Of a stretch of DNA of 64,000 bases, positions 1 to 64,000 are shown piece by piece. How positions within the stretch are numbered: the stretch's first letter is position 1; every line of letters begins with the position of its first letter. Where the stretch lies: the NCBI RefSeq assembly GCF_913060805.1, contig NZ_CAJXTC010000004.1, positions 124,001 through 188,000 on the forward strand, written 5' to 3'. Source of the stretch: an uncultured Draconibacterium sp. (GTDB taxonomy: Bacteria; Bacteroidota; Bacteroidia; Bacteroidales; Prolixibacteraceae). The position numbers were made by a program, and so were the translations under genes. The notes under the pieces were generated by a model. It searched no databases. It was given only the letters and a program-made list of their open reading frames with translations, and was not told the DNA's origin.

Positions 1-744
1 TAGACCTTCCACACCCTCATTAAATAATTTTTTTGCCAATTGGTGTGCTTCTTTATCGAGTTCTTCAGGGACGGCTCTGACAAAGTCGTATAAACCAAAG
101 AGTGAAAAGATATGCCCGTCTATTACCCTTGTTGGATATTGGGCCACATATTCTTCATAAAATGTTTCTCCTTTTATGCGGCGAATGGCAACTCCTCCTT
201 CTTTTATGTCTTTGGTGAAGGGGATTAAGGCTTTTTTACAGCAATCTAAATATTTGTCTTCGGAGGTGATCTGCCAGGCACGAAGCATTACAGATAAAGC
301 CCTGCTTTGGGCAAAGGCGGATTTCCAAGGGGATGTTATATGGTGCTCTGGTTTTGGAACATCAGTAAGCCAATAGGTTCCTGATTGTTCATTTTCAAAT
401 TTGTTATTAAAAAACCATTCAGCAATTCTAAGAAAATGTGCTCCTTTCTCCTGATTCCCTGATCGTAGCCAAGTATGGTAGACTGATAGAGCGAACTGAC
501 CTATAGAGATTGGATAGTAGTGAAGTTTTTTTTCTTCCACATCAATATAAGTCGTATTTAATGGAATTCCTTCTTCATCAAATTCTGCTATCAGGCGATT
601 GAGTTTCTTCGGATCTTCCTCAAAGAGCAGATAATATTCTCTAAGTTCCGACTCCGTATCGGTGGATATTTTGAGGGACGATTTACTGAAAAGATCTCTT
701 TTCAGTTTTTGTAACATGAAAAATATTTTTTTTATCTTACTCAT
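1..744 (-). CDS. D-glucuronyl C5-epimerase-like protein (3' end cut by window edge)
   Basis: The minus strand is open from ATG at 744 to the window edge (248 codons, no stop), so the C-terminus is missing. The translation has an alpha/alpha-barrel-like pattern: YPISIGQFAL, SPWKSAFAQSRALSVMLRAW and TRVIDGHIFSLFGLYD. These resemble the C-terminal domain of D-glucuronyl C5-epimerase, the heparan/alginate-type uronate epimerase fold. The start follows directly on the stop of the upstream glycosyltransferase (TAA at 747-745, ATG at 744), which implies translational coupling; a second in-frame ATG lies at 717. It is the last visible gene of a minus-strand glycan operon. Family is fairly sure; substrate is unknown. 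Confidence 0.75.
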   Translation of the reverse strand, partial: MSKIKKIFFMLQKLKRDLFSKSSLKISTDTESELREYYLLFEEDPKKLNRLIAEFDEEGIPLNTTYIDVEEKKLHYYPISIGQFALSVYHTWLRSGNQEKGAHFLRIAEWFFNNKFENEQSGTYWLTDVPKPEHHITSPWKSAFAQSRALSVMLRAWQITSEDKYLDCCKKALIPFTKDIKEGGVAIRRIKGETFYEEYVAQYPTRVIDGHIFSLFGLYDFVRAVPEELDKEAHQLAKKLFNEGVEGL

Positions 745-2010
745 TTAAACAGAAGTGTTGAAAATTGTTGCCAACTCTTTGGTTATGTGTTTTCTGGAGT
801 ATTGTAGGATTTCATCTGTACTGGGATCATGTCCACCATGTCTTTTCCATAATTTAATTCGTTCAATCAATATTTCTAACAAGTTGGCTTCATAATTAAA
901 TGTCAGGCCTGCATTACATTTTTCCAAAATGCTATTTATGTCATTGTTCGTTGGAGCTAAAGCCAAAATAAAATTGTTTGTGGCTAAATATTCGAACAAT
1001 TTACCAGTAATAATTCCTTCACTTTTTCGGGGAATTAATAGTAATAATAGCTCAGAATTAATAATTTTATTTATGGCCTCTGAATGAGGGATATAATTGT
1101 AAAAGTTTGTATTTGCACCATGTGAATCGGAACTCTTTTTAACTTCGTCGTCGAACTTACCATAAAAATTAATGTCTAATAATTGTTTGTATTTATTTGG
1201 GAGCTGTTCTACTGCTTTAAAAAAATTTTCAGGATTCTGTGAATTGGAGATACTGCCAACATATGTTATTCTAAATTTCTTGGAAGCAGCAGTATTTTTT
1301 GGGAAAAAATCACTCTCGTCAAATCCGTTAAAGATAAGATGAAATGATTTTGTTTTTTGTTTATCAAGAAGACTTGCACAACCTTTCCCAACAGTTATGA
1401 GTTCATCCGCAGATGACAATATTTTTTTTTCAAGTTTAAGATTATACTTCTGCAAAACTTCTAACCTTGGCAGTTCTTTATCCCAGAAAGCATCAGTCCA
1501 GGGATCACGGAAATCAGCCACCCATTTTATACCTGTCTTTTTCTTTAATTTATGGCCGATTAGCTGCAGAGAATGTGGAGGTGAAGATGTAAAGATCAGG
1601 TCTGGTTTTTCTTCTTTTATTATCTTTAGTCCCTGTTTAACAGCAGCACGATTCCAACCTTTTCTTGCATCCGGTATAAAAAAGTTGGCGCGAATCCATT
1701 TTGTGAGTTTAAAGCCAAGTCCGCCATCTTTTTTTGTGAGCTCAAAAGAACTGATTTCTCTTTTCCCGCCTTTTAATTTTTTGTATAAATCCAACGCAGA
1801 AAAGGAACCTGCTTTGTAAATCTTAATACCTTTTGGTATATCTTTTTGTAAAGATGCATCGATGGCGTGAAAGTCGCCATTATCAATCGTTAGAATAATT
1901 GGTTCCCACCCGAACTCAGGCAGGTACTTGGCAAATTTAAGTACCCGTTGTACACCAGGCCCTCCTGCAGGAGGCCAGTAATAGGTTATTATGAGGACTT
2001 TCTTATTCAT
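745..2010 (-). CDS. Glycosyltransferase family 4-like protein
   Basis: 421 aa. The N-terminus YYWPPAGGPGVQRVLKFAKY is the GT-B acceptor-side motif typical of WbuB-like GT4 enzymes. The C-terminal half carries the donor-binding Rossmann fold (FRITYVGSIS, then SEGIITGKLFEYLATNN with the conserved E). It probably transfers a sugar from a nucleotide donor at the cytoplasmic face during surface-glycan assembly. It lies 72 bases downstream of the GT2 gene and abuts the epimerase-like gene, so the three look co-transcribed. Exact sugar and linkage cannot be read. Confidence 0.88.
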   Translation of the reverse strand: MNKKVLIITYYWPPAGGPGVQRVLKFAKYLPEFGWEPIILTIDNGDFHAIDASLQKDIPKGIKIYKAGSFSALDLYKKLKGGKREISSFELTKKDGGLGFKLTKWIRANFFIPDARKGWNRAAVKQGLKIIKEEKPDLIFTSSPPHSLQLIGHKLKKKTGIKWVADFRDPWTDAFWDKELPRLEVLQKYNLKLEKKILSSADELITVGKGCASLLDKQKTKSFHLIFNGFDESDFFPKNTAASKKFRITYVGSISNSQNPENFFKAVEQLPNKYKQLLDINFYGKFDDEVKKSSDSHGANTNFYNYIPHSEAINKIINSELLLLLIPRKSEGIITGKLFEYLATNNFILALAPTNNDINSILEKCNAGLTFNYEANLLEILIERIKLWKRHGGHDPSTDEILQYSRKHITKELATIFNTSV

Positions 2011-2082
2011 CTCTAGACATTGGATTCTCGATAATGGCTTTTTTTCAGTTACTGTTTACTGGTACCAATCTTTGTGTCTTTC

Positions 2083-3132
2083 TTACCTGCTTTCCAGGTT
2101 TTTCTTACTGTAGTAGTTTTTCACAAAACCCTCAGCTTCCTTTCTTCCTAACACTTTGGTTTGCCATAGTGCTTTTAATAATCCAAGGCCGTATGCAAAT
2201 ACCTGAATGTTTAAAGTGACCGGAGAAAGTAATGCGGCTTTTATATTTTTGTAGCGTATTAACGATTCTGCAATTGCCCATAGTGTTATTAAGAAATAAC
2301 CGATAGCTGTTAGTACCCAAAGGAATTTTCCGGGAGTTGGAAAAAAAATTGTGAATACTAATAGCAAAATCAGTCCAAGTACGACCATAGCCGGTAATAG
2401 GTGTACCGGTTTCAACATTGAAGGATGTGCATTTGCAAGATTTATCCGTGCTACTCCCCAGTTAAAAATCTGACGATAAAATTTAGACAGACTTGTTCTT
2501 CGTTTATGATATACAAAGGCATCTGTAATTAGTCCTACGTGGTAACCCGCGTCGTAAATACGTTGCGAAAAATCCATGTCCTGTCCGTGGCGGAGTTTGT
2601 TCATGCCTCCGATATCCTCAAAAACTTTCCGGTGTATACCCATATTAAAACTACGGGGATAAAACTTACCTACGCTTTTCTTTTGCCCACGAGTACCACC
2701 GGTTCCCAACTTTGAGGTCATGGAATAGGTAATCGCTTTCAAAAGTGGGCTAAATGATTCGTGGCAGGTATCGGGGCCACCGAAAGCTTCATAGCCATTT
2801 TTTTCAACATCACTGTCGATAGTACGTAACCATTGAGGAGGAAACATGCAGTCGGAATCCACAAAAATAAAGTACTCTCCACCGGCATTTCGCATGCCAT
2901 TATTTCGGGCTTCACCAGGGCCCATGTTTTCCTGATAGATAGCTCTGGTCTGGAGGCCGCTAACCGACTTATAATTTTCAATGAATTCCCGAAAGTCGTC
3001 GATAGATCCGTCATCGACAAACAGAAATTCGAATTTTTCGCGTTCAAAATCAAGTTTTTCTGCACTTTCAAGAAGCTCTTTAACTTCCCCAATGCGGTTG
3101 TAAACAGCAATTATTATCGTATACTTTAACAT
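2083..3132 (-). CDS. Glycosyltransferase family 2 with C-terminal membrane segments
   Basis: 349 aa. N-terminal GT-A fold: TIIIAVYNRIGEVKELLESA, a DDGS motif, then FVDSD as the metal-binding DxD-type motif, followed by RKVFEDIGGMN and GQDMDFSQRI (ED-type acceptor region). Two hydrophobic segments at about residues 245-285 anchor it in the membrane, as in many processive or polyprenyl-linked GT2 enzymes. It begins 4 bases after the stop of the YfhO-type gene, so the two are tightly coupled. Likely role: sugar addition to a lipid-linked intermediate. Confidence 0.88.
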   Translation of the reverse strand: MLKYTIIIAVYNRIGEVKELLESAEKLDFEREKFEFLFVDDGSIDDFREFIENYKSVSGLQTRAIYQENMGPGEARNNGMRNAGGEYFIFVDSDCMFPPQWLRTIDSDVEKNGYEAFGGPDTCHESFSPLLKAITYSMTSKLGTGGTRGQKKSVGKFYPRSFNMGIHRKVFEDIGGMNKLRHGQDMDFSQRIYDAGYHVGLITDAFVYHKRRTSLSKFYRQIFNWGVARINLANAHPSMLKPVHLLPAMVVLGLILLLVFTIFFPTPGKFLWVLTAIGYFLITLWAIAESLIRYKNIKAALLSPVTLNIQVFAYGLGLLKALWQTKVLGRKEAEGFVKNYYSKKNLESR

Positions 3133-3136
3133 TGTA

Positions 3137-5719
3137 TTATGCTTGTTTCGGTACCTTTTTATTTTTTATTAATTCCGAATAGACAGAGTAGCCGACCAGT
3201 AATAGAATCAGCCCAATAATTAGATAATAAAAAATCATTGACAAAGAGTTTGCCTTTGAATAGTAAGGTGGATTAAAAATAAACTCTATTTTATGCTCCC
3301 CTTCTGGTATAACCATTGACCTTAAAGTGTAGTTGCCTTCCATATAGGTAGTCGGTTCTCCATCTATTAAAACCGTCCAGTCAGGATAATACACCTCAGA
3401 GAAAACAGCCAGGCGTTTCCCTAAAGCATTGGTTTTATATGAAACATAATCGGCATCAATGGATGTTAATTGTATAACGTCTTCTTCAGATGGATCACTA
3501 AAATTTAAGACGTTCGGTTTCTCTTTTTCGTTCAACACAACTTGCTTCGCTGCATCAAAGTTGTTTAAGGCTGCAATTTCTTCATCAGCATTTTTTGCCC
3601 ATATAACAGAATCAACAAACCAGGCTGGTCCCAGCACGCTAGGATTCACCTGTAATCCATTTTGTGTGATAAAATATTTTGTGTTTAGCATGTTCAGTAC
3701 TTGCATGTTCCCGCTGGAAATATGACGTTCAATTAAATCCTGGTAACGTCGAAGCTTGGCCGGACTATACCCTCCAATTGAGCGGTGCGACCCGGATGCC
3801 TTATTATCCTGAAAAGATGAAGTTGTTAAGTCATAAACTCTGTAGAATGTATTTTTCTGAATTACATATTTTTGAATATCTTCCTTTTCATAGTCCGTCT
3901 TGGGTTGGAATTTCTGATAAGCTTCATTTATTTTTTGATCCAATCCCGGATTTTCTCTGATTTCTTGTGCAAAAATTTGTTTGTCTATATCTGAGAGTTT
4001 GTATTCTTGTTCTATTAGATTTTGGCGGGTAAAATCATCTTTATTAACATAGCGTTGGCCGATTGTCCATACATCAATAAGGGCAAGAATACCAATTATT
4101 GCAATCAAAATCGGAGTTTTAATTTTCTTTATTTTAAACAGGTATAATGTGCTCAAGGAGGCGGCTGCAAAAAATGTAGTTCTTAAAAATTCTGTTCTGA
4201 AAACAGAAATTCTGAGGTTTTTAAGTGCATTTATTATAGGGTCTATTTGTCCTGCACCGGCTTGTGCCCGATAATTATCGAACATTGCTATTTCTGCATC
4301 ATTAATATAACGATTGAATAGGTTTGGGAAAAGGATATTCAGCAATAAGAAAGCGATAAAACCTAATCCTGCAGCCATATAAAGTGGAAGCGCCTTTTTC
4401 CCGATTTTTATTTTTGAATCAAGATTGAGTAATTCAGGCTTTTTTATGATCTCAGACAGTGACCAAAAGGCAAAAAATGTAATAAAGATTACCGCAACTG
4501 CAAGAATTGAAACCGGAGTACGGAATTTGTTGTAAAGAGGGACATAGTCAATAAACAGATCCGTAAAAACCGAAAAATATTTCCCCCATGAAAGGAATAT
4601 AAAAAGTATAACAGAAATTAAAATACCCTGTTTCAATGGACCCTTTATTACGAAAAGTCCAACGATGAACAGGAACACGATCACGGCTCCTGCAGTATTT
4701 GGGCCTCCGCTGCTTCCCTGATCCCCCCAATATTGATTCATATTTCCAATAGTTTCCTTTAGGCGAGGATCGACATTCTTTAATAAATCACGATTTTGTT
4801 TTACATATGCGGCTGCTCCTCCCTTCACGTTTGGAGCAAATAACATCATACTTTCTGTGCGACCACTGCTCCATGCATTGATGTAGTCTCGATCCAATCC
4901 CGACTCAGTCCGAATGTGTTCTTTCCCAACGGTTAATTCACTCTTCCCTCGTATAGATTGTTTGTTATATCTATAGAGATTGGAAAGTTTCGAGTAGTTC
5001 GGACCAATGGCAACTAATGCAGCCACAATAAGCAATCCGGATGCTTTGGCAAAATCGATAAATCTTTTCTCCTTCAGGTGATGATATAACTCAACCAGAG
5101 CAACACAAACAAGTCCTAAAAGGAAATAATAGCTCATTTGTATATGATCGTGCGCAATTTGATGGGCCAGAAAAAAAGCAGTCAACACAAAACCAAGAAG
5201 GTATTTCTTTTGGTAAGTTAGCAGAACACCTGCTAAAACAGGTGCGATAAAAGCAATGGTCCTTACTTTTTTAAAGTGACCAGCATTAATTATAATTAAA
5301 TTGTAGGATGTTAATCCAAATGCGAGTGCTCCTGCTAGTGCGAGCCATGGATTTACACGAAATGCAATCAGCATAATATAAAATCCCAGCATATACCAGA
5401 TAAGAAATGTAACTTCTGATGGAAAGCCAAGTCTTTGGGGAACACTAAACATTTTTTTAAGTTTATTAGAGCTCTTATATGCGGCACCAATAAAATCTGG
5501 CATACCCGAAAACTTCGCATTTGTCCATAAAATACTTTTACCTTCGTATTTTTGGTATTCAATTTTGTCCCTGACACCACCGCGGCTTTTAACAATATCG
5601 TCTTGACGTAATGATTTACCTTCGAATGCCGGCGAAAAATAAACCGAAGAAACAATCATTATGGCTAGTATGGCAATAATATGTGGTGTTAGGTTTCTCA
5701 GAATTGATTTAATATCCAT
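3137..5719 (-). CDS. YfhO-type multi-spanning membrane protein
   Basis: 860 aa with about a dozen hydrophobic segments in the first 560 residues and a soluble C-terminal domain (DFTRQNLIEQEYKLSD to FIFNPPYYSKANSL) before a last membrane helix pair. This layout and the motifs FRTPVSILAV and RRYQDLIERHI fit the bacterial YfhO family, large GT-C-like membrane proteins linked to glycosylation of envelope polymers. First gene of the minus-strand operon with GT2, GT4 and the epimerase-like protein; a long hairpin at 5752-5788 separates it from glyS. Function within the glycan pathway is inferred from neighbours. Confidence 0.82.
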   Translation of the reverse strand: MDIKSILRNLTPHIIAILAIMIVSSVYFSPAFEGKSLRQDDIVKSRGGVRDKIEYQKYEGKSILWTNAKFSGMPDFIGAAYKSSNKLKKMFSVPQRLGFPSEVTFLIWYMLGFYIMLIAFRVNPWLALAGALAFGLTSYNLIIINAGHFKKVRTIAFIAPVLAGVLLTYQKKYLLGFVLTAFFLAHQIAHDHIQMSYYFLLGLVCVALVELYHHLKEKRFIDFAKASGLLIVAALVAIGPNYSKLSNLYRYNKQSIRGKSELTVGKEHIRTESGLDRDYINAWSSGRTESMMLFAPNVKGGAAAYVKQNRDLLKNVDPRLKETIGNMNQYWGDQGSSGGPNTAGAVIVFLFIVGLFVIKGPLKQGILISVILFIFLSWGKYFSVFTDLFIDYVPLYNKFRTPVSILAVAVIFITFFAFWSLSEIIKKPELLNLDSKIKIGKKALPLYMAAGLGFIAFLLLNILFPNLFNRYINDAEIAMFDNYRAQAGAGQIDPIINALKNLRISVFRTEFLRTTFFAAASLSTLYLFKIKKIKTPILIAIIGILALIDVWTIGQRYVNKDDFTRQNLIEQEYKLSDIDKQIFAQEIRENPGLDQKINEAYQKFQPKTDYEKEDIQKYVIQKNTFYRVYDLTTSSFQDNKASGSHRSIGGYSPAKLRRYQDLIERHISSGNMQVLNMLNTKYFITQNGLQVNPSVLGPAWFVDSVIWAKNADEEIAALNNFDAAKQVVLNEKEKPNVLNFSDPSEEDVIQLTSIDADYVSYKTNALGKRLAVFSEVYYPDWTVLIDGEPTTYMEGNYTLRSMVIPEGEHKIEFIFNPPYYSKANSLSMIFYYLIIGLILLLVGYSVYSELIKNKKVPKQA

Positions 5720-5751
5720 TATATTCGGAATTTTGGTTCGTTATGATAAAA

Positions 5752-5788
5752 AATATGTGATAAAATTGCACAAATTTTATCACATATT
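5752..5788 (-). terminator. Hairpin terminator downstream of glyS
   Basis: Perfect 16-bp arms AATATGTGATAAAATT (5752-5767) and AATTTTATCACATATT (5773-5788) with a 5-base loop. Reading on the minus strand the stem is followed by a short T run, as expected for termination after glyS. It is AT-rich and could also slow transcripts from the opposite side. Confidence 0.7.
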
Positions 5789-5821
5789 ATAATTTGGGAT
5801 TATAGTATTGACCGAATGTTC

Positions 5822-7357
5822 TTACAACCTCCCAAACAACCCTTTATAACTCACCGCTTCGCCAATAATTTTACCCAAATCGGCAATGGCAACACGTTCC
5901 TGTTGCATGGTGTCGCGGTAGCGGATGGTAACAGTGTTATCTTCGTTAGTTTGATGATCGACAGTTACGCAGAACGGAGTACCAATGGCATCCTGACGGC
6001 GGTAACGTTTACCGATCGAATCTTTTTCGTCGTACTGACAGTTGAAATCAAATTTCAGGTCGTCGATAATTTCGCGGGCTTTTTCCGGCAGACCGTCTTT
6101 TTTCACCAGCGGCATAACGGCTAGCTTAACAGGAGCCAGTACCGGAGGTAATTTTAGTACCACACGAGTATCTTTTTCCAGTTGATCTTCACAATAACTT
6201 GCAGAAACTACCTGAAGGAACATGCGGTCGACACCAATCGATGTTTCAACAACAAAAGGCACGTATGATTCGCCCAGTTCCGGATCGTAATAGCGAATTT
6301 TTTTACCTGAATATTCTTCGTGTTGCGATAAATCGAAATCGGTACGCGAGTGAATACCTTCCACTTCTTTAAAGCCGAATGGGAATTTATATTCAACGTC
6401 AACAGCGGCGTTGGCGTAATGAGCCAGCTTTTCGTGCTCGTGGAAACGATAGTTGTCATCGCCAAAACCAAGTGCACGGTGCCATTTCATACGTGTTGTT
6501 TTCCATTTTTCGAACCAGTCGAGCTCGGTGCCGGGGCGAACAAAGAATTGCATTTCCATTTGTTCGAACTCGCGCATACGGAAAATAAACTGACGTGCCA
6601 CAATCTCGTTACGGAAAGCTTTACCAATTTGTGCAATACCAAACGGAATCTTCATACGTCCGGTTTTTTGCACGTTCAGGTAGTTTACAAAAATTCCTTG
6701 TGCAGTTTCGGGGCGAAGGAAAATTTTTGAAGCGCCTTCGGCTGTCGATCCCATTTCGGTTGAAAACATCAGGTTGAACTGACGTACATCAGTCCAGTTT
6801 CGTGAGCCTGAAATCGGGCAAACAATACCTTCGTCTTCAATTATCTTTTTTAATTCTGCAAGGTCGTTATCGTTCAGTGCATCTGAAAAACGAGTGTGCA
6901 GGTTATTCCATTTTTCCTGGTTGGCTAGTACTCGAGGATTGGTTTCGCGGAATTGTTTTTCATCAAAAGATTCGCCAAAACGTTTGGCTGCCTTTTTAAC
7001 TTCCTTGTTCATTTTCTCCTCGTACTTCGCCAGCTGGTCTTCAATAAGTACGTCGGCACGGTAGCGTTTTTTCGAGTCTTTGTTGTCGATTAACGGATCG
7101 TTAAAAGCATCAACGTGACCCGATGCTTTCCAGATTGTGGGGTGCATAAAAATGGCTGAATCCAAACCAACCACATTTTCGTGCAACTTAACCATGCTGT
7201 CCCACCAGTATTTTTTGATGTTGTTTTTCAGTTCAACACCCATTTGTCCGTAATCGTAAACTGCTCCAAGCCCGTCGTAAATCTCGCTCGATTGAAATAC
7301 ATAACCGTATTCTTTGCAGTGTGCTACCAGTTTCTTGAAAATATCTTCTTGTGCCAT
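5822..7357 (-). CDS. glyS: Glycine--tRNA ligase, single-chain class II type
   Basis: 511 aa, the usual length of the homodimeric (eukaryote/archaeal-like) bacterial form. It charges tRNA-Gly with glycine. The N-terminus has FQSSEIYDGLGAVYDYGQMG, motif 2 is GKAFRNEIVARQFIFRMREF, motif 3 is in VVETSIGVDRMFLQV, and the C-terminal 110 residues form the anticodon-binding domain (LAPVKLAVMPLV, RYRRQDAIGTPFCVTVD). A TATTTTTG -7 element at 7392-7385 sits about 30 bases upstream of the ATG. The hairpin at 5752-5788 ends the transcript, so it is monocistronic. Confidence 0.97.
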   Translation of the reverse strand: MAQEDIFKKLVAHCKEYGYVFQSSEIYDGLGAVYDYGQMGVELKNNIKKYWWDSMVKLHENVVGLDSAIFMHPTIWKASGHVDAFNDPLIDNKDSKKRYRADVLIEDQLAKYEEKMNKEVKKAAKRFGESFDEKQFRETNPRVLANQEKWNNLHTRFSDALNDNDLAELKKIIEDEGIVCPISGSRNWTDVRQFNLMFSTEMGSTAEGASKIFLRPETAQGIFVNYLNVQKTGRMKIPFGIAQIGKAFRNEIVARQFIFRMREFEQMEMQFFVRPGTELDWFEKWKTTRMKWHRALGFGDDNYRFHEHEKLAHYANAAVDVEYKFPFGFKEVEGIHSRTDFDLSQHEEYSGKKIRYYDPELGESYVPFVVETSIGVDRMFLQVVSASYCEDQLEKDTRVVLKLPPVLAPVKLAVMPLVKKDGLPEKAREIIDDLKFDFNCQYDEKDSIGKRYRRQDAIGTPFCVTVDHQTNEDNTVTIRYRDTMQQERVAIADLGKIIGEAVSYKGLFGRL

Positions 7358-7384
7358 CTAACTATAATTTCTGAATTGTGACCG

Positions 7385-7392
7385 CAAAAATA
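7385..7392 (-). promoter_or_regulatory. Promoter -7 element of glyS
   Basis: On the minus strand reads TATTTTTG, matching the Bacteroidota consensus TAnnTTTG. The -33 TTG is not obvious at the ideal spacing. The start codon is at 7357, giving a leader of about 20 bases. Confidence 0.5.
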
Positions 7393-7419
7393 GGATAAAA
7401 TTCTAAAGTACAGGGGAGA

Positions 7420-7605
7420 GTGCTTAAAGATTAAGGATTAGTGCTTAAAGATTAATAAGAAGAGATTGAGGCAAGACTGAGAGCACTGAGACTGTGAGAT
7501 GGCTGAATTGTAAATCTGAAAACGGTGCTTTGGAAATTGAGACTGATAGTTGGCAATTAGTTATAATATGTAGAAGATCTCTCCTCGTTCCTCGTTGAGA
7601 TGACA
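7420..7605. repeat. Intergenic repeat debris upstream of glyS
   Basis: GTGCTTAAAGATTAA occurs twice in direct orientation (7420-7434 and 7441-7455). Further on, 7566-7601 reads as clipped remnants of a hairpin-forming element (AGATCTCTCCTCG then GTTGAGATGACAG), resembling the intact element at 22243-22309. No open frame of interest is present between 7358 and 7651. Confidence 0.4.
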
Positions 7606-7651
7606 GAAACTTTTGACATTTTGCCTTTCCACTTTTTCCTTTTGCCTTGTT

Positions 7652-7930
7652 TTAATCTACTTCTTCAAAATCAACATATTCGCCATTGTCCTGGCCGTTG
7701 TTCCTCCGGTTTGAGCGCTGATTTTCAACAGTAACTTCGCCTTCGGGGCGTTTTGGTTGCTGCTGTTGTTGTTGTTCGCGCATTTTTTGCTGCATATTTT
7801 TTATGCCTTTATCAATGAGTTTCGGGAAAAGATAACGTTTGAGAAATCTAATCCCAAAATAGATAATTGCAATTATTAAGATTGTTCGGAAGAGGCCAGG
7901 ACCGAAATATAGTGTAATAAATAAAGTCAT
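7652..7930 (-). CDS. DUF4834 family small membrane protein
   Basis: 92 aa. One hydrophobic segment at about residues 5-28, then a basic stretch and a Gln-rich low-complexity tract (QQQQQQ), an acidic C-terminus ending VDFEEVD. This is the pattern of the Bacteroidota DUF4834 family, of unknown function. Its ATG lies 8 bases after the stop of the DUF5723 gene, so the pair is probably co-transcribed. Confidence 0.8.
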   Translation of the reverse strand: MTLFITLYFGPGLFRTILIIAIIYFGIRFLKRYLFPKLIDKGIKNMQQKMREQQQQQQPKRPEGEVTVENQRSNRRNNGQDNGEYVDFEEVD

Positions 7931-7938
7931 ATCAAAAA

Positions 7939-9315
7939 CTATTTTGGCTGCGTGGAAAATAATAAGTTTACACCAAAGCGCAAATTTAAATTTTTTGCTT
8001 TAGATGGTTGCACCAGCTTGGCAATATTATTGGTTGCCAGGTAAAGTTGTACCCCTCGGGCGGTGTAACTGCATGCAAAACCGGGTAAAACTTGCTCTAA
8101 ATTATACAGGTTTAATCCACTGCTTAGCTCGAAACGGGTTCCTAGAAATATATTGAAATAGGCCGATAAATAATTATTTGCTTCTCCGTCGTAGTAGGTC
8201 AGGTTGTCGGAAAAATTCAGCTTCATCCTTTCGTTTAGCTGATGGGTTGCCATCAGGTTTAATTTTACCGGCAGCAGTTCGTACTGGCGTTGGGTAACAG
8301 TTTTTGCTGATGTAATATAAGGCAATGAATCTGACAATGCCAATAAAGCGTCTCTGGGTTCTAAATAGTATGGTGCATCCGAATTCGAAGACTGGTAAAG
8401 GTTTCTTTCAGTATAATCGATCGTTCCGGACAAAGTATTATCAGAAACCCGGGATTTTAGTGTCGTAAATCCCAGATCGGCAATAGCAAATGCAATGGTA
8501 GTTTGTTTGTTTAACTCATACTCAAAACCCAAATCGATACCAGCTCCCATATTTCTGAATTTAAAGAAATAATCGCCGGCAGTTAGATTGGGTTTAATGC
8601 TTGTTTTCCCTTCTATCGGATTGTGTATAATCTTAATTGGACCCGAAATTCGGTACGTTCCGCTTGGCATAATCTGCAGGAGTTGCCTTTCTTCGTCAGT
8701 TTGAATGGTTATTTTTAGGTTGTCGATGTCGTAAAAATACTGGCCAAACAGCACTTTTGCGCGAACACCTAAGCTTAATTTCTTTGTAACTTGCTTTGCG
8801 TACGAAAATGCCAGTTCTCTGAATAAATGTGTTTTTAACGAAACGGGGCCAAATTCTTCTTCCTGTCCGTAATAAGGAAGAAGTCCCTGATCGATGAAAT
8901 TAAGGATTTCCTGATCGAAATTTCCCGAGACCACTATTCGCTCTGATAAGGATATACCAATAGTACGCTTATCTTTTTTGAGACTAAAATAGAGAAGTGG
9001 CAGCGTGGCCACAGTAGCAATATCGCCGGGTTCATTCAACGATCCATAAAAATGACCAAAACTGTAGTCAAAGTTTTTTGAAAATAAATAATCGGGCGAA
9101 AAATTGGCATTCCATTTAAATGCTCCTCCCGATAACAGTGGCAGGCCGATCACCAGTTTCTCGGTTTTATTATGAAAGGCTGGGTTTGACAGCGACGACT
9201 GACTTACCTCCGACAAAAATTGCACAGGATTTCCGTTTTGTGCTGTTGCGGGCATCCAACAAATTGCAGCAAACAGAATTACGATGAGTCGTATTTTTGT
9301 GGGTAAGTTTTTCAT
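7939..9315 (-). CDS. DUF5723 family outer-membrane beta-barrel protein
   Basis: 458 aa with a cleavable signal peptide (IRLIVILFAAICWMPATAQ). The rest shows alternating beta-strand pattern and ends with an aromatic-containing strand, consistent with an outer-membrane barrel. SLSNPAFHNKTEKLVIGLPLLSG and GAGIDLGFEYELNKQTTIA fit the DUF5723 family of Bacteroidota envelope proteins; function unknown. A TATTTTTG -7 box lies at 9339-9332 on the minus strand. Co-directional with DUF4834 downstream. Confidence 0.8.
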   Translation of the reverse strand: MKNLPTKIRLIVILFAAICWMPATAQNGNPVQFLSEVSQSSLSNPAFHNKTEKLVIGLPLLSGGAFKWNANFSPDYLFSKNFDYSFGHFYGSLNEPGDIATVATLPLLYFSLKKDKRTIGISLSERIVVSGNFDQEILNFIDQGLLPYYGQEEEFGPVSLKTHLFRELAFSYAKQVTKKLSLGVRAKVLFGQYFYDIDNLKITIQTDEERQLLQIMPSGTYRISGPIKIIHNPIEGKTSIKPNLTAGDYFFKFRNMGAGIDLGFEYELNKQTTIAFAIADLGFTTLKSRVSDNTLSGTIDYTERNLYQSSNSDAPYYLEPRDALLALSDSLPYITSAKTVTQRQYELLPVKLNLMATHQLNERMKLNFSDNLTYYDGEANNYLSAYFNIFLGTRFELSSGLNLYNLEQVLPGFACSYTARGVQLYLATNNIAKLVQPSKAKNLNLRFGVNLLFSTQPK

Positions 9316-9331
9316 TCCAGTTAATACAACG

Positions 9332-9339
9332 CAAAAATA
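9332..9339 (-). promoter_or_regulatory. Promoter -7 element of the DUF5723-DUF4834 unit
   Basis: Minus strand TATTTTTG (TAnnTTTG consensus), 17 bases upstream of the ATG at 9315; the -33 element is weak. Confidence 0.45.
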
Positions 9340-9371
9340 TGGTTTCTATTGAATTAGGAAGATTACACGCA

Positions 9372-9398
9372 CAAAAAAAGGCGGAACCTACCGCCTTC
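9372..9398 (-). terminator. Terminator downstream of the first DUF2807 gene
   Basis: AAGGCGG (about 9378-9384) pairs with CCGCCTT (9391-9397) over a 6-base loop; on the minus strand a run of T follows (9379-9372). It ends the DUF2807 transcripts. Confidence 0.75.
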
Positions 9399-9418
9399 TT
9401 TATCTGTATTTTAATTTT

Positions 9419-10135
9419 TTATCGTTGGCTAACATCGCCACCGCTCGATTCGTCGATGTCTCTGATATCAGGATTTCCGTGGTAATTAATGTCTGCGCCA
9501 CTGCTGGCATCTGCATACAATTCGCTGCTAACGCTAACGGTAATATCCGAACCGCTGCTTGCGTTGGCATAACAAATTACCGATTCAAGATCGCCGGCTT
9601 TTATATCCGAACCACTGCTGGCATCAACACGAAGTGTTTTTACTTTGCCGCGTAGTTTTGCATCGCTGCCACTGCTGGTACCAACCGACAGATTTTTGTA
9701 GAAAACCTCTATTTTTAAATCGGAACCGCTGCTGCAGCTTACTTCCAACGATTCGCCTTCCAATGTATTTGTCGATTCCACATCGGAACCCGACGATGCC
9801 GAAAGTTCTTTCAGTTCTTTTACGGTTACATAAACTTTTCTTGTTTGGTTGCCGCTTCCCCAGTTAAACCAGTTGTTGCGTCGTTTCATGTAAATTTTAA
9901 GTGTTCCGCCTTCAACTTCGGTAATCAAATCATCAATAATATCGTCTTCGGCAACCACTTCTACTTCTTCGGTGTTGCCCATTGTCAGGTACAGGTCGAT
10001 TCCGGTTGAGACTTTTATGGCATTAAAACCACTTACATGGCGCGTTTGTGTTTCGTCGCTGTTGCCGGCAAGTACTGTTTCGTGGCTAGTAAAAGCGATC
10101 ATAAATAAGAATAGAATTTTTGTAAATGTCTTCAT
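9419..10135 (-). CDS. DUF2807 (head GIN domain) exported protein, SSGSD repeats
   Basis: 238 aa from the ATG at 10135, chosen because the next residues form a signal peptide (MKTFTKILFLFMIAFTSHET) while the longer frame has a non-signal prefix. The C-terminal half repeats SSGSD/SSGAD about every 20 residues, which should build a right-handed beta-helix-like stack. This is the DUF2807 putative auto-transporter adhesin 'head GIN' fold; function unknown, envelope or extracellular location likely. It is a tandem paralogue of the next gene (10209-10922). Confidence 0.82.
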   Translation of the reverse strand: MKTFTKILFLFMIAFTSHETVLAGNSDETQTRHVSGFNAIKVSTGIDLYLTMGNTEEVEVVAEDDIIDDLITEVEGGTLKIYMKRRNNWFNWGSGNQTRKVYVTVKELKELSASSGSDVESTNTLEGESLEVSCSSGSDLKIEVFYKNLSVGTSSGSDAKLRGKVKTLRVDASSGSDIKAGDLESVICYANASSGSDITVSVSSELYADASSGADINYHGNPDIRDIDESSGGDVSQR

Positions 10136-10208
10136 GTGCTTTATTTTTTGTTTTTTGAATTGAGACTGTTGAAAAGACGCGGCCAAAAATGGAAAGTTAC
10201 AGTTGCGT

Positions 10209-10922
10209 TTAATTTTTTATCACATTTCCGCCCGATGATTTGCTTATTTCGGTTTCCGGAGGATTGCCGTTGTAGAACACGTTTCCGCCGCTGCTGGCGT
10301 TTGCGCGCAGTTCGTCTTTGGTACTTACCCAAATGTTGGCGCCGCTGCTAACTTTTGCTTCGGCACTGCTGGCTTTTAAATCGCCGGCTTTTATATTTGA
10401 GCCCGAACTGGCTTTGGCACTTATCGATGCGGCATTTCCTTCCAAAAAGATATTCGATCCGGAGCTCGATTTTGCATTCACGTTGTCGGCTTTAAGTGTG
10501 AAACTTAAATTAGCTCCCGACGAAACCGCAAGATCGATATCATCAACATTCAAAGTATTTTCTGAAAAAACATTGCTGCCCGACGATGATTTTGCCGATA
10601 CCAGGCGCGGAAGTGTTACAAACACTTTTTTACTGGTTGCTTTGCGGATATTGTCGATAGCTTTTATGCGCAGTTCTTCGCCCTGCAATTCGGTTACAAT
10701 GCTTTCGTGGAGATTTTCGTCGGCTTCAACAACTACTTTATACTCGTCTCCCATAGTAACGTAAACATTCATTCCGCGGCTTACACTTAGCGCATTAAAA
10801 TCTTCAAGATCGCGTTCCTCGGTTGTAACATCTCCATTTCCGTTAACGGTTGACTGCAATAAACACGAAGAAGCGACAAGTGATAAAATGATACCTGAAA
10901 GGAATACTACAAATTGTTTCAT
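10209..10922 (-). CDS. DUF2807 (head GIN domain) lipoprotein, SSGSN repeats
   Basis: 237 aa. Lipoprotein signal with lipobox VASSC, so anchored in a membrane leaflet. After RDLEDFNALSVSRGMNVYVT the chain carries periodic SSGSN/SSGAN/SSGGN turns with Asn where the downstream paralogue has Asp. It is upstream of and co-directional with that paralogue (73 bases between them), which suggests duplication and a shared transcript. Function unknown. Confidence 0.82.
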   Translation of the reverse strand: MKQFVVFLSGIILSLVASSCLLQSTVNGNGDVTTEERDLEDFNALSVSRGMNVYVTMGDEYKVVVEADENLHESIVTELQGEELRIKAIDNIRKATSKKVFVTLPRLVSAKSSSGSNVFSENTLNVDDIDLAVSSGANLSFTLKADNVNAKSSSGSNIFLEGNAASISAKASSGSNIKAGDLKASSAEAKVSSGANIWVSTKDELRANASSGGNVFYNGNPPETEISKSSGGNVIKN

Positions 10923-11043
10923 CTGTTTTTGTTTGGTTTATAATTGTTATGCAAATTATTGCAAACAAGATGAAAACGGGTAATTATTTCGTTAAACCGG
11001 GGTATTTTGTCGGTAAGCACGTAAGAATTTAGAATGATGATTA

Positions 11044-11150
11044 ACGATTTTAGATTTCAGAAGTGAGAGGAAAGGTTGCAGTTTCCAATCGCAGCTAACA
11101 GTTTTACAATTTAGCAGTTTTACAATTTAGCAATTTAACAGATCAGCAAT
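11044..11150. repeat. Dispersed intergenic repeat, copy A
   Basis: ACGATTTTAGATTTCAGAAG and following GTGAGAGG recur with few changes at 44692 onward. Inside, GTTTTACAATTTAGCA is present twice head to tail (11101-11116, 11117-11132). Confidence 0.6.
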
Positions 11151-11240
11151 AGTAAACAAAACCATAAGTGCTGAAACAACCTGTTGTGTTCTATGTTTCT
11201 ATTGTGGTTCAAAAAACCTTCGTGTTCTATGTATAGACAA

Positions 11241-11269
11241 AAAAAAGCCGGCAAACTAAATTGCCGGCT
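11241..11269 (-). terminator. Orphan intrinsic terminator facing the minus strand
   Basis: AGCCGGCAA (11246-11254) and TTGCCGGCT (11261-11269) form a perfect 9-bp stem with a 6-base loop; on the minus strand it is followed by at least six T. The nearest gene on the right runs the other way, so it should terminate an unannotated minus-strand transcript. Confidence 0.75.
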
Positions 11270-11521
11270 CCAAAACATCTATCTATTAACCGTTAAGCAC
11301 CGTGTTTAAAATGATCACGGTTGTTGGTTCTGTGGAAATTGCATCCATTTTTCAGGTGTTTTGACGGCGCAGTTCAGCAATGGTTTAACGCACATTATTT
11401 TTTAACGACCTTTAACTTTTCGGCGCCGAAAATGTTAAACCAAAAGCATAAACGATTGGTTTTAATATAAATTAACGTAATGGTTTGCCGCTATGCGTTA
11501 CTGATATCAGGCAAGATTTGT

Positions 11522-11529
11522 TACTTTTG
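11522..11529 (+). promoter_or_regulatory. Promoter -7 element of the S41 protease gene
   Basis: TACTTTTG matches TAnnTTTG, about 50 bases before the ATG at 11578. No clear -33 TTG at the ideal spacing. Confidence 0.45.
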
Positions 11530-11577
11530 GCAGTTCGATGCAATTGTGCAGACAGTGAATTCAGAAAAGACAGAATT

Positions 11578-13245
11578 ATGAAGAAAAGAATATTAATAGG
11601 AATAACGATAGTTGCGGTAATTGGAATTAGCTTTTTCAGCTTTACCCGCGACGAGAAGAATTTTCAGATTGCAAAGAACCTGGATATCTACCACACTTTG
11701 TTTCGCGAGTTGAACATGTTTTATGTTGACGAAGTGAACCCGAATGATTTGGTAAAGACCAGTATTGATAAAATGTTATCCTCGCTCGATCCGTACACGA
11801 ATTACATTTCGGAGGACCAAATGGAAGATTTCCGTTTTATGACCACCGGCGAGTATGCAGGTATCGGAGCGCTAATCAGCAAACAAAACGACAACATTGT
11901 TATTGCTGAACCTTATGAAGGATTTCCGGCACAGAAATTTGGAATAAAAGCAGGCGACATTATTCTCGAAGTTTCGGGCAAAGACACCAAAGAAATGACT
12001 ACCGAAGATGTGAGTTCGCTGTTGAAAGGACCGGCCAACAAACCCGTTACCATTAAGTTACAGCGTCCCGGAGCTAAAAAGCCTTTTACGGTTGATGTGG
12101 TTCGCGAGAAAATCAGTATCGACGCCGTTCCTTATTACGGAATGGTCGACCAGAATACAGCCTACATTCGTTTGTCGAGCTTCACTGCTAATTGTAGCAA
12201 CGATGTGAAAAAGGCTTTCCTCGAGCTGAAACAAAATAACCCTGACGGATTAATTCTCGACCTGCGCGGTAACCCGGGCGGATTGTTGGTTGAAGCCGTT
12301 AAAATTGTAAACTTCTTTGTACCGAAAGGCGAAGAAATTGTAAGTACCCGCGGTAAAGTAAAACAGTGGGACAAAGTGTATAAAGCAACTGCTGAACCTT
12401 TGGATACCACAATGAAAATTGCCGTGCTTGTTAACAGCGGATCGGCTTCGGCATCCGAAATTGTTTCAGGTGCTATTCAGGATCTCGACCGTGGAATTAT
12501 TGTTGGAACGCGCACATTCGGAAAAGGATTGGTGCAAACCACCCGCGATTTGAGCTACAATACCAAACTGAAAGTTACTACTGCTAAATATTACATTCCA
12601 AGTGGTCGTTGTATTCAGGCGCTGGATTATTCGCACCGCAACGAAGACGGTAGCGTTGGTCACGTTCCTGATTCGCTGATTACAGAATTTACAACGAAAA
12701 AAGGCCGCAAAGTTTACGACGGCGGTGGCGTTGTTCCCGATGTAAAAATTGAAGGCGACAAACTCAGCAGTTTAAGTATCGAGCTGGTTACTCGTTTTAA
12801 GGTTTTCGATTTTGCCACAAAATACTCGAACGAGAACGAGAGTATTCCCGAGCCGGAAGCATTCTCGATTACCGACGATATTTACAACCAGTTTGCCGAT
12901 TTTGTTGAGCAAAGCGATTTTAAATACGAATCGGCATCGCAAGACGATTTGAAAGAATTGCTGGAGACCGCAAAACAGGAAAAATATTACGATCTGGCAA
13001 AAGAAGAGTTTGATGCACTGGCAGCTAAAATAGAGCCGGATCTGGATAAAGACTTGTCGGTATTCAGACCCGAAATCAGCGAGTTGCTGGAAAGCGAGAT
13101 CGTATCACGCTTTTATTACCAAAAAGGATCGATAAGAGCATCGATTAACGACGACAAAGGAATTGCAAAAACAATAGAAGCACTTCATTCTGAAACAGCT
13201 TATGCCGCTTATTTCGAGCCCGGGCTGGTAGTTGGAATGAATTAA
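11578..13245 (+). CDS. S41 family C-terminal processing peptidase
   Basis: 555 aa from ATG 11578; the longer frame adds 31 residues with no signal character, while MKKRILIGITIVAVIGISFF gives a clean membrane anchor. A PDZ domain (about residues 90-170, YAGIGALISKQND to SLLKGPANKPV) precedes the S41 core. Catalytic Ser is S291 in NSGSASASEIVSG and Lys K316 in RTFGKGLVQT, 25 residues apart as in Prc/Tsp. It degrades or trims periplasmic proteins with exposed C-termini. Monocistronic: own promoter and a strong terminator. The C-terminal 100 residues are specific to Bacteroidota versions. Confidence 0.93.
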   Translation: MKKRILIGITIVAVIGISFFSFTRDEKNFQIAKNLDIYHTLFRELNMFYVDEVNPNDLVKTSIDKMLSSLDPYTNYISEDQMEDFRFMTTGEYAGIGALISKQNDNIVIAEPYEGFPAQKFGIKAGDIILEVSGKDTKEMTTEDVSSLLKGPANKPVTIKLQRPGAKKPFTVDVVREKISIDAVPYYGMVDQNTAYIRLSSFTANCSNDVKKAFLELKQNNPDGLILDLRGNPGGLLVEAVKIVNFFVPKGEEIVSTRGKVKQWDKVYKATAEPLDTTMKIAVLVNSGSASASEIVSGAIQDLDRGIIVGTRTFGKGLVQTTRDLSYNTKLKVTTAKYYIPSGRCIQALDYSHRNEDGSVGHVPDSLITEFTTKKGRKVYDGGGVVPDVKIEGDKLSSLSIELVTRFKVFDFATKYSNENESIPEPEAFSITDDIYNQFADFVEQSDFKYESASQDDLKELLETAKQEKYYDLAKEEFDALAAKIEPDLDKDLSVFRPEISELLESEIVSRFYYQKGSIRASINDDKGIAKTIEALHSETAYAAYFEPGLVVGMN

Positions 13246-13265
13246 GAATACAATTTGCCCCACCC

Positions 13266-13302
13266 AAAAAGGAGGTCTTTTCAAAAAGACCTCCTTTTTT
13301 TT
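13266..13302 (+). terminator. Terminator of the S41 protease gene
   Basis: GGAGGTCTTTT (13271-13281) and AAAAGACCTCC (13284-13294), extended by A5/T5 pairs and followed by a T run. Confidence 0.9.
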
Positions 13303-13339
13303 CAACCATACTTCCCGTTTCTTGTTGGAATAATAAAGC

Positions 13340-13502
13340 TAGTGTCTTGTCACGCCTGAGATGACGGTTAAGTTGAAGTTATTTTGGTTTTAGACAAGAC
13401 AAAAAATCTGCGCATAGCAGTGTTCTGTAAACGATTTTTTAACGCGGACTAAAATCGAAAGAACGAAACTTGGGCTGTTAGAGCAGGCTTGACTAGACAC
13501 TA
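13340..13502. mobile_element. MITE-like element with 19-bp imperfect terminal inverted repeats
   Basis: TAGTGTCTTGTCACGCCTG at 13340-13358 pairs with CAGGCTTGACTAGACACTA at 13484-13502 (17 of 19 positions complementary). The 163-base unit has no coding frame, and both ends carry TA, which could be the target duplication of an IS630/mariner-type transposase. It occupies most of the gap before the mscS-like genes; no transposase is in the window. Copy number cannot be seen here. Confidence 0.55.
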
Positions 13503-13580
13503 AATCAATATCGCCCCGAAAACTTTTCATATCTATCAGATTTTAGTACATTTCTAACTCCAATTATTTGATAAAGAGTT

Positions 13581-14426
13581 ATGACGTTTAAAGAGATTTT
13601 AAATATTGAATTATACAACAAAGGAGATTTTACGATTACCGTTTACAACATCTTTTTAATTCTTGTTGTCGTTCTGATCACCTTAATTACGCTAAAAATA
13701 ATCCGCCGGTTTTTCAAACGTTTTATTAATAAGCAGGAAACCGAGCGGCGCTCCTATTGGTCGATTTACCTGATATTGCGATATGTAGTTTGGGTAATTA
13801 TCATCGTTTTTCTGTTAGAATCGTCGGGGCTGAAAGTTTCGGTTTTGCTGGCCAGTATTACGGCACTGTTGGTGGGTGTTGGATTTGGTATCCAGCAGTT
13901 GTTTAGCGATATCGCGTCGGGGATTGTTTTGCTGGTTGAACGAAATCTGCAGATCAACGATGTAATCCAGCTGCAAGACGGAACGGTGGGGCGCGTGATT
14001 CATATTGGGCTGCGCACCTCGCGCTTAAAAACCCGCGACGACATTATTTTGGTCGTGCCCAATTCGAATTTTGTAAACGACAAAATAATCAACTGGAGCC
14101 ACATGGATTACAACACCCGTTTTTCGGTTGATGTGGGTGTGGCTTACGGATCCGACACAAAGCTGGTAACACAGATTCTGCTTGATTGCGCTGCAAAAAA
14201 CAACAATGTTTCACTGTCGCCAAAACCCTTTGTACGGTTCAATAATTTTGGCGATTCGGCACTCGAATTCCAGGTGTTCTTTTGGGTACGCGAGTCGTTT
14301 TGGGTAGAGAACACAAAAAGCGAAATACGCTACGCTATCGATGATGAATTCCGGAAAAATGGCGTGCAAATTCCTTTCCCTCAGCGCGATATACACATTA
14401 AAAGTACCGTTGAACAACCGAAATAA
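13581..14426 (+). CDS. MscS family mechanosensitive channel (first of two)
   Basis: 281 aa. Three hydrophobic segments in the first 110 residues, then the pore-lining TM3 and beta-domain signature VGVGFGIQQLFSDIASGIVL and LLVERNLQINDVIQL. MscS channels open on membrane tension and release solutes during hypo-osmotic shock. Followed 23 bases later by a second, divergent MscS gene, so probably one operon. TAAGT/MITE sequence lies upstream; promoter not identified. Confidence 0.92.
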   Translation: MTFKEILNIELYNKGDFTITVYNIFLILVVVLITLITLKIIRRFFKRFINKQETERRSYWSIYLILRYVVWVIIIVFLLESSGLKVSVLLASITALLVGVGFGIQQLFSDIASGIVLLVERNLQINDVIQLQDGTVGRVIHIGLRTSRLKTRDDIILVVPNSNFVNDKIINWSHMDYNTRFSVDVGVAYGSDTKLVTQILLDCAAKNNNVSLSPKPFVRFNNFGDSALEFQVFFWVRESFWVENTKSEIRYAIDDEFRKNGVQIPFPQRDIHIKSTVEQPK

Positions 14427-14449
14427 TTTTGCATTAAAACTCTGTTTAT

Positions 14450-15403
14450 ATGAAGAGAATTATAAAATTTATTTTCCCGTTTTTATTGCTGCTAATAGCG
14501 GTGTTCTTTCTGATTTTTATCGAAGATCACGAATTGGTTTCACCCGATTATTATAACTTTTTCAAAAAAACCGGCTCCATTCTACTCATCGTAAGTATTG
14601 CCTGGGGTTTAATGGCCATTTTGCGTGCCTTTAAAAAAGTTATCCTTTCAAAATTCGATACATCAAAAGAAGATAATTTACGCCAGCGCAAGTTTCTTAC
14701 GCAGTTCAATATCATGGAAAGCATCATTTATTTCCTGATCGTTTTAATTGCAATAGGCTCATCCTTAATGTTGTTCGAAGATGTGAGGCAGCTGGGAATC
14801 AGCCTTTTTGCGTCGGCAGGAGTTGCCGGTATTATTATTGGTTTTGCTGCACAAAAACTTATTGCAACGGTGTTGGCCGGTTTGCAAATTGCCATTACGC
14901 AGCCCATCCGTATCGACGATGTAGTGATTATTGAAAATGAGTGGGGTAGGATTGAAGAAATTACGCTGACTTATGTGGTGGTAAAAATCTGGGATCAGCG
15001 CCGTTTGGTGGTTCCATCTACCTATTTTTTCGAAAAACCATTTCAGAACTGGACACGAAACTCGGCCGAGATTTTGGGAACCGTGTTTTTATATACCGAT
15101 TATCATGTGTCGTTTGATGCTTTGCGCGAAGAGTTGACCCGCCTGCTCGACAGCACTCCGTTGTGGGACAAACGGGTAAACGTACTTCAGGTTACCGATG
15201 CCAAAGAATATGGCGTTGAAATACGTGCATTGGTGAGTGCCAAAGATTCGCCAACAGCATGGGATTTACGCGTTTTTATCCGGGAGAAAATGATTGAGTT
15301 TATCCAGAAGAATTATCCTGAAAGTTTACCGCGTACACGTGTTGTTTTTCAGCAGGGAGAACAAAAGCCGAACACCGATTTACTAAACCAAACAAAAGCC
15401 TGA
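14450..15403 (+). CDS. MscS family mechanosensitive channel (second of two)
   Basis: 317 aa. Hydrophobic segments near residues 5-25, 35-55, 80-110 and the TM3-like FASAGVAGIIIGFAAQKLIA, then TQPIRIDDVVIIENEWGRIE for the beta domain and VVPSTYFFEKPFQNWTR. It is only distantly similar to the channel just upstream and may differ in gating or substrate. Its stop is 10 bases before the next gene, indicating a three-gene operon. Confidence 0.9.
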   Translation: MKRIIKFIFPFLLLLIAVFFLIFIEDHELVSPDYYNFFKKTGSILLIVSIAWGLMAILRAFKKVILSKFDTSKEDNLRQRKFLTQFNIMESIIYFLIVLIAIGSSLMLFEDVRQLGISLFASAGVAGIIIGFAAQKLIATVLAGLQIAITQPIRIDDVVIIENEWGRIEEITLTYVVVKIWDQRRLVVPSTYFFEKPFQNWTRNSAEILGTVFLYTDYHVSFDALREELTRLLDSTPLWDKRVNVLQVTDAKEYGVEIRALVSAKDSPTAWDLRVFIREKMIEFIQKNYPESLPRTRVVFQQGEQKPNTDLLNQTKA

Positions 15404-15413
15404 TAAACTACCA

Positions 15414-15842
15414 ATGAAAATCTATTTTGCAGGTTCAATACGTGGCGGAAGACAAGATGCTGCCCTGTACGAACAAATCATTCAGTACCTGAAATCGTTT
15501 GGCGAAGTACTTACCGAACATGTTGGCGATCCGGCATTAACAAGTGCCGGCGACGACGGCCCGAACGACCGGTTTATTCACGATAGAGATTTGGAATGGC
15601 TGCAAAACTCCGATGTAATTGTGGCCGAAGTAACTGCTGTATCGATGGGAGTTGGCTACGAAATTGGCCGCGCAGTGGAAATGGGTAAACCGGTGTTGTG
15701 TCTTTTTCGCGAAGGTGCTAATTCTAACCTGTCGGCGATGATTGGAGGCTGCAAAGACATCAAAATGATTCATTATTCAGATTTTGAGGAACTTAAAAAA
15801 CCGCTGCAACAATATCTGATTTCTTTTAACGCTTCTAAATAA
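15414..15842 (+). CDS. DNPH1-like 2'-deoxynucleoside 5'-phosphate N-hydrolase
   Basis: 142 aa. KIYFAGSIRGGRQD, VLTEHVGDP, HDRDLEWLQNSDVIVAEVT and VSMGVGYEIGRAVEMGKPVL follow the DNPH1/Rcl family of the nucleoside 2-deoxyribosyltransferase fold almost position by position, including the catalytic Glu of the GYEIGRA segment. DNPH1 cleaves the glycosidic bond of deoxynucleoside monophosphates, a nucleotide-sanitising activity. It trails the two mscS genes by 10 bases. A plain nucleoside deoxyribosyltransferase is the alternative. Confidence 0.85.
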   Translation: MKIYFAGSIRGGRQDAALYEQIIQYLKSFGEVLTEHVGDPALTSAGDDGPNDRFIHDRDLEWLQNSDVIVAEVTAVSMGVGYEIGRAVEMGKPVLCLFREGANSNLSAMIGGCKDIKMIHYSDFEELKKPLQQYLISFNASK

Positions 15843-15960
15843 CTCAAGCTTAATTAAGTGGGCTTAGATTTTTTAAATTTTCATTGCGTCTTTTTGACAA
15901 ATTAGTTTATCTTGTGTCGAATTTCGAAAAACATTTGATCACTAATAAAAATCTAAACCT

Positions 15961-17367
15961 ATGGATTCGAACAAATCAAATCAATTAAATCGAAGGAAAT
16001 TCTTGGGTCTTTCAGCACTGGGCTTATCCAGTTTGACCATCCTTCCAAGTTGGACAATCAACGGCGTTAAAATCGCTCCAAGCGACAGAGTTACAATGGG
16101 TTTCATCGGCCTTGGTCAGCAAGGTATGAATGACTTCCGCAGTTTCTCGGCAGTTCCCGGAGTAGAAGTTGTTGCAGGTTGCGATGTTGACAGTATGAAA
16201 ACAGAGCGTTTTAAACGAACTGTTGAAGAGTGGCAACAATCATTGGGTCTGTCACCACGCGTTGATAAGTACGAACAATACGAAGAACTGCTTGAGCGCA
16301 AAGATATCGATGCAGTAGAAGTTTGTTCTCCAGACCATTGGCACGCTTTAATGACAATTCATGCTTGCCAGGCTGGTAAAGACGTATACGTTCAAAAACC
16401 ACTTTCTTTTACCATTACCGAAGCCGAAAAAATGGTTCGCGTGGCAAAAGATACAAAACGTGTTGTACAGGTAGGTAGCCAGCAGCGTTCAAGTGCTGAA
16501 TTCCAAAAAGCAATTGCATTGGTTCAGAGTGGCGCTATCGGTCATATCGATAAAGTTTACGCTAAAGTAGGCGATCCGCCAGCACCGCTTGATTTACCAG
16601 AGATGAAAGTTCCTGCTAACCTGAACTTTAACCTTTGGATGGGACCATTAAATGATCCTAAAATTCATTACCACTCAGATCTTTGTCCTCCTATTTCTCT
16701 TGATCCTGCGGAAAAAGAAAAACTATGGGGGGCATGGCGTTGGTACCGCGAAACCGGTAACGGATTTACTGCCGACTGGGGTGCGCACATGTTCGATATT
16801 GCACAAGCTGCTATTGGTATGGACGGTTCGGGTCCTGCAGAAATTATTCCTAAAGGAGTTGATGGTGCAGACTACATGACATTTAAATACCTGAACGGTG
16901 TTGTTATGACAGAGCAACCTTACCTGGAAGATATGCCTGCCGCACAAGGTATTAAATTCATCGGCGACGACGGTTGGATTGAAGTAGCTCGCGGATACCT
17001 GGCTTGTTCAAAATCAGATTTAATTCCTGATGAATTGAGAGGTAGACGTCCACAAAATCTTACTCCGGAAGAGCGTAGAAAAATGTTCGAAGAAATGCAG
17101 AAAGCCCAGGCAGAAGGTCGCGGTAGCTTCGAGATCAGTTCTCCTCATATGGAAGATTTCATTAACTGTGTACGTTCAAGACAAAAACCAATTGCTCCGG
17201 TTGAAGTAGGTGCAAGTACAGCTATCACTTGTTGTTTAGGTAACATGGCTACTGAATTGCAACGTTCGGTGAAATGGGATCCTGCAACCCACAGCTTCGG
17301 AACTGATGAAGAAGCATGGAACCACCGTTTGTACAATTATAAGTATCGTGGTTCTTATAAACTATAA
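15961..17367 (+). CDS. Tat-exported Gfo/Idh/MocA family oxidoreductase
   Basis: 468 aa. The N-terminus NRRKFLGLSALGLSSLTI is a twin-arginine signal, so the folded enzyme is exported. Rossmann motif VTMGFIGLGQQGMNDF binds NAD(P); VQKPLSFTITEAEKM has the EKP-like active-site lysine variant (here QKP), and WGAHMFDIAQAAIGM the downstream dehydrogenase region. Acts on an unknown sugar or cyclitol. Twenty bases before a Tat-like TIM-barrel isomerase; these pairs are common in Bacteroidota carbohydrate metabolism. Confidence 0.88.
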   Translation: MDSNKSNQLNRRKFLGLSALGLSSLTILPSWTINGVKIAPSDRVTMGFIGLGQQGMNDFRSFSAVPGVEVVAGCDVDSMKTERFKRTVEEWQQSLGLSPRVDKYEQYEELLERKDIDAVEVCSPDHWHALMTIHACQAGKDVYVQKPLSFTITEAEKMVRVAKDTKRVVQVGSQQRSSAEFQKAIALVQSGAIGHIDKVYAKVGDPPAPLDLPEMKVPANLNFNLWMGPLNDPKIHYHSDLCPPISLDPAEKEKLWGAWRWYRETGNGFTADWGAHMFDIAQAAIGMDGSGPAEIIPKGVDGADYMTFKYLNGVVMTEQPYLEDMPAAQGIKFIGDDGWIEVARGYLACSKSDLIPDELRGRRPQNLTPEERRKMFEEMQKAQAEGRGSFEISSPHMEDFINCVRSRQKPIAPVEVGASTAITCCLGNMATELQRSVKWDPATHSFGTDEEAWNHRLYNYKYRGSYKL

Positions 17368-17387
17368 ATCAACCAACTAAAAACCTT

Positions 17388-18320
17388 ATGGATAAAAGAG
17401 AATTTTTGAAAAAGATGGGCCTGCTTACCGCCGGTGGTATGGTGGCTGGCTCGTTAAAGCCTGCAAGTGCTGCCTCGATGGTTGGCATGGGTAAAAAGGA
17501 AATTGGTTTGCAAATTTACTCTGTAGGACGTGAATTGGCTGCCGACGTTCCAAATGGCTTGAAAAAAATAAAAGATATCGGTTACAGCACCATCGAGCTG
17601 GCGGGTTACCGCGATCGCAAAATGGGAGAATATTCGGTTGAAGATTACCGTAAACTGGCCGACGATGCAGGTTTGAAAATTACAGGATCGCACGTAAATC
17701 CTCCTACTCGTGACATCACGAAAGATAAACTGGGTGAGATTGCTGATTTCTGGAAACAAACTGTTGAAGACCATGTGAAGTTTGGTGTAACAACTTTGGT
17801 TCAGCCAATGATGCCAAACATGAAAACACATGATGACGTTGCTGTTGTTTGCGAATCATTCAATAAAGCCGGTGAAATTGCAAAATCGGCCGGAATTAAG
17901 TTTGGTTACCACAACCATAACATGGAATTTGGTCGCATTGTAAAACCGGAAGACAAGGATAAACAAAGTAATCCGTGGATGCCTGTTGGCGATGTAATTT
18001 ACGACTTGTTCCTGAATGGTACAGATCCAAATTTGGTATTCTTCGAAATGGACGTTTACTGGACAGTTATGGGATCAAACGATCCGTTGGAGTACTTCGA
18101 AAAGTATGCCGGCAGATTCCCTGTTCTCCATATTAAAGACCGCTCAGTTCTTGGTCAGTCGGGAATGATGAACTTTAAAAACATCTTTAACAAAGCTTAC
18201 GAAAATGGTTTGGACGGTTTCTATGTGGAACTGGAAGGAATCAGAGACGGAAGTATGACACAGTTTGAAGGTGTTGAAAAATGTTACGATTATTTAAATG
18301 ACGCTTCATTCGTGAAGTGA
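17388..18320 (+). CDS. Exported sugar phosphate isomerase/epimerase-like TIM barrel
   Basis: 310 aa. MDKREFLKKMGLLTAGGMVA resembles a Tat signal with KR in place of RR. The rest is an AP-endonuclease 2-type TIM barrel: ITGSHVNPP, KFGYHNHNMEF, FFEMDVYWTVMGS and FPVLHIKDRS provide metal-binding His/Glu/Asp residues of the xylose-isomerase-like fold. Probably processes the product of, or supplies substrate to, the oxidoreductase just upstream. A terminator follows at 18344. Confidence 0.88.
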   Translation: MDKREFLKKMGLLTAGGMVAGSLKPASAASMVGMGKKEIGLQIYSVGRELAADVPNGLKKIKDIGYSTIELAGYRDRKMGEYSVEDYRKLADDAGLKITGSHVNPPTRDITKDKLGEIADFWKQTVEDHVKFGVTTLVQPMMPNMKTHDDVAVVCESFNKAGEIAKSAGIKFGYHNHNMEFGRIVKPEDKDKQSNPWMPVGDVIYDLFLNGTDPNLVFFEMDVYWTVMGSNDPLEYFEKYAGRFPVLHIKDRSVLGQSGMMNFKNIFNKAYENGLDGFYVELEGIRDGSMTQFEGVEKCYDYLNDASFVK

Positions 18321-18343
18321 TCCTAACCAAATTAAATATAAGA

Positions 18344-18372
18344 ACGGGTGCGTTTTCGCATCCGTTTTTTTG
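18344..18372 (+). terminator. Terminator of the oxidoreductase-isomerase operon
   Basis: ACGGGTGCG (18344-18352) pairs with CGCATCCGT (18357-18365) around TTTT, then a T run. Confidence 0.88.
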
Positions 18373-18375
18373 TGC

Positions 18376-18777
18376 CTATCCAACAGGTGCCAGCACACTA
18401 AACGGGTACCACGGCAGATTTCGTGCTATCCAAAACACAATAACAATACCTAATACAATGAATGGCGTTTGTTTTTTGTAGAACAGGTTCGGCAGTTTCC
18501 ATCCAAAAACCTTGTTTAGCAACGGATGCAGGTAGTGATAAAGAATAAAAAGCACTGCCGGAAGAAACAAAAAGTTATACCCAACCACACCGGCAAAATC
18601 TAAATGCAACAAACTGTGTAAAGCCCGTTGCGAGCCGCATCCCGGGCAATAACCACCGGTTAACGAATGAAACAGGCACTGCGGAAAGATCGTATGCTTT
18701 ATGGGATCAAGAAAATAAAAAAGAACTGCTACCCCAATAATTACGAGTAGCAGCAATCTATTGATCGTTCGGTTCAT
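18376..18777 (-). CDS. DUF2752 family membrane protein
   Basis: 133 aa with three or four hydrophobic segments. The hallmark YCPGCGSQRALHSLLHLDFAG is the DUF2752 signature (CPGCG followed by R and H residues). Function unknown; the paired cysteines suggest metal or redox chemistry at the membrane. It starts 3 bases after the stop of the dispanin-like gene, and such pairs are recurrent in Bacteroidota. Confidence 0.88.
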   Translation of the reverse strand: MNRTINRLLLLVIIGVAVLFYFLDPIKHTIFPQCLFHSLTGGYCPGCGSQRALHSLLHLDFAGVVGYNFLFLPAVLFILYHYLHPLLNKVFGWKLPNLFYKKQTPFIVLGIVIVFWIARNLPWYPFSVLAPVG

Positions 18778-18780
18778 CTA

Positions 18781-19074
18781 CTAAAAATTAAAAGCACCCT
18801 GCATTAGTCCGGCAAGTACGCCAAAAATCGACAGTATTATACCTAAAATTAGCCAGGCCATTCCGGCGGCAAACGATACCCAGGCCCACAATTTGGCATT
18901 TCTACTGGCCGATAATGCTGCTTCGTAATTTCCGGCATTCCAATACGAATTTACCTGCGCGGCAAAAACAATGGCTACAATTCCGAATATTTTTCCGCAA
19001 AAAATAGTTGTCAGAATGGCAAATACCAAATAATTAGGTGGTGGTACTTGTGGTTGATTAACTTGTTCGTTCAT
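18781..19074 (-). CDS. CD225/dispanin family membrane protein
   Basis: 97 aa. PPPNYLVFAILTTIFCGKIF, GIVAIVFAAQVNSYWNAGNY and ALSASRNAKLWAWVSF make the CD225/dispanin domain: an intramembrane helix, a conserved loop and a transmembrane helix. Bacterial members have no assigned role. Upstream partner of the DUF2752 gene in a two-gene operon. Confidence 0.9.
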   Translation of the reverse strand: MNEQVNQPQVPPPNYLVFAILTTIFCGKIFGIVAIVFAAQVNSYWNAGNYEAALSASRNAKLWAWVSFAAGMAWLILGIILSIFGVLAGLMQGAFNF

Positions 19075-19240
19075 GATAAGTAGTTTTTAAAAGACTTGAT
19101 GAAAGCAAAGTTAAACGAACGAACAAGCTAAACAAAGCATCGGCTACAAAATAGTTAGGCGTTTTTTATGGGCCAGGAGCGCGCATGGTAACTCAAATCT
19201 TAAAATATATTAAAATCAACGATCTATTTATCGTCCAAAG

Positions 19241-19270
19241 TTGTGAAAAATTCGAATCGCATTATTTTTG
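19241..19270 (+). promoter_or_regulatory. Strong Bacteroidota promoter with no gene behind it
   Basis: TTG at 19241-19243 and TATTTTTG at 19263-19270, spaced by exactly 19 bases, the consensus spacing of TTG-N19-TAnnTTTG. Transcription should begin near 19276. Confidence 0.7.
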
Positions 19271-19275
19271 CAAGC

Positions 19276-19357
19276 CTTATGGATTAAGGAGCAGGAGGCA
19301 CTTTTTCCATAGATTTTAAGTTTTGGTAGAATGCCATCCGGGAGGGTGGCATTTTTT
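19276..19357 (+). ncRNA. Candidate small RNA of about 80-85 nt
   Basis: Starts after a consensus promoter and ends in an intrinsic terminator: AATGCCATCC (19330-19339) with GGGTGGCATT (19344-19353), then seven T. No reading frame of useful length lies between. I do not recognise the sequence as 6S, SRP or tmRNA. A short peptide or attenuated leader cannot be ruled out, but the next gene starts 200 bases beyond the terminator. Confidence 0.5.
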
Positions 19358-19562
19358 TAGACCAACCAATTTTACAGTCGTACAATTTTTTCGAACAGGG
19401 AAGATTACGACCCCGAACCAAACTACTGAAAAACGAAACTTCTTAACCGCGCTAACCACGCAGAAACACGTTAACAACTAATTAACACGGTTGAATTAAA
19501 CTAAATAAAGAATAAACGGTCTTATAGTAGTAAACAGACAAAAGGAAACAATTTAGACAGCA

Positions 19563-22043
19563 ATGAAGTACTTGACGAACGTAATTTTAATCGCCCTATT
19601 ACTAATTGGGGTGAATTCTTATGCAGTAATTGAAGACCCCGTAAAAAAGGACGATCCAAACGACGATGGAAAAGGAAAAATCGTTGGAACGATCGTAGAA
19701 AAAGATACGGAAACCCCCATGGAATTTGCCAATATAGCCGTTTATAAAGAGACCGATTCAACCCTCGTAACCGGAAGTATTACCAACGAAAAGGGAATTT
19801 TTGAAATAGCGAATTTAGATTATGGCGACTATTATTTAGTGGCCAACTTTATAGGTTTCGATCAGGAAAATGTGGTAGATATTAAAATCGATCGCAGCAA
19901 CCGTGTGCACGATTTGGGCGAGATCAACCTTGCTCCTTCAACGGTTGCCCTTGGCGAAGTAAATGTTGTGGCCGACAAAGCTGCCGTGGAATACAAGCTC
20001 GATAAAAAAGTGGTTAACGTTAGCCAGGTAATCAGTGCCATTGGCGGAACAGCCGTTGATGTTTTGGAAAACACACCTTCTATTCAGGTTGATATTGAAG
20101 GGAATGTGGCCTTGCGCGGATCGGGAAATTTTACCGTACTAATTGACGGCCGGCCAAGTGTTTTAAGCGGTAGCGACGCACTGCGCCAGATTCCGTCTTC
20201 GGCGATCGAAAATATTGAAATCATTACCAACCCATCGGCAAAATACGAGCCCGACGGTGCTGCAGGTATCATTAACCTGGTGATGAAAAAGAACTCGATG
20301 AACGGGCTGAACGGTATTGTAAATGCAAGCGTTGGAACGGGCGATAAATACCGCGGCGATTTTATGCTGAATTACCGTTTTGAAAAACTGAACCTGTTTT
20401 TTGGAGCCGACTGGCGCGATGAGATCAATAACGGGGCAATGGCCTCGGAGCGCGAAACATATTACAACGATACAACTGAATTTTTGAATATGGCCGGCGA
20501 CCGGAAGTGGATTCGTGGCGGACACAGCTTTAAAGGGGGTGCCGATATTTATTTAGGAACCAACACTACCTTAACACTTTCGGGAGAAACCGGGACCTCG
20601 GAACGAGGAAACGAAGGTGGCGGCCGAACAGAGAATTTTACCATCCCGGCCTCCGAGCGAATTCTTTCAATAAGCGAAGAAACCTCGGATCGCAGCAACG
20701 ATTTTTATACGCTGAACATGAATTTTCAGCATAATTTCGACGACAACGGACACCGTATTGAAGCAACCGCTTTTTTCTCGGATGAGACAGGAACCGACAA
20801 CGAAATAGAAGGTGAATTGCTGGCCGACGAGAATTGGAATCCTTCCAACGAGTATTTGTCGAATGTGTCGACACTGGAAACAGAGGACGAACAGGATATT
20901 CGGTTAAAACTCGATTACACCTATCCGTTTAGTGAAGATGGCCGTTTTGAAGCCGGTTACCAGGGGCGACTGGAAAGCGAATTGGAAACGCTTGAATTTC
21001 GCGATTACGATCAGGCGAGTGATTCCTGGGTGATCAACGACGAATATTCGAGTACTACCGATTTTCAGCGCGACATACACGCTGCTTATGCCACCTACAG
21101 CAACAAGGTGGGTGAGCTTGCTTACATGGCGGGTTTGCGTGGAGAGTTAACCGTGCGTGAAATACAAAATACCAGTGCCGAAAATGTTTCGTCACTCAAT
21201 CGTTTCGATCTGTTTCCAACAGCGCACTTCTCGTATCCGGTAGCACAAACTGCCGATGTTACTGCAAGTTACAGCCGGAGGATCAACCGTCCGAGTGGCC
21301 GCGATCTGGATCCAACACCAAATTATTACAACCGTTACACCATCCGTTTTGGAAATCCCGATTTGGAACCTGAATACACCAACTCGTACGAACTGGGTTT
21401 AATGAAACGATTTGGCGAAACACGTTCGTTTATGTCGGCCGATTTGTTCCGCAGGGTAACCAACAATAAAATCGATCGCACACAGGAGTTGGGCGAAGAC
21501 GGTATTTTTTACCTGTACACCGACAACTTTGATAAAGATTACAGTACCGGTCTTGAAGTTACCGGAAACTGGAATTACAAAAAGTGGCTGATCCTTAACG
21601 CCAGTGTGAACGTTTATAAATATAAAATTACCGGCGAGTTGAATGGCGAATCCATCGACCGGGAAAGTACCAACTGGGGTGGCCGAATGAATACGACTTT
21701 TAAATTGGCTGAAAATTCACGTTTTCAATTAAATGCATTTTTCCGCGGCAAATCAGTGTCGGCGCAGGGCGAAAGCGGTGCTATGTTTTTCACCAATATT
21801 TCGTACCGTCAGGAGTTTATGAATAAAAAACTTTCGGCTACTGTTAGCGTTCGCGATCCGCTGGGAACAGGACGTTTTGAGCGGACAAGCTATGGCGACG
21901 ACTTTGAAAGCTGGTTCCGTTTTGAACGCGAACCACGTGTAGTAATGCTTACACTGAGCTACAAGATTAACAACTTTAAAGAAGACCGTGGAAACCGTGG
22001 CGGTGGCGACGGCGGAATGGACATGGGTGGCGGAGAATTTTAA
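19563..22043 (+). CDS. TonB-dependent receptor-like outer-membrane protein (OMP_b-brl_3 type)
   Basis: 826 aa. A signal peptide (YLTNVILIALLLIGVNSYA) is followed by a carboxypeptidase-regulatory-like domain (about 40-125, GKIVGTIVEKDTETPMEFAN), a plug-type region (SAIGGTAVDVLENTPSIQVD, GNFTVLIDGRPSVL, IEIITNPSAKYEPDGAAG) and a large barrel of the outer-membrane beta-barrel family 3 type. Unlike SusC it is short and has no SusD neighbour. C-terminus is Gly/Asp-rich (GGGDGGMDMGGGEF). Substrate unknown. Terminator at 22070-22106. Confidence 0.88.
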   Translation: MKYLTNVILIALLLIGVNSYAVIEDPVKKDDPNDDGKGKIVGTIVEKDTETPMEFANIAVYKETDSTLVTGSITNEKGIFEIANLDYGDYYLVANFIGFDQENVVDIKIDRSNRVHDLGEINLAPSTVALGEVNVVADKAAVEYKLDKKVVNVSQVISAIGGTAVDVLENTPSIQVDIEGNVALRGSGNFTVLIDGRPSVLSGSDALRQIPSSAIENIEIITNPSAKYEPDGAAGIINLVMKKNSMNGLNGIVNASVGTGDKYRGDFMLNYRFEKLNLFFGADWRDEINNGAMASERETYYNDTTEFLNMAGDRKWIRGGHSFKGGADIYLGTNTTLTLSGETGTSERGNEGGGRTENFTIPASERILSISEETSDRSNDFYTLNMNFQHNFDDNGHRIEATAFFSDETGTDNEIEGELLADENWNPSNEYLSNVSTLETEDEQDIRLKLDYTYPFSEDGRFEAGYQGRLESELETLEFRDYDQASDSWVINDEYSSTTDFQRDIHAAYATYSNKVGELAYMAGLRGELTVREIQNTSAENVSSLNRFDLFPTAHFSYPVAQTADVTASYSRRINRPSGRDLDPTPNYYNRYTIRFGNPDLEPEYTNSYELGLMKRFGETRSFMSADLFRRVTNNKIDRTQELGEDGIFYLYTDNFDKDYSTGLEVTGNWNYKKWLILNASVNVYKYKITGELNGESIDRESTNWGGRMNTTFKLAENSRFQLNAFFRGKSVSAQGESGAMFFTNISYRQEFMNKKLSATVSVRDPLGTGRFERTSYGDDFESWFRFEREPRVVMLTLSYKINNFKEDRGNRGGGDGGMDMGGGEF

Positions 22044-22069
22044 CGTAAATACACAAAGACAATACGATG

Positions 22070-22106
22070 AATGCCGTTCTTTTTAAAAAGAATGGCATTT
22101 TTTTAT
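22070..22106 (+). terminator. Terminator of the outer-membrane receptor gene
   Basis: AATGCC (22070-22075) pairs with GGCATT (22094-22099); the inner TTCTTTTT/AAAAAGAA continues the stem, and T run follows. Confidence 0.85.
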
Positions 22107-22159
22107 TTCTGATGAAACGCGGATTCCATGCGGGATGGCATGAGCTTTACTGCTTGAAA

Positions 22160-22224
22160 AACTGAAAACTTCGTTTCCAAACTGAAAAAACAGTTGCAGA
22201 ACTGAAAAATCAGTTGTATGTTTG
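22160..22224 (+). promoter_or_regulatory. Promoter and repeated operator of the BlaI-M56 operon
   Basis: TTG (22194-22196) and TATGTTTG (22217-22224) give a Bacteroidota promoter with 20-base spacing. AACTGAAAA occurs at 22160, 22180 and 22200, exactly 20 bases apart. The last two copies are dyads, AACTGAAAAAACAGTT (22180-22195) and AACTGAAAAATCAGTT (22200-22215), overlapping the -33 and filling the spacer, where a BlaI dimer would block RNA polymerase. Operator role is inferred. Confidence 0.6.
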
Positions 22225-22242
22225 TCGATGTAAAATTATAAC

Positions 22243-22309
22243 TGTCATTTCGAGTGAGAGAAGCGACCGAGAAATCTGTCACAGATTCCTCTCTACGTTC
22301 GGAATGACA
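22243..22309. repeat. REP-like hairpin element in the BlaI leader
   Basis: TGTCATTTCGAG (22243-22254) is mirrored by CGGAATGACA (22300-22309), with an inner AATCTG/CAGATT hairpin. This TGTCATT...AATGACA design is a familiar type of dispersed Bacteroidota repeat. It lies between the predicted start site and the blaI ATG. Confidence 0.6.
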
Positions 22310-22332
22310 ATAAATTATGAAACGACAGTACA

Positions 22333-22692
22333 ATGAAGAAACTAACAAAAAAGGAAGAGGAGTTGATGAAGATCCTCTGGAAACTGGAAAAAGCGTTTGT
22401 AAAAGACATTGTTGAGTTGTATCCCGAACCAAAACCGCATTACAACACCATTTCGTCGTTGGTGCGTTTGTTGCAAGACAAAGGCGTTATCGGTTTTAAA
22501 CAATACGGCAACACTTACCAGTATTTTCCACTCATCTCGAAAGAGGAGTATCGCCGTTCGTTTATGAACCAGGTGGTTAGCGACTATTTCGATAACTCGT
22601 ACAAAAGTGCAGTGGCCTTTTTTGTAAAAGAGAAAAACCTGTCGGAAGACGAGATCGACGAACTGGTTAACCTCATTAAAAACAAAAAGTAA
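22333..22692 (+). CDS. BlaI/MecI/CopY family transcriptional repressor
   Basis: 119 aa. Winged helix at residues 1-75 (KKLTKKEEELMKILWKLEKA, PHYNTISSLVRLLQDKGVIG with the recognition helix), and a C-terminal dimerisation/cleavage region DNSYKSAVAFFVKEKNLSED. These repressors bind dyads at promoters and are released by cleavage triggered by a partner M56 (BlaR1-type) protease, which is encoded next with a one-base overlap. Probably autoregulates via the dyads at 22180-22215. Confidence 0.92.
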   Translation: MKKLTKKEEELMKILWKLEKAFVKDIVELYPEPKPHYNTISSLVRLLQDKGVIGFKQYGNTYQYFPLISKEEYRRSFMNQVVSDYFDNSYKSAVAFFVKEKNLSEDEIDELVNLIKNKK

Positions 22693-25541
22693 TGGAAGAT
22701 TTTATCCTCTATATCGGGAAGGCTGCTTTGGCGCTGGGTGCTTTTTACCTGGCTTACCTGGCTCTTTTCCAGCACCAGAAACATTTTCTGTTCAACCGGA
22801 TTTATTTGCCGGTGTCGTTTTTGGTTAGTTTCCTTATTCCGCTGATTACGTTTACCAAAGTGAATTATATACAGCCGATTCCCGCAGCTGCTTCAACTGG
22901 TTTTGCTTACCTGCCCGAAGCTGCTGTGGCCAGCGAGCCGCAATTTAACTTCGAATGGTATCATTACCTGCTGGGGATTTATGCACTCGGAATTGTTGTA
23001 TTTCTACTGAATCTGTTGATCGGGCACCTCAAAGCCATGAATATTATCCGATTTAGCCGCCTGAAGGAATTGTTTGGAGCACAAGTTAACCTTACTAAAA
23101 AGGATGTGCACCCATTCTCTTTCTTTTCGCGAATTGTGCTGTCGGAAAAAACATTGAAAAATCCCGATCTGAAAATGATCGTCGACCACGAAATGATTCA
23201 CGTAAGAGAACGCCATACGCTCGATATTCTTTTTGCCGAGCTTTTGTTTCTACTCCAGTGGTTTAACCCCTTTGCCTGGTTAATCCGCGATGCGATGCGA
23301 AATAACCTGGAATACCTGACTGATCATCAGGTAGCCCAAAATCATAATGCCGAAGCTTATCAATTGGCCATGGTAGGATTAGCGCATAAAAAAGGAGTAG
23401 CTCCCTTTTTGACGGCGCTTAACGGCTCACAATTAAAAAACCGTATTATCATGATGAAAAAGAAAACAGAAAATCGGTACAGCCTTATGAAACAGTTGGT
23501 TGTACTGCCCCTGCTGGCCATTTTGGTTATGGGTTTGTCGAACAAGGAAGTACGAACCGAAGTGTTACACGATGCCGGACAATTAAAAGTAGTTGTTGAC
23601 GGTATTGAGCTTCCGGCCGATCATTCCGACCTTATCAACCTTGATTTTGCTAACGGATTTGATGGAGGTGAAGTGATAAATGCACTTGGCCTTGAAAACA
23701 AAGTGGTTGCGAATGCACTGTCGTTTGATAAAAATCCAAAAGAGGATGGTGTGTATTATATTCAAACCAGGGATTATGATCCAGGCACCGTTCCTGAGTT
23801 TGATAAAATGGTCAATAAACCGGAGGTTCTTGTGCGAAGCGACAATTTTACAGTAAAAGGTACTGTAGAAAATGGTTTTGGTGAGAGGATTCCGAATGCC
23901 AAAATCGTTAACAATGAATCGTCGGAAGAATTTGTGGCAGATGGGAATGGGTTTTTCGAACTTGCGTTTAACGGAATAGAAAAACCGATAGTTTTAAGCT
24001 TCTCAGCACCCGGTTATTACAAAAATGATGTTGTTTATTACGGCAATAAGAAAGAACTGAGAATAGGTCTTGCTGAGAGTAGCTCAGAGAAAGAAGTTAC
24101 TATCTCAGGAAAAATCACCAACGAAGATGGTGATGGAATTCCGGCAGTAGCTGTGTTGGTAAAAGGATCTACAGTTGGTACTATTTCGGATGTGCATGGA
24201 AATTATGAGATTGCGACCGACGCAAACAACGTGCTGGTTTTTAAAATAATGGGATACGATGAAAAAGAAGTTGCTATTGATGGCAAATCGGAGCTTGATG
24301 TTCAGCTAAATCAAACACCAAAAAAATTCGCAGTTGGAGTTGCCGCTCCAAATGATGGTCTTCCCAGGGTTGATTTGCTCAGTAATTCTAAAAATCCTCC
24401 TTTATACATTGTTGACGGCAAAGAGTCGCGCAAGATCGATATTCTGCAGCCTGATGAAATTGCATCCATGACAGTTTTGAAAAGTCAGCAGGCTAAAACT
24501 TTATACGGCGACAAAGGAAAAGACGGTGTGATCGTTATCGCAACAAAAGCCTCTGCAAAGGATAAAGCAGATGAGGTAAAAGTGATTGGTTATGGAACGC
24601 AGACAAAAAATGAGCCCTTGGAAAGCGTTCAGGTTCGTATTTCGGAAAGTTCCAATGGCGGCGCTCCGCTTTATATCGTAGATGGGAAACCGGTAGCTGA
24701 TATAAATTTAATTGATCCGAACGACATTGAAAGCATGTCTGTTTTAAAAGGAGAACAAGCTACTGCATTATATGGGTCGGTTGGGGGTAAAAATGGTGTA
24801 GTCATTGTTACAACCAAAGAAGCTGCAAAAGCTAAAATGGAGGATGCTGTAGTACTTGTTGAAGGTATTCCTTACGATGGTGATATTAACGATATCGATC
24901 CGGAAACAATTGAATCAATGGAAGTGCTGAAAGACGAAAGTGCTACCAAAATATATGGTCCAATCGCTAAAAACGGAGCCATTTCGATCAAACTGAAAGG
25001 TTCTGCTGATCTTGGTGGAAAATCGCCACTGATCTTTCTCGACGGTGAAAAATTCACTGGAGAGATGAATGACATCGATCCTAATGACATTGAATCGATC
25101 TCTGTTCTGAAAGATGCTGAATCAATTAAGACTTATGGAGAAGAAGCTAAAGACGGTGTGATACTTATTACCAAAAAAACGGAAGAAATAACTTCGGAAT
25201 TAGATTTGCGAAAGTTTATTGCGAAAAAGATAAAATATCCCACTAATGCAGTTGAGAAAGGGAGCCAGGGAACTGTTCAGGCTTTTGTTGAGTTTGGTAA
25301 AGAAAATAAGGAAGTTTCAATACATGATTATAAGCAAAAAAATATTGAGCACCTGGAAGATGTGGTTGTGGTTGGTTATGCTAAAAACGGCGTAAAACAA
25401 CCAACAGATGATGAGGAAATGGTACCGGAGTTGATTCTGGAATTGAAAAGAGTTTTAGAACAGCTTCCTTCAGTAGATATTAAAAAATTCAAAGGTAAGG
25501 CTGTTGGAGTTTCTGTAAAATTCGTGCTGCAAGAAAAGTAA
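22692..25541 (+). CDS. M56 (BlaR1-type) metallopeptidase fused to four plug-like repeats and a TonB-like C-terminus
   Basis: 949 aa. Residues 1-300 are a BlaR1-type membrane peptidase: several TM segments, zinc motif HEMIH (about 166-170) and third ligand in NLEYLTDHQV. Then come two carboxypeptidase-regulatory-like domains (about 23850-24085 and 24090-24320) and four copies of a TonB-plug-like unit with LYIVDGK, DIESMSVLK and ALYG..GKNGVVIVTTK motifs (starting about 24397, 24661, 24847, 25024). The last 115 residues (RKFIAKKIKYPTNAVEKGSQ onward) resemble the TonB C-terminal domain. It starts inside the blaI stop (TAATG). Probably senses an envelope state and cleaves BlaI; the repeats' role is unknown. 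Confidence 0.85.
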   Translation: MEDFILYIGKAALALGAFYLAYLALFQHQKHFLFNRIYLPVSFLVSFLIPLITFTKVNYIQPIPAAASTGFAYLPEAAVASEPQFNFEWYHYLLGIYALGIVVFLLNLLIGHLKAMNIIRFSRLKELFGAQVNLTKKDVHPFSFFSRIVLSEKTLKNPDLKMIVDHEMIHVRERHTLDILFAELLFLLQWFNPFAWLIRDAMRNNLEYLTDHQVAQNHNAEAYQLAMVGLAHKKGVAPFLTALNGSQLKNRIIMMKKKTENRYSLMKQLVVLPLLAILVMGLSNKEVRTEVLHDAGQLKVVVDGIELPADHSDLINLDFANGFDGGEVINALGLENKVVANALSFDKNPKEDGVYYIQTRDYDPGTVPEFDKMVNKPEVLVRSDNFTVKGTVENGFGERIPNAKIVNNESSEEFVADGNGFFELAFNGIEKPIVLSFSAPGYYKNDVVYYGNKKELRIGLAESSSEKEVTISGKITNEDGDGIPAVAVLVKGSTVGTISDVHGNYEIATDANNVLVFKIMGYDEKEVAIDGKSELDVQLNQTPKKFAVGVAAPNDGLPRVDLLSNSKNPPLYIVDGKESRKIDILQPDEIASMTVLKSQQAKTLYGDKGKDGVIVIATKASAKDKADEVKVIGYGTQTKNEPLESVQVRISESSNGGAPLYIVDGKPVADINLIDPNDIESMSVLKGEQATALYGSVGGKNGVVIVTTKEAAKAKMEDAVVLVEGIPYDGDINDIDPETIESMEVLKDESATKIYGPIAKNGAISIKLKGSADLGGKSPLIFLDGEKFTGEMNDIDPNDIESISVLKDAESIKTYGEEAKDGVILITKKTEEITSELDLRKFIAKKIKYPTNAVEKGSQGTVQAFVEFGKENKEVSIHDYKQKNIEHLEDVVVVGYAKNGVKQPTDDEEMVPELILELKRVLEQLPSVDIKKFKGKAVGVSVKFVLQEK

Positions 25542-25570
25542 ATAGCAGATTTACCTTACACAAAATAGTT

Positions 25571-25609
25571 CAGCGGGCGACTATCATTTATTAGTCGCCC
25601 GCTGTTTTT
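25571..25609 (+). terminator. Terminator of the BlaI-M56 operon
   Basis: Thirteen-bp stem CAGCGGGCGACTA (25571-25583) with TAGTCGCCCGCTG (25592-25604), 8-base loop, T-rich tail. Confidence 0.92.
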
Positions 25610-25778
25610 GTTTACGGATATTTGTTGAAAGGCACTTCGCCAAGAGGGACAAAAAGTCCCCTACAGGGGATTTAGGGGTAAGAAACCAAGCGGTTAACTA
25701 CAAAACAGGAGTTGAAGAAGTCTTCATATGCGGCCACAAAAAAGGATGTCATCTCTTCGCGCTGGGATAAAGTGATCT

Positions 25779-25817
25779 GCGGTTTTTAACCGCATGAAAA
25801 AGGCGGTTAAAAACCGC
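25779..25817. repeat. Nested cruciform-like inverted repeat
   Basis: GCGGTTTTTAACCGC (25779-25793) is itself a hairpin and is the exact reverse complement of GCGGTTAAAAACCGC (25803-25817), 9 bases apart. Either one long or two short hairpins can form. Confidence 0.65.
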
Positions 25818-25824
25818 CAATCGC

Positions 25825-25875
25825 ACAAAAAAAGGATTCCATCCCTCTGAATTAACACAGAGGGATGGAATCCTT
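25825..25875 (-). terminator. Terminator of the GH97 gene
   Basis: Perfect 18-bp arms (25832-25849 and 25858-25875) around an 8-base loop; core GGATTCCATCCCTCTG. On the minus strand the stem ends in a T run (complement of 25825-25833). Confidence 0.92.
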
Positions 25876-25915
25876 ATATGCTCGAACCTCGAAACTAGCG
25901 TCTCGCTATTCGAAT

Positions 25916-27865
25916 CTATTTCTTTTCAATAATAGCAGCCCAGCCACCACCGGGAGCCATTTTTACTTTTACAGTAGAATCCGCAGTTACTTCAACAGTT
26001 TCCTGTGCAAAGTCGGCAGCGTGTTTATCGGCGTTCAGTCCGTCTTTCCAAACTTTCATGGTGTACGTTCCTTCGCCAAGGAAATCGAGTTTCAACTCCA
26101 TTTCGCGCGGATCCCAGTCGGTTAAAGCACCCACATACCAGGTTTCGCCCGAGCGACGTGCAACAGCAATGTAGTCGCTAACTTTAGCTTCCAGCACTTT
26201 GGTTTCGTCCCAAACCGATGGAACTGCCGAAAGGAATTCCATACATTCCGGCTCGCGTAAATAGTTCGATGGATTATCGGCCAACATTTGCAGCGGGCTT
26301 TCGAAAACCGGGTACAAAGCCAACTGGTGGCAGCGTGTTCCCTGGCTCATTGGTTCGCTGAATACCGGATTGAAATTCAGTTTTGTTTTGTTGATCATCG
26401 CGCCCGGCGTGTAGTCCATCGGGCCGGCAACCATACGAATAAACGGTAAAGTTACATCATGCTCCGGATCGGGTAGATTCTCCCATTTCACGTTTTCCAG
26501 TCCTTTAACGCCTTCATACGAAATTACGTTCGGGTAAGCACGTCGCAAACCACTTGGTTTGTACGATCCGTGGAAATCAACCAACAATTCGTGCTCGGCA
26601 CATTTGCGGGCAATTTTCTCGTAAAAATTTACCATCCACTGGTCGTCGCGTTGCATAAAGTCCATTTTAATACCTTTTGCGCCCCACGCCTGAAACTGGT
26701 CGAGTGCTTCTTCCAGTTTGTCATCCATGGTTTTCCAAACTACCCAAAGAATCACATCAACATTTTTCTCTTTTCCGTAGTCGATTATCTCTTTAACATC
26801 CACATCTTTTTCCAGCTCCAGAATATCAGAAAGCACATACCAGCCTTCGTCCAGAATGATGTATTCCAAACCGTATTTCGAAGCAAAATCGATGTAATAC
26901 TTGTAAGTTTGGGTATTTACGCCGGCCACAAAATCAACACCATAAATGTTATTGGCATTCCACCAGTCCCATGCAACTTTCCCCGGCTTAATCCAGTCGG
27001 TGTTTTCCAGTCGGCACTCAGGAGCCAGTTTGTAAATCATTTCAGTTTCAATCAACTGACCATCGTTTTCGGTAACTACCATGGCACGCCACGGGAATTC
27101 GCGAGGACCGTTACACTCAGCAATGTAATCGGCGTATTTTGTTGGTTTTTCATCGCGGTCGCGCATCATTTCAGTTTCCAGCACAACTCCCGGATATTTT
27201 CCAATTAAAGCATATTGGTTATCATCGCTTCCACGTAAAAACATTCCCGGGTAATCCATCAGGTTCGACTCCGAAATGTAGGTTTTAATGCCGTTTCCAC
27301 AGTCAACCAGCAGTCCGGTAGATGCAAAACGATCGCTGCCAATATTCGACAGGGTTTCGCGTAGGTATTCGCGTTCCTGGTGCGTCATCATACTTTCTTC
27401 TTCCGGAAACCAAAGTTTGTTGTCGGCCGGAAACGTAAAAGTCGCCAGCTCGCTTTTCACTTTGTATTCGCCATCTTTATCCGACACCCAGCGGTAAGCT
27501 GCGCCATCGTCGTAAGCTCTGAATTGCAGCGCATAACCTTTAAACGTCAAGGTTAACTCTTTGTATTCGTCTTTTATCGTAGCACTTTTGCGTTGAACAA
27601 CCGGCGTAAGCACCTGCGAAACGCTGTTGGTTTTTGTTTTGCGCACTTTGGCGTCCACACCCCAAACAGTTCCATCGTACAATTCCATCGAAATCTGCGA
27701 CGGCGCAACAATTGTAGTTCCATTTAAAAACACCGAGTAGGTAACCGTTTCGTCAACATTCACCTTTACCTGTATCTTTCCCGATGGAGATTCAACCGAA
27801 TATTCCTTGGCCGAAAGGGAGAAAGCAAGGCCAACTATGGCAATCAATAGAAATAATCTTTTCAT
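25916..27865 (-). CDS. Glycoside hydrolase family 97 enzyme
   Basis: 649 aa, standard GH97 length. Signal peptide MKRLFLLIAIVGLAFSLSAK; N-terminal beta-sandwich (SPSGKIQVKVNVDETVTYSV), a TIM barrel with DEGWYVLSDILELEKD, VILWVVWKTM, GIKMDFMQRDDQWM, and a C-terminal beta domain. GH97 enzymes cleave alpha-glucosides or alpha-galactosides in the periplasm. Asp402 in KMDFM matches the position of the nucleophile of the retaining subgroup, so a retaining alpha-galactosidase-like activity is the better guess (inferred). No SusC/SusD neighbours, so not in a classical PUL. Confidence 0.92.
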   Translation of the reverse strand: MKRLFLLIAIVGLAFSLSAKEYSVESPSGKIQVKVNVDETVTYSVFLNGTTIVAPSQISMELYDGTVWGVDAKVRKTKTNSVSQVLTPVVQRKSATIKDEYKELTLTFKGYALQFRAYDDGAAYRWVSDKDGEYKVKSELATFTFPADNKLWFPEEESMMTHQEREYLRETLSNIGSDRFASTGLLVDCGNGIKTYISESNLMDYPGMFLRGSDDNQYALIGKYPGVVLETEMMRDRDEKPTKYADYIAECNGPREFPWRAMVVTENDGQLIETEMIYKLAPECRLENTDWIKPGKVAWDWWNANNIYGVDFVAGVNTQTYKYYIDFASKYGLEYIILDEGWYVLSDILELEKDVDVKEIIDYGKEKNVDVILWVVWKTMDDKLEEALDQFQAWGAKGIKMDFMQRDDQWMVNFYEKIARKCAEHELLVDFHGSYKPSGLRRAYPNVISYEGVKGLENVKWENLPDPEHDVTLPFIRMVAGPMDYTPGAMINKTKLNFNPVFSEPMSQGTRCHQLALYPVFESPLQMLADNPSNYLREPECMEFLSAVPSVWDETKVLEAKVSDYIAVARRSGETWYVGALTDWDPREMELKLDFLGEGTYTMKVWKDGLNADKHAADFAQETVEVTADSTVKVKMAPGGGWAAIIEKK

Positions 27866-28006
27866 ATCAGATAGTTTTTGAATTTTTGCTCCGAAAGTAC
27901 AAATAAATTGATGCCTGAAGCTTATACATATGTTCTGTTTATTATTAAAGAAGATGCAAAAAAATGATTTTATACCTATCTTACAGTGAATTTTAAAGTT
28001 TAGGTT

Positions 28007-28735
28007 ATGAAGAATATAGTTACATTACTGATAATGTTGGTTTTTGTTGTTTTTGCGCAAGCTCAGGAATTTGAGAAGGATGTTTTCGCTACTTCGGAAG
28101 GCGATTTGGAAATAACTTTTATTGCGCACGGAACACTAATGATGGAGTTTAATGGAAAAGTGATTCATATTGATCCGGTGTCGTGGTATGCCGATTATGC
28201 AATGATGCCGAAAGCCGATCTGATTTTGATAACGCACGAGCATGGCGACCATTTAGATGCCAAAGCGCTGGATGCCGTTAAAAAGGACGGAACCGAACTG
28301 GTACTCACTAAAACCTGCAACGAACAATACGCCGGAACTAAAGTACTGAGCAATGGCGAATCGGGAACTTTTGCAGGAATTAAAGTTGATGCAGTGCCTG
28401 CTTACAATATTAAAAACGAACGCGAACCGGGAAAACCCTTCCATCCTAAAGGAGTTGGTAATGGTTATGTGTTGCACTTTGGCGATAAAAAAGTTTACGT
28501 TGCCGGCGATACCGAAAATATTCCGGAAATGGCTGAATTGAAAGATATCGATGTGGCCTTTCTGCCAATGAACTTACCTTACACCATGACTCCTGAAATG
28601 GTGGCCGACGCTACCAAAATGTTTCAGCCAAAAGTTCTTTATCCCTACCATTTCGGAGAAACAAATACCGACGAGCTGGCTGAATTATTAAAAAATCAAA
28701 ACAAAACTGAATTAAGGATTCGAAACTTAAAATAA
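28007..28735 (+). CDS. Exported MBL-fold metal-dependent hydrolase
   Basis: 242 aa with signal peptide (MKNIVTLLIMLVFVVFAQAQ). Metallo-beta-lactamase motif THEHGDH (His77, His79, Asp81, His82), followed by VYVAGDTE and YPYHFGET, matching the UlaG/RomA-like L-ascorbate-6-phosphate lactonase-type branch. It hydrolyses an unknown substrate in the periplasm. The next plus-strand gene, a rhodanese, is 128 bases downstream; whether they are functionally linked (ETHE1-rhodanese style) is not shown by sequence, since this is not the ETHE1 subtype. Confidence 0.85.
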   Translation: MKNIVTLLIMLVFVVFAQAQEFEKDVFATSEGDLEITFIAHGTLMMEFNGKVIHIDPVSWYADYAMMPKADLILITHEHGDHLDAKALDAVKKDGTELVLTKTCNEQYAGTKVLSNGESGTFAGIKVDAVPAYNIKNEREPGKPFHPKGVGNGYVLHFGDKKVYVAGDTENIPEMAELKDIDVAFLPMNLPYTMTPEMVADATKMFQPKVLYPYHFGETNTDELAELLKNQNKTELRIRNLK

Positions 28736-28862
28736 GGCCGATTTTCTTTATACCTTCAATGTTCGAAATTGTTTTTGAGCAAACACAATTGTGCGTTTCT
28801 GAAATAGAGGAGCGCAATTGTTAATTGTTCGCATCGGGTACTATTTTAAAATCTTTGATATT

Positions 28863-29342
28863 ATGAAGAAAATTGGAGTTATCATCTTATTGATGGTAGG
28901 GATGGTTTCTGTGCTTTCGGCCCAGGAAACCAAGGTTTACAGCGGATATAAAGAATTGGTTGCTGCAACAAAGCAGGAAATTACTACCGTTGACACGGAA
29001 GGATTTCATGAAAAATATGTGGAGGGGCTGAAGAGCCGTGACGCTGATTATATTTTAATCGACGTGCGCACAAAAGATGAGTACCAGGCCGGTCATATTC
29101 CGGGAGCTTATTTGGTGCAACGAGGTGTGCTGGAATCGCACATTGAAAAGGAAGCGGTTTGGGAAGGTTTTCGTCATGCAGTGCCTAAAAAAACGGATAC
29201 TATAATTTTATATTGCCGCAGTGGAAGTCGCTCGGCGCTGGCAACAAAAACGCTGATGACACTGGGTTATAAAAATGTTTATTCGTTAGAGGGTGGTTGG
29301 AATGCCTGGCACGAAGCTTATCCGAAACTGGAGCGGTACTAA
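28863..29342 (+). CDS. Single-domain periplasmic rhodanese
   Basis: 159 aa from ATG 28863, chosen because a clean signal peptide follows (MKKIGVIILLMVGMVSVLSA). Rhodanese fold: ILIDVRTKDEYQAGHIPGAY, active-site loop LYCRSGSRSA with Cys118, and YKNVYSLEGGWNAWHEAYP. It transfers sulfane sulfur via a cysteine persulfide. First of six rhodanese-like genes in the next 14 kb. Confidence 0.92.
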   Translation: MKKIGVIILLMVGMVSVLSAQETKVYSGYKELVAATKQEITTVDTEGFHEKYVEGLKSRDADYILIDVRTKDEYQAGHIPGAYLVQRGVLESHIEKEAVWEGFRHAVPKKTDTIILYCRSGSRSALATKTLMTLGYKNVYSLEGGWNAWHEAYPKLERY

Positions 29343-29410
29343 AACACATAATCCTTCCTGCCCATACAATTGTATCGGCACTGAAGCTTATTGGTAATCT
29401 TCTTTCTTTT

Positions 29411-29611
29411 TTAATGCTTCTTGCATCCACGAGCTACACAAATGGTGGTGGCGGTAAGGCCAATTATTGCAAACACAATTAATGCGGTATAAAATACAGC
29501 AGATGTTAAATTGGCACAGCAAGACAGGAAGCCAAGAAGGATGGTAACGAAGAATCCCAGAATTCCCCAAAGACCCAAATTGTAGCAGATTAATGTTACT
29601 ATTTTATTCAT
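29411..29611 (-). CDS. Small two-helix membrane protein, unrecognised
   Basis: 66 aa. Two hydrophobic helices (LGLWGILGFFVTILLGFLSC and AVFYTALIVFAIIGLTAT) and four cysteines, ending CVARGCKKH. Plausible coding character and A-rich spacing before the ATG support it; no family is recognised. It lies alone between a rhodanese and a Crp/Fnr gene on the opposite strand. Confidence 0.5.
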   Translation of the reverse strand: MNKIVTLICYNLGLWGILGFFVTILLGFLSCCANLTSAVFYTALIVFAIIGLTATTICVARGCKKH

Positions 29612-29719
29612 GGTATAAAGTTTTTACAATTATACGACCAATAAAGAGCATTGGTTCATTAAACATTGTGAAATAAATCTCGTATACTTGTGATATAAAT
29701 TACACCAAAGAACTATTCC

Positions 29720-30412
29720 ATGAACCTGTCGACCAATAGTTGTGTTAATTGCACCCTAAAATCGAAGCCTTTCTCAGTACTCGAAAACAGTGAGTTAAGT
29801 GCGCTTGGCGAAGAGTGTTCGATTATTGAATACGAAAAGGGCGAACTTATTTTTAAGGAGGGTGGACCGGTTCAACATATCATTTATTTGCGGGAAGGAT
29901 TTGTAAAACTCGTAAAAAAGGGAGCCGGCGGAAAGGATTTTATCTTGAGCGTTTCAAAACGGGGATCTTACCTTGGTCTTCAGAATCTTGATAACAAGAC
30001 AAAAACGAATTATTACTCGGCCATTGCATTGGCCAAATCGGAAGTTTGTTACATCGACCGCGATCATTTTCGGGCCTTGCTGAAAAGTAATGGCGAATTT
30101 GCCTTGAAGGTTTTATCAACAGTTTTTGAAGATGAAATGAATTATTTCGATCGTTTAGTAAAGAACGTGCAACAGCAGTTACCCGGCCGACTGGCCAACA
30201 CCATTAGTTATTTTGCCAATGAAGTGTATGGCGAAAATCCTTTTACATTGCATCTCACACAAACCGAAATTGCTGCCCTGGTTGGTACTTCGCGCGAGAG
30301 TGTATCGCGGATTTTAAAAGAATTTCAGGACATGGGAATTATAGCACTGAAACACAATGTGCTTACCATTTTGAACGAAAATAAACTGGAGGAAATTAAG
30401 CAAAAAGGTTAA
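29720..30412 (+). CDS. Crp/Fnr family transcriptional regulator (plus strand)
   Basis: 230 aa. N-terminal SCVNCTLKSKPF cysteine pair, cyclic-nucleotide-binding-like barrel (about 20-130; EYEKGELIFKEGGPVQHIIY), dimerisation helix and a helix-turn-helix LTQTEIAALVGTSRESVSRI. The recognition helix carries E..SR as in FNR (E209, S212, R213 in E. coli), which favours TTGAT half-sites. Converges with the next regulator and their stops overlap by 4 bases. Probably senses redox or nitrosative conditions; effector not shown. Confidence 0.9.
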   Translation: MNLSTNSCVNCTLKSKPFSVLENSELSALGEECSIIEYEKGELIFKEGGPVQHIIYLREGFVKLVKKGAGGKDFILSVSKRGSYLGLQNLDNKTKTNYYSAIALAKSEVCYIDRDHFRALLKSNGEFALKVLSTVFEDEMNYFDRLVKNVQQQLPGRLANTISYFANEVYGENPFTLHLTQTEIAALVGTSRESVSRILKEFQDMGIIALKHNVLTILNENKLEEIKQKG

Positions 30413-31107
30413 CCTACCTGGCTGAGGTGGCGCACCCTATCGAAATCAAGAATAGTAAATTCCTTCCCTTTTACATCAATTATTTTTTCAGAAACAAAAT
30501 CTTTGATAACCCGCGATAGACTTTCCTGCGACATGTTGGTAATCGCTGCCATGTCTTTTTTACTGATTGGGATATCGAATTTTTTTCGTTTAAATAACCG
30601 CAGGCTGAAACATAAAAGCAAATCGGCAAATCTACCGTGCAATTGTTTCAAGGTTAAACAAGCCATTCGGTTGTATGAGAACAACGACTCATCATTTAAA
30701 TGGTGCAGAATGCTTGCGCTGAATGTGGCATTCTGATGAATAAACGAATCAATTGAGTTTATATCGTGAAGGCAAACACTGGTATCAGTATATGCTTTTA
30801 CGGAGTAAGGATAAATATTCTTTGAATAGAGTGCCTGCAAGCCTAATAACTTACCCCGGTTTTCAACCGAAAGTATCAATTCATCATTGGCATGTTCGCG
30901 GTAAACTTTCACCAAGCCACTTTTAATATAAATGATATGTGCTGCCAAAGCTCCTTGCTTTGCAATGATTTCTCCTTTTTTGAAATTTACTTCAACCCGG
31001 TTGCGGTTAATTTGAATCAACTCTTCGTTCGTAAGTTTCTTAAAAGGGGCTGACATGCATTTACATCCAACGCATTTTTCCAATTTGTTTAATGGCATAG
31101 TTATCAA
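30409..31107 (-). CDS. Crp/Fnr family transcriptional regulator (minus strand)
   Basis: 232 aa (an ATG 9 bases in, at 31098, is an alternative start). N-terminus has CVGCKCMSAPFKKL, three closely spaced cysteines; the barrel has FKKGEIIAKQGALAAHIIY, and the HTH is ISKKDMAAITNMSQESLSRV, again with E..SR. Divergent from the rhodanese-porin operon, with a consensus FNR palindrome between them (31168-31187), so it is the best candidate regulator of that operon and perhaps of itself. Confidence 0.9.
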   Translation of the reverse strand: MITMPLNKLEKCVGCKCMSAPFKKLTNEELIQINRNRVEVNFKKGEIIAKQGALAAHIIYIKSGLVKVYREHANDELILSVENRGKLLGLQALYSKNIYPYSVKAYTDTSVCLHDINSIDSFIHQNATFSASILHHLNDESLFSYNRMACLTLKQLHGRFADLLLCFSLRLFKRKKFDIPISKKDMAAITNMSQESLSRVIKDFVSEKIIDVKGKEFTILDFDRVRHLSQVG

Positions 31108-31167
31108 AGTTAGTAAGGGTGGCTAATATAGTTAAAAAGTTAATAGTTAATAAGTAAGTCAATCATG

Positions 31168-31187
31168 TATTTGATTTAAATCAAATA
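31168..31187. promoter_or_regulatory. FNR-type operator palindrome
   Basis: TTGATTTAAATCAA (31171-31184) fits TTGAT-N4-ATCAA exactly; the perfect palindrome extends to 20 bp. It lies 61 bases upstream of one Crp/Fnr start and about 80 bases before a -7 element at 31262 on the other strand. Confidence 0.7.
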
Positions 31188-31261
31188 GGCTACTGACCAC
31201 AATATGAATCCCTTTTGAGGCGGTGATAGCCCGGTTTTTCAGTTCGTATATGCAGCCCTGT

Positions 31262-31269
31262 TACTTTTG
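31262..31269 (+). promoter_or_regulatory. Promoter -7 element before the rhodanese-porin operon
   Basis: TACTTTTG matches TAnnTTTG; no good -33 TTG, consistent with need for an activator such as Crp/Fnr bound upstream at 31168-31187. Confidence 0.5.
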
Positions 31270-31309
31270 AAATGTTGATTAACTAATCGAATTTAAATTT
31301 TAAAAGGAC

Positions 31310-31573
31310 ATGGGAAAGGCATTCATTCTGCTGATGTTGGGTATTGTTGTATGGCTTAGTGAGAGCGGTTTGAACTACCGGAAGTCCACAACAAAAGGCA
31401 TCAAACAGATATTGAACCTAATTCTCAAAATTACATTCAACCACAACTTATTAAAAGCGGAACTCGCCGGAGCAGGCAGGTTCCCAAACCGTTTTGCAAA
31501 AATTAATCTAGTAAAAACCGGAATCGATTACATGCTTCAGATGCAGAACCAACCGGTGGATGCTAATACTTGA
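31310..31573 (+). CDS. Hypothetical small protein, doubtful
   Basis: 87 aa, hydrophobic N-terminus (AFILLMLGIVVWLSESGL), then basic and unpatterned. AAAAGGAC precedes the ATG at a suitable distance and the frame ends 23 bases before the rhodanese lipoprotein, so it could be a leader gene of that operon. No family recognised and composition is unremarkable; may be a chance frame in the leader. Confidence 0.35.
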   Translation: MGKAFILLMLGIVVWLSESGLNYRKSTTKGIKQILNLILKITFNHNLLKAELAGAGRFPNRFAKINLVKTGIDYMLQMQNQPVDANT

Positions 31574-31596
31574 CAATAACCTAAAATTTTATTACG

Positions 31597-32586
31597 ATGA
31601 AAAAGTACATTTTTTACACCTTATTACTTGCAGTTTTTGCTTCTGTCACATTTACCGGATGTAAATATGAAGAAGAAGAATGTGATTGTTCAGGCACCGA
31701 ACCGGAAGCTTATGAAACGCTGACCACTTACCTGAAATCTATTGATATGGATATAAACCATGTATTATCAAATGCTGCTGGTCAGAAGTTTGTAATGGCA
31801 GCACCTGTTGATGGTGATCTTTCTTCAAAGTGGATCATGGATATTCGTGGGGCCGATGATTTTGCTGCTGCACATATTGAAGGTGCAAACAACGTTGCTT
31901 TTGGCGATATTTTAACGGCAGCCGAAAGTGCTGATAAACCAATTTTGGTGGTTTGTTATACCGGACAAACTGCTTGTTATGCTACTTCGTTACTTCGCCT
32001 TTACGGTTATGAAGATACGCAAGCGCTAAAATGGGGAATGAGCGGTTGGAACACGAATTTCGACAAATGGACACCAAACTGTAAAACGCTTGATGATGCC
32101 AATAACTGGACAAACAGCGAAACTACTGCCGGAAGTTTTGATGCTCCTGCATGGACAAGTACATCGACAAATGGTGCCGATATTCTTGCTGAAAGAGTTG
32201 AAGAAGTAGTTGCCGCAGGATTTAAAACAGCAAAGGGTGCTGATGTTTTAGCCAGCACCGGTGATTACTACGTAAATAACTATTTCTCGGCTGAACACTA
32301 CACAGGTTTTGGTCATGTAGATGGCGCTGTTAGAATCAATCCATTGTTAATCGACGATTGCAGTAAACTTGATCCGGATGGAAAAGTTGTAACCTATTGC
32401 TACACCGGACAAACTTCAGCAGTTATTACCGCCTACTTAAATGTGCTCGGTTTTGATGCTTACAGTCTTCTTTTCGGCATGAATGGTTTGAGTCATTCAA
32501 ATTCATTCTGGGATGCAGGTGGCGTAACAAATCACTGGGGTTATGATTCAAATCCTAAGGATCTGCCTACAGTATCATCTAACTAA
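31597..32586 (+). CDS. Double-rhodanese lipoprotein
   Basis: 329 aa. Lipobox FTGC with Cys22. Two rhodanese domains, each with an active-site Cys: Cys120 in VVCYTGQTACYA and Cys268 in TYCYTGQTSAVI; IMDIRGADDFAAAHIEGANN marks domain one. Anchored in the envelope, it likely moves sulfane sulfur between extracellular or periplasmic donors and acceptors. First solid gene of an operon with a porin and a second double rhodanese; paralogous to the gene at 40691. Confidence 0.9.
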   Translation: MKKYIFYTLLLAVFASVTFTGCKYEEEECDCSGTEPEAYETLTTYLKSIDMDINHVLSNAAGQKFVMAAPVDGDLSSKWIMDIRGADDFAAAHIEGANNVAFGDILTAAESADKPILVVCYTGQTACYATSLLRLYGYEDTQALKWGMSGWNTNFDKWTPNCKTLDDANNWTNSETTAGSFDAPAWTSTSTNGADILAERVEEVVAAGFKTAKGADVLASTGDYYVNNYFSAEHYTGFGHVDGAVRINPLLIDDCSKLDPDGKVVTYCYTGQTSAVITAYLNVLGFDAYSLLFGMNGLSHSNSFWDAGGVTNHWGYDSNPKDLPTVSSN

Positions 32587-32651
32587 AAGTGTTGGAGTGG
32601 GAAACTGTTTTTACAGTCCGCTCTGTTTATTATCAATTTAAACATCAGATT

Positions 32652-33695
32652 ATGTTACGCAAAATATTATTTATACTATCAGCAGCCTTTTTGTTGGGTT
32701 ACAATGCCCAGGCTCAGGGTTGTTCCGAGCCCACGTCGGATGAAGGTGTCGCAGTTTTCGGATACCTGCAGGCGCAATACGACTATGAATTTGCCGAAGG
32801 CGACAATATGAACACTTTTGGTTTTAACCGTGCACGCCTTGGCGTTATGGGAAATATTCCATACGACTTTACTTACTACGTTTTGGTAGAAACAAGTCCT
32901 TTTAAAAAGGATGGACCAAAAGCGTATTTGCTCGATGCATTTATTACCTACAAACGTTTTTCGTTTGCAAAGGTGAGTTTGGGCTCCTTCAAATCTCCGT
33001 TCGGACAAGAATTGGGAACGCCTTGCCACTCGCTGTATACAATTAATCGATCAAAGTTTATCAACGAACTTACGGCGCCCGATCGCGATATGGGGTTGAT
33101 GGTACTTGGGGGATCGGATACTACTTTAATACAATATTCTGTTGCGGTGATGAACGGAACAGGGCTTTTGGTTAAGGATGCCGATAAATACAAAGACGTA
33201 GTGGGAAGAGTGTTGGTTCAGCCAACCGACTGGATGCATGTTGGTGGTAGTTTCCGTTTCGGAAAAGCAACAAGCCAGGATGAAACAGTTACCGAACCCG
33301 ACGAAAGAACCCGATTGGGAGCTGAGTTTGAAGTAGACAAATATGGTTTTCTTGTACAAGGTGAATACATCTGGGCCGAAGACAAAGGATCGTACCTTGT
33401 TGGTGGCGGATGTGGCGGCGATCCTGAATTGGTGCAGGGTAGCGTAAAACGCGAAGGTTTGTCAATATTGGCACTTTACAACCTGACCTATAATTTTCAA
33501 CCACTTATTAAATACGAGAATTATAACAGCGATTTGAGTTTGGGAAATAACAACATGGAACACATTACAACTGTTGGTTTTAATTATTTCTTTAACGAAT
33601 GGACGCGTTTACAGGTGAATTACGAATACAAAGCTGAATGGGCCGGAGAAATTCCGAACGACATGATCATGGTTCAGCTACAAGTAAGATTCTAA
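32652..33695 (+). CDS. OprO/OprP-like outer-membrane porin
   Basis: 347 aa from ATG 32652, picked for its signal peptide (ILFILSAAFLLGYNAQA); the longer frame lacks one. Then GVAVFGYLQAQYDYEFAEGD, FNRARLGVMGNIPYDFTYYV and repeated beta strands ending VQLQVRF with terminal Phe, as in outer-membrane barrels. Phosphate-selective porin OprO/OprP family proteins take up small anions; here thiosulfate, sulfite or tetrathionate are possible. Sits between two rhodanese genes. Confidence 0.85.
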   Translation: MLRKILFILSAAFLLGYNAQAQGCSEPTSDEGVAVFGYLQAQYDYEFAEGDNMNTFGFNRARLGVMGNIPYDFTYYVLVETSPFKKDGPKAYLLDAFITYKRFSFAKVSLGSFKSPFGQELGTPCHSLYTINRSKFINELTAPDRDMGLMVLGGSDTTLIQYSVAVMNGTGLLVKDADKYKDVVGRVLVQPTDWMHVGGSFRFGKATSQDETVTEPDERTRLGAEFEVDKYGFLVQGEYIWAEDKGSYLVGGGCGGDPELVQGSVKREGLSILALYNLTYNFQPLIKYENYNSDLSLGNNNMEHITTVGFNYFFNEWTRLQVNYEYKAEWAGEIPNDMIMVQLQVRF

Positions 33696-33711
33696 TTTAA
33701 AAACACATATA

Positions 33712-34554
33712 ATGAAAATTAATAGATTATTTCTTTTAGGATTAGTGCTGTTAATGGCTTCTGCCGTTTCAGCCCAGGATTTGATCTCGGCTAATGAGCT
33801 CAAAAAGAATTTAAAAAATACTGATTACGTTATTGTAAATGCAGCGGCAAATCAGAAAATTTTTATCCGTGGCGCAATCGATCTTCCACACGGTACGCTT
33901 TGTAACGACGAACCTATTCGTAATGTTATTAAATCGCCGGAAGAAATGGCCGCCGAACTCGGAAACTATGGAGTATCGTCAGATAAAACCATTGTTGTTT
34001 ACGATGAGGGTTCGACAAAATATGCCGGTCGTATGTACTGGATGCTAAAGTATTTGGGAGCGCCAAATGTAAAAATGTTGGATGGTAACATTACCGGATG
34101 GAAAGCAACCCGCGGTCCAATTGGAACAGCTACAAAAGGTAAAAAGACCACATTTACTGCCAATGTTGATGAAAATCAACTGGCAACTATGGATGAGGTA
34201 AAAAAAGCGATTAGCAACCCATCGTACGTAATTGTTGATGCTCGTACACCTGAAGAATATGCCGGTACTGCAGAAACTGAACTGGCAAGACCAGGACATG
34301 TTCCAAGCGCTGTAAATGTGAATTACGAAACTTTAGCTGATGGCAAAAGTTTATTAAAATCGAACGAAGCACTTACTTCGATGTTTGAATCGAAGGGAAT
34401 TACCAAAGATAAAACCGTTATTGTGTACTGCGAAACCAGTGTACGTGCCGGAATTATTTATTTGGCATTAAAAGGTTTGGGTTATCCAAATGTAAAAGTA
34501 TACGATGGAGCATATTTGGAATGGCAATCTGTCGATTCTAACGAGATAGGTTAG
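33712..34554 (+). CDS. Periplasmic two-domain sulfurtransferase (TST/MPST-like)
   Basis: 280 aa. Signal peptide (LFLLGLVLLMASAVSAQ). Classic tandem rhodanese: the N-terminal domain has VVYDEGSTKYAGRMYWML with Asp98 where Cys would be, so it is structural; the C-terminal domain has Cys240 in VYCETSVRAGIIYL. This is the thiosulfate/3-mercaptopyruvate sulfurtransferase arrangement, with ET as loop residues not typical of either. Last gene of the operon, terminator at 34569. Confidence 0.88.
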   Translation: MKINRLFLLGLVLLMASAVSAQDLISANELKKNLKNTDYVIVNAAANQKIFIRGAIDLPHGTLCNDEPIRNVIKSPEEMAAELGNYGVSSDKTIVVYDEGSTKYAGRMYWMLKYLGAPNVKMLDGNITGWKATRGPIGTATKGKKTTFTANVDENQLATMDEVKKAISNPSYVIVDARTPEEYAGTAETELARPGHVPSAVNVNYETLADGKSLLKSNEALTSMFESKGITKDKTVIVYCETSVRAGIIYLALKGLGYPNVKVYDGAYLEWQSVDSNEIG

Positions 34555-34568
34555 CCTTTCGCATGTCC

Positions 34569-34605
34569 TGAGCGCCGCAGGTATTCACCGGGCGCTCATT
34601 TTTTT
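34569..34605 (+). terminator. Terminator of the rhodanese-porin operon
   Basis: TGAGCGCC (34569-34576) pairs with GGCGCTCA (34591-34598), inner GGT/ACC, then T run. Confidence 0.85.
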
Positions 34606-34651
34606 ATTAAAATAAAGGCTGGCTCACAGCTAATATTTATAACGTAGAATC

Positions 34652-34690
34652 ATAAAAAAAACCGCTAACCAATTTCCGGTTAGCGGTTTT
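34652..34690 (-). terminator. Terminator downstream of the collagen-like lipoprotein
   Basis: AAAACCGCTAACC (34658-34670) and GGTTAGCGGTTTT (34678-34690) around a 7-base loop; T run on the minus strand. Could work both ways. Confidence 0.85.
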
Positions 34691-34708
34691 GAAATATATA
34701 ATCATTAA

Positions 34709-35320
34709 TTATTTGATCTCGATATTGGTGTCAATAACCGTTCCAGGTTCAATTGTACCTAACGATTTCAACTGAATACTGGAAGAATTCAAAATTGAGT
34801 TCAAATCGCTGGCATCAACATTGGCCATACTCATAAAATCAGACGGAACAACCACAACTCTGAAGGTTTGTGCTTGTGTATACGCGGAAGGCAATGATGA
34901 GTAAACAACATCGCCTCCAAGGAACACAGACATATCTACAAGGCGATCATTGTCAATATCACCGGTAAAATCGAAATTATACGTTAAGATTGCACCGGAA
35001 TCAAAATATTCGGATTGTGGCAACGGACGCCAGTAATCCAAACCATCATGGTCCCATAAAATATAAGCAAGAATCACATCCGATTCATAAGGATCAAATC
35101 CGTTATCCAAAAAGTTGAAAACCATTTGGTAATTGTTTGCCGCTGTAAAGTCACCGGTAAATTCAAAAGTGGTTCCAATAAAATTGTAACCGTCTTCTCC
35201 GGGAACTCCCGGAGGTCCCATCGGTCCTTCGCATGAGGCGAAAATGGTGGCTGCAATAATTAATAAAACCGCTGAAATTTTTCTGAAGGTAGATGTTTGT
35301 TTGTTTTCAATTGTTTTCAT
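34709..35320 (-). CDS. Lipoprotein with a short collagen-like GXY tract
   Basis: 203 aa. Lipoprotein signal with lipobox FASC, immediately followed by the collagen-like GPMGPPGVPGEDG. The remaining 160 residues look like a beta-rich domain (FTAANNYQMVFNFLDNGFDP, ILWDHDGLDYWRPLP). Family common in Bacteroidota but functionally unassigned. The GXY tract (about four triplets) is too short for a stable triple helix alone. Own terminator; monocistronic. Confidence 0.72.
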   Translation of the reverse strand: MKTIENKQTSTFRKISAVLLIIAATIFASCEGPMGPPGVPGEDGYNFIGTTFEFTGDFTAANNYQMVFNFLDNGFDPYESDVILAYILWDHDGLDYWRPLPQSEYFDSGAILTYNFDFTGDIDNDRLVDMSVFLGGDVVYSSLPSAYTQAQTFRVVVVPSDFMSMANVDASDLNSILNSSSIQLKSLGTIEPGTVIDTNIEIK

Positions 35321-35376
35321 AGCAATAGACTTTTATAATTAAACTTCATTTTTTAGTGTTAAAACAAGTATAGTGC

Positions 35377-35406
35377 CAAAAAAACCTTCGACCGTAGCCG
35401 AAGGTT
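35377..35406 (-). terminator. Terminator of the second oxidoreductase gene
   Basis: AACCTTCG (35383-35390) pairs with CGAAGGTT (35399-35406); minus-strand T run follows. Confidence 0.8.
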
Positions 35407-35449
35407 CATATTGAATTGATTGATCAATCTTAAAGAGGCTACTATTTTG

Positions 35450-36805
35450 TTAACCTTCAAGTGTTCCCGGTACAGGTACACTTGCAGTTTCCATAAAACC
35501 AATATCGCCCATAATGAAAGTGTCAGGACCCAGTTTCATGTCTGAGTTCATCATTTCATCCCAGGTAACTTCTTTTCCGGTGTATGCCGAAACGCGTCCC
35601 ATAATGGCCACCATTACCGAGTTGGCAGTTTCTTCAGCTTCGTTAAACGGAATATCCTGGCGAATGCAGGTGATCAGGTCTTTGTGCTCCTGAACGTATG
35701 GATTGGTTGCATGTTCTTCGATCGAGAAAAGATTATTACCATTCAGGTCGGTAATTGTTGCCGTGCCTCCTTGGGCTGTAAATGCTTTTCCTTTTGTACC
35801 GTGCATCACTTCGTTTACGGCATTTGTACAACCATTAATCTGGCGGCATGTACTTAAAACCTGGCGTCCGTCGTCCAGTTCATAACGTACGGCAAAATTA
35901 TCATACTGATCGCCGGTTGGGCGTCGCTGACGTGAACCAAAACCTAACGCTTTTATAGGGTGTTTGCCAAAGAACCAGTTGGCAACGTCGATATTGTGTA
36001 CGTGTTGCTCAACAATATGATCGCCTGAAAGCCAGCACCAGTTTACCCAGTCGCGGATCATCCATTCCATTTCGCTCCATTCGGGCTTGTTGTTTCGGTA
36101 CCACAATTGTCCACCATTCCAATAAACCTCGGCTGTGGTGAGTTTGCCAATTGCATTATTGCTGAGTTCTTTATATACATTAATGTATTTATGCTGGTGA
36201 CGACGTTGAGTACCGGTAACCACTTTTAATCCGGCAGCGTCGGCCATTTTTGCTGCGGCTAAAACCTGGCGAATTCCAACAGGATCAACAGCAATCGGTT
36301 TCTCCATAAATACGTGCTTACGTGCTTTTACTGCAGCTTCGAATTGCTGTGGGCGGAATTTTGGCGGTGTGGCCAGAATTACGATATCAACACCCGAATC
36401 CAGCACTTTTTCATAAGCATCAAAACCAAGGAAACAGTTTTCGGCAGGAACTTCCTGACCAGTTTCTGTTTTAATTCTGTCAACACAACTATCAAGTCTG
36501 TCCTGAAAAACATCGGCCAATGCAGTTACCTGAACGGTTGAACCACCGGCTTCCAAAAAGTTGAGAGCTGCACCGGTTCCACGTCCGCCGCAACCAACAA
36601 CTCCGGCTTTTAAAACTGTTCCGGCAGGCACTTCATCCAGCAGAGGTGGATATTTGTACTCGCGTTGTAACCAATCGTATTCGCCACTTGCAGAAGATCC
36701 TCCGCCAGTGCACGATGATAAGGTTCCGATACCCATAGCCCCTGCTGCACCTACTGTTGCGGCTCCGGCTAAAAATTTCCTTCTTGAAAAGTTGTAATCA
36801 CTCAT
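35450..36805 (-). CDS. Tat-exported Gfo/Idh/MocA family oxidoreductase (lipidated?)
   Basis: 451 aa. SRRKFLAGAATVGAAGAMGI is a Tat signal and LSSC right after could be a lipobox. NAD(P)-binding AGVVGCGGRGTGAALNFLEA and catalytic-site MEKPIAVDPVGIR (EKP motif intact, unlike the homologue at 15961). C-terminal substrate domain includes WVNWCWLSGDHIVEQHVHNI. Substrate unknown. It lies 43 bases downstream of the NapC-SUMF1 fusion gene on the same strand, with its own terminator. Confidence 0.88.
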   Translation of the reverse strand: MSDYNFSRRKFLAGAATVGAAGAMGIGTLSSCTGGGSSASGEYDWLQREYKYPPLLDEVPAGTVLKAGVVGCGGRGTGAALNFLEAGGSTVQVTALADVFQDRLDSCVDRIKTETGQEVPAENCFLGFDAYEKVLDSGVDIVILATPPKFRPQQFEAAVKARKHVFMEKPIAVDPVGIRQVLAAAKMADAAGLKVVTGTQRRHQHKYINVYKELSNNAIGKLTTAEVYWNGGQLWYRNNKPEWSEMEWMIRDWVNWCWLSGDHIVEQHVHNIDVANWFFGKHPIKALGFGSRQRRPTGDQYDNFAVRYELDDGRQVLSTCRQINGCTNAVNEVMHGTKGKAFTAQGGTATITDLNGNNLFSIEEHATNPYVQEHKDLITCIRQDIPFNEAEETANSVMVAIMGRVSAYTGKEVTWDEMMNSDMKLGPDTFIMGDIGFMETASVPVPGTLEG

Positions 36806-36848
36806 GATATTAATGTTTTAGTTGAATTTAGGATTCAATATTTATAAG

Positions 36849-38390
36849 TTATTTTCCGGTATTTTCATCATAATCGCACACCACCCTGAAGCTAATATAA
36901 TTACAATCCGACAACCACCAGATACTTTTTGGCATTTGCGGATCGGTTTTCATCCATGCTTCACTCCGGGTGTAATCGCGTGCAGCACTTCTAACTTCGC
37001 CAACAGGGCTTTTAAATGTTCCGCCACGAATAACGTGTTCCTCGCCCGAAGCCGGTCCTTTCGGATCGCTTACGCCATCGCTTAACTTCGAGTAGGCATC
37101 TTCGGTGTACCAGTCGGAGCAATATTCTGCAGCATTACCCAGCATGTTTTTCAGACCAAACGAGTTCGGTTCAACAACATCGGGAGTGGCAGTTTTCAGG
37201 CTGCTGTTTTTCTCGTAAACAACGTAGTTATTAATAACGTCGCTTCCTTGTCCGAATAGTTTTCCAATAAAGTTTTTCTCTTTAAAATCTTTCGGCTCAC
37301 CTTCAAAGAAGAACGGAGTTTCGGTACCTCCGCGGGCTGCGTATTCCCACTCTGCTTCTGTTGGCAGGCGGTAAGTTTTGCCGGTAACCTGCGATAACCA
37401 TTTGCAGTAAGTTTCGGCCGAATGATAACTCATTGTAATAGCCGGACGGCTTCCCATTCCCCAGTTTTGGTCGGGTTGCCCGTATGGCGGTGTTGGACCA
37501 GAGATCGCGTCAACCTCAACACCAGTCTCGGTGCGTGCACCTTCGGTATCAGTGGTTCGGCCTTCGGTGGCAGTAGCACTGTAAAATGCCAGGTATTCAT
37601 CCCAGCTCACTTCTATTTCGGCCATAAAGAACGGACTTACATTTACGGTTTTCTGCGGACCTTCATCACTCTCGCGAAGTTGCTCCGACTCCGGACTTCC
37701 AATTTTGAAACTTCCGCCCGGAATAGCTTTCATATTAAATGCAATGGTTGTTCCCGGAATAGTTTCGGTATAATCTTCATGCGCCGTTACTTCGGCTGCA
37801 GCTGTATATTGTTCTTTTGCTTCGGCACCGGCACTTCCAAACTCAACATTTTTGGCGTGCAGTGCATTCGGATCGTAATGGCCAACATTCAGGTGACAGT
37901 TGATACAACGCAATTCCTCTTCGTTTTGCGAATAATAAAGGTGCGCCTGCTGACCTTCGGAAGTAAGTGTTAGCGGAAATAAATTATTGTGGCAGCTGAT
38001 GCACGATTCCTCAAAAACAAAATGTTGCGCCTGCTCAAGCGACGACTTGGCTTCCCAGTTAAAATCGGCACTGTCTTTAAACAGATAACCGTAAACATCG
38101 CGCGCTCCGGCTTTTGCTTTTTCAATTAAATAGCCTTCCCCTTTTGGAGGGAGGTGGCATTCAACACAGCCAATATGCATTCCGGTTCTGTTTTCGTGAT
38201 GCACAGAAAGTTTCCACGAATCGAAAACATGAGGATGTACGTGACACACTTCGCACGATTCGTTGGTTGAGGTAGCCTCAATGACTTTAAGCGAAGAAAT
38301 GGTAACAGCGATACCAATTATGAATCCGATAAAAATAATGAGTAACAGCTTTTTTCGAAGGTAGTTACCAAAACGTTGAAATATGGCCAT
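36849..38390 (-). CDS. NapC/NirT-type tetraheme cytochrome fused to a SUMF1/FGE-like domain
   Basis: 513 aa. N-terminal membrane anchor (KLLLIIFIGFIIGIAVTISS) then four CxxCH heme sites: C46-H50, C75-H79, C130-H134, C162-H166, as in NapC/NirT quinol-oxidising tetrahemes. From about residue 219 a formylglycine-generating-enzyme-like (SUMF1/EgtB/PvdO) domain follows: AIPGGSFKIGSPESEQ, RLPTEAEWEYAARGG, GNAAEYCSDWY, VIRGGTFKSP. The fusion suggests electron delivery from quinol to a periplasmic C-terminal domain that may be structural or enzymatic. No partner reductase is adjacent. Confidence 0.88.
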   Translation of the reverse strand: MAIFQRFGNYLRKKLLLIIFIGFIIGIAVTISSLKVIEATSTNESCEVCHVHPHVFDSWKLSVHHENRTGMHIGCVECHLPPKGEGYLIEKAKAGARDVYGYLFKDSADFNWEAKSSLEQAQHFVFEESCISCHNNLFPLTLTSEGQQAHLYYSQNEEELRCINCHLNVGHYDPNALHAKNVEFGSAGAEAKEQYTAAAEVTAHEDYTETIPGTTIAFNMKAIPGGSFKIGSPESEQLRESDEGPQKTVNVSPFFMAEIEVSWDEYLAFYSATATEGRTTDTEGARTETGVEVDAISGPTPPYGQPDQNWGMGSRPAITMSYHSAETYCKWLSQVTGKTYRLPTEAEWEYAARGGTETPFFFEGEPKDFKEKNFIGKLFGQGSDVINNYVVYEKNSSLKTATPDVVEPNSFGLKNMLGNAAEYCSDWYTEDAYSKLSDGVSDPKGPASGEEHVIRGGTFKSPVGEVRSAARDYTRSEAWMKTDPQMPKSIWWLSDCNYISFRVVCDYDENTGK

Positions 38391-38796
38391 TGGTTATTTT
38401 AGGTTTCTTGATTTAACAATGCAGGTAAAAATACTAATTTCTATGGCCAAAATCCTGACTTTTGTAGGTTTATAAATATTCAACCGTACTTAATTTTTGC
38501 AAAGTCGCAGATAATTCAGCCATTTGTCTTTAGTTAAGACGCAGGCGCTACTAAAAATACCTAATTTTTATAAAACAAAAAGGTTGTCTCGAACGCGACA
38601 ACCTTTGGAGATGATTTCTTGAGAGGAATACAAGAGAGATAAGGGAAATATTTTTTATACAGCTGCAAGTTATGGATGTTTTGCTCAACTCTGATTATGT
38701 AAAAATTATCAGAGGGTTAACGAATTATTAATCAGCAACAAGTAACTTTTAACTAAACATTAAATGGTTAAATTGAGAATTTCGTAACTTTCAGCG
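38391..38796. other. Intergenic region with an orphan terminator
   Basis: 406 bases between divergent genes. No supported reading frame. A hairpin at 38579-38606 faces the minus strand; TAACTTTC at 38784-38791, just before the comF ATG, is a near match to a -7 element. Confidence 0.55.
38571..38606 (-). terminator. Orphan intrinsic terminator facing the minus strand
   Basis: AAAGGTTGTC (38579-38588) and GACAACCTTT (38597-38606), 8-base loop; minus strand continues TTTTTGTTTTA. The nearest gene to its right runs the other way. Confidence 0.7.
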
Positions 38797-39498
38797 ATGA
38801 AGCTTCTCGAACAAAGTATTTCCGATGTATTGGGGCTGTTTTTTCCCGAGCTTTGTGTAACCTGCGGAAGACGTCTGGTATCGCAGGAAACATTCGTGTG
38901 TTTTGATTGCTGGCAGGATCTTCCGGTAACCAATTTTCATTTAAAACCGGAGAATAAAGTAGCTCAATTGTTTTGGGGACGGGTTGATATTTCGGCGGCA
39001 ACAGCTTTTTTCAGCTACAAAAAGGGGAGTAAATACCAACAGCTAATTCATTTTGTGAAATACAAAGGATTAAAAGAGCTGGGCTTTGAAACCGGGAAGA
39101 AATTCGGCTTGCAGTTGTTGGAATCACCCGACTTTGCCGAAATTGATGTTTTGATGCCGGTGCCGCTGCATCCGCGAAAAGAAAAGAAGCGCGGTTTTAA
39201 CCAAAGTGAATGGATAGCCCGCGGAATTGCCGGGGTTTTACAAAAACCGGTTGACACCAAAACGCTGCATCGAAAAGTTTTCACAGCAACCCAAACAAAA
39301 CGAAACCGCTACGAACGCTGGCAGAATGTTGAAAGCGTTTTTGCATTGAATGACCCGAAAGCAATTGAGAACAAACATGTTTTGCTAATTGACGACGTGG
39401 TAACCACCGGTGCAACGCTGGAAGCCTGTGCTATTCATTTGTTAAAACTGCCCGGTACAAAAGTCAGTATTGCCACGTTGGCTTATGCCGATATTTAA
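38797..39498 (+). CDS. ComF family phosphoribosyltransferase-like protein
   Basis: 233 aa. N-terminal zinc-finger-like cysteines (LCVTCGRRLVSQETFVCFDC), then the PRTase fold with VLMPVPLHPRKEKKRGFNQS and PRPP-binding loop VLLIDDVVTTGATLEAC. ComF proteins are associated with DNA uptake in competent bacteria; most Bacteroidota keep one copy of unknown duty. Independent transcription unit. Confidence 0.92.
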   Translation: MKLLEQSISDVLGLFFPELCVTCGRRLVSQETFVCFDCWQDLPVTNFHLKPENKVAQLFWGRVDISAATAFFSYKKGSKYQQLIHFVKYKGLKELGFETGKKFGLQLLESPDFAEIDVLMPVPLHPRKEKKRGFNQSEWIARGIAGVLQKPVDTKTLHRKVFTATQTKRNRYERWQNVESVFALNDPKAIENKHVLLIDDVVTTGATLEACAIHLLKLPGTKVSIATLAYADI

Positions 39499-39624
39499 TG
39501 GTCGGTCTGGTTTCTTCAAAAATGTAATCAATTCAACGGAAGGCCTTATTTAAACAATGTTTCCCTTCAATCTGTTAAAGCAACATAATGATTGCTTTTA
39601 ACATTATCTAAAAAATACAACAAA

Positions 39625-40671
39625 ATGAAAATTACAAGATTGTTTTTGCTTGCCCTTGTGGTTATGGGCTTTATGGCGTGTAACCAAAAGCCCGCGACCA
39701 ACGAAGATGCTAACGTAAAGTATTACCGACAGTTGCTGTTTAGCGAAACGCCATGGGATACGGAGCGTGGATCGCATGAAATTTCGGCCGACGAAGCTGA
39801 AAAAGTGAATAACTACAAATTCACCTGGAACGACGATGGCACTCTGGCATCGGTAGAATACAACCGCAACGGTGTGTTGCTGGATTACTCCGGCCTGCGC
39901 GCTGCAAAAATTACCTACACTTACGAAGGTAACAAGCAGATCAAACATTTCTTTAACGATAAAGGTGAGGCCATTGAAAGCGGCGGTGCTTTTACACAGG
40001 AATATACGCTCGACGATTCGGGAATGCGCGTTGCAATGCGTTTCCTCGATAAGGATGGAAACCCGGTGGAAAACCGCAATAACATTCACAATTATGTGTG
40101 GTCGAAACTCGACAATGGAATGATTCGCGAATTGCGTTACAACCTTGCCGAGGAAGAAACTATTATGAACCCGTTTTGTCCTTTTTACGAGCTACGTTTT
40201 TCGTATGATGCGAATGGTTACGTAACCCGAATGGCCAACTACATTGAAGATACCATGTACAATTGTACTGCTGAAAATTGTGGCGATGTTGGTGTTTCGT
40301 ATTTCTTATTCGAAAACAACGACAAAGGCGATGTACTGAGCTTTTCGGTGCACAGCACTACCGGGCAGCTTTCGAATTTATACTGGGGCTGGGCCAAGCG
40401 CCAAAACACTGTTGATGAATATGGTAACGCTGTTAAAACCGTGGTTTACGACCAGGACGATGAATTGCTTGGCGGAAAAGGAATTCCGGTAACCGAGAAT
40501 GAGTACAACGAACTTGGAGAGCTGGTAAAAAGTATTTCGAAAGATGCCGACGGAAATGTGGTTAACAACCCCAATAACGGTGTAGCTATTGTAGAGTACA
40601 AATACGATGAGCAGGGCCGCAGAGTTGAAACTTTGCGTTACGACAAAGAAATGAATCCTGTTGAAAGTTAG
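39625..40671 (+). CDS. Lipoprotein with YD-like repeats, unrecognised
   Basis: 348 aa from ATG 39625, where a lipoprotein signal begins (LFLLALVVMGFMACNQ, lipobox Cys); the upstream TTG extension has no signal. The chain has irregular repeats of the type 'Y(D/E)..G..V....(Y/F)D..G' (for instance FTWNDDGTLASVEYNRNG, NEYNELGELVKSISKDADG), recalling RHS/YD-repeat or toxin-repeat beta strands. Function not recognised. A rhodanese lipoprotein follows 19 bases later, so probably co-transcribed. Confidence 0.65.
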   Translation: MKITRLFLLALVVMGFMACNQKPATNEDANVKYYRQLLFSETPWDTERGSHEISADEAEKVNNYKFTWNDDGTLASVEYNRNGVLLDYSGLRAAKITYTYEGNKQIKHFFNDKGEAIESGGAFTQEYTLDDSGMRVAMRFLDKDGNPVENRNNIHNYVWSKLDNGMIRELRYNLAEEETIMNPFCPFYELRFSYDANGYVTRMANYIEDTMYNCTAENCGDVGVSYFLFENNDKGDVLSFSVHSTTGQLSNLYWGWAKRQNTVDEYGNAVKTVVYDQDDELLGGKGIPVTENEYNELGELVKSISKDADGNVVNNPNNGVAIVEYKYDEQGRRVETLRYDKEMNPVES

Positions 40672-40690
40672 AGTTAATACCTATTAATTT

Positions 40691-41734
40691 ATGATCAAGA
40701 TAAAACCGATTTTAAGTTTTCTTTCGCTGGCGGCTTTTGTCGTTTTAATTTCTTGCTCAGGTGGGCAGAAAAAGACGGAACAGGCAGAAACTACCGTTAA
40801 AGAAACAACTCCAAAAGTTGAGGTAAATGCCGAGGCAAAACTTTTGCTGAAAACCCTCAATGAAATGGGCGATTATGCCAACAGCCGCAATTTCCCGTCG
40901 CTTATAAAACCATCGTCAGTTTATGAGGAACTGGATGGAAACATCTACATTATCGACCTTCGAAATGAAGAAGCGTACAAAGATGGACACATAAAAGGTG
41001 CTGTTCGTGTGGATTTTAGCGATGTGCCGGCGTATCTCACCAACGATATCAAGCCGTTTGAGTACGATAAAATTGTGGTGGTTTGCTATTCCGGACAGAT
41101 TTCGAGTTATGCGGCTTCGTTGCTACGACTGGCCGGTTATGGCAATGTTTACGCCATGCGCTGGGGAATGAGTGGTTGGAACAAACATTTTGCAGAAAGT
41201 GCTTGGCTTGCTAATGTTTCATCCGATTATCAGGATCAGCTGGAAACAACAGACCATGATAAAGCACCGGTAGCAGATTTTCCGAAACTAAACACAGGAA
41301 GTTCCAGTGGCGACGAGATTCTGCAACAACGAATCGAGACGCTTTTCGCAGCCGGTTATAGCGATGCTTTGGTGAAAGCCAGTGCTGTGTTTGCAGATCC
41401 GGCACATTATTACACGATTAACTACGACAGGAAAGACAAGTACGAGTCGGGACATATCCCGGGCGCTGTTCGGTACAAACCCGGCGGAACACTTGGAATT
41501 GTATCAGAGATGCAAACTATTCCGGTGGATAAGGAAGTTGTATTGTACTGCAATACCGGCCACAATTCGGGATTTGCAACGGCTTACCTGCGTTTGTTTG
41601 GTTACGATGCCAAAACACTTACGTTTGGTAACAACGCATTTATGTACGATAAAATGAAGGAAGAAGAAAGTGAGCTTTCGTGGCTGCCGTTTACCGACGC
41701 CGAAATTCACGACTATCCGTACGTACAGAATTAG
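40691..41734 (+). CDS. Double-rhodanese lipoprotein (paralogue)
   Basis: 347 aa. Lipobox LISC (Cys22). Two rhodanese domains with active-site cysteines: Cys132 in VVCYSGQISSYA and Cys287 in LYCNTGHNSGFA; IIDLRNEEAYKDGHIKGAVR and YESGHIPGAVR are the CH2A-like stretches. Shares length and the SLLRLxGYxxxxAxxWGMSGWN segment with the gene at 31597. Probably handles sulfane sulfur at the envelope. It converges with two cysteine-less rhodanese-like genes beside a YeeE/YedE transporter. Confidence 0.9.
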   Translation: MIKIKPILSFLSLAAFVVLISCSGGQKKTEQAETTVKETTPKVEVNAEAKLLLKTLNEMGDYANSRNFPSLIKPSSVYEELDGNIYIIDLRNEEAYKDGHIKGAVRVDFSDVPAYLTNDIKPFEYDKIVVVCYSGQISSYAASLLRLAGYGNVYAMRWGMSGWNKHFAESAWLANVSSDYQDQLETTDHDKAPVADFPKLNTGSSSGDEILQQRIETLFAAGYSDALVKASAVFADPAHYYTINYDRKDKYESGHIPGAVRYKPGGTLGIVSEMQTIPVDKEVVLYCNTGHNSGFATAYLRLFGYDAKTLTFGNNAFMYDKMKEEESELSWLPFTDAEIHDYPYVQN

Positions 41735-41757
41735 ATAGAAGATTTTTCTTAACGATA

Positions 41758-42198
41758 TTATTCCAGCCTGATCGTTGTGTCGGGCTGGAATTTATATTTT
41801 AATACCTCCGGATTTTCTTCGTCGGAGAGGATGTAAACTCCATCAAATTCCAGTTGATTTAGAATTACCCAGGCCTTTGAACTTGTGGCAATGTTGCTGG
41901 AATATAGCAGGATTTTACCATCAAGCGAAGCCAGTTTCTCTTTATTTCCTTTATCGAGTAGTTTATCAAAAGGTATCGCCACCGAATTTTGGAAGCGTTG
42001 GTTTTCGGCGCCCAATTCCACTATTGTGTAGCTGTCTTTTAACTCGCTCAACTCCTGCATCGAAACTGTCATTTCTGTTGTCGTTGAAATTGCCTCGCTC
42101 ACATTTCTTTTGAAAAGGTTTGCGTTAAAAGTTCGCACCAAAACCAGTACAACGAGTATGAGTAGAACACCTAAAATCCAGATTATATTTTTCTTCAT
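41758..42198 (-). CDS. Rhodanese-fold membrane protein lacking the active-site cysteine
   Basis: 146 aa. One N-terminal transmembrane helix (IIWILGVLLILVVLVLVRTF), then a rhodanese-sized domain: YTIVELGAENQRFQNSVAIP and, at the active-site loop position, LLYSSNIATSSKAWVIL with Ser residues and no Cys. Transferase activity is unlikely; a binding or structural role with the transporter subunits upstream is more likely. 12 bases after the next gene (42211-42822), on the same strand. Confidence 0.7.
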   Translation of the reverse strand: MKKNIIWILGVLLILVVLVLVRTFNANLFKRNVSEAISTTTEMTVSMQELSELKDSYTIVELGAENQRFQNSVAIPFDKLLDKGNKEKLASLDGKILLYSSNIATSSKAWVILNQLEFDGVYILSDEENPEVLKYKFQPDTTIRLE

Positions 42199-42210
42199 TT
42201 TGTAGCTGTT

Positions 42211-42822
42211 TTATTCGCAACCTCCATCCAGCTGCGATTCTTCCAATCGTTTTGCTTCGAGGTATTGCATTTTTAAACTGTCGGGCAAACTGTTAATTTG
42301 GGTAAATGTTCTGCGCGCTTTGTAGCGGTTTTCGAACAGTGCATTTTCGCGTGGCGTAATTCGTTCGCCTGTAAATTTACTCAGCATAACCGTTTTATAC
42401 CATTCATTCATTCCGCCTTTCATTACAAACGAATTCGAATAGCCCAATCCACTTACAATCGTCCAGGCCATGTTGGCTGTTTCATCGCCGTTCGCGTAAT
42501 ACACATTTCTCACTTTATCCTGATTCAGGTAGCCTTCCCAGCTGGGATTGAGTAAATCGTTAAAAGGAATATTGATTGAGCCCGGAATGTTACTTTCCAT
42601 AAACTCTGAGGCACTTCGCAAATCGATCAGTTGAATAGTTGTGTCTTCGTTATTTACAAAACGGGCTACCTCGTCAACCGAGAAATACATCTCGGAATTC
42701 GACGAAACATCCAGCAATTCGGTGGGTTTTAGTTGAAATGATTTCGCGGCATTAAATGGCAGAAAAGCCAGAATCAATCCAACTCCTGCCAGTGCTACTG
42801 ATATTTTTATTCGTGCATTCAT
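42211..42822 (-). CDS. Rhodanese-like protein with a degenerate active site
   Basis: 203 aa with an N-terminal signal or anchor. Rhodanese domain: IQLIDLRSASEFMESNIPGS and VMKGGMNEWYKTVM are conserved, but the active-site loop is NVYYANGDETANMAW, Tyr/Ala where Cys should be. The C-terminal 50 residues are a charged helical tail ending LDGGCE (a lone Cys). It starts 6 bases after the YeeE/YedE gene, so forms an operon with the transporter. Confidence 0.8.
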   Translation of the reverse strand: MNARIKISVALAGVGLILAFLPFNAAKSFQLKPTELLDVSSNSEMYFSVDEVARFVNNEDTTIQLIDLRSASEFMESNIPGSINIPFNDLLNPSWEGYLNQDKVRNVYYANGDETANMAWTIVSGLGYSNSFVMKGGMNEWYKTVMLSKFTGERITPRENALFENRYKARRTFTQINSLPDSLKMQYLEAKRLEESQLDGGCE

Positions 42823-42828
42823 CAGTGA

Positions 42829-43431
42829 TTAAATTTCGGATGTGATATCGTTTCGTGCATATTTTTTTTCGGCCAGCTCGGCCACCCAGAACATGGCGAT
42901 TGCAGCGGCTATCAGCAGAAAAGTAAAAACTCCGGGAGAAACTCCCAGCCATTCATCCACACGCACCGGCCCTTTGTAATTTGCTCCGGCCAGTGTTTGG
43001 ATCATCGGATAAGTTTCGGCAAAAAGAAATGCGCCACTCAAGCCGCCCACTAAGAAAAATAGTGCATCGATTTTCCCTATCGACATAGCACTGATTCCGG
43101 TGCCGGGGCAAAAACCGCCCATTATAAATCCGGCTCCCATAATTACTCCGCCCACCAATGTTGCAGTTACGTAATATGGATTTACATAAACCAGGTTTAA
43201 ATCGAGCAAGCCAAAATAGCTAAGCAATTGCGAACCCGCCAGCGCCACGATTGCGGCCGTAAAAAACACCTTCAAAACGGTAGTGTCGTAGCCGTAAAAC
43301 ATGCCGGCTAGTTTTCGGCTCGATGAAAAACCGGCCTGCTCCAGCGCAAAGCCAAAGCCAATTCCGATAAAAAATCCGATGCCGAGGTTAAGCCATTCCG
43401 GAAGGTCGTTAAGTATTGTAATCGGTCCCAT
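42829..43431 (-). CDS. YeeE/YedE-type sulfur transporter, C-terminal-like half
   Basis: 200 aa, about five transmembrane segments. FGFALEQAGFSSSRKLAGMF and GGVIMGAGFIMGGFCPGTG (Cys108) are the signature of YeeE/YedE (DUF395) proteins; in TsuA-type thiosulfate channels such conserved cysteines relay thiosulfate. Half the size of full-length YeeE, and the other half is the next gene upstream on the same strand. The two subunits presumably pair. Confidence 0.88.
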   Translation of the reverse strand: MGPITILNDLPEWLNLGIGFFIGIGFGFALEQAGFSSSRKLAGMFYGYDTTVLKVFFTAAIVALAGSQLLSYFGLLDLNLVYVNPYYVTATLVGGVIMGAGFIMGGFCPGTGISAMSIGKIDALFFLVGGLSGAFLFAETYPMIQTLAGANYKGPVRVDEWLGVSPGVFTFLLIAAAIAMFWVAELAEKKYARNDITSEI

Positions 43432-43467
43432 AATTTTTGAATTTCTGAGTTACTGAAGGATTGAGTT

Positions 43468-43977
43468 TTAAATCCAGAGTTTTCTGAAAAACCATGCAAA
43501 AAGGAAGGCAGAGCCAAAAATGCCAAGCATGGTCATAAATCCGGCTACCGAAAGCACGGCCATTCCCGAGAGTGCAGCGCCGCTGGTACATCCACGAGCC
43601 AATTGCGCGCCGTACACAAAAAACACGCCTCCCAGAAAAGCAAACAACAGTCGTTTCCCATTCGATATTTTGGGCGATTTTTCAATTTTGAATTTTAAAC
43701 GGCCAGAAATGGCTCCCGAAATAAATCCTCCTAAAAACATGCCGAGCACTTCAAGCGCCAGCCAGCTTTTTAAGGGATTTTTCCCGTCTTCGAAGTATTT
43801 ACTGTAGTACGAAGATTCCATGGCGTGTTGATGGTCAACCGTTTCAACTGCGGCCACCACTGCGTATTTTAATCCGCCGCTGGCTCCCAGTCCGCGCCCA
43901 GAAAAAAACATGGCGCTTAAAAGTACCAGACCAAGCAGCACTCCCGCCAGGTACGGATTCATATATTTCTTTCTCAT
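43468..43977 (-). CDS. YeeE/YedE-type sulfur transporter, N-terminal-like half
   Basis: 169 aa, about four transmembrane segments with a loop (about 45-75) rich in charged residues. GAQLARGCTSGAALSGMAVL contains the conserved cysteine motif (Cys130). First gene of the minus-strand group; 36 bases before the companion half. In full-length homologues the two halves form one ten-helix channel for thiosulfate or sulfide-like ions. Confidence 0.88.
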   Translation of the reverse strand: MRKKYMNPYLAGVLLGLVLLSAMFFSGRGLGASGGLKYAVVAAVETVDHQHAMESSYYSKYFEDGKNPLKSWLALEVLGMFLGGFISGAISGRLKFKIEKSPKISNGKRLLFAFLGGVFFVYGAQLARGCTSGAALSGMAVLSVAGFMTMLGIFGSAFLFAWFFRKLWI

Positions 43978-44162
43978 CGTAGTAAAAGGTTTTGGTTAAA
44001 CTTAACCGGTCACTCTAAAGACAAATTAAGGGAGTTGATTGTTCTATCGTATGGGAATAATTCTCGGTTTATGTTTAAAAATTGTATCTTAATTCGTTCG
44101 GTTTTTGAACAGTCGTTTCAACAACTTTTGGTTTTGGTTGTTTCAACACAAAAAAAGCAAAG

Positions 44163-44591
44163 ATGGAATTAGAGATCAGCAAATATTTCAAGGGAGTTCG
44201 GCCCGGCATTACACTTCCTTCGCCGTTAATGTTGGAAATTCTGAAAGAGGAGGGAATGCGTAAAATGGTGAGCGATCATTACGATCTGGTGGTGCAAAGC
44301 CCGATCAAAGATCTGTTCCCAAAAAATCCGATAGCACTTGAAAAGGCGAAAGAACACTCGGCTGATTTTTTTATTCAGATTTGTGGAGGCCCCGATTATT
44401 TTAACCAAAACCGCGGAAAACCTCAGCTAAACAGAAGGCACCTTCCATTTACAATTACCGCTGAAGCGCGCATCGAGTGGTTGAACTGTTACAGGCAGGT
44501 TTTAAGTAAACTGGATTTGCCTGATGACGTATTGAAATCGTTCTGGAAATACCTTGATGATTTTTCAAAGTGGATGGTGAATAGCCATTGA
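44163..44591 (+). CDS. Truncated-globin-like protein
   Basis: 142 aa. Single-domain globin: HSADFFIQICGGPDYFNQNR, RRHLPFTITAEARIEWLNCY with proximal-His candidate His93, and LPDDVLKSFWKYLDDFSKWM as the last helix. Fits the truncated-globin type family of Bacteroidota, binding O2 or NO through heme. Divergent from the YeeE/YedE genes (185 bases between). A role in redox sensing or NO removal is inferred. Confidence 0.82.
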   Translation: MELEISKYFKGVRPGITLPSPLMLEILKEEGMRKMVSDHYDLVVQSPIKDLFPKNPIALEKAKEHSADFFIQICGGPDYFNQNRGKPQLNRRHLPFTITAEARIEWLNCYRQVLSKLDLPDDVLKSFWKYLDDFSKWMVNSH

Positions 44592-44837
44592 AAGGATTAG
44601 TTATTAAGGATTAGGTGGGAAAGGGATTTAGTGAATGAGTAATTGAGTGAATGAGGTATAACTGTAGAACTTGAACTTCGAATTTTGATTCACGATTTTA
44701 GATTGCAGAAGTGAGAGGGATGCTTCCAGTATACAGTCGCAGTTTACAATTCTACAATTTAGCAATAGAACAATTTGACAGTTTTGCAATTCAGCAATTT
44801 TTCAATCTCATTCAATCTGCATCAATCCTTTTCAATC
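44592..44837. repeat. Dispersed intergenic repeat, copy B
   Basis: From 44692, ACGATTTTAGATTGCAGAAG and GTGAGAGG match copy A at 11044 nearly perfectly, followed by degenerate CAATTTAGCAA repeats up to 44837. The 44592-44690 part is a loose series of GTGAATGAG-like repeats. No gene. Confidence 0.6.
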
Positions 44838-45446
44838 TTACCGCCCCAACCGGTAATACAATGCCAGCGAAATTACGTTATTAAATAGTCCGTTGTGAAA
44901 ATAATAATTGGTTTCTGATTTGTCACTGCTCGGAATAACAGATAGAGCAAAGCGCAGATCAACCGAGGCATGTTCCAGAAAATCAAACTGAAATCCAAGA
45001 AATGGCTGCAAATCGAAGGTGTTAAAGTCCTGTCGGTCGGGTTCCGGAATTTCGCCATCGCTGTTCAATTCTTTCGAGTGGATTAAAACTCCTGGCGCAA
45101 TACCACCAATAATCATACTTCGGTCGTTGGTCCTGAATGCCATAAAAAGCGGAATGTCAATATATCCAAGGCGCATAACGTATTTATCAATGTCGGGTTG
45201 TTTGGGGTCGAATGATCTGCGAGCGCCTTTTTGCGAATATTTAATTTCCATTCCGGCCACAATTGCCGGCGCAATATCGGTTTGCACAAAAAGACCGGCT
45301 AAAATTCCTGCTTTGTGATAGCCTTTCAGATTATCACCTTCTACCTGAGTTCCGTTAAATCCTGCAATTATTCCTGCATCAAAACGCTGGGCAACAACAA
45401 GATTTGCAATTAAAAGAAATCCTAAGGCAACAAATATCCGCTTCAT
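44838..45446 (-). CDS. PorT-like outer-membrane beta-barrel protein
   Basis: 202 aa. Signal peptide (MKRIFVALGFLLIANLVVAQ) and eight or so amphipathic strands: RFDAGIIAGFNGTQVEGDN, AGMEIKYSQKGARR, RLGYIDIPLFMAFRT, ISLALYYRLGR. Belongs to the 'outer membrane protein beta-barrel' (OMP_b-brl_2, PorT) family; role unknown. Its ATG directly follows the sirtuin stop (45447), so the pair is translationally coupled. Confidence 0.8.
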   Translation of the reverse strand: MKRIFVALGFLLIANLVVAQRFDAGIIAGFNGTQVEGDNLKGYHKAGILAGLFVQTDIAPAIVAGMEIKYSQKGARRSFDPKQPDIDKYVMRLGYIDIPLFMAFRTNDRSMIIGGIAPGVLIHSKELNSDGEIPEPDRQDFNTFDLQPFLGFQFDFLEHASVDLRFALSVIPSSDKSETNYYFHNGLFNNVISLALYYRLGR

Positions 45447-46136
45447 TTATTTCAGTTTTTCCAGTTCCTCTTTTAAAATCTCAACCCCAATTTCAGCTTT
45501 TTTCTCAATATACGTAACATTTTCGTGATAAACTTCCGGCCGGCTGGGGTCGATAACAAAAATTGGTGTTCCTTTTCGCACGTAGTTTACCAAACTTGCC
45601 GCAGGATAAACCGCCAGCGAAGTGCCAATTACCACCAGAATATCGGCTTGCTGAACAATACCAATAGCATTTGGAATTTCGGGAACAGCTTCACCAAACC
45701 AAACAATATGTGGTCGCAACTGACTTCCTTTTTCACAACAATCACCCAGTTTGAGCTCCCAATTTTCGAGTTCGTAAATCAAATACGAATCCAGCGTGCT
45801 TCGGGCTTTCATCAACTCGCCATGTAAATGCGTAACTTTTGTACTTCCGGCCCGCTCGTGCAGATTGTCAACATTTTGAGTTACTACCTGCACATCAAAC
45901 CATTTTTCCAGCTCTGCAATTCCGCGATGTCCGCCGTTGGGCTGCGCTTCAAAAAGTTGCTTTCGGCGTTCGTTGTAAAACCGCAAAACAAGTTCCGGGT
46001 CGCGCTCCCACGCTTCGGGAGTGGCAACTTTGGTAACATCATATTGCTCCCAAATTCCACCCATATCGCGAAATGTTTTTAATCCGCTTTCCTGGCTCAT
46101 GCCGGCTCCCGAAAGAACTACCAATTTTTTCATCAT
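45447..46136 (-). CDS. cobB: NAD-dependent protein deacylase, sirtuin class III
   Basis: 229 aa (start at 46136; the next codon is also ATG). VVLSGAGMSQESGLKTFRD binds NAD, VVTQNVDNLHERAG and HLHGE (catalytic His) complete the active site; RFYNERRKQLFEAQPNGGH contains the Y/R pair for short dicarboxylic acyl-lysines, so desuccinylase-type activity is possible. The zinc Cys tetrad is missing (only CCEK), typical of the Bacteroidota version. Divergent from dnaG. Confidence 0.92.
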   Translation of the reverse strand: MMKKLVVLSGAGMSQESGLKTFRDMGGIWEQYDVTKVATPEAWERDPELVLRFYNERRKQLFEAQPNGGHRGIAELEKWFDVQVVTQNVDNLHERAGSTKVTHLHGELMKARSTLDSYLIYELENWELKLGDCCEKGSQLRPHIVWFGEAVPEIPNAIGIVQQADILVVIGTSLAVYPAASLVNYVRKGTPIFVIDPSRPEVYHENVTYIEKKAEIGVEILKEELEKLK

Positions 46137-46277
46137 TAAAATATTCGATCAACGTTAAATGTACAATTAATAACAATCCCATTCAAATCGGGGCTGATAA
46201 TCTGATGCTTATTTGAAGCGGCTTTTAATTGTGGATATAATTCGGCTTAAAAGGTGCTCGTTTCATGCTATTTCTGA

Positions 46278-46285
46278 TATTTTTG
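46278..46285 (+). promoter_or_regulatory. Promoter -7 element immediately before dnaG
   Basis: TATTTTTG matches TAnnTTTG but ends only 5 bases before the dnaG ATG at 46291. If used, the mRNA would be leaderless or nearly so. Confidence 0.35.
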
Positions 46286-46290
46286 TACTG

Positions 46291-48246
46291 ATGATTGATC
46301 ATGCGACGATAGACCGGATTATTGATGCTGCGGAAATTTCAGACGTAGTTGGCGATTTTGTTACACTCCGAAAACGGGGTGTGAACATGCTTGGTTTGTG
46401 CCCGTTTCACAACGAGAAAACGCCATCATTTACCGTGTCGCCGGCCAAAGGAATTTTTAAATGTTTCGGGTGTGGAAAGGGAGGAAACTCGGTGAACTTT
46501 ATTATGGAGCACGAGAATCTCACCTATCCCGAGGCGCTGAAATGGCTGGCAAAAAAATACAATATAGAGGTTCGGGAGGAAGAGGAAACTGAAGAGCAAA
46601 AGCAGCTGAAAGATTCGCGCGAAAGTTTGATGATCGTTTCCGGTTTTGCCCAGAAATATTTTACCCGTTATTTGTGGGAAGAAAACGAGGGAAGAACCAT
46701 TGGACTGGGCTACTTTCGCGAGCGTAGTTTTCGTGATGATATTCTGAAAAAGTTCGAAGTTGGTTTTGCCCCTGATGGGAAAACACCATTTACCGAAGCT
46801 GCACAAAAACAAGGTTATAAACTCGATTTTCTGGAGAAAACGGGTTTAACCATAAAACGCGACGACTGGTTGCGCGACCGATTTGCAGGGCGTGTAATGT
46901 TCCCAATTCATAACCTGGCCGGGCGCGTAATTGCCTTTGGTGGCCGCATTCTGACAAACGATAAAAAAACGGCGAAATATCTGAATTCGCCCGAATCGGA
47001 TATTTACCACAAAAGCCGGGTGTTGTACGGAATTTATCAGGCCAAACGCGAGATGACGCGAACCGATAAATGTTACCTGGTTGAAGGTTATACCGATGTA
47101 ATGTCGTTGCACCAGGTAGGCATCGAAAACGTAGTTGCTTCGTCGGGAACTTCGCTAACACCCGATCAAATCCGCATGGTACGCCGTTTTACGCCGAACA
47201 TTACCATTATTTACGATGGCGATGCAGCAGGAATAAAAGCGTCGTTGCGTGGAATCGATATGGTGCTGGAAGAAGGCATGAACGTAAAAGTGCTTCCCTT
47301 GCCCGATGGCGAGGACCCTGATTCGTTCGCTAAAAAAATGGGCGCTTCCGGTTTCCAGGAATACATGGAGCAAAATGAGACCGACTTCATTCAGTTTAAA
47401 ACTCGCCTGCTTTTAAAAAGTACCGAGAATGATCCGGTTGCCAAAGCGCGCCTGATCTCTGATGTTATCCGCTCGGTTTCTGTAATTCCTGATTCCATTA
47501 CCCGCTCGGTGTATATTAAAGAATGTAGCCGTTTGCTTGGTGTTGCCGAGGAAGTGTTGTACACCGAGGTCAGGAAACAAAAACACCAACAAACCGAGGA
47601 GTTCCGCAAAAGGGAATTTCGCGAGAAAAATCGCAGACAGGCAGCTCCTCCGCAAGCTCCTCAGGAAGAACCTGCAGTTCGTCCGGTGAAACTTTTGGTG
47701 GAAGAACTGGAGTTTTTACGTTTTCTGTTGAAATATTGTACAACCGATTTGTTTGAAGAGGAGGATGAGGAAACCCACGAAACCCGCACTTTGTCGGTTG
47801 GCGAGTTTATGATCGACGAGCTGGAAGTTGATGAGCTGGTGTCGGAAAATCCGCTGTTTAAAAAGGTGTTTTACGAAGTTCGTGAGAATTTGTACAAAGA
47901 GAATTTCGACCCGTGGAAACACTTTGTTTACCACCCCGATGCTTCGATGAGCAAGTTTGCAACCGATTTGCTTTCGGAAAAATATACCGAAAGTAAACGC
48001 TGGACCAAAGCCGGTGCTTTTACCGAAAAAGAGGAGGATATTTTGGATATTCTCATTCCGAGGATCGTGAACGAATACAAACTGCGGAAAATAAAAATGA
48101 TGATGGCCGAGATTGAAAAGGCCATTGACAAAGCAGCAGCCGACAACGATTTTGATAAAGTGATTGAAGAACAATCGATATATATGAACCTGAAACGGGC
48201 TGAAAAAGAGTTAGCTAAAAGCCTTGGCAGCCGAACCATAAATTAA
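46291..48246 (+). CDS. dnaG: DNA primase
   Basis: 651 aa from ATG 46291, chosen because MIDHATIDRIIDAAEISDVV is the usual Bacteroidota N-terminus; an in-frame TTG 78 bases earlier adds nonconserved residues. It makes RNA primers at the replication fork. N-terminal CHC2 zinc finger (CPFHNEKTPSFTVS to FKCFGCGKGGN), the Toprim core (YLVEGYTDVMSLHQ, IIYDGDAAG), and a C-terminal helicase-interacting region. Followed 4 bases later by a PNPOx-like gene, so these share a transcript. Confidence 0.97.
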   Translation: MIDHATIDRIIDAAEISDVVGDFVTLRKRGVNMLGLCPFHNEKTPSFTVSPAKGIFKCFGCGKGGNSVNFIMEHENLTYPEALKWLAKKYNIEVREEEETEEQKQLKDSRESLMIVSGFAQKYFTRYLWEENEGRTIGLGYFRERSFRDDILKKFEVGFAPDGKTPFTEAAQKQGYKLDFLEKTGLTIKRDDWLRDRFAGRVMFPIHNLAGRVIAFGGRILTNDKKTAKYLNSPESDIYHKSRVLYGIYQAKREMTRTDKCYLVEGYTDVMSLHQVGIENVVASSGTSLTPDQIRMVRRFTPNITIIYDGDAAGIKASLRGIDMVLEEGMNVKVLPLPDGEDPDSFAKKMGASGFQEYMEQNETDFIQFKTRLLLKSTENDPVAKARLISDVIRSVSVIPDSITRSVYIKECSRLLGVAEEVLYTEVRKQKHQQTEEFRKREFREKNRRQAAPPQAPQEEPAVRPVKLLVEELEFLRFLLKYCTTDLFEEEDEETHETRTLSVGEFMIDELEVDELVSENPLFKKVFYEVRENLYKENFDPWKHFVYHPDASMSKFATDLLSEKYTESKRWTKAGAFTEKEEDILDILIPRIVNEYKLRKIKMMMAEIEKAIDKAAADNDFDKVIEEQSIYMNLKRAEKELAKSLGSRTIN

Positions 48247-48250
48247 CGAT

Positions 48251-48733
48251 ATGCGAACAAATTTTATCGAAGACCGCAAAGAAATCGACGAAGTAATCCG
48301 CGCCTGCAAAACCTGTTATTTTGCCATGTCGGTGGATGATAAACCTTATGTTTTGCCGCTAAATTTTGCTTTGGAAGGCGATACAATTATTTTGCATTCG
48401 GCTCCGGAAGGTCGCATGTGGGAAACCATACAGAAAAATCCACAGGTGTGCATAAACTGGACCTTGGGCGAAGAACTGGCCTGGCAGGATGTGCGTGTTG
48501 GTTGTAGCTACCGGGTAAAATCGAAAACGGTAAATGTGGAAGGCAAAGTGGAATTCATAGATGATTTTGATGAAAAGTACCGTTGTCTCGGCTTGCTAAT
48601 GAAACAATACAGCGACCGCGAATTTAAATTCGGTACACCGGCGGTAAAAAATGTCGGTATTTTTAAAGTTCATATTGAAAATATTACAGGGAAAGAGTTT
48701 GGCGCAAAAGCTGTAACGCCCTGGAATTCATAA
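48251..48733 (+). CDS. Pyridoxamine 5'-phosphate oxidase-like flavin-binding protein
   Basis: 160 aa. FYDDR-like start (NFIEDRKEIDEVIRACKTCY), PYVLPLNFALEGDTIILHSA, VCINWTLGEELAWQDVRV and FKFGTPAVKNVGIFKVHIEN fit the NimA/PNPOx-like split-barrel family that binds FMN or F420. Likely a flavin reductase or nitro-reductase; some relatives confer nitroimidazole tolerance. Between dnaG and an epimerase, with very short gaps. Confidence 0.85.
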   Translation: MRTNFIEDRKEIDEVIRACKTCYFAMSVDDKPYVLPLNFALEGDTIILHSAPEGRMWETIQKNPQVCINWTLGEELAWQDVRVGCSYRVKSKTVNVEGKVEFIDDFDEKYRCLGLLMKQYSDREFKFGTPAVKNVGIFKVHIENITGKEFGAKAVTPWNS

Positions 48734-48742
48734 AATAAATCA

Positions 48743-49765
48743 ATGATTTTTGTAACAGGAGGTACCGGGTTGGTTGGAGCTCATTTATTGTATGAGCTTT
48801 GTAAAGCGGGCAAAAAAGTTCGGGCTTTAAAACGCCAAACAAGCAATTTGGAGCAGGTTAAAAAAACTTTTGCCTATTACACCGATGATGCTCAACAGTT
48901 GTTCGATACCATTGAATGGGTGGACGGCGACATCCTGGATTATTTCTCACTCGAAAAATTATTGAAGGACGTAACAGAGATCTATCATTGTGCGGCTATC
49001 GTTTCATTCGAAAGCAAAGAACGGCAACGGATGATCTCAAATAACGTGGAGGGAACTGCTAATCTTGTTGATGCGGCCATCGAAAATGGTGTGAAAAAGA
49101 TTTGCCATGTAAGTTCCATTGCTGCGTTGGGAAAAATGCAAAATGGTGCTCCGGTTACGGAAGAAACCAACTGGGTACCATCGAAAAAGAACTCGGCTTA
49201 CTCGGAAAGTAAATTTTATTCTGAAACCGAAATCTGGCGCGGAATTGAAGAAGGATTGGATGCCATTATCGTAAATCCGTCGATTATTTTTGGCCCGGCA
49301 AACTGGGAGAGCGGAAGTGCAAAGATCTTCAAAACCATTTGGGATGGAATGAAATTTTATACCAGAGGAGTTACCGGTTTTGTAGATGTTTTTGATGTTG
49401 TACGCCCGATGATAAAATTGATGGAAGCCGAAAATTTTGAAAACTGCAAAAACCAGCGCTATATTTTGAGTGCCGAGAATTTAAGTTATCAGCAGGTGTT
49501 TACGCAAATTGCTGAAGCATTGCAAAAACCAAAGCCAACGATTTGGGCCAGCGATTTTTTGATGGGTTTTGTATGGCGGGCAGCTACTTTTGCCAGCTGG
49601 TTTACACGTAAACCATCGTTAATTACCCGCGAAGCAGCAACGGGCCGTAATGCTGTTAATAATTTCGATGGTTCGAAAATTACCCGAATGACGGGTTACG
49701 AATATCTTTCGATTGCAGAGTCAATCAAAAAAACGGCCGGCTTTCTGAAAGCGGATATGAACTAA
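48743..49765 (+). CDS. NAD-dependent epimerase/dehydratase (extended SDR)
   Basis: 340 aa. Rossmann motif IFVTGGTGLVGAHLLYELCK, then VNPSIIFGPANWESG, and active-site YSESKFYSE (Tyr-x-x-x-Lys) with upstream Ser in HVSSIAAL. It resembles dihydroflavonol-reductase-like SDRs. Substrate unknown. Third gene of the dnaG transcript; terminator at 49779-49805. Confidence 0.88.
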   Translation: MIFVTGGTGLVGAHLLYELCKAGKKVRALKRQTSNLEQVKKTFAYYTDDAQQLFDTIEWVDGDILDYFSLEKLLKDVTEIYHCAAIVSFESKERQRMISNNVEGTANLVDAAIENGVKKICHVSSIAALGKMQNGAPVTEETNWVPSKKNSAYSESKFYSETEIWRGIEEGLDAIIVNPSIIFGPANWESGSAKIFKTIWDGMKFYTRGVTGFVDVFDVVRPMIKLMEAENFENCKNQRYILSAENLSYQQVFTQIAEALQKPKPTIWASDFLMGFVWRAATFASWFTRKPSLITREAATGRNAVNNFDGSKITRMTGYEYLSIAESIKKTAGFLKADMN

Positions 49766-49778
49766 TTTCCGGAAAAAG

Positions 49779-49805
49779 AAAAAGGCAGGTGAACCCCGCC
49801 TTTTT
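49779..49805 (+). terminator. Terminator after the SDR gene
   Basis: AAAAAGGC (49779-49786) pairs with GCCTTTTT (49798-49805), continuing through GG/CC; T run included. Confidence 0.8.
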
Positions 49806-50346
49806 AAAACTCTAATTTTTTATCATTCCTAATGAATGCCCAAATTCAATAAAAGTCTTCCCAAACTTTTATTGCGATGCAATGGTATAGTTATCTACTT
49901 CTTCAACAAGTAGTATTTTAACTCATTTTCAGCCCTGTAACCTCGCAAAAGGGCACAAATGGGCAACTCTTCGTCCACAAAAAGCTGCCCATAATAAAAA
50001 CAAAAAGATAAAAAATAAGGGTTTGTATCCGCCAAAGTATATTGTTGTTTATTAATTTCCAAATATTTCAACGAAAAAGTGGTAGAAAACGGGTTAATGA
50101 GAATCATTTTAGCTTACAGCTGAACATAAAGTAATGATTTATCTAAAATGTTAATATCGGCTGCTAGTGCGAATAAAGAAAAGAATGGAATTAACAAAGT
50201 CTTATTCGTAGTTTGTTTTGTTTAACGTAATTGAAGAATTTGGGCCTGTACTTTTTGATGTTTTTAAAGGCTTTTGGAACGATGATTTCAGGTAGTTTTT
50301 ATAAATTTATAAGAACCAAATAGGTGACAATAATGTTTCGAAAATT
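49806..50346. other. Intergenic region without a recognisable gene
   Basis: About 540 bases. It contains an inverted repeat CAATAAAAG/CTTTTATTG (49847-49855, 49866-49874) and otherwise AT-rich sequence. A 70-codon minus frame at 49895-50107 looks non-coding. I find no clear promoter for the yedK-like gene. Confidence 0.6.
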
Positions 50347-51102
50347 ATGTGTTACGATATAAAAACCAAGGTTGAAGCAGCATTAAAACGGGCGCGGCAT
50401 TACGGCAACGAAGAAGCTATACAAATGCTGATCGAACAGTTTCGTCCACATCTGGAGGAGGAGTTTTTTCATGTTTCGGGTTTCGAGCATCCTAAAATGT
50501 TGATTTATACCAGCGAGAATTTTGAATTGCCGGCCATTGCAAGTTGGGGGCTCATTCCATTTTGGGTGAAAAGCGAACAGCAACAACTCGATATCTGGAA
50601 TAAAACGATTAATGCGCGCGGCGAAAGTATTTTTGAAAAACCTTCATTTCGAACCTCAGCGAAGTCGAAACGCTGTTTGGTTTATATCGATGGTTTTTTC
50701 GAGCATCACCATTTTGGCGGCAAAAAGTATCCGTTTTATATCCAACGGGTGGACGGTGAGCCCATTGTTTTAGGTGGTTTGTGGGATGAATGGACAAACA
50801 AAGCAACGGGAGAAGTGGTGAACTCGTTTACTATTGTTACCACCAAAGCCAATTCACTAATGAAAAAGATCCACAACAATCCGAAACTTCAAGAAGCACG
50901 AATGCCGCTGATTCTCAATGAGGAAGAGGCGGATCAATGGCTGAACGGATCTTCTGTTCAGGCAAAATCAATGATCCAACCGGCTGCCGATGGTTTGTTA
51001 AAAGCGCACACTGTTAGGCGATTGCGTGGCAAAGAAGCCGTTGGCAATTCACCCGAAGCGATCGAGGAGTTTATTTATCCCGAACTTAAATTCAGAGCTT
51101 AA
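50347..51102 (+). CDS. yedK: SOS response-associated peptidase (HMCES/YedK, SRAP)
   Basis: 251 aa. Begins MCYD: Cys2, exposed after Met removal, forms a thiazolidine crosslink with abasic sites in single-stranded DNA. Other conserved elements: INARGE, GFFEHHHFGGKKYPF (Glu), IHNNPKLQEARMPLIL (His). It protects AP sites and may self-cleave. A slightly extended N-terminus and basic insertion around 12-35. Converges with GHL10 with an 11-base overlap. Confidence 0.93.
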   Translation: MCYDIKTKVEAALKRARHYGNEEAIQMLIEQFRPHLEEEFFHVSGFEHPKMLIYTSENFELPAIASWGLIPFWVKSEQQQLDIWNKTINARGESIFEKPSFRTSAKSKRCLVYIDGFFEHHHFGGKKYPFYIQRVDGEPIVLGGLWDEWTNKATGEVVNSFTIVTTKANSLMKKIHNNPKLQEARMPLILNEEEADQWLNGSSVQAKSMIQPAADGLLKAHTVRRLRGKEAVGNSPEAIEEFIYPELKFRA

Positions 51103-52594
51103 CTTTTACCGGAACACTCAGTCTGCTTTCGTTGCTTAAACGATCGAGTACTGAAATGCGAACCTCGTATTTTTTCTTTTTCCGGTTTATGCGGTCAAAT
51201 TTAATTTCCTGATCTTTTGTAATGCTGTAAATATATTTGCAGTTATCCGGATCGAACTTTTCTCCTTCTTCATTCATGTAGAGCACATAACTCCACGCCT
51301 TGTCCATTTCGTTTTGGGTTTCGGCAGGTGTCCATTTTACTTTTCGTCCACTCTTTTTAACTTTTGCAATGGCTTGTGGTGCCTGATTATCGAGCCACGG
51401 CATTGGCGGAACAATTGCCGGAGATTTGTAATAGTCTAGTTTTAAACTGTCTTGTAATCCAAGCAGATCGCCATTAAACCATTTACTGCTGTAAAACGAC
51501 GAACCCTGAATTTCGGGTATCGAACGCAATATTCGTATTTGTTTTGTCAGCTGGTCTGGCTCAGTCCACTCTTTGGTTTGCGAAGTGCTGCTTACTTTAT
51601 AAGGTGCCTGCCCAATGTACATCGCGCGGCCGTATGCATGATCTTTCCACCAGTTGGCCAACAGTTGAAAATCGACAGTTGGGTGCCCAATTTGCCAGTA
51701 CAGTTGCGGCAATGTATAATCGATCCAGCCTTCTTTTTGCCATTTTATAATGTTGGCATACAATTGGTCGTAATTTGTTGTCCCGGCTTTTGTGTCGGAA
51801 CCCATCGGATCGTCGGTTTTATTGCGCCACACGCCAAACGGACTGATACCAAATTTAACCCAGGGTTTTGTGGCTTTAATCGAGTCGTTCAGCATTTTAA
51901 TGGTTATGTCCACATTTTCGCGGCGCCAGTCGGCTTTATTTTCTGCAGTAAATCCACGGTTGTAGAGTTTGAACGAAGTGGTATCGGGGAATTCTTCTTT
52001 TAACGGATAAGGGTAAAAATAGTCGTCGAAATGAATGGCATCCACATCATACCGCTTTACAATGTCTTGCACCACGTCGGTAACAAATTCGCGGGCTTGT
52101 GGTAATCCCGGGTCGAAATACAAGCGGGTGCCATATTTTAAAATCCATTCAGGATGACGAAATGCAATGTGATCGATTGATAGCGGATCGTCGAGTTTTT
52201 GTGCCACACGGTAAGGATTTAACCAGGCGTGCAATTCCATTCCTCGTTTGTGGCATTCTTCGATCCAAAACTTCAGCGGATCGTAAAAAGGCAGCGGTGC
52301 CTGTCCCTGTACACCGGTGAGGTAACGCGACCACGGCTCCAAATCCGACTGATAAAAAGCATCGGCAGCCGGGCGTACCTGCAAAATAATGGCATTCATG
52401 CCCAAACTTTTATGTAAATTTAAAATATCGACGATTTCCCTTTTTTGAGCATCCGTGCTTAATCCGGGTTTCGAAGGCCAGTCGATGTTTACAACGGTAG
52501 CAACCCAAACGGCTCTGAATTCGTATTTAGGTTGGGAAAAGGTATTGAGAGAATACAACAGGCAAGCTGTAAGAAGGAATAGTAGCTTTTTCAT
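51092..52594 (-). CDS. Family 10-like glycosyl hydrolase (GHL10/DUF187)
   Basis: 500 aa. Signal peptide (LLFLLTACLLYSLNTFSQ). Conserved core: FRAVWVATVVNIDWPSKPG, LGMNAIILQVRPAADAFYQS, AWLNPYRV, VDAIHFDDYFYPYPL, FGISPFGVWRNK and a fibronectin-like C-terminus. DUF187/GHL10 proteins are exported TIM-barrel hydrolases, thought to act on cell-wall or related glycans. The convergent end overlaps yedK by 11 bases. Confidence 0.9.
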   Translation of the reverse strand: MKKLLFLLTACLLYSLNTFSQPKYEFRAVWVATVVNIDWPSKPGLSTDAQKREIVDILNLHKSLGMNAIILQVRPAADAFYQSDLEPWSRYLTGVQGQAPLPFYDPLKFWIEECHKRGMELHAWLNPYRVAQKLDDPLSIDHIAFRHPEWILKYGTRLYFDPGLPQAREFVTDVVQDIVKRYDVDAIHFDDYFYPYPLKEEFPDTTSFKLYNRGFTAENKADWRRENVDITIKMLNDSIKATKPWVKFGISPFGVWRNKTDDPMGSDTKAGTTNYDQLYANIIKWQKEGWIDYTLPQLYWQIGHPTVDFQLLANWWKDHAYGRAMYIGQAPYKVSSTSQTKEWTEPDQLTKQIRILRSIPEIQGSSFYSSKWFNGDLLGLQDSLKLDYYKSPAIVPPMPWLDNQAPQAIAKVKKSGRKVKWTPAETQNEMDKAWSYVLYMNEEGEKFDPDNCKYIYSITKDQEIKFDRINRKKKKYEVRISVLDRLSNESRLSVPVKVKL

Positions 52595-52785
52595 ACGATT
52601 AAAATTGTTGGTTGTTTAAGGTATTGTATGCAACTCGCACCTCTTTGCTGAATTTGGTCGTATTGAATTTAGATGCTCGTTTCATATTATGGACATTGTT
52701 CGACACAAAAATAAGAGAATGTTATCTTGTGGGAAACGAAAAAGGTAGAATTTACTGTGTGAGTCTTTCAACTAAAAAAAATTGA

Positions 52786-52793
52786 TATCTTTG
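52786..52793 (+). promoter_or_regulatory. Promoter -7 element of the candidate small RNA
   Basis: TATCTTTG matches TAnnTTTG. The -33 is only a weak TCTTTC around 52764-52769. Predicted start near 52799. Confidence 0.5.
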
Positions 52794-52798
52794 TGGCA

Positions 52799-52929
52799 GA
52801 TATACGAAGTAAAAAAGTAAACGATATTTAAGACAAACAACAGGCTTGTCGTTCTGGCAAGTTTGTGGTTTATTAGGTTTAGTTGGTTTAGGTTAAAAAG
52901 GCTGTCAGAAGGGCAGCCTTTTCTTTTTT
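52799..52929 (+). ncRNA. Candidate small RNA of about 130 nt
   Basis: Begins after a -7 element and ends at AAAAGGCTG (52896-52904)/CAGCCTTTT (52914-52922), followed by T-rich sequence. Internal CTTG/CAAG and ACAAA/TTTGT pairings around 52832-52865 suggest a second hairpin. No reading frame of note. Not recognised as 6S, SRP, tmRNA or a riboswitch. Confidence 0.5.
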
Positions 52930-53044
52930 ATAAATTTTGAAAAGCACTAAACTTAAGCTGAGTAAATCAAATCTATTTTTGTTATCCAGGATTTCCGATT
53001 AATAAGTGAAAAATCCTATTGACCTGTGTTATTAGCGTTCAAAT

Positions 53045-53077
53045 AAAAAAGGCTGCCGGATTACTCCAACAGCCTTT
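53045..53077 (-). terminator. Terminator of the TetR gene
   Basis: AAAGGCTG (53048-53055) with CAGCCTTT (53070-53077); T run on the minus strand. Confidence 0.85.
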
Positions 53078-53103
53078 GTATGGTTGTTTTTTTTGATTGA
53101 GAA

Positions 53104-53706
53104 CTACCTTTTCATTATTCCGTAGCACATAATTTTCAGAATAATATCAACGCTTCGTTCCAGATTTACATCGCTGTAATTTCCTGCGGCAAGCGGCATT
53201 TCCAGTCCTTTAATTGCGGTGGTAATACCAATGGCAGCCAGGTTGAAATCGTAAATCTCAAATTCATTTTTCCGAACACCTTCAATCAGAATTCGTTTGA
53301 TCATCCTGATCTCGTCTTGTTCGTATTTAATTTTTACTTCGTCGATAAATCCAACGGCGGTAACGTCGTTTTCAATGGCATGATAGAAATTCGCCAAATT
53401 ACGGAAAGTAGCCATTTTGGTTAAAATGTAATCGCGCAACTTGTCCACCGGATCGGTGTTTCTGTTGATCACAATCTCAAGTTCGTACGCCAAAATGTCG
53501 ACTTCTTTCATAATAACAGCCTGAAAAAGGTCTTCTTTGCTTTTGAAATAGTAATAAAGCGAACTTTTTCCTTTGCGAACTGCATTAGCGATGTCGTCGA
53601 GTGTGGTTTTTTTGTAGCCGTATTTGCTGAAAATTTCACGTGCAATCTTTAGGATATTTTCCCTGTTTACATCCTTTTTATTCGCAGTTTCCGTTGAATT
53701 TTGCAT
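53104..53706 (-). CDS. TetR/AcrR family transcriptional regulator
   Basis: 200 aa. N-terminal HTH: NILKIAREIFSKYGYKKTTL, DDIANAVRKGKSSLYYYFKS with the recognition helix and K-S-S-L-Y-Y-Y-F. C-terminal ligand-binding helices (VDILAYELEIVINRNTDPVD) give no ligand hint. Presumed repressor of an unknown target; no adjacent transporter, so it may act elsewhere. TATATTTG -7 box at 53748-53741. Confidence 0.92.
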   Translation of the reverse strand: MQNSTETANKKDVNRENILKIAREIFSKYGYKKTTLDDIANAVRKGKSSLYYYFKSKEDLFQAVIMKEVDILAYELEIVINRNTDPVDKLRDYILTKMATFRNLANFYHAIENDVTAVGFIDEVKIKYEQDEIRMIKRILIEGVRKNEFEIYDFNLAAIGITTAIKGLEMPLAAGNYSDVNLERSVDIILKIMCYGIMKR

Positions 53707-53740
53707 GAATTGAAACGTTTTGTCTTTGTTAAAACTTGGC

Positions 53741-53748
53741 CAAATATA
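53741..53748 (-). promoter_or_regulatory. Promoter -7 element of the TetR gene
   Basis: Minus strand TATATTTG (TAnnTTTG), about 35 bases upstream of the start codon at 53706. Confidence 0.45.
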
Positions 53749-53866
53749 ACTATTTATTTTAGCCGTTATTATTTTTTAGAACATTTTACTCTGGCAGACG
53801 ACATTTACTTTTGCTGTTTGAATACCCTGTAACTGGTTGAAATCTATCCGGGTAATATTCGAATAG

Positions 53867-56029
53867 CTATTCCTTATCCTGCTCAGCCAGTTTAAAGTCG
53901 AGTTGCTTTCTTTCAAGATTGGTGCGCCAAACACGTACATTTATTTTTTCGCCCAACTGAAAACTTTTACGTGAATGACGACCCACCAGCATATAATTCT
54001 TTTCATCGAAAATATAAAAATCATCATCCATTTGCGCAATCGGAATCATGCCTTCAATTTTGTTCTCCAGTTCAACATATATTCCCCAGTCGGTAACACC
54101 CGAAATGGTTCCTGGGTAAACTTTGCCGATATGATCCTGCATAAACTCTACCTGTTTATATTTTATCGATGCCCGTTCGGCATTGGCTGCTTTCGCTTCC
54201 ATGTCGGACGAATGTTTACACAGCCCCTCATATTTTTGCTCGTTAACCGAACGTCCTCCGTCTAAATATTTTTCCAGCAGACGGTGCACCATCATATCAG
54301 GGTAGCGCCTGATTGGCGAGGTAAAGTGCGTATAATAATCGAACGAAAGTCCGTAGTGCCCAATGTTTCGGGTTGAATACGCCGCTTTTGCCATTGTTCG
54401 GATGGCCAGCGTTTCAACCACATTCTGCTCGTTTTTACCTTTTACTTCGGTTAATAATTTATTTAGCGAAGTTGAAATGGCGCGTGGCGTTGCAAGTTGA
54501 ATACCGTGCCCGAAACGTTTTATAAATGTGTTGAATGCTGAAAGTTTATCGGGATCAGGTTTGTCGTGAATACGGTAAACAAAGGTTTTCGGCGTTTTCT
54601 TTTCCGGAACTTTGCCAATAAACTCGGCCACTTTTTTGTTGGCCAGCAACATAAATTCCTCAATCAGGTGGTTCGATTCTTTCGATTCTTTAAACGACAC
54701 TGAAATTGGTTTTCCTTTCTCATCAATATCAAATTTCATTTCAACGCGCTCAAAAGCAATCGATCCGCTACCAAAACGTTCGTCGCGCAATTTTATCGCC
54801 AGTTCGTTCAGTTTTAGCACTTGCTCAGAAAAATCACCTTGGCCGGTTTCGATAATTTCCTGTGCTTCTTCGTAGGTAAATCGCCGGTCGGAGTGGATGG
54901 CAGTTTTCCCAAACCACTGTTTTTTCACTTTTGCATCTTCGGTAATTTCAAAAACAGCCGAGAAACACAATTTATCCTCTTTCGGCCGCAACGAACAAAC
55001 ACCGTTCGACAGCCGCTCGGGAAGCATCGGAACTACCCGGTCGACCAGGTAAACAGATGTTGCACGATCTTGTGCCTCGTTTTCAATAATAGTATTTGGG
55101 CGCACATAATGGGTAACATCGGCAATGTGTACACCAACTTCCCAGTTTCCGTTGTCCAGTTTTTTCAGCGACAGTGCATCGTCAAAATCTTTTGCATCAG
55201 CCGGGTCGATGGTAAATGTGGTGGTTTTGCGCATATCGCGCCGCTTTTTAATCTCCTCGTTCGGAATTTCAAGCGGAATTTTTTCAGCGGCTTTATCCAC
55301 GTTTTGAGGAAATTTGTGTGGCAATTCAAACTCGGCCAAAATAGCGTGCATTTCAGCATCGTTATCGCCGGTGTCGCCCAAAACTTCAATAATTTCCCCA
55401 AACGGACTGCGTGCTTTTGCCGGCCAGTCTTTAATTTCGGCAATGGCTTTTTGCCCGTCTTTTGCGCCGTTAAGTTTTTCTTTCGGAATAAAAATATCGA
55501 AACCAACTTTCCCTGACGGAACCAAAAACGCAAAGTTCTTGGTGGTTTGTACAGTTCCCACAAATATTGTTTTTGCCCGTTCCAGAATCTCGGTTACTTC
55601 GCCTTCCAAATCGTGCTTTTTACGCCGTGCATACACATGGATTCGCACTTTGTCGCCTTCCATGGCATGATTCAGGTTGCGCGATGAAATTACAGCCGGT
55701 TGTTCCAGCTCGTCGCTGACAACATAGGCAAAACCTTGTGGCTGCATTTCTATAATACCCGTAACTTTTCCGGTGCGTGCTTTCAGTTTGAATTTACCCC
55801 GCGAAATCTGATCGAGGTAACCGTCGTCGGCTAGTTCCTGCAATGCAACGTTAATCAATTTGCGTGTTTCAGGGTCTTTTATGCTCAGCGAACCTGAGAT
55901 CTGGCGGTAGTTAACGGTCTTTCCGGGGTTTTCGTATAGTGTTGAAAGTATGGCGTTTTTTAGCTTTTTCTTGTTGTATGTGCCGCCGCGTTTCTTTTTG
56001 CGCAGCTTATTCTTTTTCTTTCTTCCCAT
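53867..56029 (-). CDS. rnr: Ribonuclease R
   Basis: 720 aa. N-terminal winged-helix-like domain (NYRQISGSLSIKDPETRKLI), cold-shock-like OB domains, RNB catalytic core with Asp cluster IDPADAKDFDDALSL, then TSPIRRYPDMMVHRLL, and a C-terminal S1 domain (HIGKVYPGTISGVTDWGIYV). 3'-to-5' exonuclease for structured RNA and quality control. The basic N-terminus (RKKKNKLRKKKRG) is an added RNA-binding tail. Divergent from a Big_5 lipoprotein. Confidence 0.96.
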   Translation of the reverse strand: MGRKKKNKLRKKKRGGTYNKKKLKNAILSTLYENPGKTVNYRQISGSLSIKDPETRKLINVALQELADDGYLDQISRGKFKLKARTGKVTGIIEMQPQGFAYVVSDELEQPAVISSRNLNHAMEGDKVRIHVYARRKKHDLEGEVTEILERAKTIFVGTVQTTKNFAFLVPSGKVGFDIFIPKEKLNGAKDGQKAIAEIKDWPAKARSPFGEIIEVLGDTGDNDAEMHAILAEFELPHKFPQNVDKAAEKIPLEIPNEEIKKRRDMRKTTTFTIDPADAKDFDDALSLKKLDNGNWEVGVHIADVTHYVRPNTIIENEAQDRATSVYLVDRVVPMLPERLSNGVCSLRPKEDKLCFSAVFEITEDAKVKKQWFGKTAIHSDRRFTYEEAQEIIETGQGDFSEQVLKLNELAIKLRDERFGSGSIAFERVEMKFDIDEKGKPISVSFKESKESNHLIEEFMLLANKKVAEFIGKVPEKKTPKTFVYRIHDKPDPDKLSAFNTFIKRFGHGIQLATPRAISTSLNKLLTEVKGKNEQNVVETLAIRTMAKAAYSTRNIGHYGLSFDYYTHFTSPIRRYPDMMVHRLLEKYLDGGRSVNEQKYEGLCKHSSDMEAKAANAERASIKYKQVEFMQDHIGKVYPGTISGVTDWGIYVELENKIEGMIPIAQMDDDFYIFDEKNYMLVGRHSRKSFQLGEKINVRVWRTNLERKQLDFKLAEQDKE

Positions 56030-56175
56030 TTTGTTTTAATTATCACTAGCAAGTTAAAATAATTATTATTCATGTTTCAATAATAAATGCGGAAGTTGCG
56101 AACAAATTCACAACGTTGGTAGGTTTATTTCGGAATATTTAACAACTCGGCACCTCCTATATTTACAGGAATTTG

Positions 56176-56183
56176 TATGTTTG
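56176..56183 (+). promoter_or_regulatory. Promoter -7 element of the Big_5 lipoprotein gene
   Basis: TATGTTTG (TAnnTTTG), about 64 bases before the ATG at 56247; the -33 is unclear. Confidence 0.4.
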
Positions 56184-56246
56184 TAAACCATTTTAAGGGT
56201 TCGGTATTTTGCCTGTGAACACCTTGAAAACAGACATTTTAAGCCT

Positions 56247-58196
56247 ATGAAGTTAAAGGGGAAACTGCCGTTTTTTATTGTTGCAATGCTGGCCTGGGTG
56301 GTCATTATTTCGTCGTGTGCCAATATTGGTATGCCGGCCGGAGGCCCGCGCGACTCGGTGCCACCGATTTTGCTGGAAACCAGCCCGGAGTACCGCGCAT
56401 TGAACTTTGATAAAAAGGATGTCAGGTTTACATTCAACGAATATTTACAAACGGATAAAATCTCGGAGCAGCTGGTAATTTCGCCGCCTCTGGAGAAACG
56501 CCCGTCGATAAAAACCAAATCGAAAACCCTGATCATCGAATTCAACGAGGATTTAAAAGACAGCGTAACTTATTCGCTCGATTTTAAAAATTCGATTGTA
56601 GATAACAACGAACAAAATCCGCTTAAAAACCTACGTTTTTCGTTTAGCACCGGGCCCGAATACGACTCGTTACGAGTGGCCGGACGTGTAATAAATGCCT
56701 TTAACTTAGAACCAAACGAAGATGGTTCGTTGCTGGTTTTGCATTCAAATCTTCACGATTCAGCAGTGTTCAGGGTACGCCCCGATTACATTGCAAAAAC
56801 CGATGAAGAAGGTTTGTTTATGATTGATAATATTGCTTCAGGAACTTACAATCTGTTCGCCATAAACGACATGAACAACGACCTGATGTACAACGAAGGA
56901 GCAGAAGAAATTGCGTTTCTGGATACATTGGTAATTCCTGAAGCACATTTTCATGCCGAAGCCGACACAGTGGTTAGTGGCGTAGATTCGATGCTGGTTT
57001 TGGGGCATACACATTTTTCTCCCGAGCCATTTTACATGCGTTATGTAATGGAGGATATTTTTGAGCAGTATGTTGAATCGACCGAACGCGAGAGCCGGAA
57101 TAAGTGTTTGTTCCTGTTCAATGAATCGATTGCCGATACTTTTTCGGTGAACCTGATTGACCACGAAGCCAGCGACTGGCAAATGTTCGAATATGGCACT
57201 AAAAAAGACTCGGTGCTGATGTGGATTACCGACACAATGGTTTCGAGATACGACTCGCTTTATATGGAATTGTGCTACACACAACTGGACTCAGCCGGGA
57301 TGCCTTACGTGCAAAACGACACGGTTTTGATGCATTGGGAAGACCCTGAAGTGGAAGCGGAAAAGAAAAGCCGTAGACGTGACAAGGAGGAGGAAGAAGA
57401 GGAGCCGAAACCGGAACCAATTCCGCAGTTTACGTGGCAAACCGATATTCCGTCGACCATGGAGCTGAACGGAATGATCCGATTTGTATCGCCTGAGCCG
57501 GTTGAAAGTTTCAACACTTCGATGGTGAAAATGTATTATGCGGCTGATACCTTGAAAAATGCTTTGCCGATAAATGTAAAAGAAGACACTACAAAATACC
57601 GGAGTTACTCGATTGGTTACAATTGGGAGCCGGAAACCGAATACAGCCTCGAGATCGACTCGGCAGCCTGTGTAAATATTTTCGGAATTACCAGCAAGGC
57701 TTATACCAAGCGTTTTAAAACACGCGAAGAAGATTATTATGGCAGCCTTGAATTTAATTTCACGAATGTTACCATGCCGATGATCGTTCAAATCCTGAAA
57801 AATGGCGACAACGAAGAGGTGTTGCGCCAAAAAACCTTTGCTGAAAACGGCACGGTGTTGTTTAATTATCTGGCACCCGAAAAGTACAAGGTAAAAGTTA
57901 TTTACGATGCCAATGGAAACGGCAAATGGGATGCCGGAAGTTTCCAGGACAAAGTGCAACCCGAGCGTGTGGCCTATGTGCAGGAAGTGATAAAACTGCG
58001 CTCGAACTGGAGCGAAAGTCACAGTTGGGATTTAACGCCCGATCCGCTTTTCAGTAAAAATATCCGCGACAAGGAAGAAGAAGAACGGAAGCGCGAAGAA
58101 GCATTGGAGAAACAACGAAAAGAAGAGGAAGAGCAACGAAATAACAGTATGTTCCGACCGGGAAACAGCGGATCTGGTGGTTTTCAGCAGAGATAA
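56247..58196 (+). CDS. Ig-like (Big_5) domain lipoprotein
   Basis: 649 aa. Lipobox SSCAN after a hydrophobic leader, then a Big_5 (SbsA Ig-like) domain: PAGGPRDSVPPILLETSPEY, KDVRFTFNEYLQTDKISEQL, KTKSKTLIIEFNEDLKDSVT. Later stretches look like further beta domains (carboxypeptidase-regulatory-like TDEEGLFMIDNIASGTYNLF), and the C-terminus is a Glu/Lys/Arg-rich helix (EEERKREEALEKQRKEEEEQ). Common surface-lipoprotein family of Bacteroidota; function unassigned. Confidence 0.85.
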   Translation: MKLKGKLPFFIVAMLAWVVIISSCANIGMPAGGPRDSVPPILLETSPEYRALNFDKKDVRFTFNEYLQTDKISEQLVISPPLEKRPSIKTKSKTLIIEFNEDLKDSVTYSLDFKNSIVDNNEQNPLKNLRFSFSTGPEYDSLRVAGRVINAFNLEPNEDGSLLVLHSNLHDSAVFRVRPDYIAKTDEEGLFMIDNIASGTYNLFAINDMNNDLMYNEGAEEIAFLDTLVIPEAHFHAEADTVVSGVDSMLVLGHTHFSPEPFYMRYVMEDIFEQYVESTERESRNKCLFLFNESIADTFSVNLIDHEASDWQMFEYGTKKDSVLMWITDTMVSRYDSLYMELCYTQLDSAGMPYVQNDTVLMHWEDPEVEAEKKSRRRDKEEEEEEPKPEPIPQFTWQTDIPSTMELNGMIRFVSPEPVESFNTSMVKMYYAADTLKNALPINVKEDTTKYRSYSIGYNWEPETEYSLEIDSAACVNIFGITSKAYTKRFKTREEDYYGSLEFNFTNVTMPMIVQILKNGDNEEVLRQKTFAENGTVLFNYLAPEKYKVKVIYDANGNGKWDAGSFQDKVQPERVAYVQEVIKLRSNWSESHSWDLTPDPLFSKNIRDKEEEERKREEALEKQRKEEEEQRNNSMFRPGNSGSGGFQQR

Positions 58197-58256
58197 ACCG
58201 GGCAGCTACATTTTCGGTTAAATTTTCTACCTTTAATAAACTTTATTAATAAAATT

Positions 58257-58553
58257 ATGGCAAGTGTAAGAGACCTTAAAAAAGACATTGATTTGATTAT
58301 GTCGATGGCTTTAAGCGATTGTTTTTACGTGATGGAATATAACAACGAAGTAGACGAAAAGGCGGTGTACGAAATTGCCGGCGATATTGTAAAAAGTCAT
58401 CGCGAATTGCGTTTGCGTGCCATTCATCCTGATGGAAAAGATAATTCGAAGTTGGTAAAACAGTATTACAAAAAGGTCGTTCAGGATATGTTGGCTGCTG
58501 CCGATGCCGCGTTGGAAAGACTGTCGGCCGAGGTGAAAAAAGTAGCCAAATAG
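58257..58553 (+). CDS. Conserved small helical protein, function unknown
   Basis: 98 aa, predicted all-helical: VRDLKKDIDLIMSMALSDCF, DEKAVYEIAGDIVKSHRELR and YKKVVQDMLAAADAALERLS. Clean start 59 bases after the lipoprotein stop. Conserved small Bacteroidota protein as far as I recall; no function. Stop codon abuts the stop of the convergent gene at 58554. Confidence 0.7.
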   Translation: MASVRDLKKDIDLIMSMALSDCFYVMEYNNEVDEKAVYEIAGDIVKSHRELRLRAIHPDGKDNSKLVKQYYKKVVQDMLAAADAALERLSAEVKKVAK

Positions 58554-58937
58554 TTACATCAACGTGAAAATTTTGTGAGCAACCACTTTGCCATTATACC
58601 AGGTGGTTAGCTCCCATTTTCCCAACTTGTCTTCCAACGGTTCCCAAATACAATCGCCAAGGTAAAACTCGTAATCATTGGTGCGAATAAACTGTTCGCC
58701 GGTAAACGGAGGACGCAAATTCCCTTCATCGTCGGTAAATGGCGGATGATCGATCTGAAAATCAACTTTCTCGCCCTTGCCGTTTTTAATGTGCAGCACG
58801 TAGCCAAACTCAGTTCCAATTTCAGCTTTTATTTCTGTGGTGAAATCCAATATTTTGGGAATATCTTTACTTTCCCGATCCCATTTAGAGTACTCGCCGT
58901 AACTGTATAACTTAAATGTTGGTCTGCGTTTTGCCAT
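58554..58937 (-). CDS. DUF3859-like conserved small protein
   Basis: 127 aa, soluble, beta-rich: KLYSYGEYSKWDRESKDIPK, FGYVLHIKNGKGEKVDFQID, LGKWELTTWYNGKVVAHKIF. The pattern recalls DUF3859. Function unknown. A TATTTTTG -7 element lies at 58959-58952 on the minus strand, 15 bases from the ATG. Convergent and adjacent to the helical small protein. Confidence 0.6.
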   Translation of the reverse strand: MAKRRPTFKLYSYGEYSKWDRESKDIPKILDFTTEIKAEIGTEFGYVLHIKNGKGEKVDFQIDHPPFTDDEGNLRPPFTGEQFIRTNDYEFYLGDCIWEPLEDKLGKWELTTWYNGKVVAHKIFTLM

Positions 58938-59018
58938 TGTTAAATAAAATGCAAAAATAGCATTTGTTCTGTTTTTTATTTAGAAAGGTTCTTAATTTAG
59001 CTCCCTCTAATCGATTGA

Positions 59019-59366
59019 GTGAATTTAATAAGAAAACATACAAATTTACTGTTTGTATTGATTCTTCCGGTGTATTTGTACATCGTTCAAACTTCAATAC
59101 AAAATAAACATACCCACGTTTATGCAAACGGTATTGTTGTAACTCACTCGCACCCAACATCCGATTCGGATGGTAACGATCACAAACACTCGCAACGGGA
59201 AATCAATCTTTATTCCTCGCTGCATTCCGATCTTTATGATACTCCGGGACTTACCGCTTTCAATTTTGAAGTGCCTGTTGTTCATGTCGATTATATTGTT
59301 TACAATGAGCAGGAAGTAACGATTCCTGTTTCCCGTCATACCATTCCCCGGGCGCCTCCTGCCTAG
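59019..59366 (+). CDS. Histidine-rich single-pass membrane protein
   Basis: 115 aa. One N-terminal hydrophobic helix (NLLFVLILPVYLYIVQTSI), then HTHVYANGIVVTHSHPTSDS, HKHSQREI and other His-rich runs, suggesting metal binding outside the cytoplasm; the C-terminus ends in PRAPPA. It lies 164 bases before a TonB receptor with a CxxC plug, so a role in supplying or sensing a metal (zinc or copper) is inferred. Not a family I can name. Confidence 0.65.
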   Translation: MNLIRKHTNLLFVLILPVYLYIVQTSIQNKHTHVYANGIVVTHSHPTSDSDGNDHKHSQREINLYSSLHSDLYDTPGLTAFNFEVPVVHVDYIVYNEQEVTIPVSRHTIPRAPPA

Positions 59367-59386
59367 TTTTCAAAATACTTATTAGC

Positions 59387-59402
59387 GTTGCAAAATTGCA
59401 AC
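59387..59402. promoter_or_regulatory. Dyad near the TonB receptor start, possible metalloregulator site
   Basis: GTTGCAAAATTGCAAC: arms GTTGCAA and TTGCAAC around AA. A Fur/Zur-type dyad is possible; this is an inference and no consensus is available here. Confidence 0.35.
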
Positions 59403-59530
59403 AACTGGCCGTCTGCGTTCAAATGGCTTGTCTTCCGTTTTAACCAAAGTTTGGGATGGCTGAGGCGATGGTTTATCGCTTTTCGAAAAAGACAGATTTA
59501 GTAGTTTGAAAACAACATATTACACATATT

Positions 59531-61900
59531 ATGAAACCCATATATGCAATTTTATTGCTGTTCTTTTCTTGCCAGATTGCCTGGGCAGAAGGGACTGAAG
59601 ACGACAAAAAAGATAAGACCGATGCCATGCTTTTTGGCGATGTAAAATCGGGCGAAGAACATATTCCGTTTGCAACGGTAACCCTTAAGGGTACTACCAT
59701 CGGGACGGCAGCCGATGCTACCGGGCATTTTAAAATGAGCCACTTACCACTTGGAAAACAAGTGATTGTAATTTCGGCAATTGGTTACCAAACTTTTGAG
59801 AAAGAAGTGAAAATGGAAGCCAAAAAGAGTATTACCATTCTGGCCGAGTTGGAGCCGGATAATATCGGTATTGAACAGGTAGTTGTGTCGGCCGACCGGA
59901 ATGCCAAAAGCCGTAAAGAAACGCCAACCATTGTAAACAGTATAAACCCAAAATTATTCGATCGTGTGCAGAGCGTAACCTTAAGCGAAGGACTGAATTT
60001 CTCGCCTGGTTTGCGCATGGAGAACAACTGCCAGAACTGTGGTTTTTCGCAGGTGCGAATGAACGGTTTGGAAGGACCATATTCGCAAATTCTTATTAAC
60101 TCGCGTCCGGTTTTTAGCGGGCTGGCCGGTGTTTATGGCCTCGAGTTGATTCCCGCAAATATGATCGAGCGGGTGGAGGTAATTCGTGGTGGCGGTTCGT
60201 CGATGTACGGAAGTAACGCCATTGCCGGAACCATCAACCTGATTACAAAGGACCCGGTAACGAACAGTTTCGAAACTTCAGTAAACCATAGTTTTGTGGG
60301 AGCCGGAAGCGACTACGATGCAGCCAGCGATTACAACATCAACATTAATGGCTCGTTTGTAACCGACGATTATAAAACGGGAATGAGCATCTTCGGATTT
60401 CACCGAAAACGCGATCCTTTTGATGCCAATAGCGATGGATTTTCGGAGTTGGCAAGTATCAACAATACAACAATCGGAGCACGTTTTTACCAGCGTGTGG
60501 CGAACCGTGGTAAAATTACCGTCGATTATTTTAATATAAACGAAGACCGTCGCGGAGGAAATAAATTCGAGCTTCCGCTGCATGAGTCGGATATCTCGGA
60601 AAGTGTGCAACACCAGATTAATTCGGGCGCTCTGAATTTCGATCTGTTGCTTCGCGATAATGATAAGTTTTCGGCATTTGTATCGATGCAGGGTGTTGAC
60701 CGCGGTTCGTATTATGGCGCTGAGCAAGATCCATCGGCATACGGACATACTGAGGACTTGACTTATGCTGCGGGTTTGCAATACATTCGGAATATTGATT
60801 ACCTGTTGTTTTCTCCGGCAACAATTACTTCAGGAATTGAAACCAGCGGGAGTTCATTGGAAGATGAAAAACTTGGTTATTACGATCCTGTAGATGATGT
60901 GCACTACGAAAATACACAAATTGCCGATCAGGGAATGACCAATTACGGCGCTTTTTTGCAGTCGGAGTGGAAAACGGATAAAGTGGTTTTTAGTGCCGGT
61001 TTGCGCTTCGATCATTACAACATTGAGGAGAAGATAGAAAACAGCGATGATGTGAACGGAAAAGTATTGAGTCCACGTGTGAGTTTGTTGTATAATATTG
61101 CCGATCACCTGCAGTTCAGAAGTAGTTTTGGCCGCGGTTTCCGTGCACCGCAGATTTTTGACGAAGACCTTCACATTGAAACGTCAGGATCGCGAAAAGT
61201 GCTTCATGAGAATGATCCGAACCTGAAACAGGAATCATCAAATAGTTTTACGGCATCGCTTGATTATTCAAACGAATTTGGCGACTGGCAATATCAGTTG
61301 TTGGTGGAAGGATTTTACACCCAATTGGTTGATCCGTTTGCCAACGAATACGGTACGCCCGACGAAAATGGAACCGTAGTTTACACCCGTGTAAATGCCG
61401 AAGACGGAGCGCGCGTGCAGGGAATCAATATTGAATTGAATGCGTCGCCATCGCAAAAATTCCAGTTGCAGTCCGGCTTTACCGTTCAGAAAAGTGAATT
61501 TGAGGCAGAACAGGAATTTGGCGAAAAGCGCTTTTTCAGAACGCCAAATACTTACGGTTACCTGAGTGCGAATATCAGCCCAACTCCCGTTTTCGATATT
61601 GCGCTTACCGGCAATTACACCGGCAAAATGCTGGTGCCTTATTTTGGCCCCGGAATCGCAAATCCTGAAGTTGGCGAATTGCGCGAAAGCGATTCGTTTT
61701 TCGATACAGGAGTAAAACTATGCTACCATTTTCGTTTGTCAGACTACATGAAAGTAGAGCTGAACGGTGGTGTGAAAAATATCTTTAACAGCTATCAGGA
61801 AGATTTTGATACAGGCATCGATCGCGATCCATCGTATGTGTATGGACCGCTATCTCCAAGAACTATTTATTTTGGGATAAAGATCGGAAGTCTGTATTAG
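59531..61900 (+). CDS. TonB-dependent receptor with a CxxC plug motif
   Basis: 789 aa. Signal peptide (AILLLFFSCQIAWAEG), a carboxypeptidase-regulatory-like domain (about 38-115, AMLFGDVKSGEEHIPFATVT), plug (about 120-235), then the barrel. The plug has CQNC at residues 167-170, next to GFSQVRMNGLEGPYSQILIN; the barrel's terminal strand is TIYFGIKIGSLY. Similar overall to CirA/BtuB-like receptors. The CxxC hints at a soft-metal or metallophore substrate. Terminator at 61922-61957. Confidence 0.9.
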   Translation: MKPIYAILLLFFSCQIAWAEGTEDDKKDKTDAMLFGDVKSGEEHIPFATVTLKGTTIGTAADATGHFKMSHLPLGKQVIVISAIGYQTFEKEVKMEAKKSITILAELEPDNIGIEQVVVSADRNAKSRKETPTIVNSINPKLFDRVQSVTLSEGLNFSPGLRMENNCQNCGFSQVRMNGLEGPYSQILINSRPVFSGLAGVYGLELIPANMIERVEVIRGGGSSMYGSNAIAGTINLITKDPVTNSFETSVNHSFVGAGSDYDAASDYNININGSFVTDDYKTGMSIFGFHRKRDPFDANSDGFSELASINNTTIGARFYQRVANRGKITVDYFNINEDRRGGNKFELPLHESDISESVQHQINSGALNFDLLLRDNDKFSAFVSMQGVDRGSYYGAEQDPSAYGHTEDLTYAAGLQYIRNIDYLLFSPATITSGIETSGSSLEDEKLGYYDPVDDVHYENTQIADQGMTNYGAFLQSEWKTDKVVFSAGLRFDHYNIEEKIENSDDVNGKVLSPRVSLLYNIADHLQFRSSFGRGFRAPQIFDEDLHIETSGSRKVLHENDPNLKQESSNSFTASLDYSNEFGDWQYQLLVEGFYTQLVDPFANEYGTPDENGTVVYTRVNAEDGARVQGINIELNASPSQKFQLQSGFTVQKSEFEAEQEFGEKRFFRTPNTYGYLSANISPTPVFDIALTGNYTGKMLVPYFGPGIANPEVGELRESDSFFDTGVKLCYHFRLSDYMKVELNGGVKNIFNSYQEDFDTGIDRDPSYVYGPLSPRTIYFGIKIGSLY

Positions 61901-61921
61901 GCTTTTAAATATATGTGCTTT

Positions 61922-61957
61922 AAGGCTGCCCGGCAATTGTGTTGGGCAGCTTTTTTT
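61922..61957 (+). terminator. Terminator between the convergent TonB receptors
   Basis: GCTGCCC (61925-61931) with GGGCAGC (61944-61950), extended by AA/TT pairs, then T run. Confidence 0.85.
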
Positions 61958-61964
61958 ATCTCTT

Positions 61965-64000
61965 TTAATTAAACAGTTTAATTCCAAAGAAAACTGATCT
62001 CGGTTTTGCCGGACCGTAAACATAACCACTGTCGCGGTTTTTACCTTTGTCGAAATCATCCTGGTAATTATCGAACAGGTTGCTTACGCCGCCAAATATT
62101 TCAATCGATGAATCGATTCTTTTCAGCTCGAAAGTGTAACCCACTTTTACGTTGGTTTCCATAAATGATGGCGAATCAAAAAGCACGTCTTGATCGATTG
62201 TACCTGCATCACCGGCCAAACCGTAATGAGGCACCAACATTGTTCCGGTGTACACTCCTGACAACGATGCGCTAAACCGGTTCGTCGGCGTCCATGTAAG
62301 TGTATAGTAGCCGTAAGTTTCGGGCGTGCGCAAATACTTTTTCTCACCCGGCAATTCTTCCGACCAATTAACGGCGTTGTCGTACTCGCTGCGTTGAACG
62401 GTTATTCCAGCCTCAATTTGTAGTTTACGGTCGAAATTGGAGCGTGCTTCAAAAGTAGCGCCGTACACCTGGCTGTTCCCGCCGTTGCGTTTTTCCATCA
62501 ACGAATTACCGGCATCATCGGTTCCCACTTCTTCCAAAACAAAAGCATCTTTTAGCTGGGTGTAAAATCCTTCCAGCGTAAATCCAATAATGTGTTTTTC
62601 GGTAGGTTTGTCCCAGTTTAACGATGCACTTAAACTTTGCGAACGCTCTTCTTCCAGATCGTCGGCCAGTTCAATGGTTTGAATTCCTCCGCCTGCAAAA
62701 GCAATGTGCATATCGGCATCAAAAGCTTGCGGTGCACGAAATCCGGTTGACCACGACAGACGCAGCTGTGTGTACGAATCAGGTTTCAGCAGCAGCGAAA
62801 CCCGCGGGTTCAGTACCAGTTTATCGACAAAATTGTGTTTGTCGGCACGTACTCCGGCCAGCAAAGTTGTTTTTTGAGTAATCGACCAGTCGCTTTGAAT
62901 AAATGCACCAAAGTTTTTGGTTTGCTGATCGATCAAATAATCGTAAGCAGTAATTTCATCAAAAACGTCGTCGTAAATAAACTCGGTGCCAAAAGTAAGA
63001 ATGTTAGTGCCGGCGCCAACAAAATCGTTTATGGCGTGGTTTACCTGTGCCCCAACTTGGTAGGTCGAGTTTTTTGAATCGCCGTAAGGTGGCGCATTGT
63101 TATAGTCCTGTAATTCCTGTCCTTCGTCGGGTGCAATGCCGGTAAAATGATCGCGCTGTGTATACTGTCCGGCAGAATAAAGAACAAAACTGGTACGCAT
63201 TGTTGGGGTGTAGGTGTAATCGATTCCTCCCATTAATACATTGTGAGTCCGTTCTTCCGATTGTTTGGCCAGGTAGGCCGGTCCGTCAATCATTTCGCCT
63301 CCGAAACGGTATTCGTAGGTACTCGAGAAATTCGCCTCAATTTTCTGATCTTCATCGATTTGGAAGAAGGAATTAATGCCAAACGAGTTGTTCTTTATTT
63401 CCGGTAACTCCGAGAAATTATCGCCGTTAGCATCAAAAGCGTCGCGCTGGCGGTGAAAAGCATACATTGACATTCCGGCGTTCCGTTTTTGCGATAAGGC
63501 GGTTAATGTTGCACTTACATTGTAGTCGAGTGCGTCGCTGCCGATAATGGAATTGTTGGACGTAACTTCGTACGAATTTCGCTGCGGCAATTTGGTAATG
63601 ATATTTACGGTTCCGCCAATGGCACTCGATCCGTAAAGTGCAGACGCTCCGCCACGAACAACTTCGATGCGCTCAACCATTTCGGTGGGCAGTTGCTCGA
63701 GGCCATAAAGTCCGGTAAGCGGGCTAAAAACAGAGCGACCGTTAATTAGAATCTGGCTGTAAGCGCCGCCCAAACCATTCATCCGTAACTGCGTGTAATT
63801 ACAGGTTTGGCAGTCGGTTTCCATGCGTAATCCGGGTTGAAAACTCAATGACTCGGAAATGGTTTGCGCCGCTACTTTTTCAATGGTTTTGGCATCAAGC
63901 ACATTCACAATTACAGCACTTTCAGTTTGCCGTTTAAATGTTTTTGTGCCGGTAATCACCACTTCGTCCATGTGAATTACATCTTCTTCCAGATCAAACT
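61965..64000 (-). CDS. TonB-dependent receptor, CxxC plug (5' end cut by window edge)
   Basis: The frame runs from the stop at 61965 to the window edge (at least 678 codons), so signal and regulatory domain are missing. The first in-frame ATG inside is 63971 but the residues before it (FDLEEDVIH) continue the same frame. The plug has DCQTCNYTQLRMNGLGGAYS, with CxxC at about 63812-63801, as in the convergent receptor. Barrel ends KPRSVFFGIKLFN. Paralogue of the 59531 gene; likely metal or metallophore uptake. Confidence 0.88.
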   Translation of the reverse strand, partial: FDLEEDVIHMDEVVITGTKTFKRQTESAVIVNVLDAKTIEKVAAQTISESLSFQPGLRMETDCQTCNYTQLRMNGLGGAYSQILINGRSVFSPLTGLYGLEQLPTEMVERIEVVRGGASALYGSSAIGGTVNIITKLPQRNSYEVTSNNSIIGSDALDYNVSATLTALSQKRNAGMSMYAFHRQRDAFDANGDNFSELPEIKNNSFGINSFFQIDEDQKIEANFSSTYEYRFGGEMIDGPAYLAKQSEERTHNVLMGGIDYTYTPTMRTSFVLYSAGQYTQRDHFTGIAPDEGQELQDYNNAPPYGDSKNSTYQVGAQVNHAINDFVGAGTNILTFGTEFIYDDVFDEITAYDYLIDQQTKNFGAFIQSDWSITQKTTLLAGVRADKHNFVDKLVLNPRVSLLLKPDSYTQLRLSWSTGFRAPQAFDADMHIAFAGGGIQTIELADDLEEERSQSLSASLNWDKPTEKHIIGFTLEGFYTQLKDAFVLEEVGTDDAGNSLMEKRNGGNSQVYGATFEARSNFDRKLQIEAGITVQRSEYDNAVNWSEELPGEKKYLRTPETYGYYTLTWTPTNRFSASLSGVYTGTMLVPHYGLAGDAGTIDQDVLFDSPSFMETNVKVGYTFELKRIDSSIEIFGGVSNLFDNYQDDFDKGKNRDSGYVYGPAKPRSVFFGIKLFN

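Follow-up and report, generated by a model that had tools for sequence, protein, structure and literature searches.

A blaI-paired M56 protease with a transporter-like arm and a C-terminal domain exchanged between related species of Draconibacterium

The closest described systems are the BlaR1/MecR1 sensors and BlaI/MecI repressors of Staphylococcus, proteins of a type that controls genes for antibiotic resistance. M56-TonB_C and M56-plug proteins next to blaI are present in bulk annotation of Bacteroidota, and MecR1-like TonB proteins were reportedly noted in the 2007 TonB survey of Chu et al. An M56-plug fusion is not described among the literature matches listed, and the terms 'M56' and 'BlaR' have no occurrence in the main text of PMC12204202. 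Signalling of the FecA/FecR type, from TBDT-STN to an anti-sigma factor, is treated in part of PMC7782687.

The gene pair studied here lies in a window (the whole stretch of DNA analysed, 64,000 nucleotides) of an uncultured Draconibacterium sp. It resembles the staphylococcal system in that the M56 protease part aligns end to end with BlaR1 (8exp) and a MecI-like repressor gene lies directly upstream, but the sensor consists of transporter and TonB pieces with no detected penicillin-binding domain, and the putative operator is AACTG-N6-CAGTT. The blaI neighbour is shared with the other M56-TonB_C and M56-plug proteins of Bacteroidota, from which the present family differs in combining CPD domains with as many as six half plugs and with a C-terminal domain (CTD) that bears a Ton box, and in the swapping of the CTD between species. 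With SusC/RagA TonB-dependent transporters the protein shares the NTE/CPD domain, the Ton box and the second plug half; unlike them it has neither a barrel nor a complete plug, and a predicted inner-membrane anchor. A TonB_C-type C-terminal domain is common to it and the TonB energy transducers, whereas the single N-terminal anchor and proline-rich spacer of the latter are replaced by an M56 membrane part. As in FecA/FecR-type signalling, transporter state would be linked to transcription across the envelope, but here the inner-membrane protein itself bears the transporter parts and would act by proteolysis of a repressor.

The blaI-M56 gene pair and its distribution

All features given below are on the plus strand of the window. 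The open reading frame of the M56 protease with its transporter-like, putatively periplasmic arm was confirmed at 22692..25541 (949 aa; Pfam), and the blaI/mecI-type repressor gene precedes it at 22333..22692 (119 aa; Pfam Penicillinase_R, 110.3 bits, cut-off 22.6). The repressor matches MecI of 1okr at E 9.7e-11. The translational overlap proposed for the two genes (TAATG) is present, as the TAA of blaI and the ATG of the M56 gene have one base in common.

The membrane and protease part occupies 22692..23540 (aa 1-283; Pfam, alignment to BlaR1). The predicted M56 zinc protease was borne out by Peptidase_M56 (Pfam, 46.9 bits, cut-off 31) and by the HEMIH zinc motif at 23187-23201 (aa 166-170); residues H166, E167, H170, E207 and D211 are unchanged in all 31 orthologue sequences. 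BlaR1/MecR1 sensors have four membrane helices and hold the protease between the third and the fourth; in the M56 protein, helices are tentatively placed at residues 2-26, 34-55, 89-120 and 264-282, in a low-confidence model (mean pLDDT 63.4, below 50 for the first 84 residues). The M56 profile aligns end to end on the solved BlaR1 8exp (E 3.5e-5), a modest match with biased composition. The stretch ALNGSQLKNR is nearly invariant in an alignment of 23 of the 31 orthologues (another alignment took 24 of the 31). Its ALNG aligns in 8exp with SFNG, the self-cleavage site of BlaR1; the 8exs alignment is shifted relative to the 8exp register. In the repressor, FFVKEKNLS aligns on NFVEKEDLS, the cleavage region of MecI. 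No penicillin-binding sensor domain was matched in the M56 protein at E <= 1 in Pfam or NCBIfam, and the score against NF000326 (blaR1_generic), 36.6 bits, is far under its cut-off of 400. The protease-repressor half of the model presented below is well supported, with binding and cleavage of BlaI as predicted steps; the signal is inferred.

Orthologues of the fusion were found in 31 of 37 genomes of the genus, with up to 14 candidates scored per genome. The blaI gene is directly upstream in 30 of these 31 loci, the exception being cut by a contig end. The best 80 loci, five of which duplicate genus genomes, contain 88 M56 open reading frames; blaI is directly upstream of 82, a half plug occurs in 36, TonB_C in 33, and both in nine; the domain counts are matches above 12 bits to small in-house profiles made from few sequences. 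Among the 36 plug-bearing frames, 30 adjoin blaI. The domain order is as first described and the blaI-M56-plug arrangement is conserved in relatives; the fusion, frequent both in the genus and among the best 80 loci, is more widespread than the original prediction implied.

An OMP_b-brl_3-type TonB-dependent receptor is encoded next to the pair at 19563..22043 (826 aa; Pfam). It is conserved by synteny and missing in five of the 29 genus loci with sufficient upstream sequence; it may be functionally tied to the pair.

Composition of the arm

Two CPD (NTE-like) domains follow the protease part, at 23847..24071 (aa about 386-460; Pfam, with strands in the predicted model) and 24096..24323 (aa about 469-544; Pfam). 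Two stretches match CarbopepD_reg_2 (Pfam, 64 bits), in agreement with the two carboxypeptidase-regulatory-like domains expected. Next come four repeats, at 24393..24548 (aa 568-619; NCBIfam, model), 24663..24818 (aa 658-709; Pfam, NCBIfam), 24843..24998 (aa 718-769; NCBIfam) and 25020..25178 (aa 777-829; NCBIfam), with a Ton-box-like DEVKVIGY between the first two at 24570..24593 (aa 627-634). Judged by profile, each is a half plug, matching Pfam Plug in its second half as well as the SusC/RagA signature. Plug scores 84.1 bits (cut-off 23.9) with four stretches at E <= 1, three of them individually at E <= 0.01, and SusC_RagA_signa (NCBIfam) scores 125.6 bits (cut-off 46.2), also in four stretches. 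The number of repeats and their kinship to plugs therefore stand as first proposed, but complete plugs do not, because the best stretch spans only positions 55-101 of the 107 of the Plug profile. The repeat profile, from a set of 43 of 88 repeats, aligns on residues 179-230 of the SusC homologue in 5t3r. At E <= 1e-5 the half-plug profile has 50 matches in the genome of the window, four of them within the M56 gene. No barrel family matched the M56 protein in Pfam or NCBIfam, and the SusC model TIGR04056 scored 267.8, under its cut-off of 368.25.

The fold comparison of residues 555-949 (Foldseek, on a model of middling confidence with mean pLDDT 66.5 and pTM 0.36) gave SusC/RagA-type transporters as top matches, in line with the plug reading, but none at E <= 0.001; a TonB-CTD stood at rank 13 with a TM-score of 0.64 on the target. 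The model that gave the membrane helices suggested strand-helix-strand at aa 285-365, just behind the fourth of them; reading this stretch as a fifth, degenerate half plug was rejected (hhalign probability 8 against the half-plug profile), as was a relation of the half plug to the CTD (hhalign probability 0.1).

DegS senses the tails of outer-membrane proteins. An arm that likewise senses damage, with loose plugs or misfolded transporters pairing strands with the half plugs of the same switch, would suit the fact that every recognised arm module is a periplasmic part of outer-membrane transport and that one of the 31 orthologues has a POTRA domain. This is unlikely, as the most variable part of the protein is the TonB_C head and not the half plugs, and the genes with a strict operator site (see below) include no envelope-repair genes in the genomes inspected.

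The CTD, at 25200..25538 (aa 837-949; hhalign, identities, trees, DNA profiles), is by profile comparison a diverged TonB_C domain, whose insert is similar to the SusC Ton box. The TonB C-terminal-like end of the original prediction is upheld by hhalign (probability 98.7, E 4.5e-16 against TonB_C) but not by Pfam, whose TonB_C model has no match in the M56 protein of the window and is found in 12 of the 31 orthologues. Solved TonB domains match weakly (best E 0.0093). The insert carries EDVVVVGY at 25356..25379 (aa 889-896), which resembles DEVVVTG, the SusC Ton box of Bt1763 given as experimentally tested in part of PMC7782687. A Ton-box pattern defined post hoc from the alignment matches 23 of 26 CTDs, where shuffled sequences would be expected to give 0.064; in four of 31 proteins it also hits a conserved segment at aa 327 that is no Ton box. 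One poorly fitting piece (L074) was excluded from the TonB_C-like set. That the protein is mainly an extra TonB-like energy transducer, with protease control secondary, would agree with this end and with the orthologues recognised by Pfam; it is nevertheless extremely unlikely, given four predicted membrane helices and a protease domain in place of one TonB-type anchor, the near-universal pairing with blaI, and the failure of the window's CTD against the Pfam model.

Exchange of the C-terminal domain between species

The CTD is 36-46% identical to that of nine of ten close relatives and 94% identical to that of the tenth, while for the protease, the repressor and the proteins on either side the identity to these relatives is 86-99%. 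Distant pairs with 90-94% identical CTDs exist. Between genomes G000 and G034 the DNA identity is 95-96% in the CTD and 35-61% in the arm before it; between G013 and G034 it is about 50% in the CTD and 79-100% in the aligned bins of the remainder. The DNA borders of the exchanged classes are sharp. On the basis of trees and DNA profiles, the CTD has been exchanged by recombination between related species; groups for the AU tests were picked after the identities were known. Divergence through merely relaxed constraint would account for the free variation of arm length and module number (one to six half plugs among orthologues) and for the one frame-damaged copy (L054), but it is very improbable in view of the near-identical CTDs of distant pairs, the opposite DNA profiles of the two genome pairs, and the conserved fold-core residues in 26 aligned CTDs.

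The exchange hints at a specific recognition target of the swapped last piece in the cell envelope. The arm could be a decoy or recognition surface against TonB-using bacteriocins or phages, or among kin, with diversifying selection on recognition as the reason for the swapping of its CTD. The trading of CTD classes with sharp borders, the range of half-plug numbers and the conserved TonB_C of paralogue C22 (84-99%) are in favour. Against this, no partner or immunity gene was seen to track the CTD class, defence genes are missing from the predicted regulon of the inspected genomes, and orphan C-terminal cassettes were rejected, the 6 kb downstream of the 31 genus loci containing only the frameshifted L054 CTD and a short remnant in L055. 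The arm of paralogue C18 is also mosaic, and mosaicism is therefore not peculiar to the gene studied here. This explanation is rather improbable. A broader version, a polymorphic receptor whose TonB_C/Ton-box head is under diversifying selection and recognises or avoids TonB, transporters or foreign partners (bacteriocin, phage), is doubtful; if true, the cell would watch TonB traffic via molecular mimics with allele-specific recognition.

Putative operator and proposed switch

Upstream of blaI are two putative operator dyads in tandem, AACTGAAAAAACAGTT at 22180..22195 and AACTGAAAAATCAGTT at 22200..22215, 20 bp further on. The TTG of a -33-like element is at 22194-22196, and the second dyad lies between it and the -7-like element TATGTTTG at 22217..22224, which fits TAnnTTTG, the -7 consensus of Bacteroidota. 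Palindromic copies of this operator occur upstream of all 30 genus blaI genes, spaced 20 or 40 bp, with a perfect dyad at most 260 nt upstream in 29 and about 340 nt upstream in the 30th; a dyad overlaps a Bacteroidota-type -7-like element in 27. The strict site occurs nowhere else in the genome of the window and marks the blaI-M56 operon alone. The idea that this operator also governs the adjacent receptor gene in the window's genome was rejected, no site with fewer than three mismatches being present before that gene (19001-19580). No homologue of the G007 beta-propeller protein was matched in the genome of the window, in a search run without a positive control.

We tentatively favour, at somewhat less than even confidence, an autoregulated protease-repressor switch that samples the state of TonB transporters by mimicry and has an exchangeable recognition head. 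BlaI on the tandem operator would hold down transcription from its own promoter, and with it expression of the co-transcribed protease gene. The M56 protein would sit in the inner membrane with its zinc protease in the cytosol and the long arm in the periplasm, the arm repeating, in shortened form, the side of a SusC-type transporter that faces the periplasm (NTE/CPD domain, Ton box, half plug) and terminating in the TonB-like domain with its own Ton-box-like segment. The protease would be switched on when a partner binds or pulls the arm, the likeliest candidates being TonB itself or the Ton boxes of transporters at work; BlaI would be cleaved and the operon derepressed, in a few species together with beta-propeller and receptor genes. 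The CTD would be the exchangeable recognition head. The earlier suggestion of a sensor for TonB activity, plugs or receptor state that relieves BlaI repression is plausible; it included neither the operator nor the exchange of the CTD. Bacteroidota run many TonB-dependent transporters, and the pair would be an inner-membrane reader of transporter or TonB state other than anti-sigma factors. Exchange of the CTD would show both the specificity of such reading and selection on it, and would provide pairs of natural alleles with which to look for the partner; the defined operator makes a simple reporter possible. In genome G015 the operator is kept while blaI is frameshifted and the M56 gene nearly all lost; the pair therefore decays together.

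Domain organization of the M56 protein

The 949-aa open reading frame at 22692-25541 and its overlap with blaI were found as the original prediction gave them. Matches from Pfam and NCBIfam (M56, two carboxypeptidase-regulatory-like domains (CPD), Plug and four SusC_RagA signatures) confirm the predicted domain order. The prediction is refined in that the repeats are half plugs: the Pfam Plug match spans profile positions 55-101 of 107. The first 283 residues form the membrane and protease part, with HEMIH at 166-170; next comes a stretch reaching to about aa 365 to which no domain was assigned and which was negative in a half-plug test. The CPD domains occupy aa 386-460 and 469-544, and the half plugs aa 568-619, 658-709, 718-769 and 777-829; a Ton-box-like DEVKVIGY is located at aa 627-634. 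The C-terminal TonB_C-like domain (CTD) covers aa 837-949.

Against solved structures, the repeat profile matched SusC/RagA at E 4.4e-18 and other TonB-dependent transporters with gradually fading scores (20 sequences at E <= 0.01). The window's genome contains 50 matches to the half-plug profile at E <= 1e-5, four of them within the M56 ORF and most others in open frames about as long as a SusC receptor (900-1160 aa). Half plugs also occur in two frames too short for such a receptor (230 and 233 aa; G000:C12:107853 and G000:C3:8726).

An AlphaFold2 model of residues 555-949 (24 sequences) reached a mean pLDDT of 66.5 and a pTM of 0.36. Each repeat is modeled as strand-strand-helix-strand-helix-strand and the CTD as helix-helix-strand-strand-strand-helix-strand, with a strand at 891-897 spanning the Ton-box-like segment of the CTD. 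The claimed likeness to receptor plugs and TonB was partly borne out by Foldseek: SusC/RagA-type transporters ranked on top (8a9y, 7.6e-3; 8aa4, 57 columns, 2.0 Å, 42% identity) and the H. pylori TonB-CTD was at rank 13 (TM 0.64 on target), but none reached E 0.001. The model of residues 1-554 had a pLDDT of 63.4, with low confidence for the first 84 residues.

Pfam gave no match for the CTD of the 949-aa protein. In a profile-profile comparison (26 vs 14 sequences) the CTD aligned with the bona fide TonB_C of M56 relatives (probability 98.7, E 4.5e-16), except for an insert bearing [DE][ED]VVVVGY. A Ton-box pattern, defined post hoc once the alignment had been seen, occurs in 23 of 26 CTDs, against 0.064 expected after shuffling; a separate count gave 23 of 28. 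A second Ton-box-like motif immediately precedes a half plug in 10 of 31 orthologues. The pattern alone is not specific, since 4 of the 31 proteins also match it at aa 327, within a conserved segment that is unrelated. According to PMC7782687, the Ton box tested in Bt1763, a SusC protein, reads DEVVVTG, and a CPD-type N-terminal extension precedes the Ton box in SusC proteins. The whole CTD model matched once per genome in eight genus genomes; the remaining matches cover the first 42 positions only and lie in TonB-size frames or in the paralogue C22. At locus L054 the CTD is in another frame, 113 nt past the M56 stop (frameshift or assembly error).

Conservation of the locus and exchange of the CTD

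An orthologue was identified in 31 of the 37 genus genomes (best E <= 1e-120; 1e-20 to 1e-35 in the other six). Among these 31, two of them cut by contig ends, Pfam recognized M56 in 31, Plug in 29, CPD in 25, TonB_C in 12 and POTRA in one, within its arm (probably L062_7091, judged from its sequence); complete orthologues carry one to six half plugs. Relatives keep the blaI-M56-plug arrangement, with blaI directly upstream in 30 of 31 loci. An OMP_b-brl_3 receptor gene is upstream in 24, missing in five with enough sequence and undecidable in two. The best 80 loci of the GTDB collection (mostly Bacteroidota, a few labelled Aminicenantes or Ignavibacteriae; five, L164-L168, all plug carriers, duplicate genus genomes) hold 88 M56 ORFs. 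A half plug is present in 36 of these ORFs, TonB_C in 33 and both in nine, while 27 lack all such modules. The blaI gene adjoins 82 of the 88, and the six without it are plug carriers. The M56-plug fusion is therefore a recurring kind of protein, not confined to the window's genome. Two Flavobacterium loci (L213, L234) have three consecutive M56 genes, two with a half plug.

Pairwise comparison of 11 close genomes gave identities of 94-99% in BlaI, 85-96% in M56, 85-97% in the receptor, 84-98% in the downstream protein and 64-96% in the last half plug; CTD identity ranged from 34 to 94%, with a mean of 51. Nine of ten relatives share 36-46% CTD identity with the window, and G034 shares 94%; high values also join G005-G013 (91%), G009-G030 (90%) and G002-G024-G029 (79-85%). 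The DNA of G013 and G034 is 79-100% identical in aligned bins but about 50% in the CTD, and that of the window's genome (G000) and G034 is 95-96% identical in the CTD and 35-61% in the preceding arm. In AU tests, with groups picked once the identities were known, the CTD data rejected {G013,G034} (p-AU 0.0011) and the flanking tree's five-genome clade (under 1e-100); the flanking data rejected {G005,G013} (0.0059) and {G009,G030} (0.0069) but did not reject {G000,G034} (0.31). Arm mosaicism is a trait of some, not all, of these M56 proteins, because in the control paralogue C22 TonB_C identity stays at 84-99% whereas the arm of paralogue C18 is also mosaic, with two CPD types; one truncated copy (G034) lowers the C18 identity figures. 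In the C18 paralogue of the window's genome (L067) and its relatives, the two CPD types are exchanged between species.

Putative operator upstream of blaI

Two dyads, AACTGAAAAAACAGTT and AACTGAAAAATCAGTT, are located upstream of blaI at a spacing of 20 bp, the second immediately 5' of TATGTTTG. A perfect AACTG-N6-CAGTT lies <=260 nt from 29 of 30 genus blaI genes, with copies at 20- or 40-bp spacing, and about 340 nt upstream of the 30th (L055); it overlaps a -7-like element in 27 of the 30. It was absent from all eight upstream stretches of paralogous or distant blaI examined. The sequence AACTGAAAAANCAGTT occurs exactly twice in the window's genome, both times at the M56/blaI locus, with seven more sites at one mismatch. 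Across the genus, 33 of 37 genomes contain a longer operator-promoter pattern, with 63 matches vs 6 for a reversed control. In four genomes inspected (G002, G007, G010, G031), extra copies are at promoters of beta-propeller (DUF5128/DUF4934) operons, and in G010 and G031 also at the promoter of an OMP_b-brl_3 receptor gene located upstream of one for a LytTR regulator (loci L156, L158, L159, L161 and L157, L162). G012 has one further strict site, 5' of a HlyD-like gene. Upstream of two paralogous blaI genes (L068, L075) AACTA-N7-TAGTT repeats replace the motif, which, judged from sequence, suggests a second BlaI specificity. Between operator and blaI (22246-22312), the window and some relatives only carry a REP- or MITE-like inverted repeat, TGTCATTTCGAG...CGGAATGACA.

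Proposed sensing by the arm

In BlaR1/MecR1, ligand binding outside the cell activates the M56 protease inside, and BlaI is removed. Three features of the locus fit this plan: a protease signature, a BlaI partner and an operator located over the blaI promoter. The M56 protein belongs to the BlaR1 type; its putative sensor head is both unexpected and exchangeable. What is new compared with BlaR1 is the arm, whose recognized modules represent the periplasmic face of TonB-dependent transport. The original interpretation, that the protein could sense TonB activity, plugs or outer-membrane receptor state and relieve BlaI repression, is partly supported. Acting by mimicry, the arm is a putative reporter of TonB or transporter state: its Ton boxes could serve as a handle for TonB, its half plugs would correspond to the segments that TonB remodels in genuine transporters, and Ton boxes of other proteins may be bound by the CTD. 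Recombination of the CTD hints at specificity for particular partners. Locus L160 of G015 (about 7900-8900, minus strand) is a decayed copy of the blaI-M56 pair, with the operator intact, blaI frameshifted, M56 down to about 20 residues and the receptor gene retained; the joint decay of both genes, with the operator left behind, agrees with a two-gene blaI-M56 unit.
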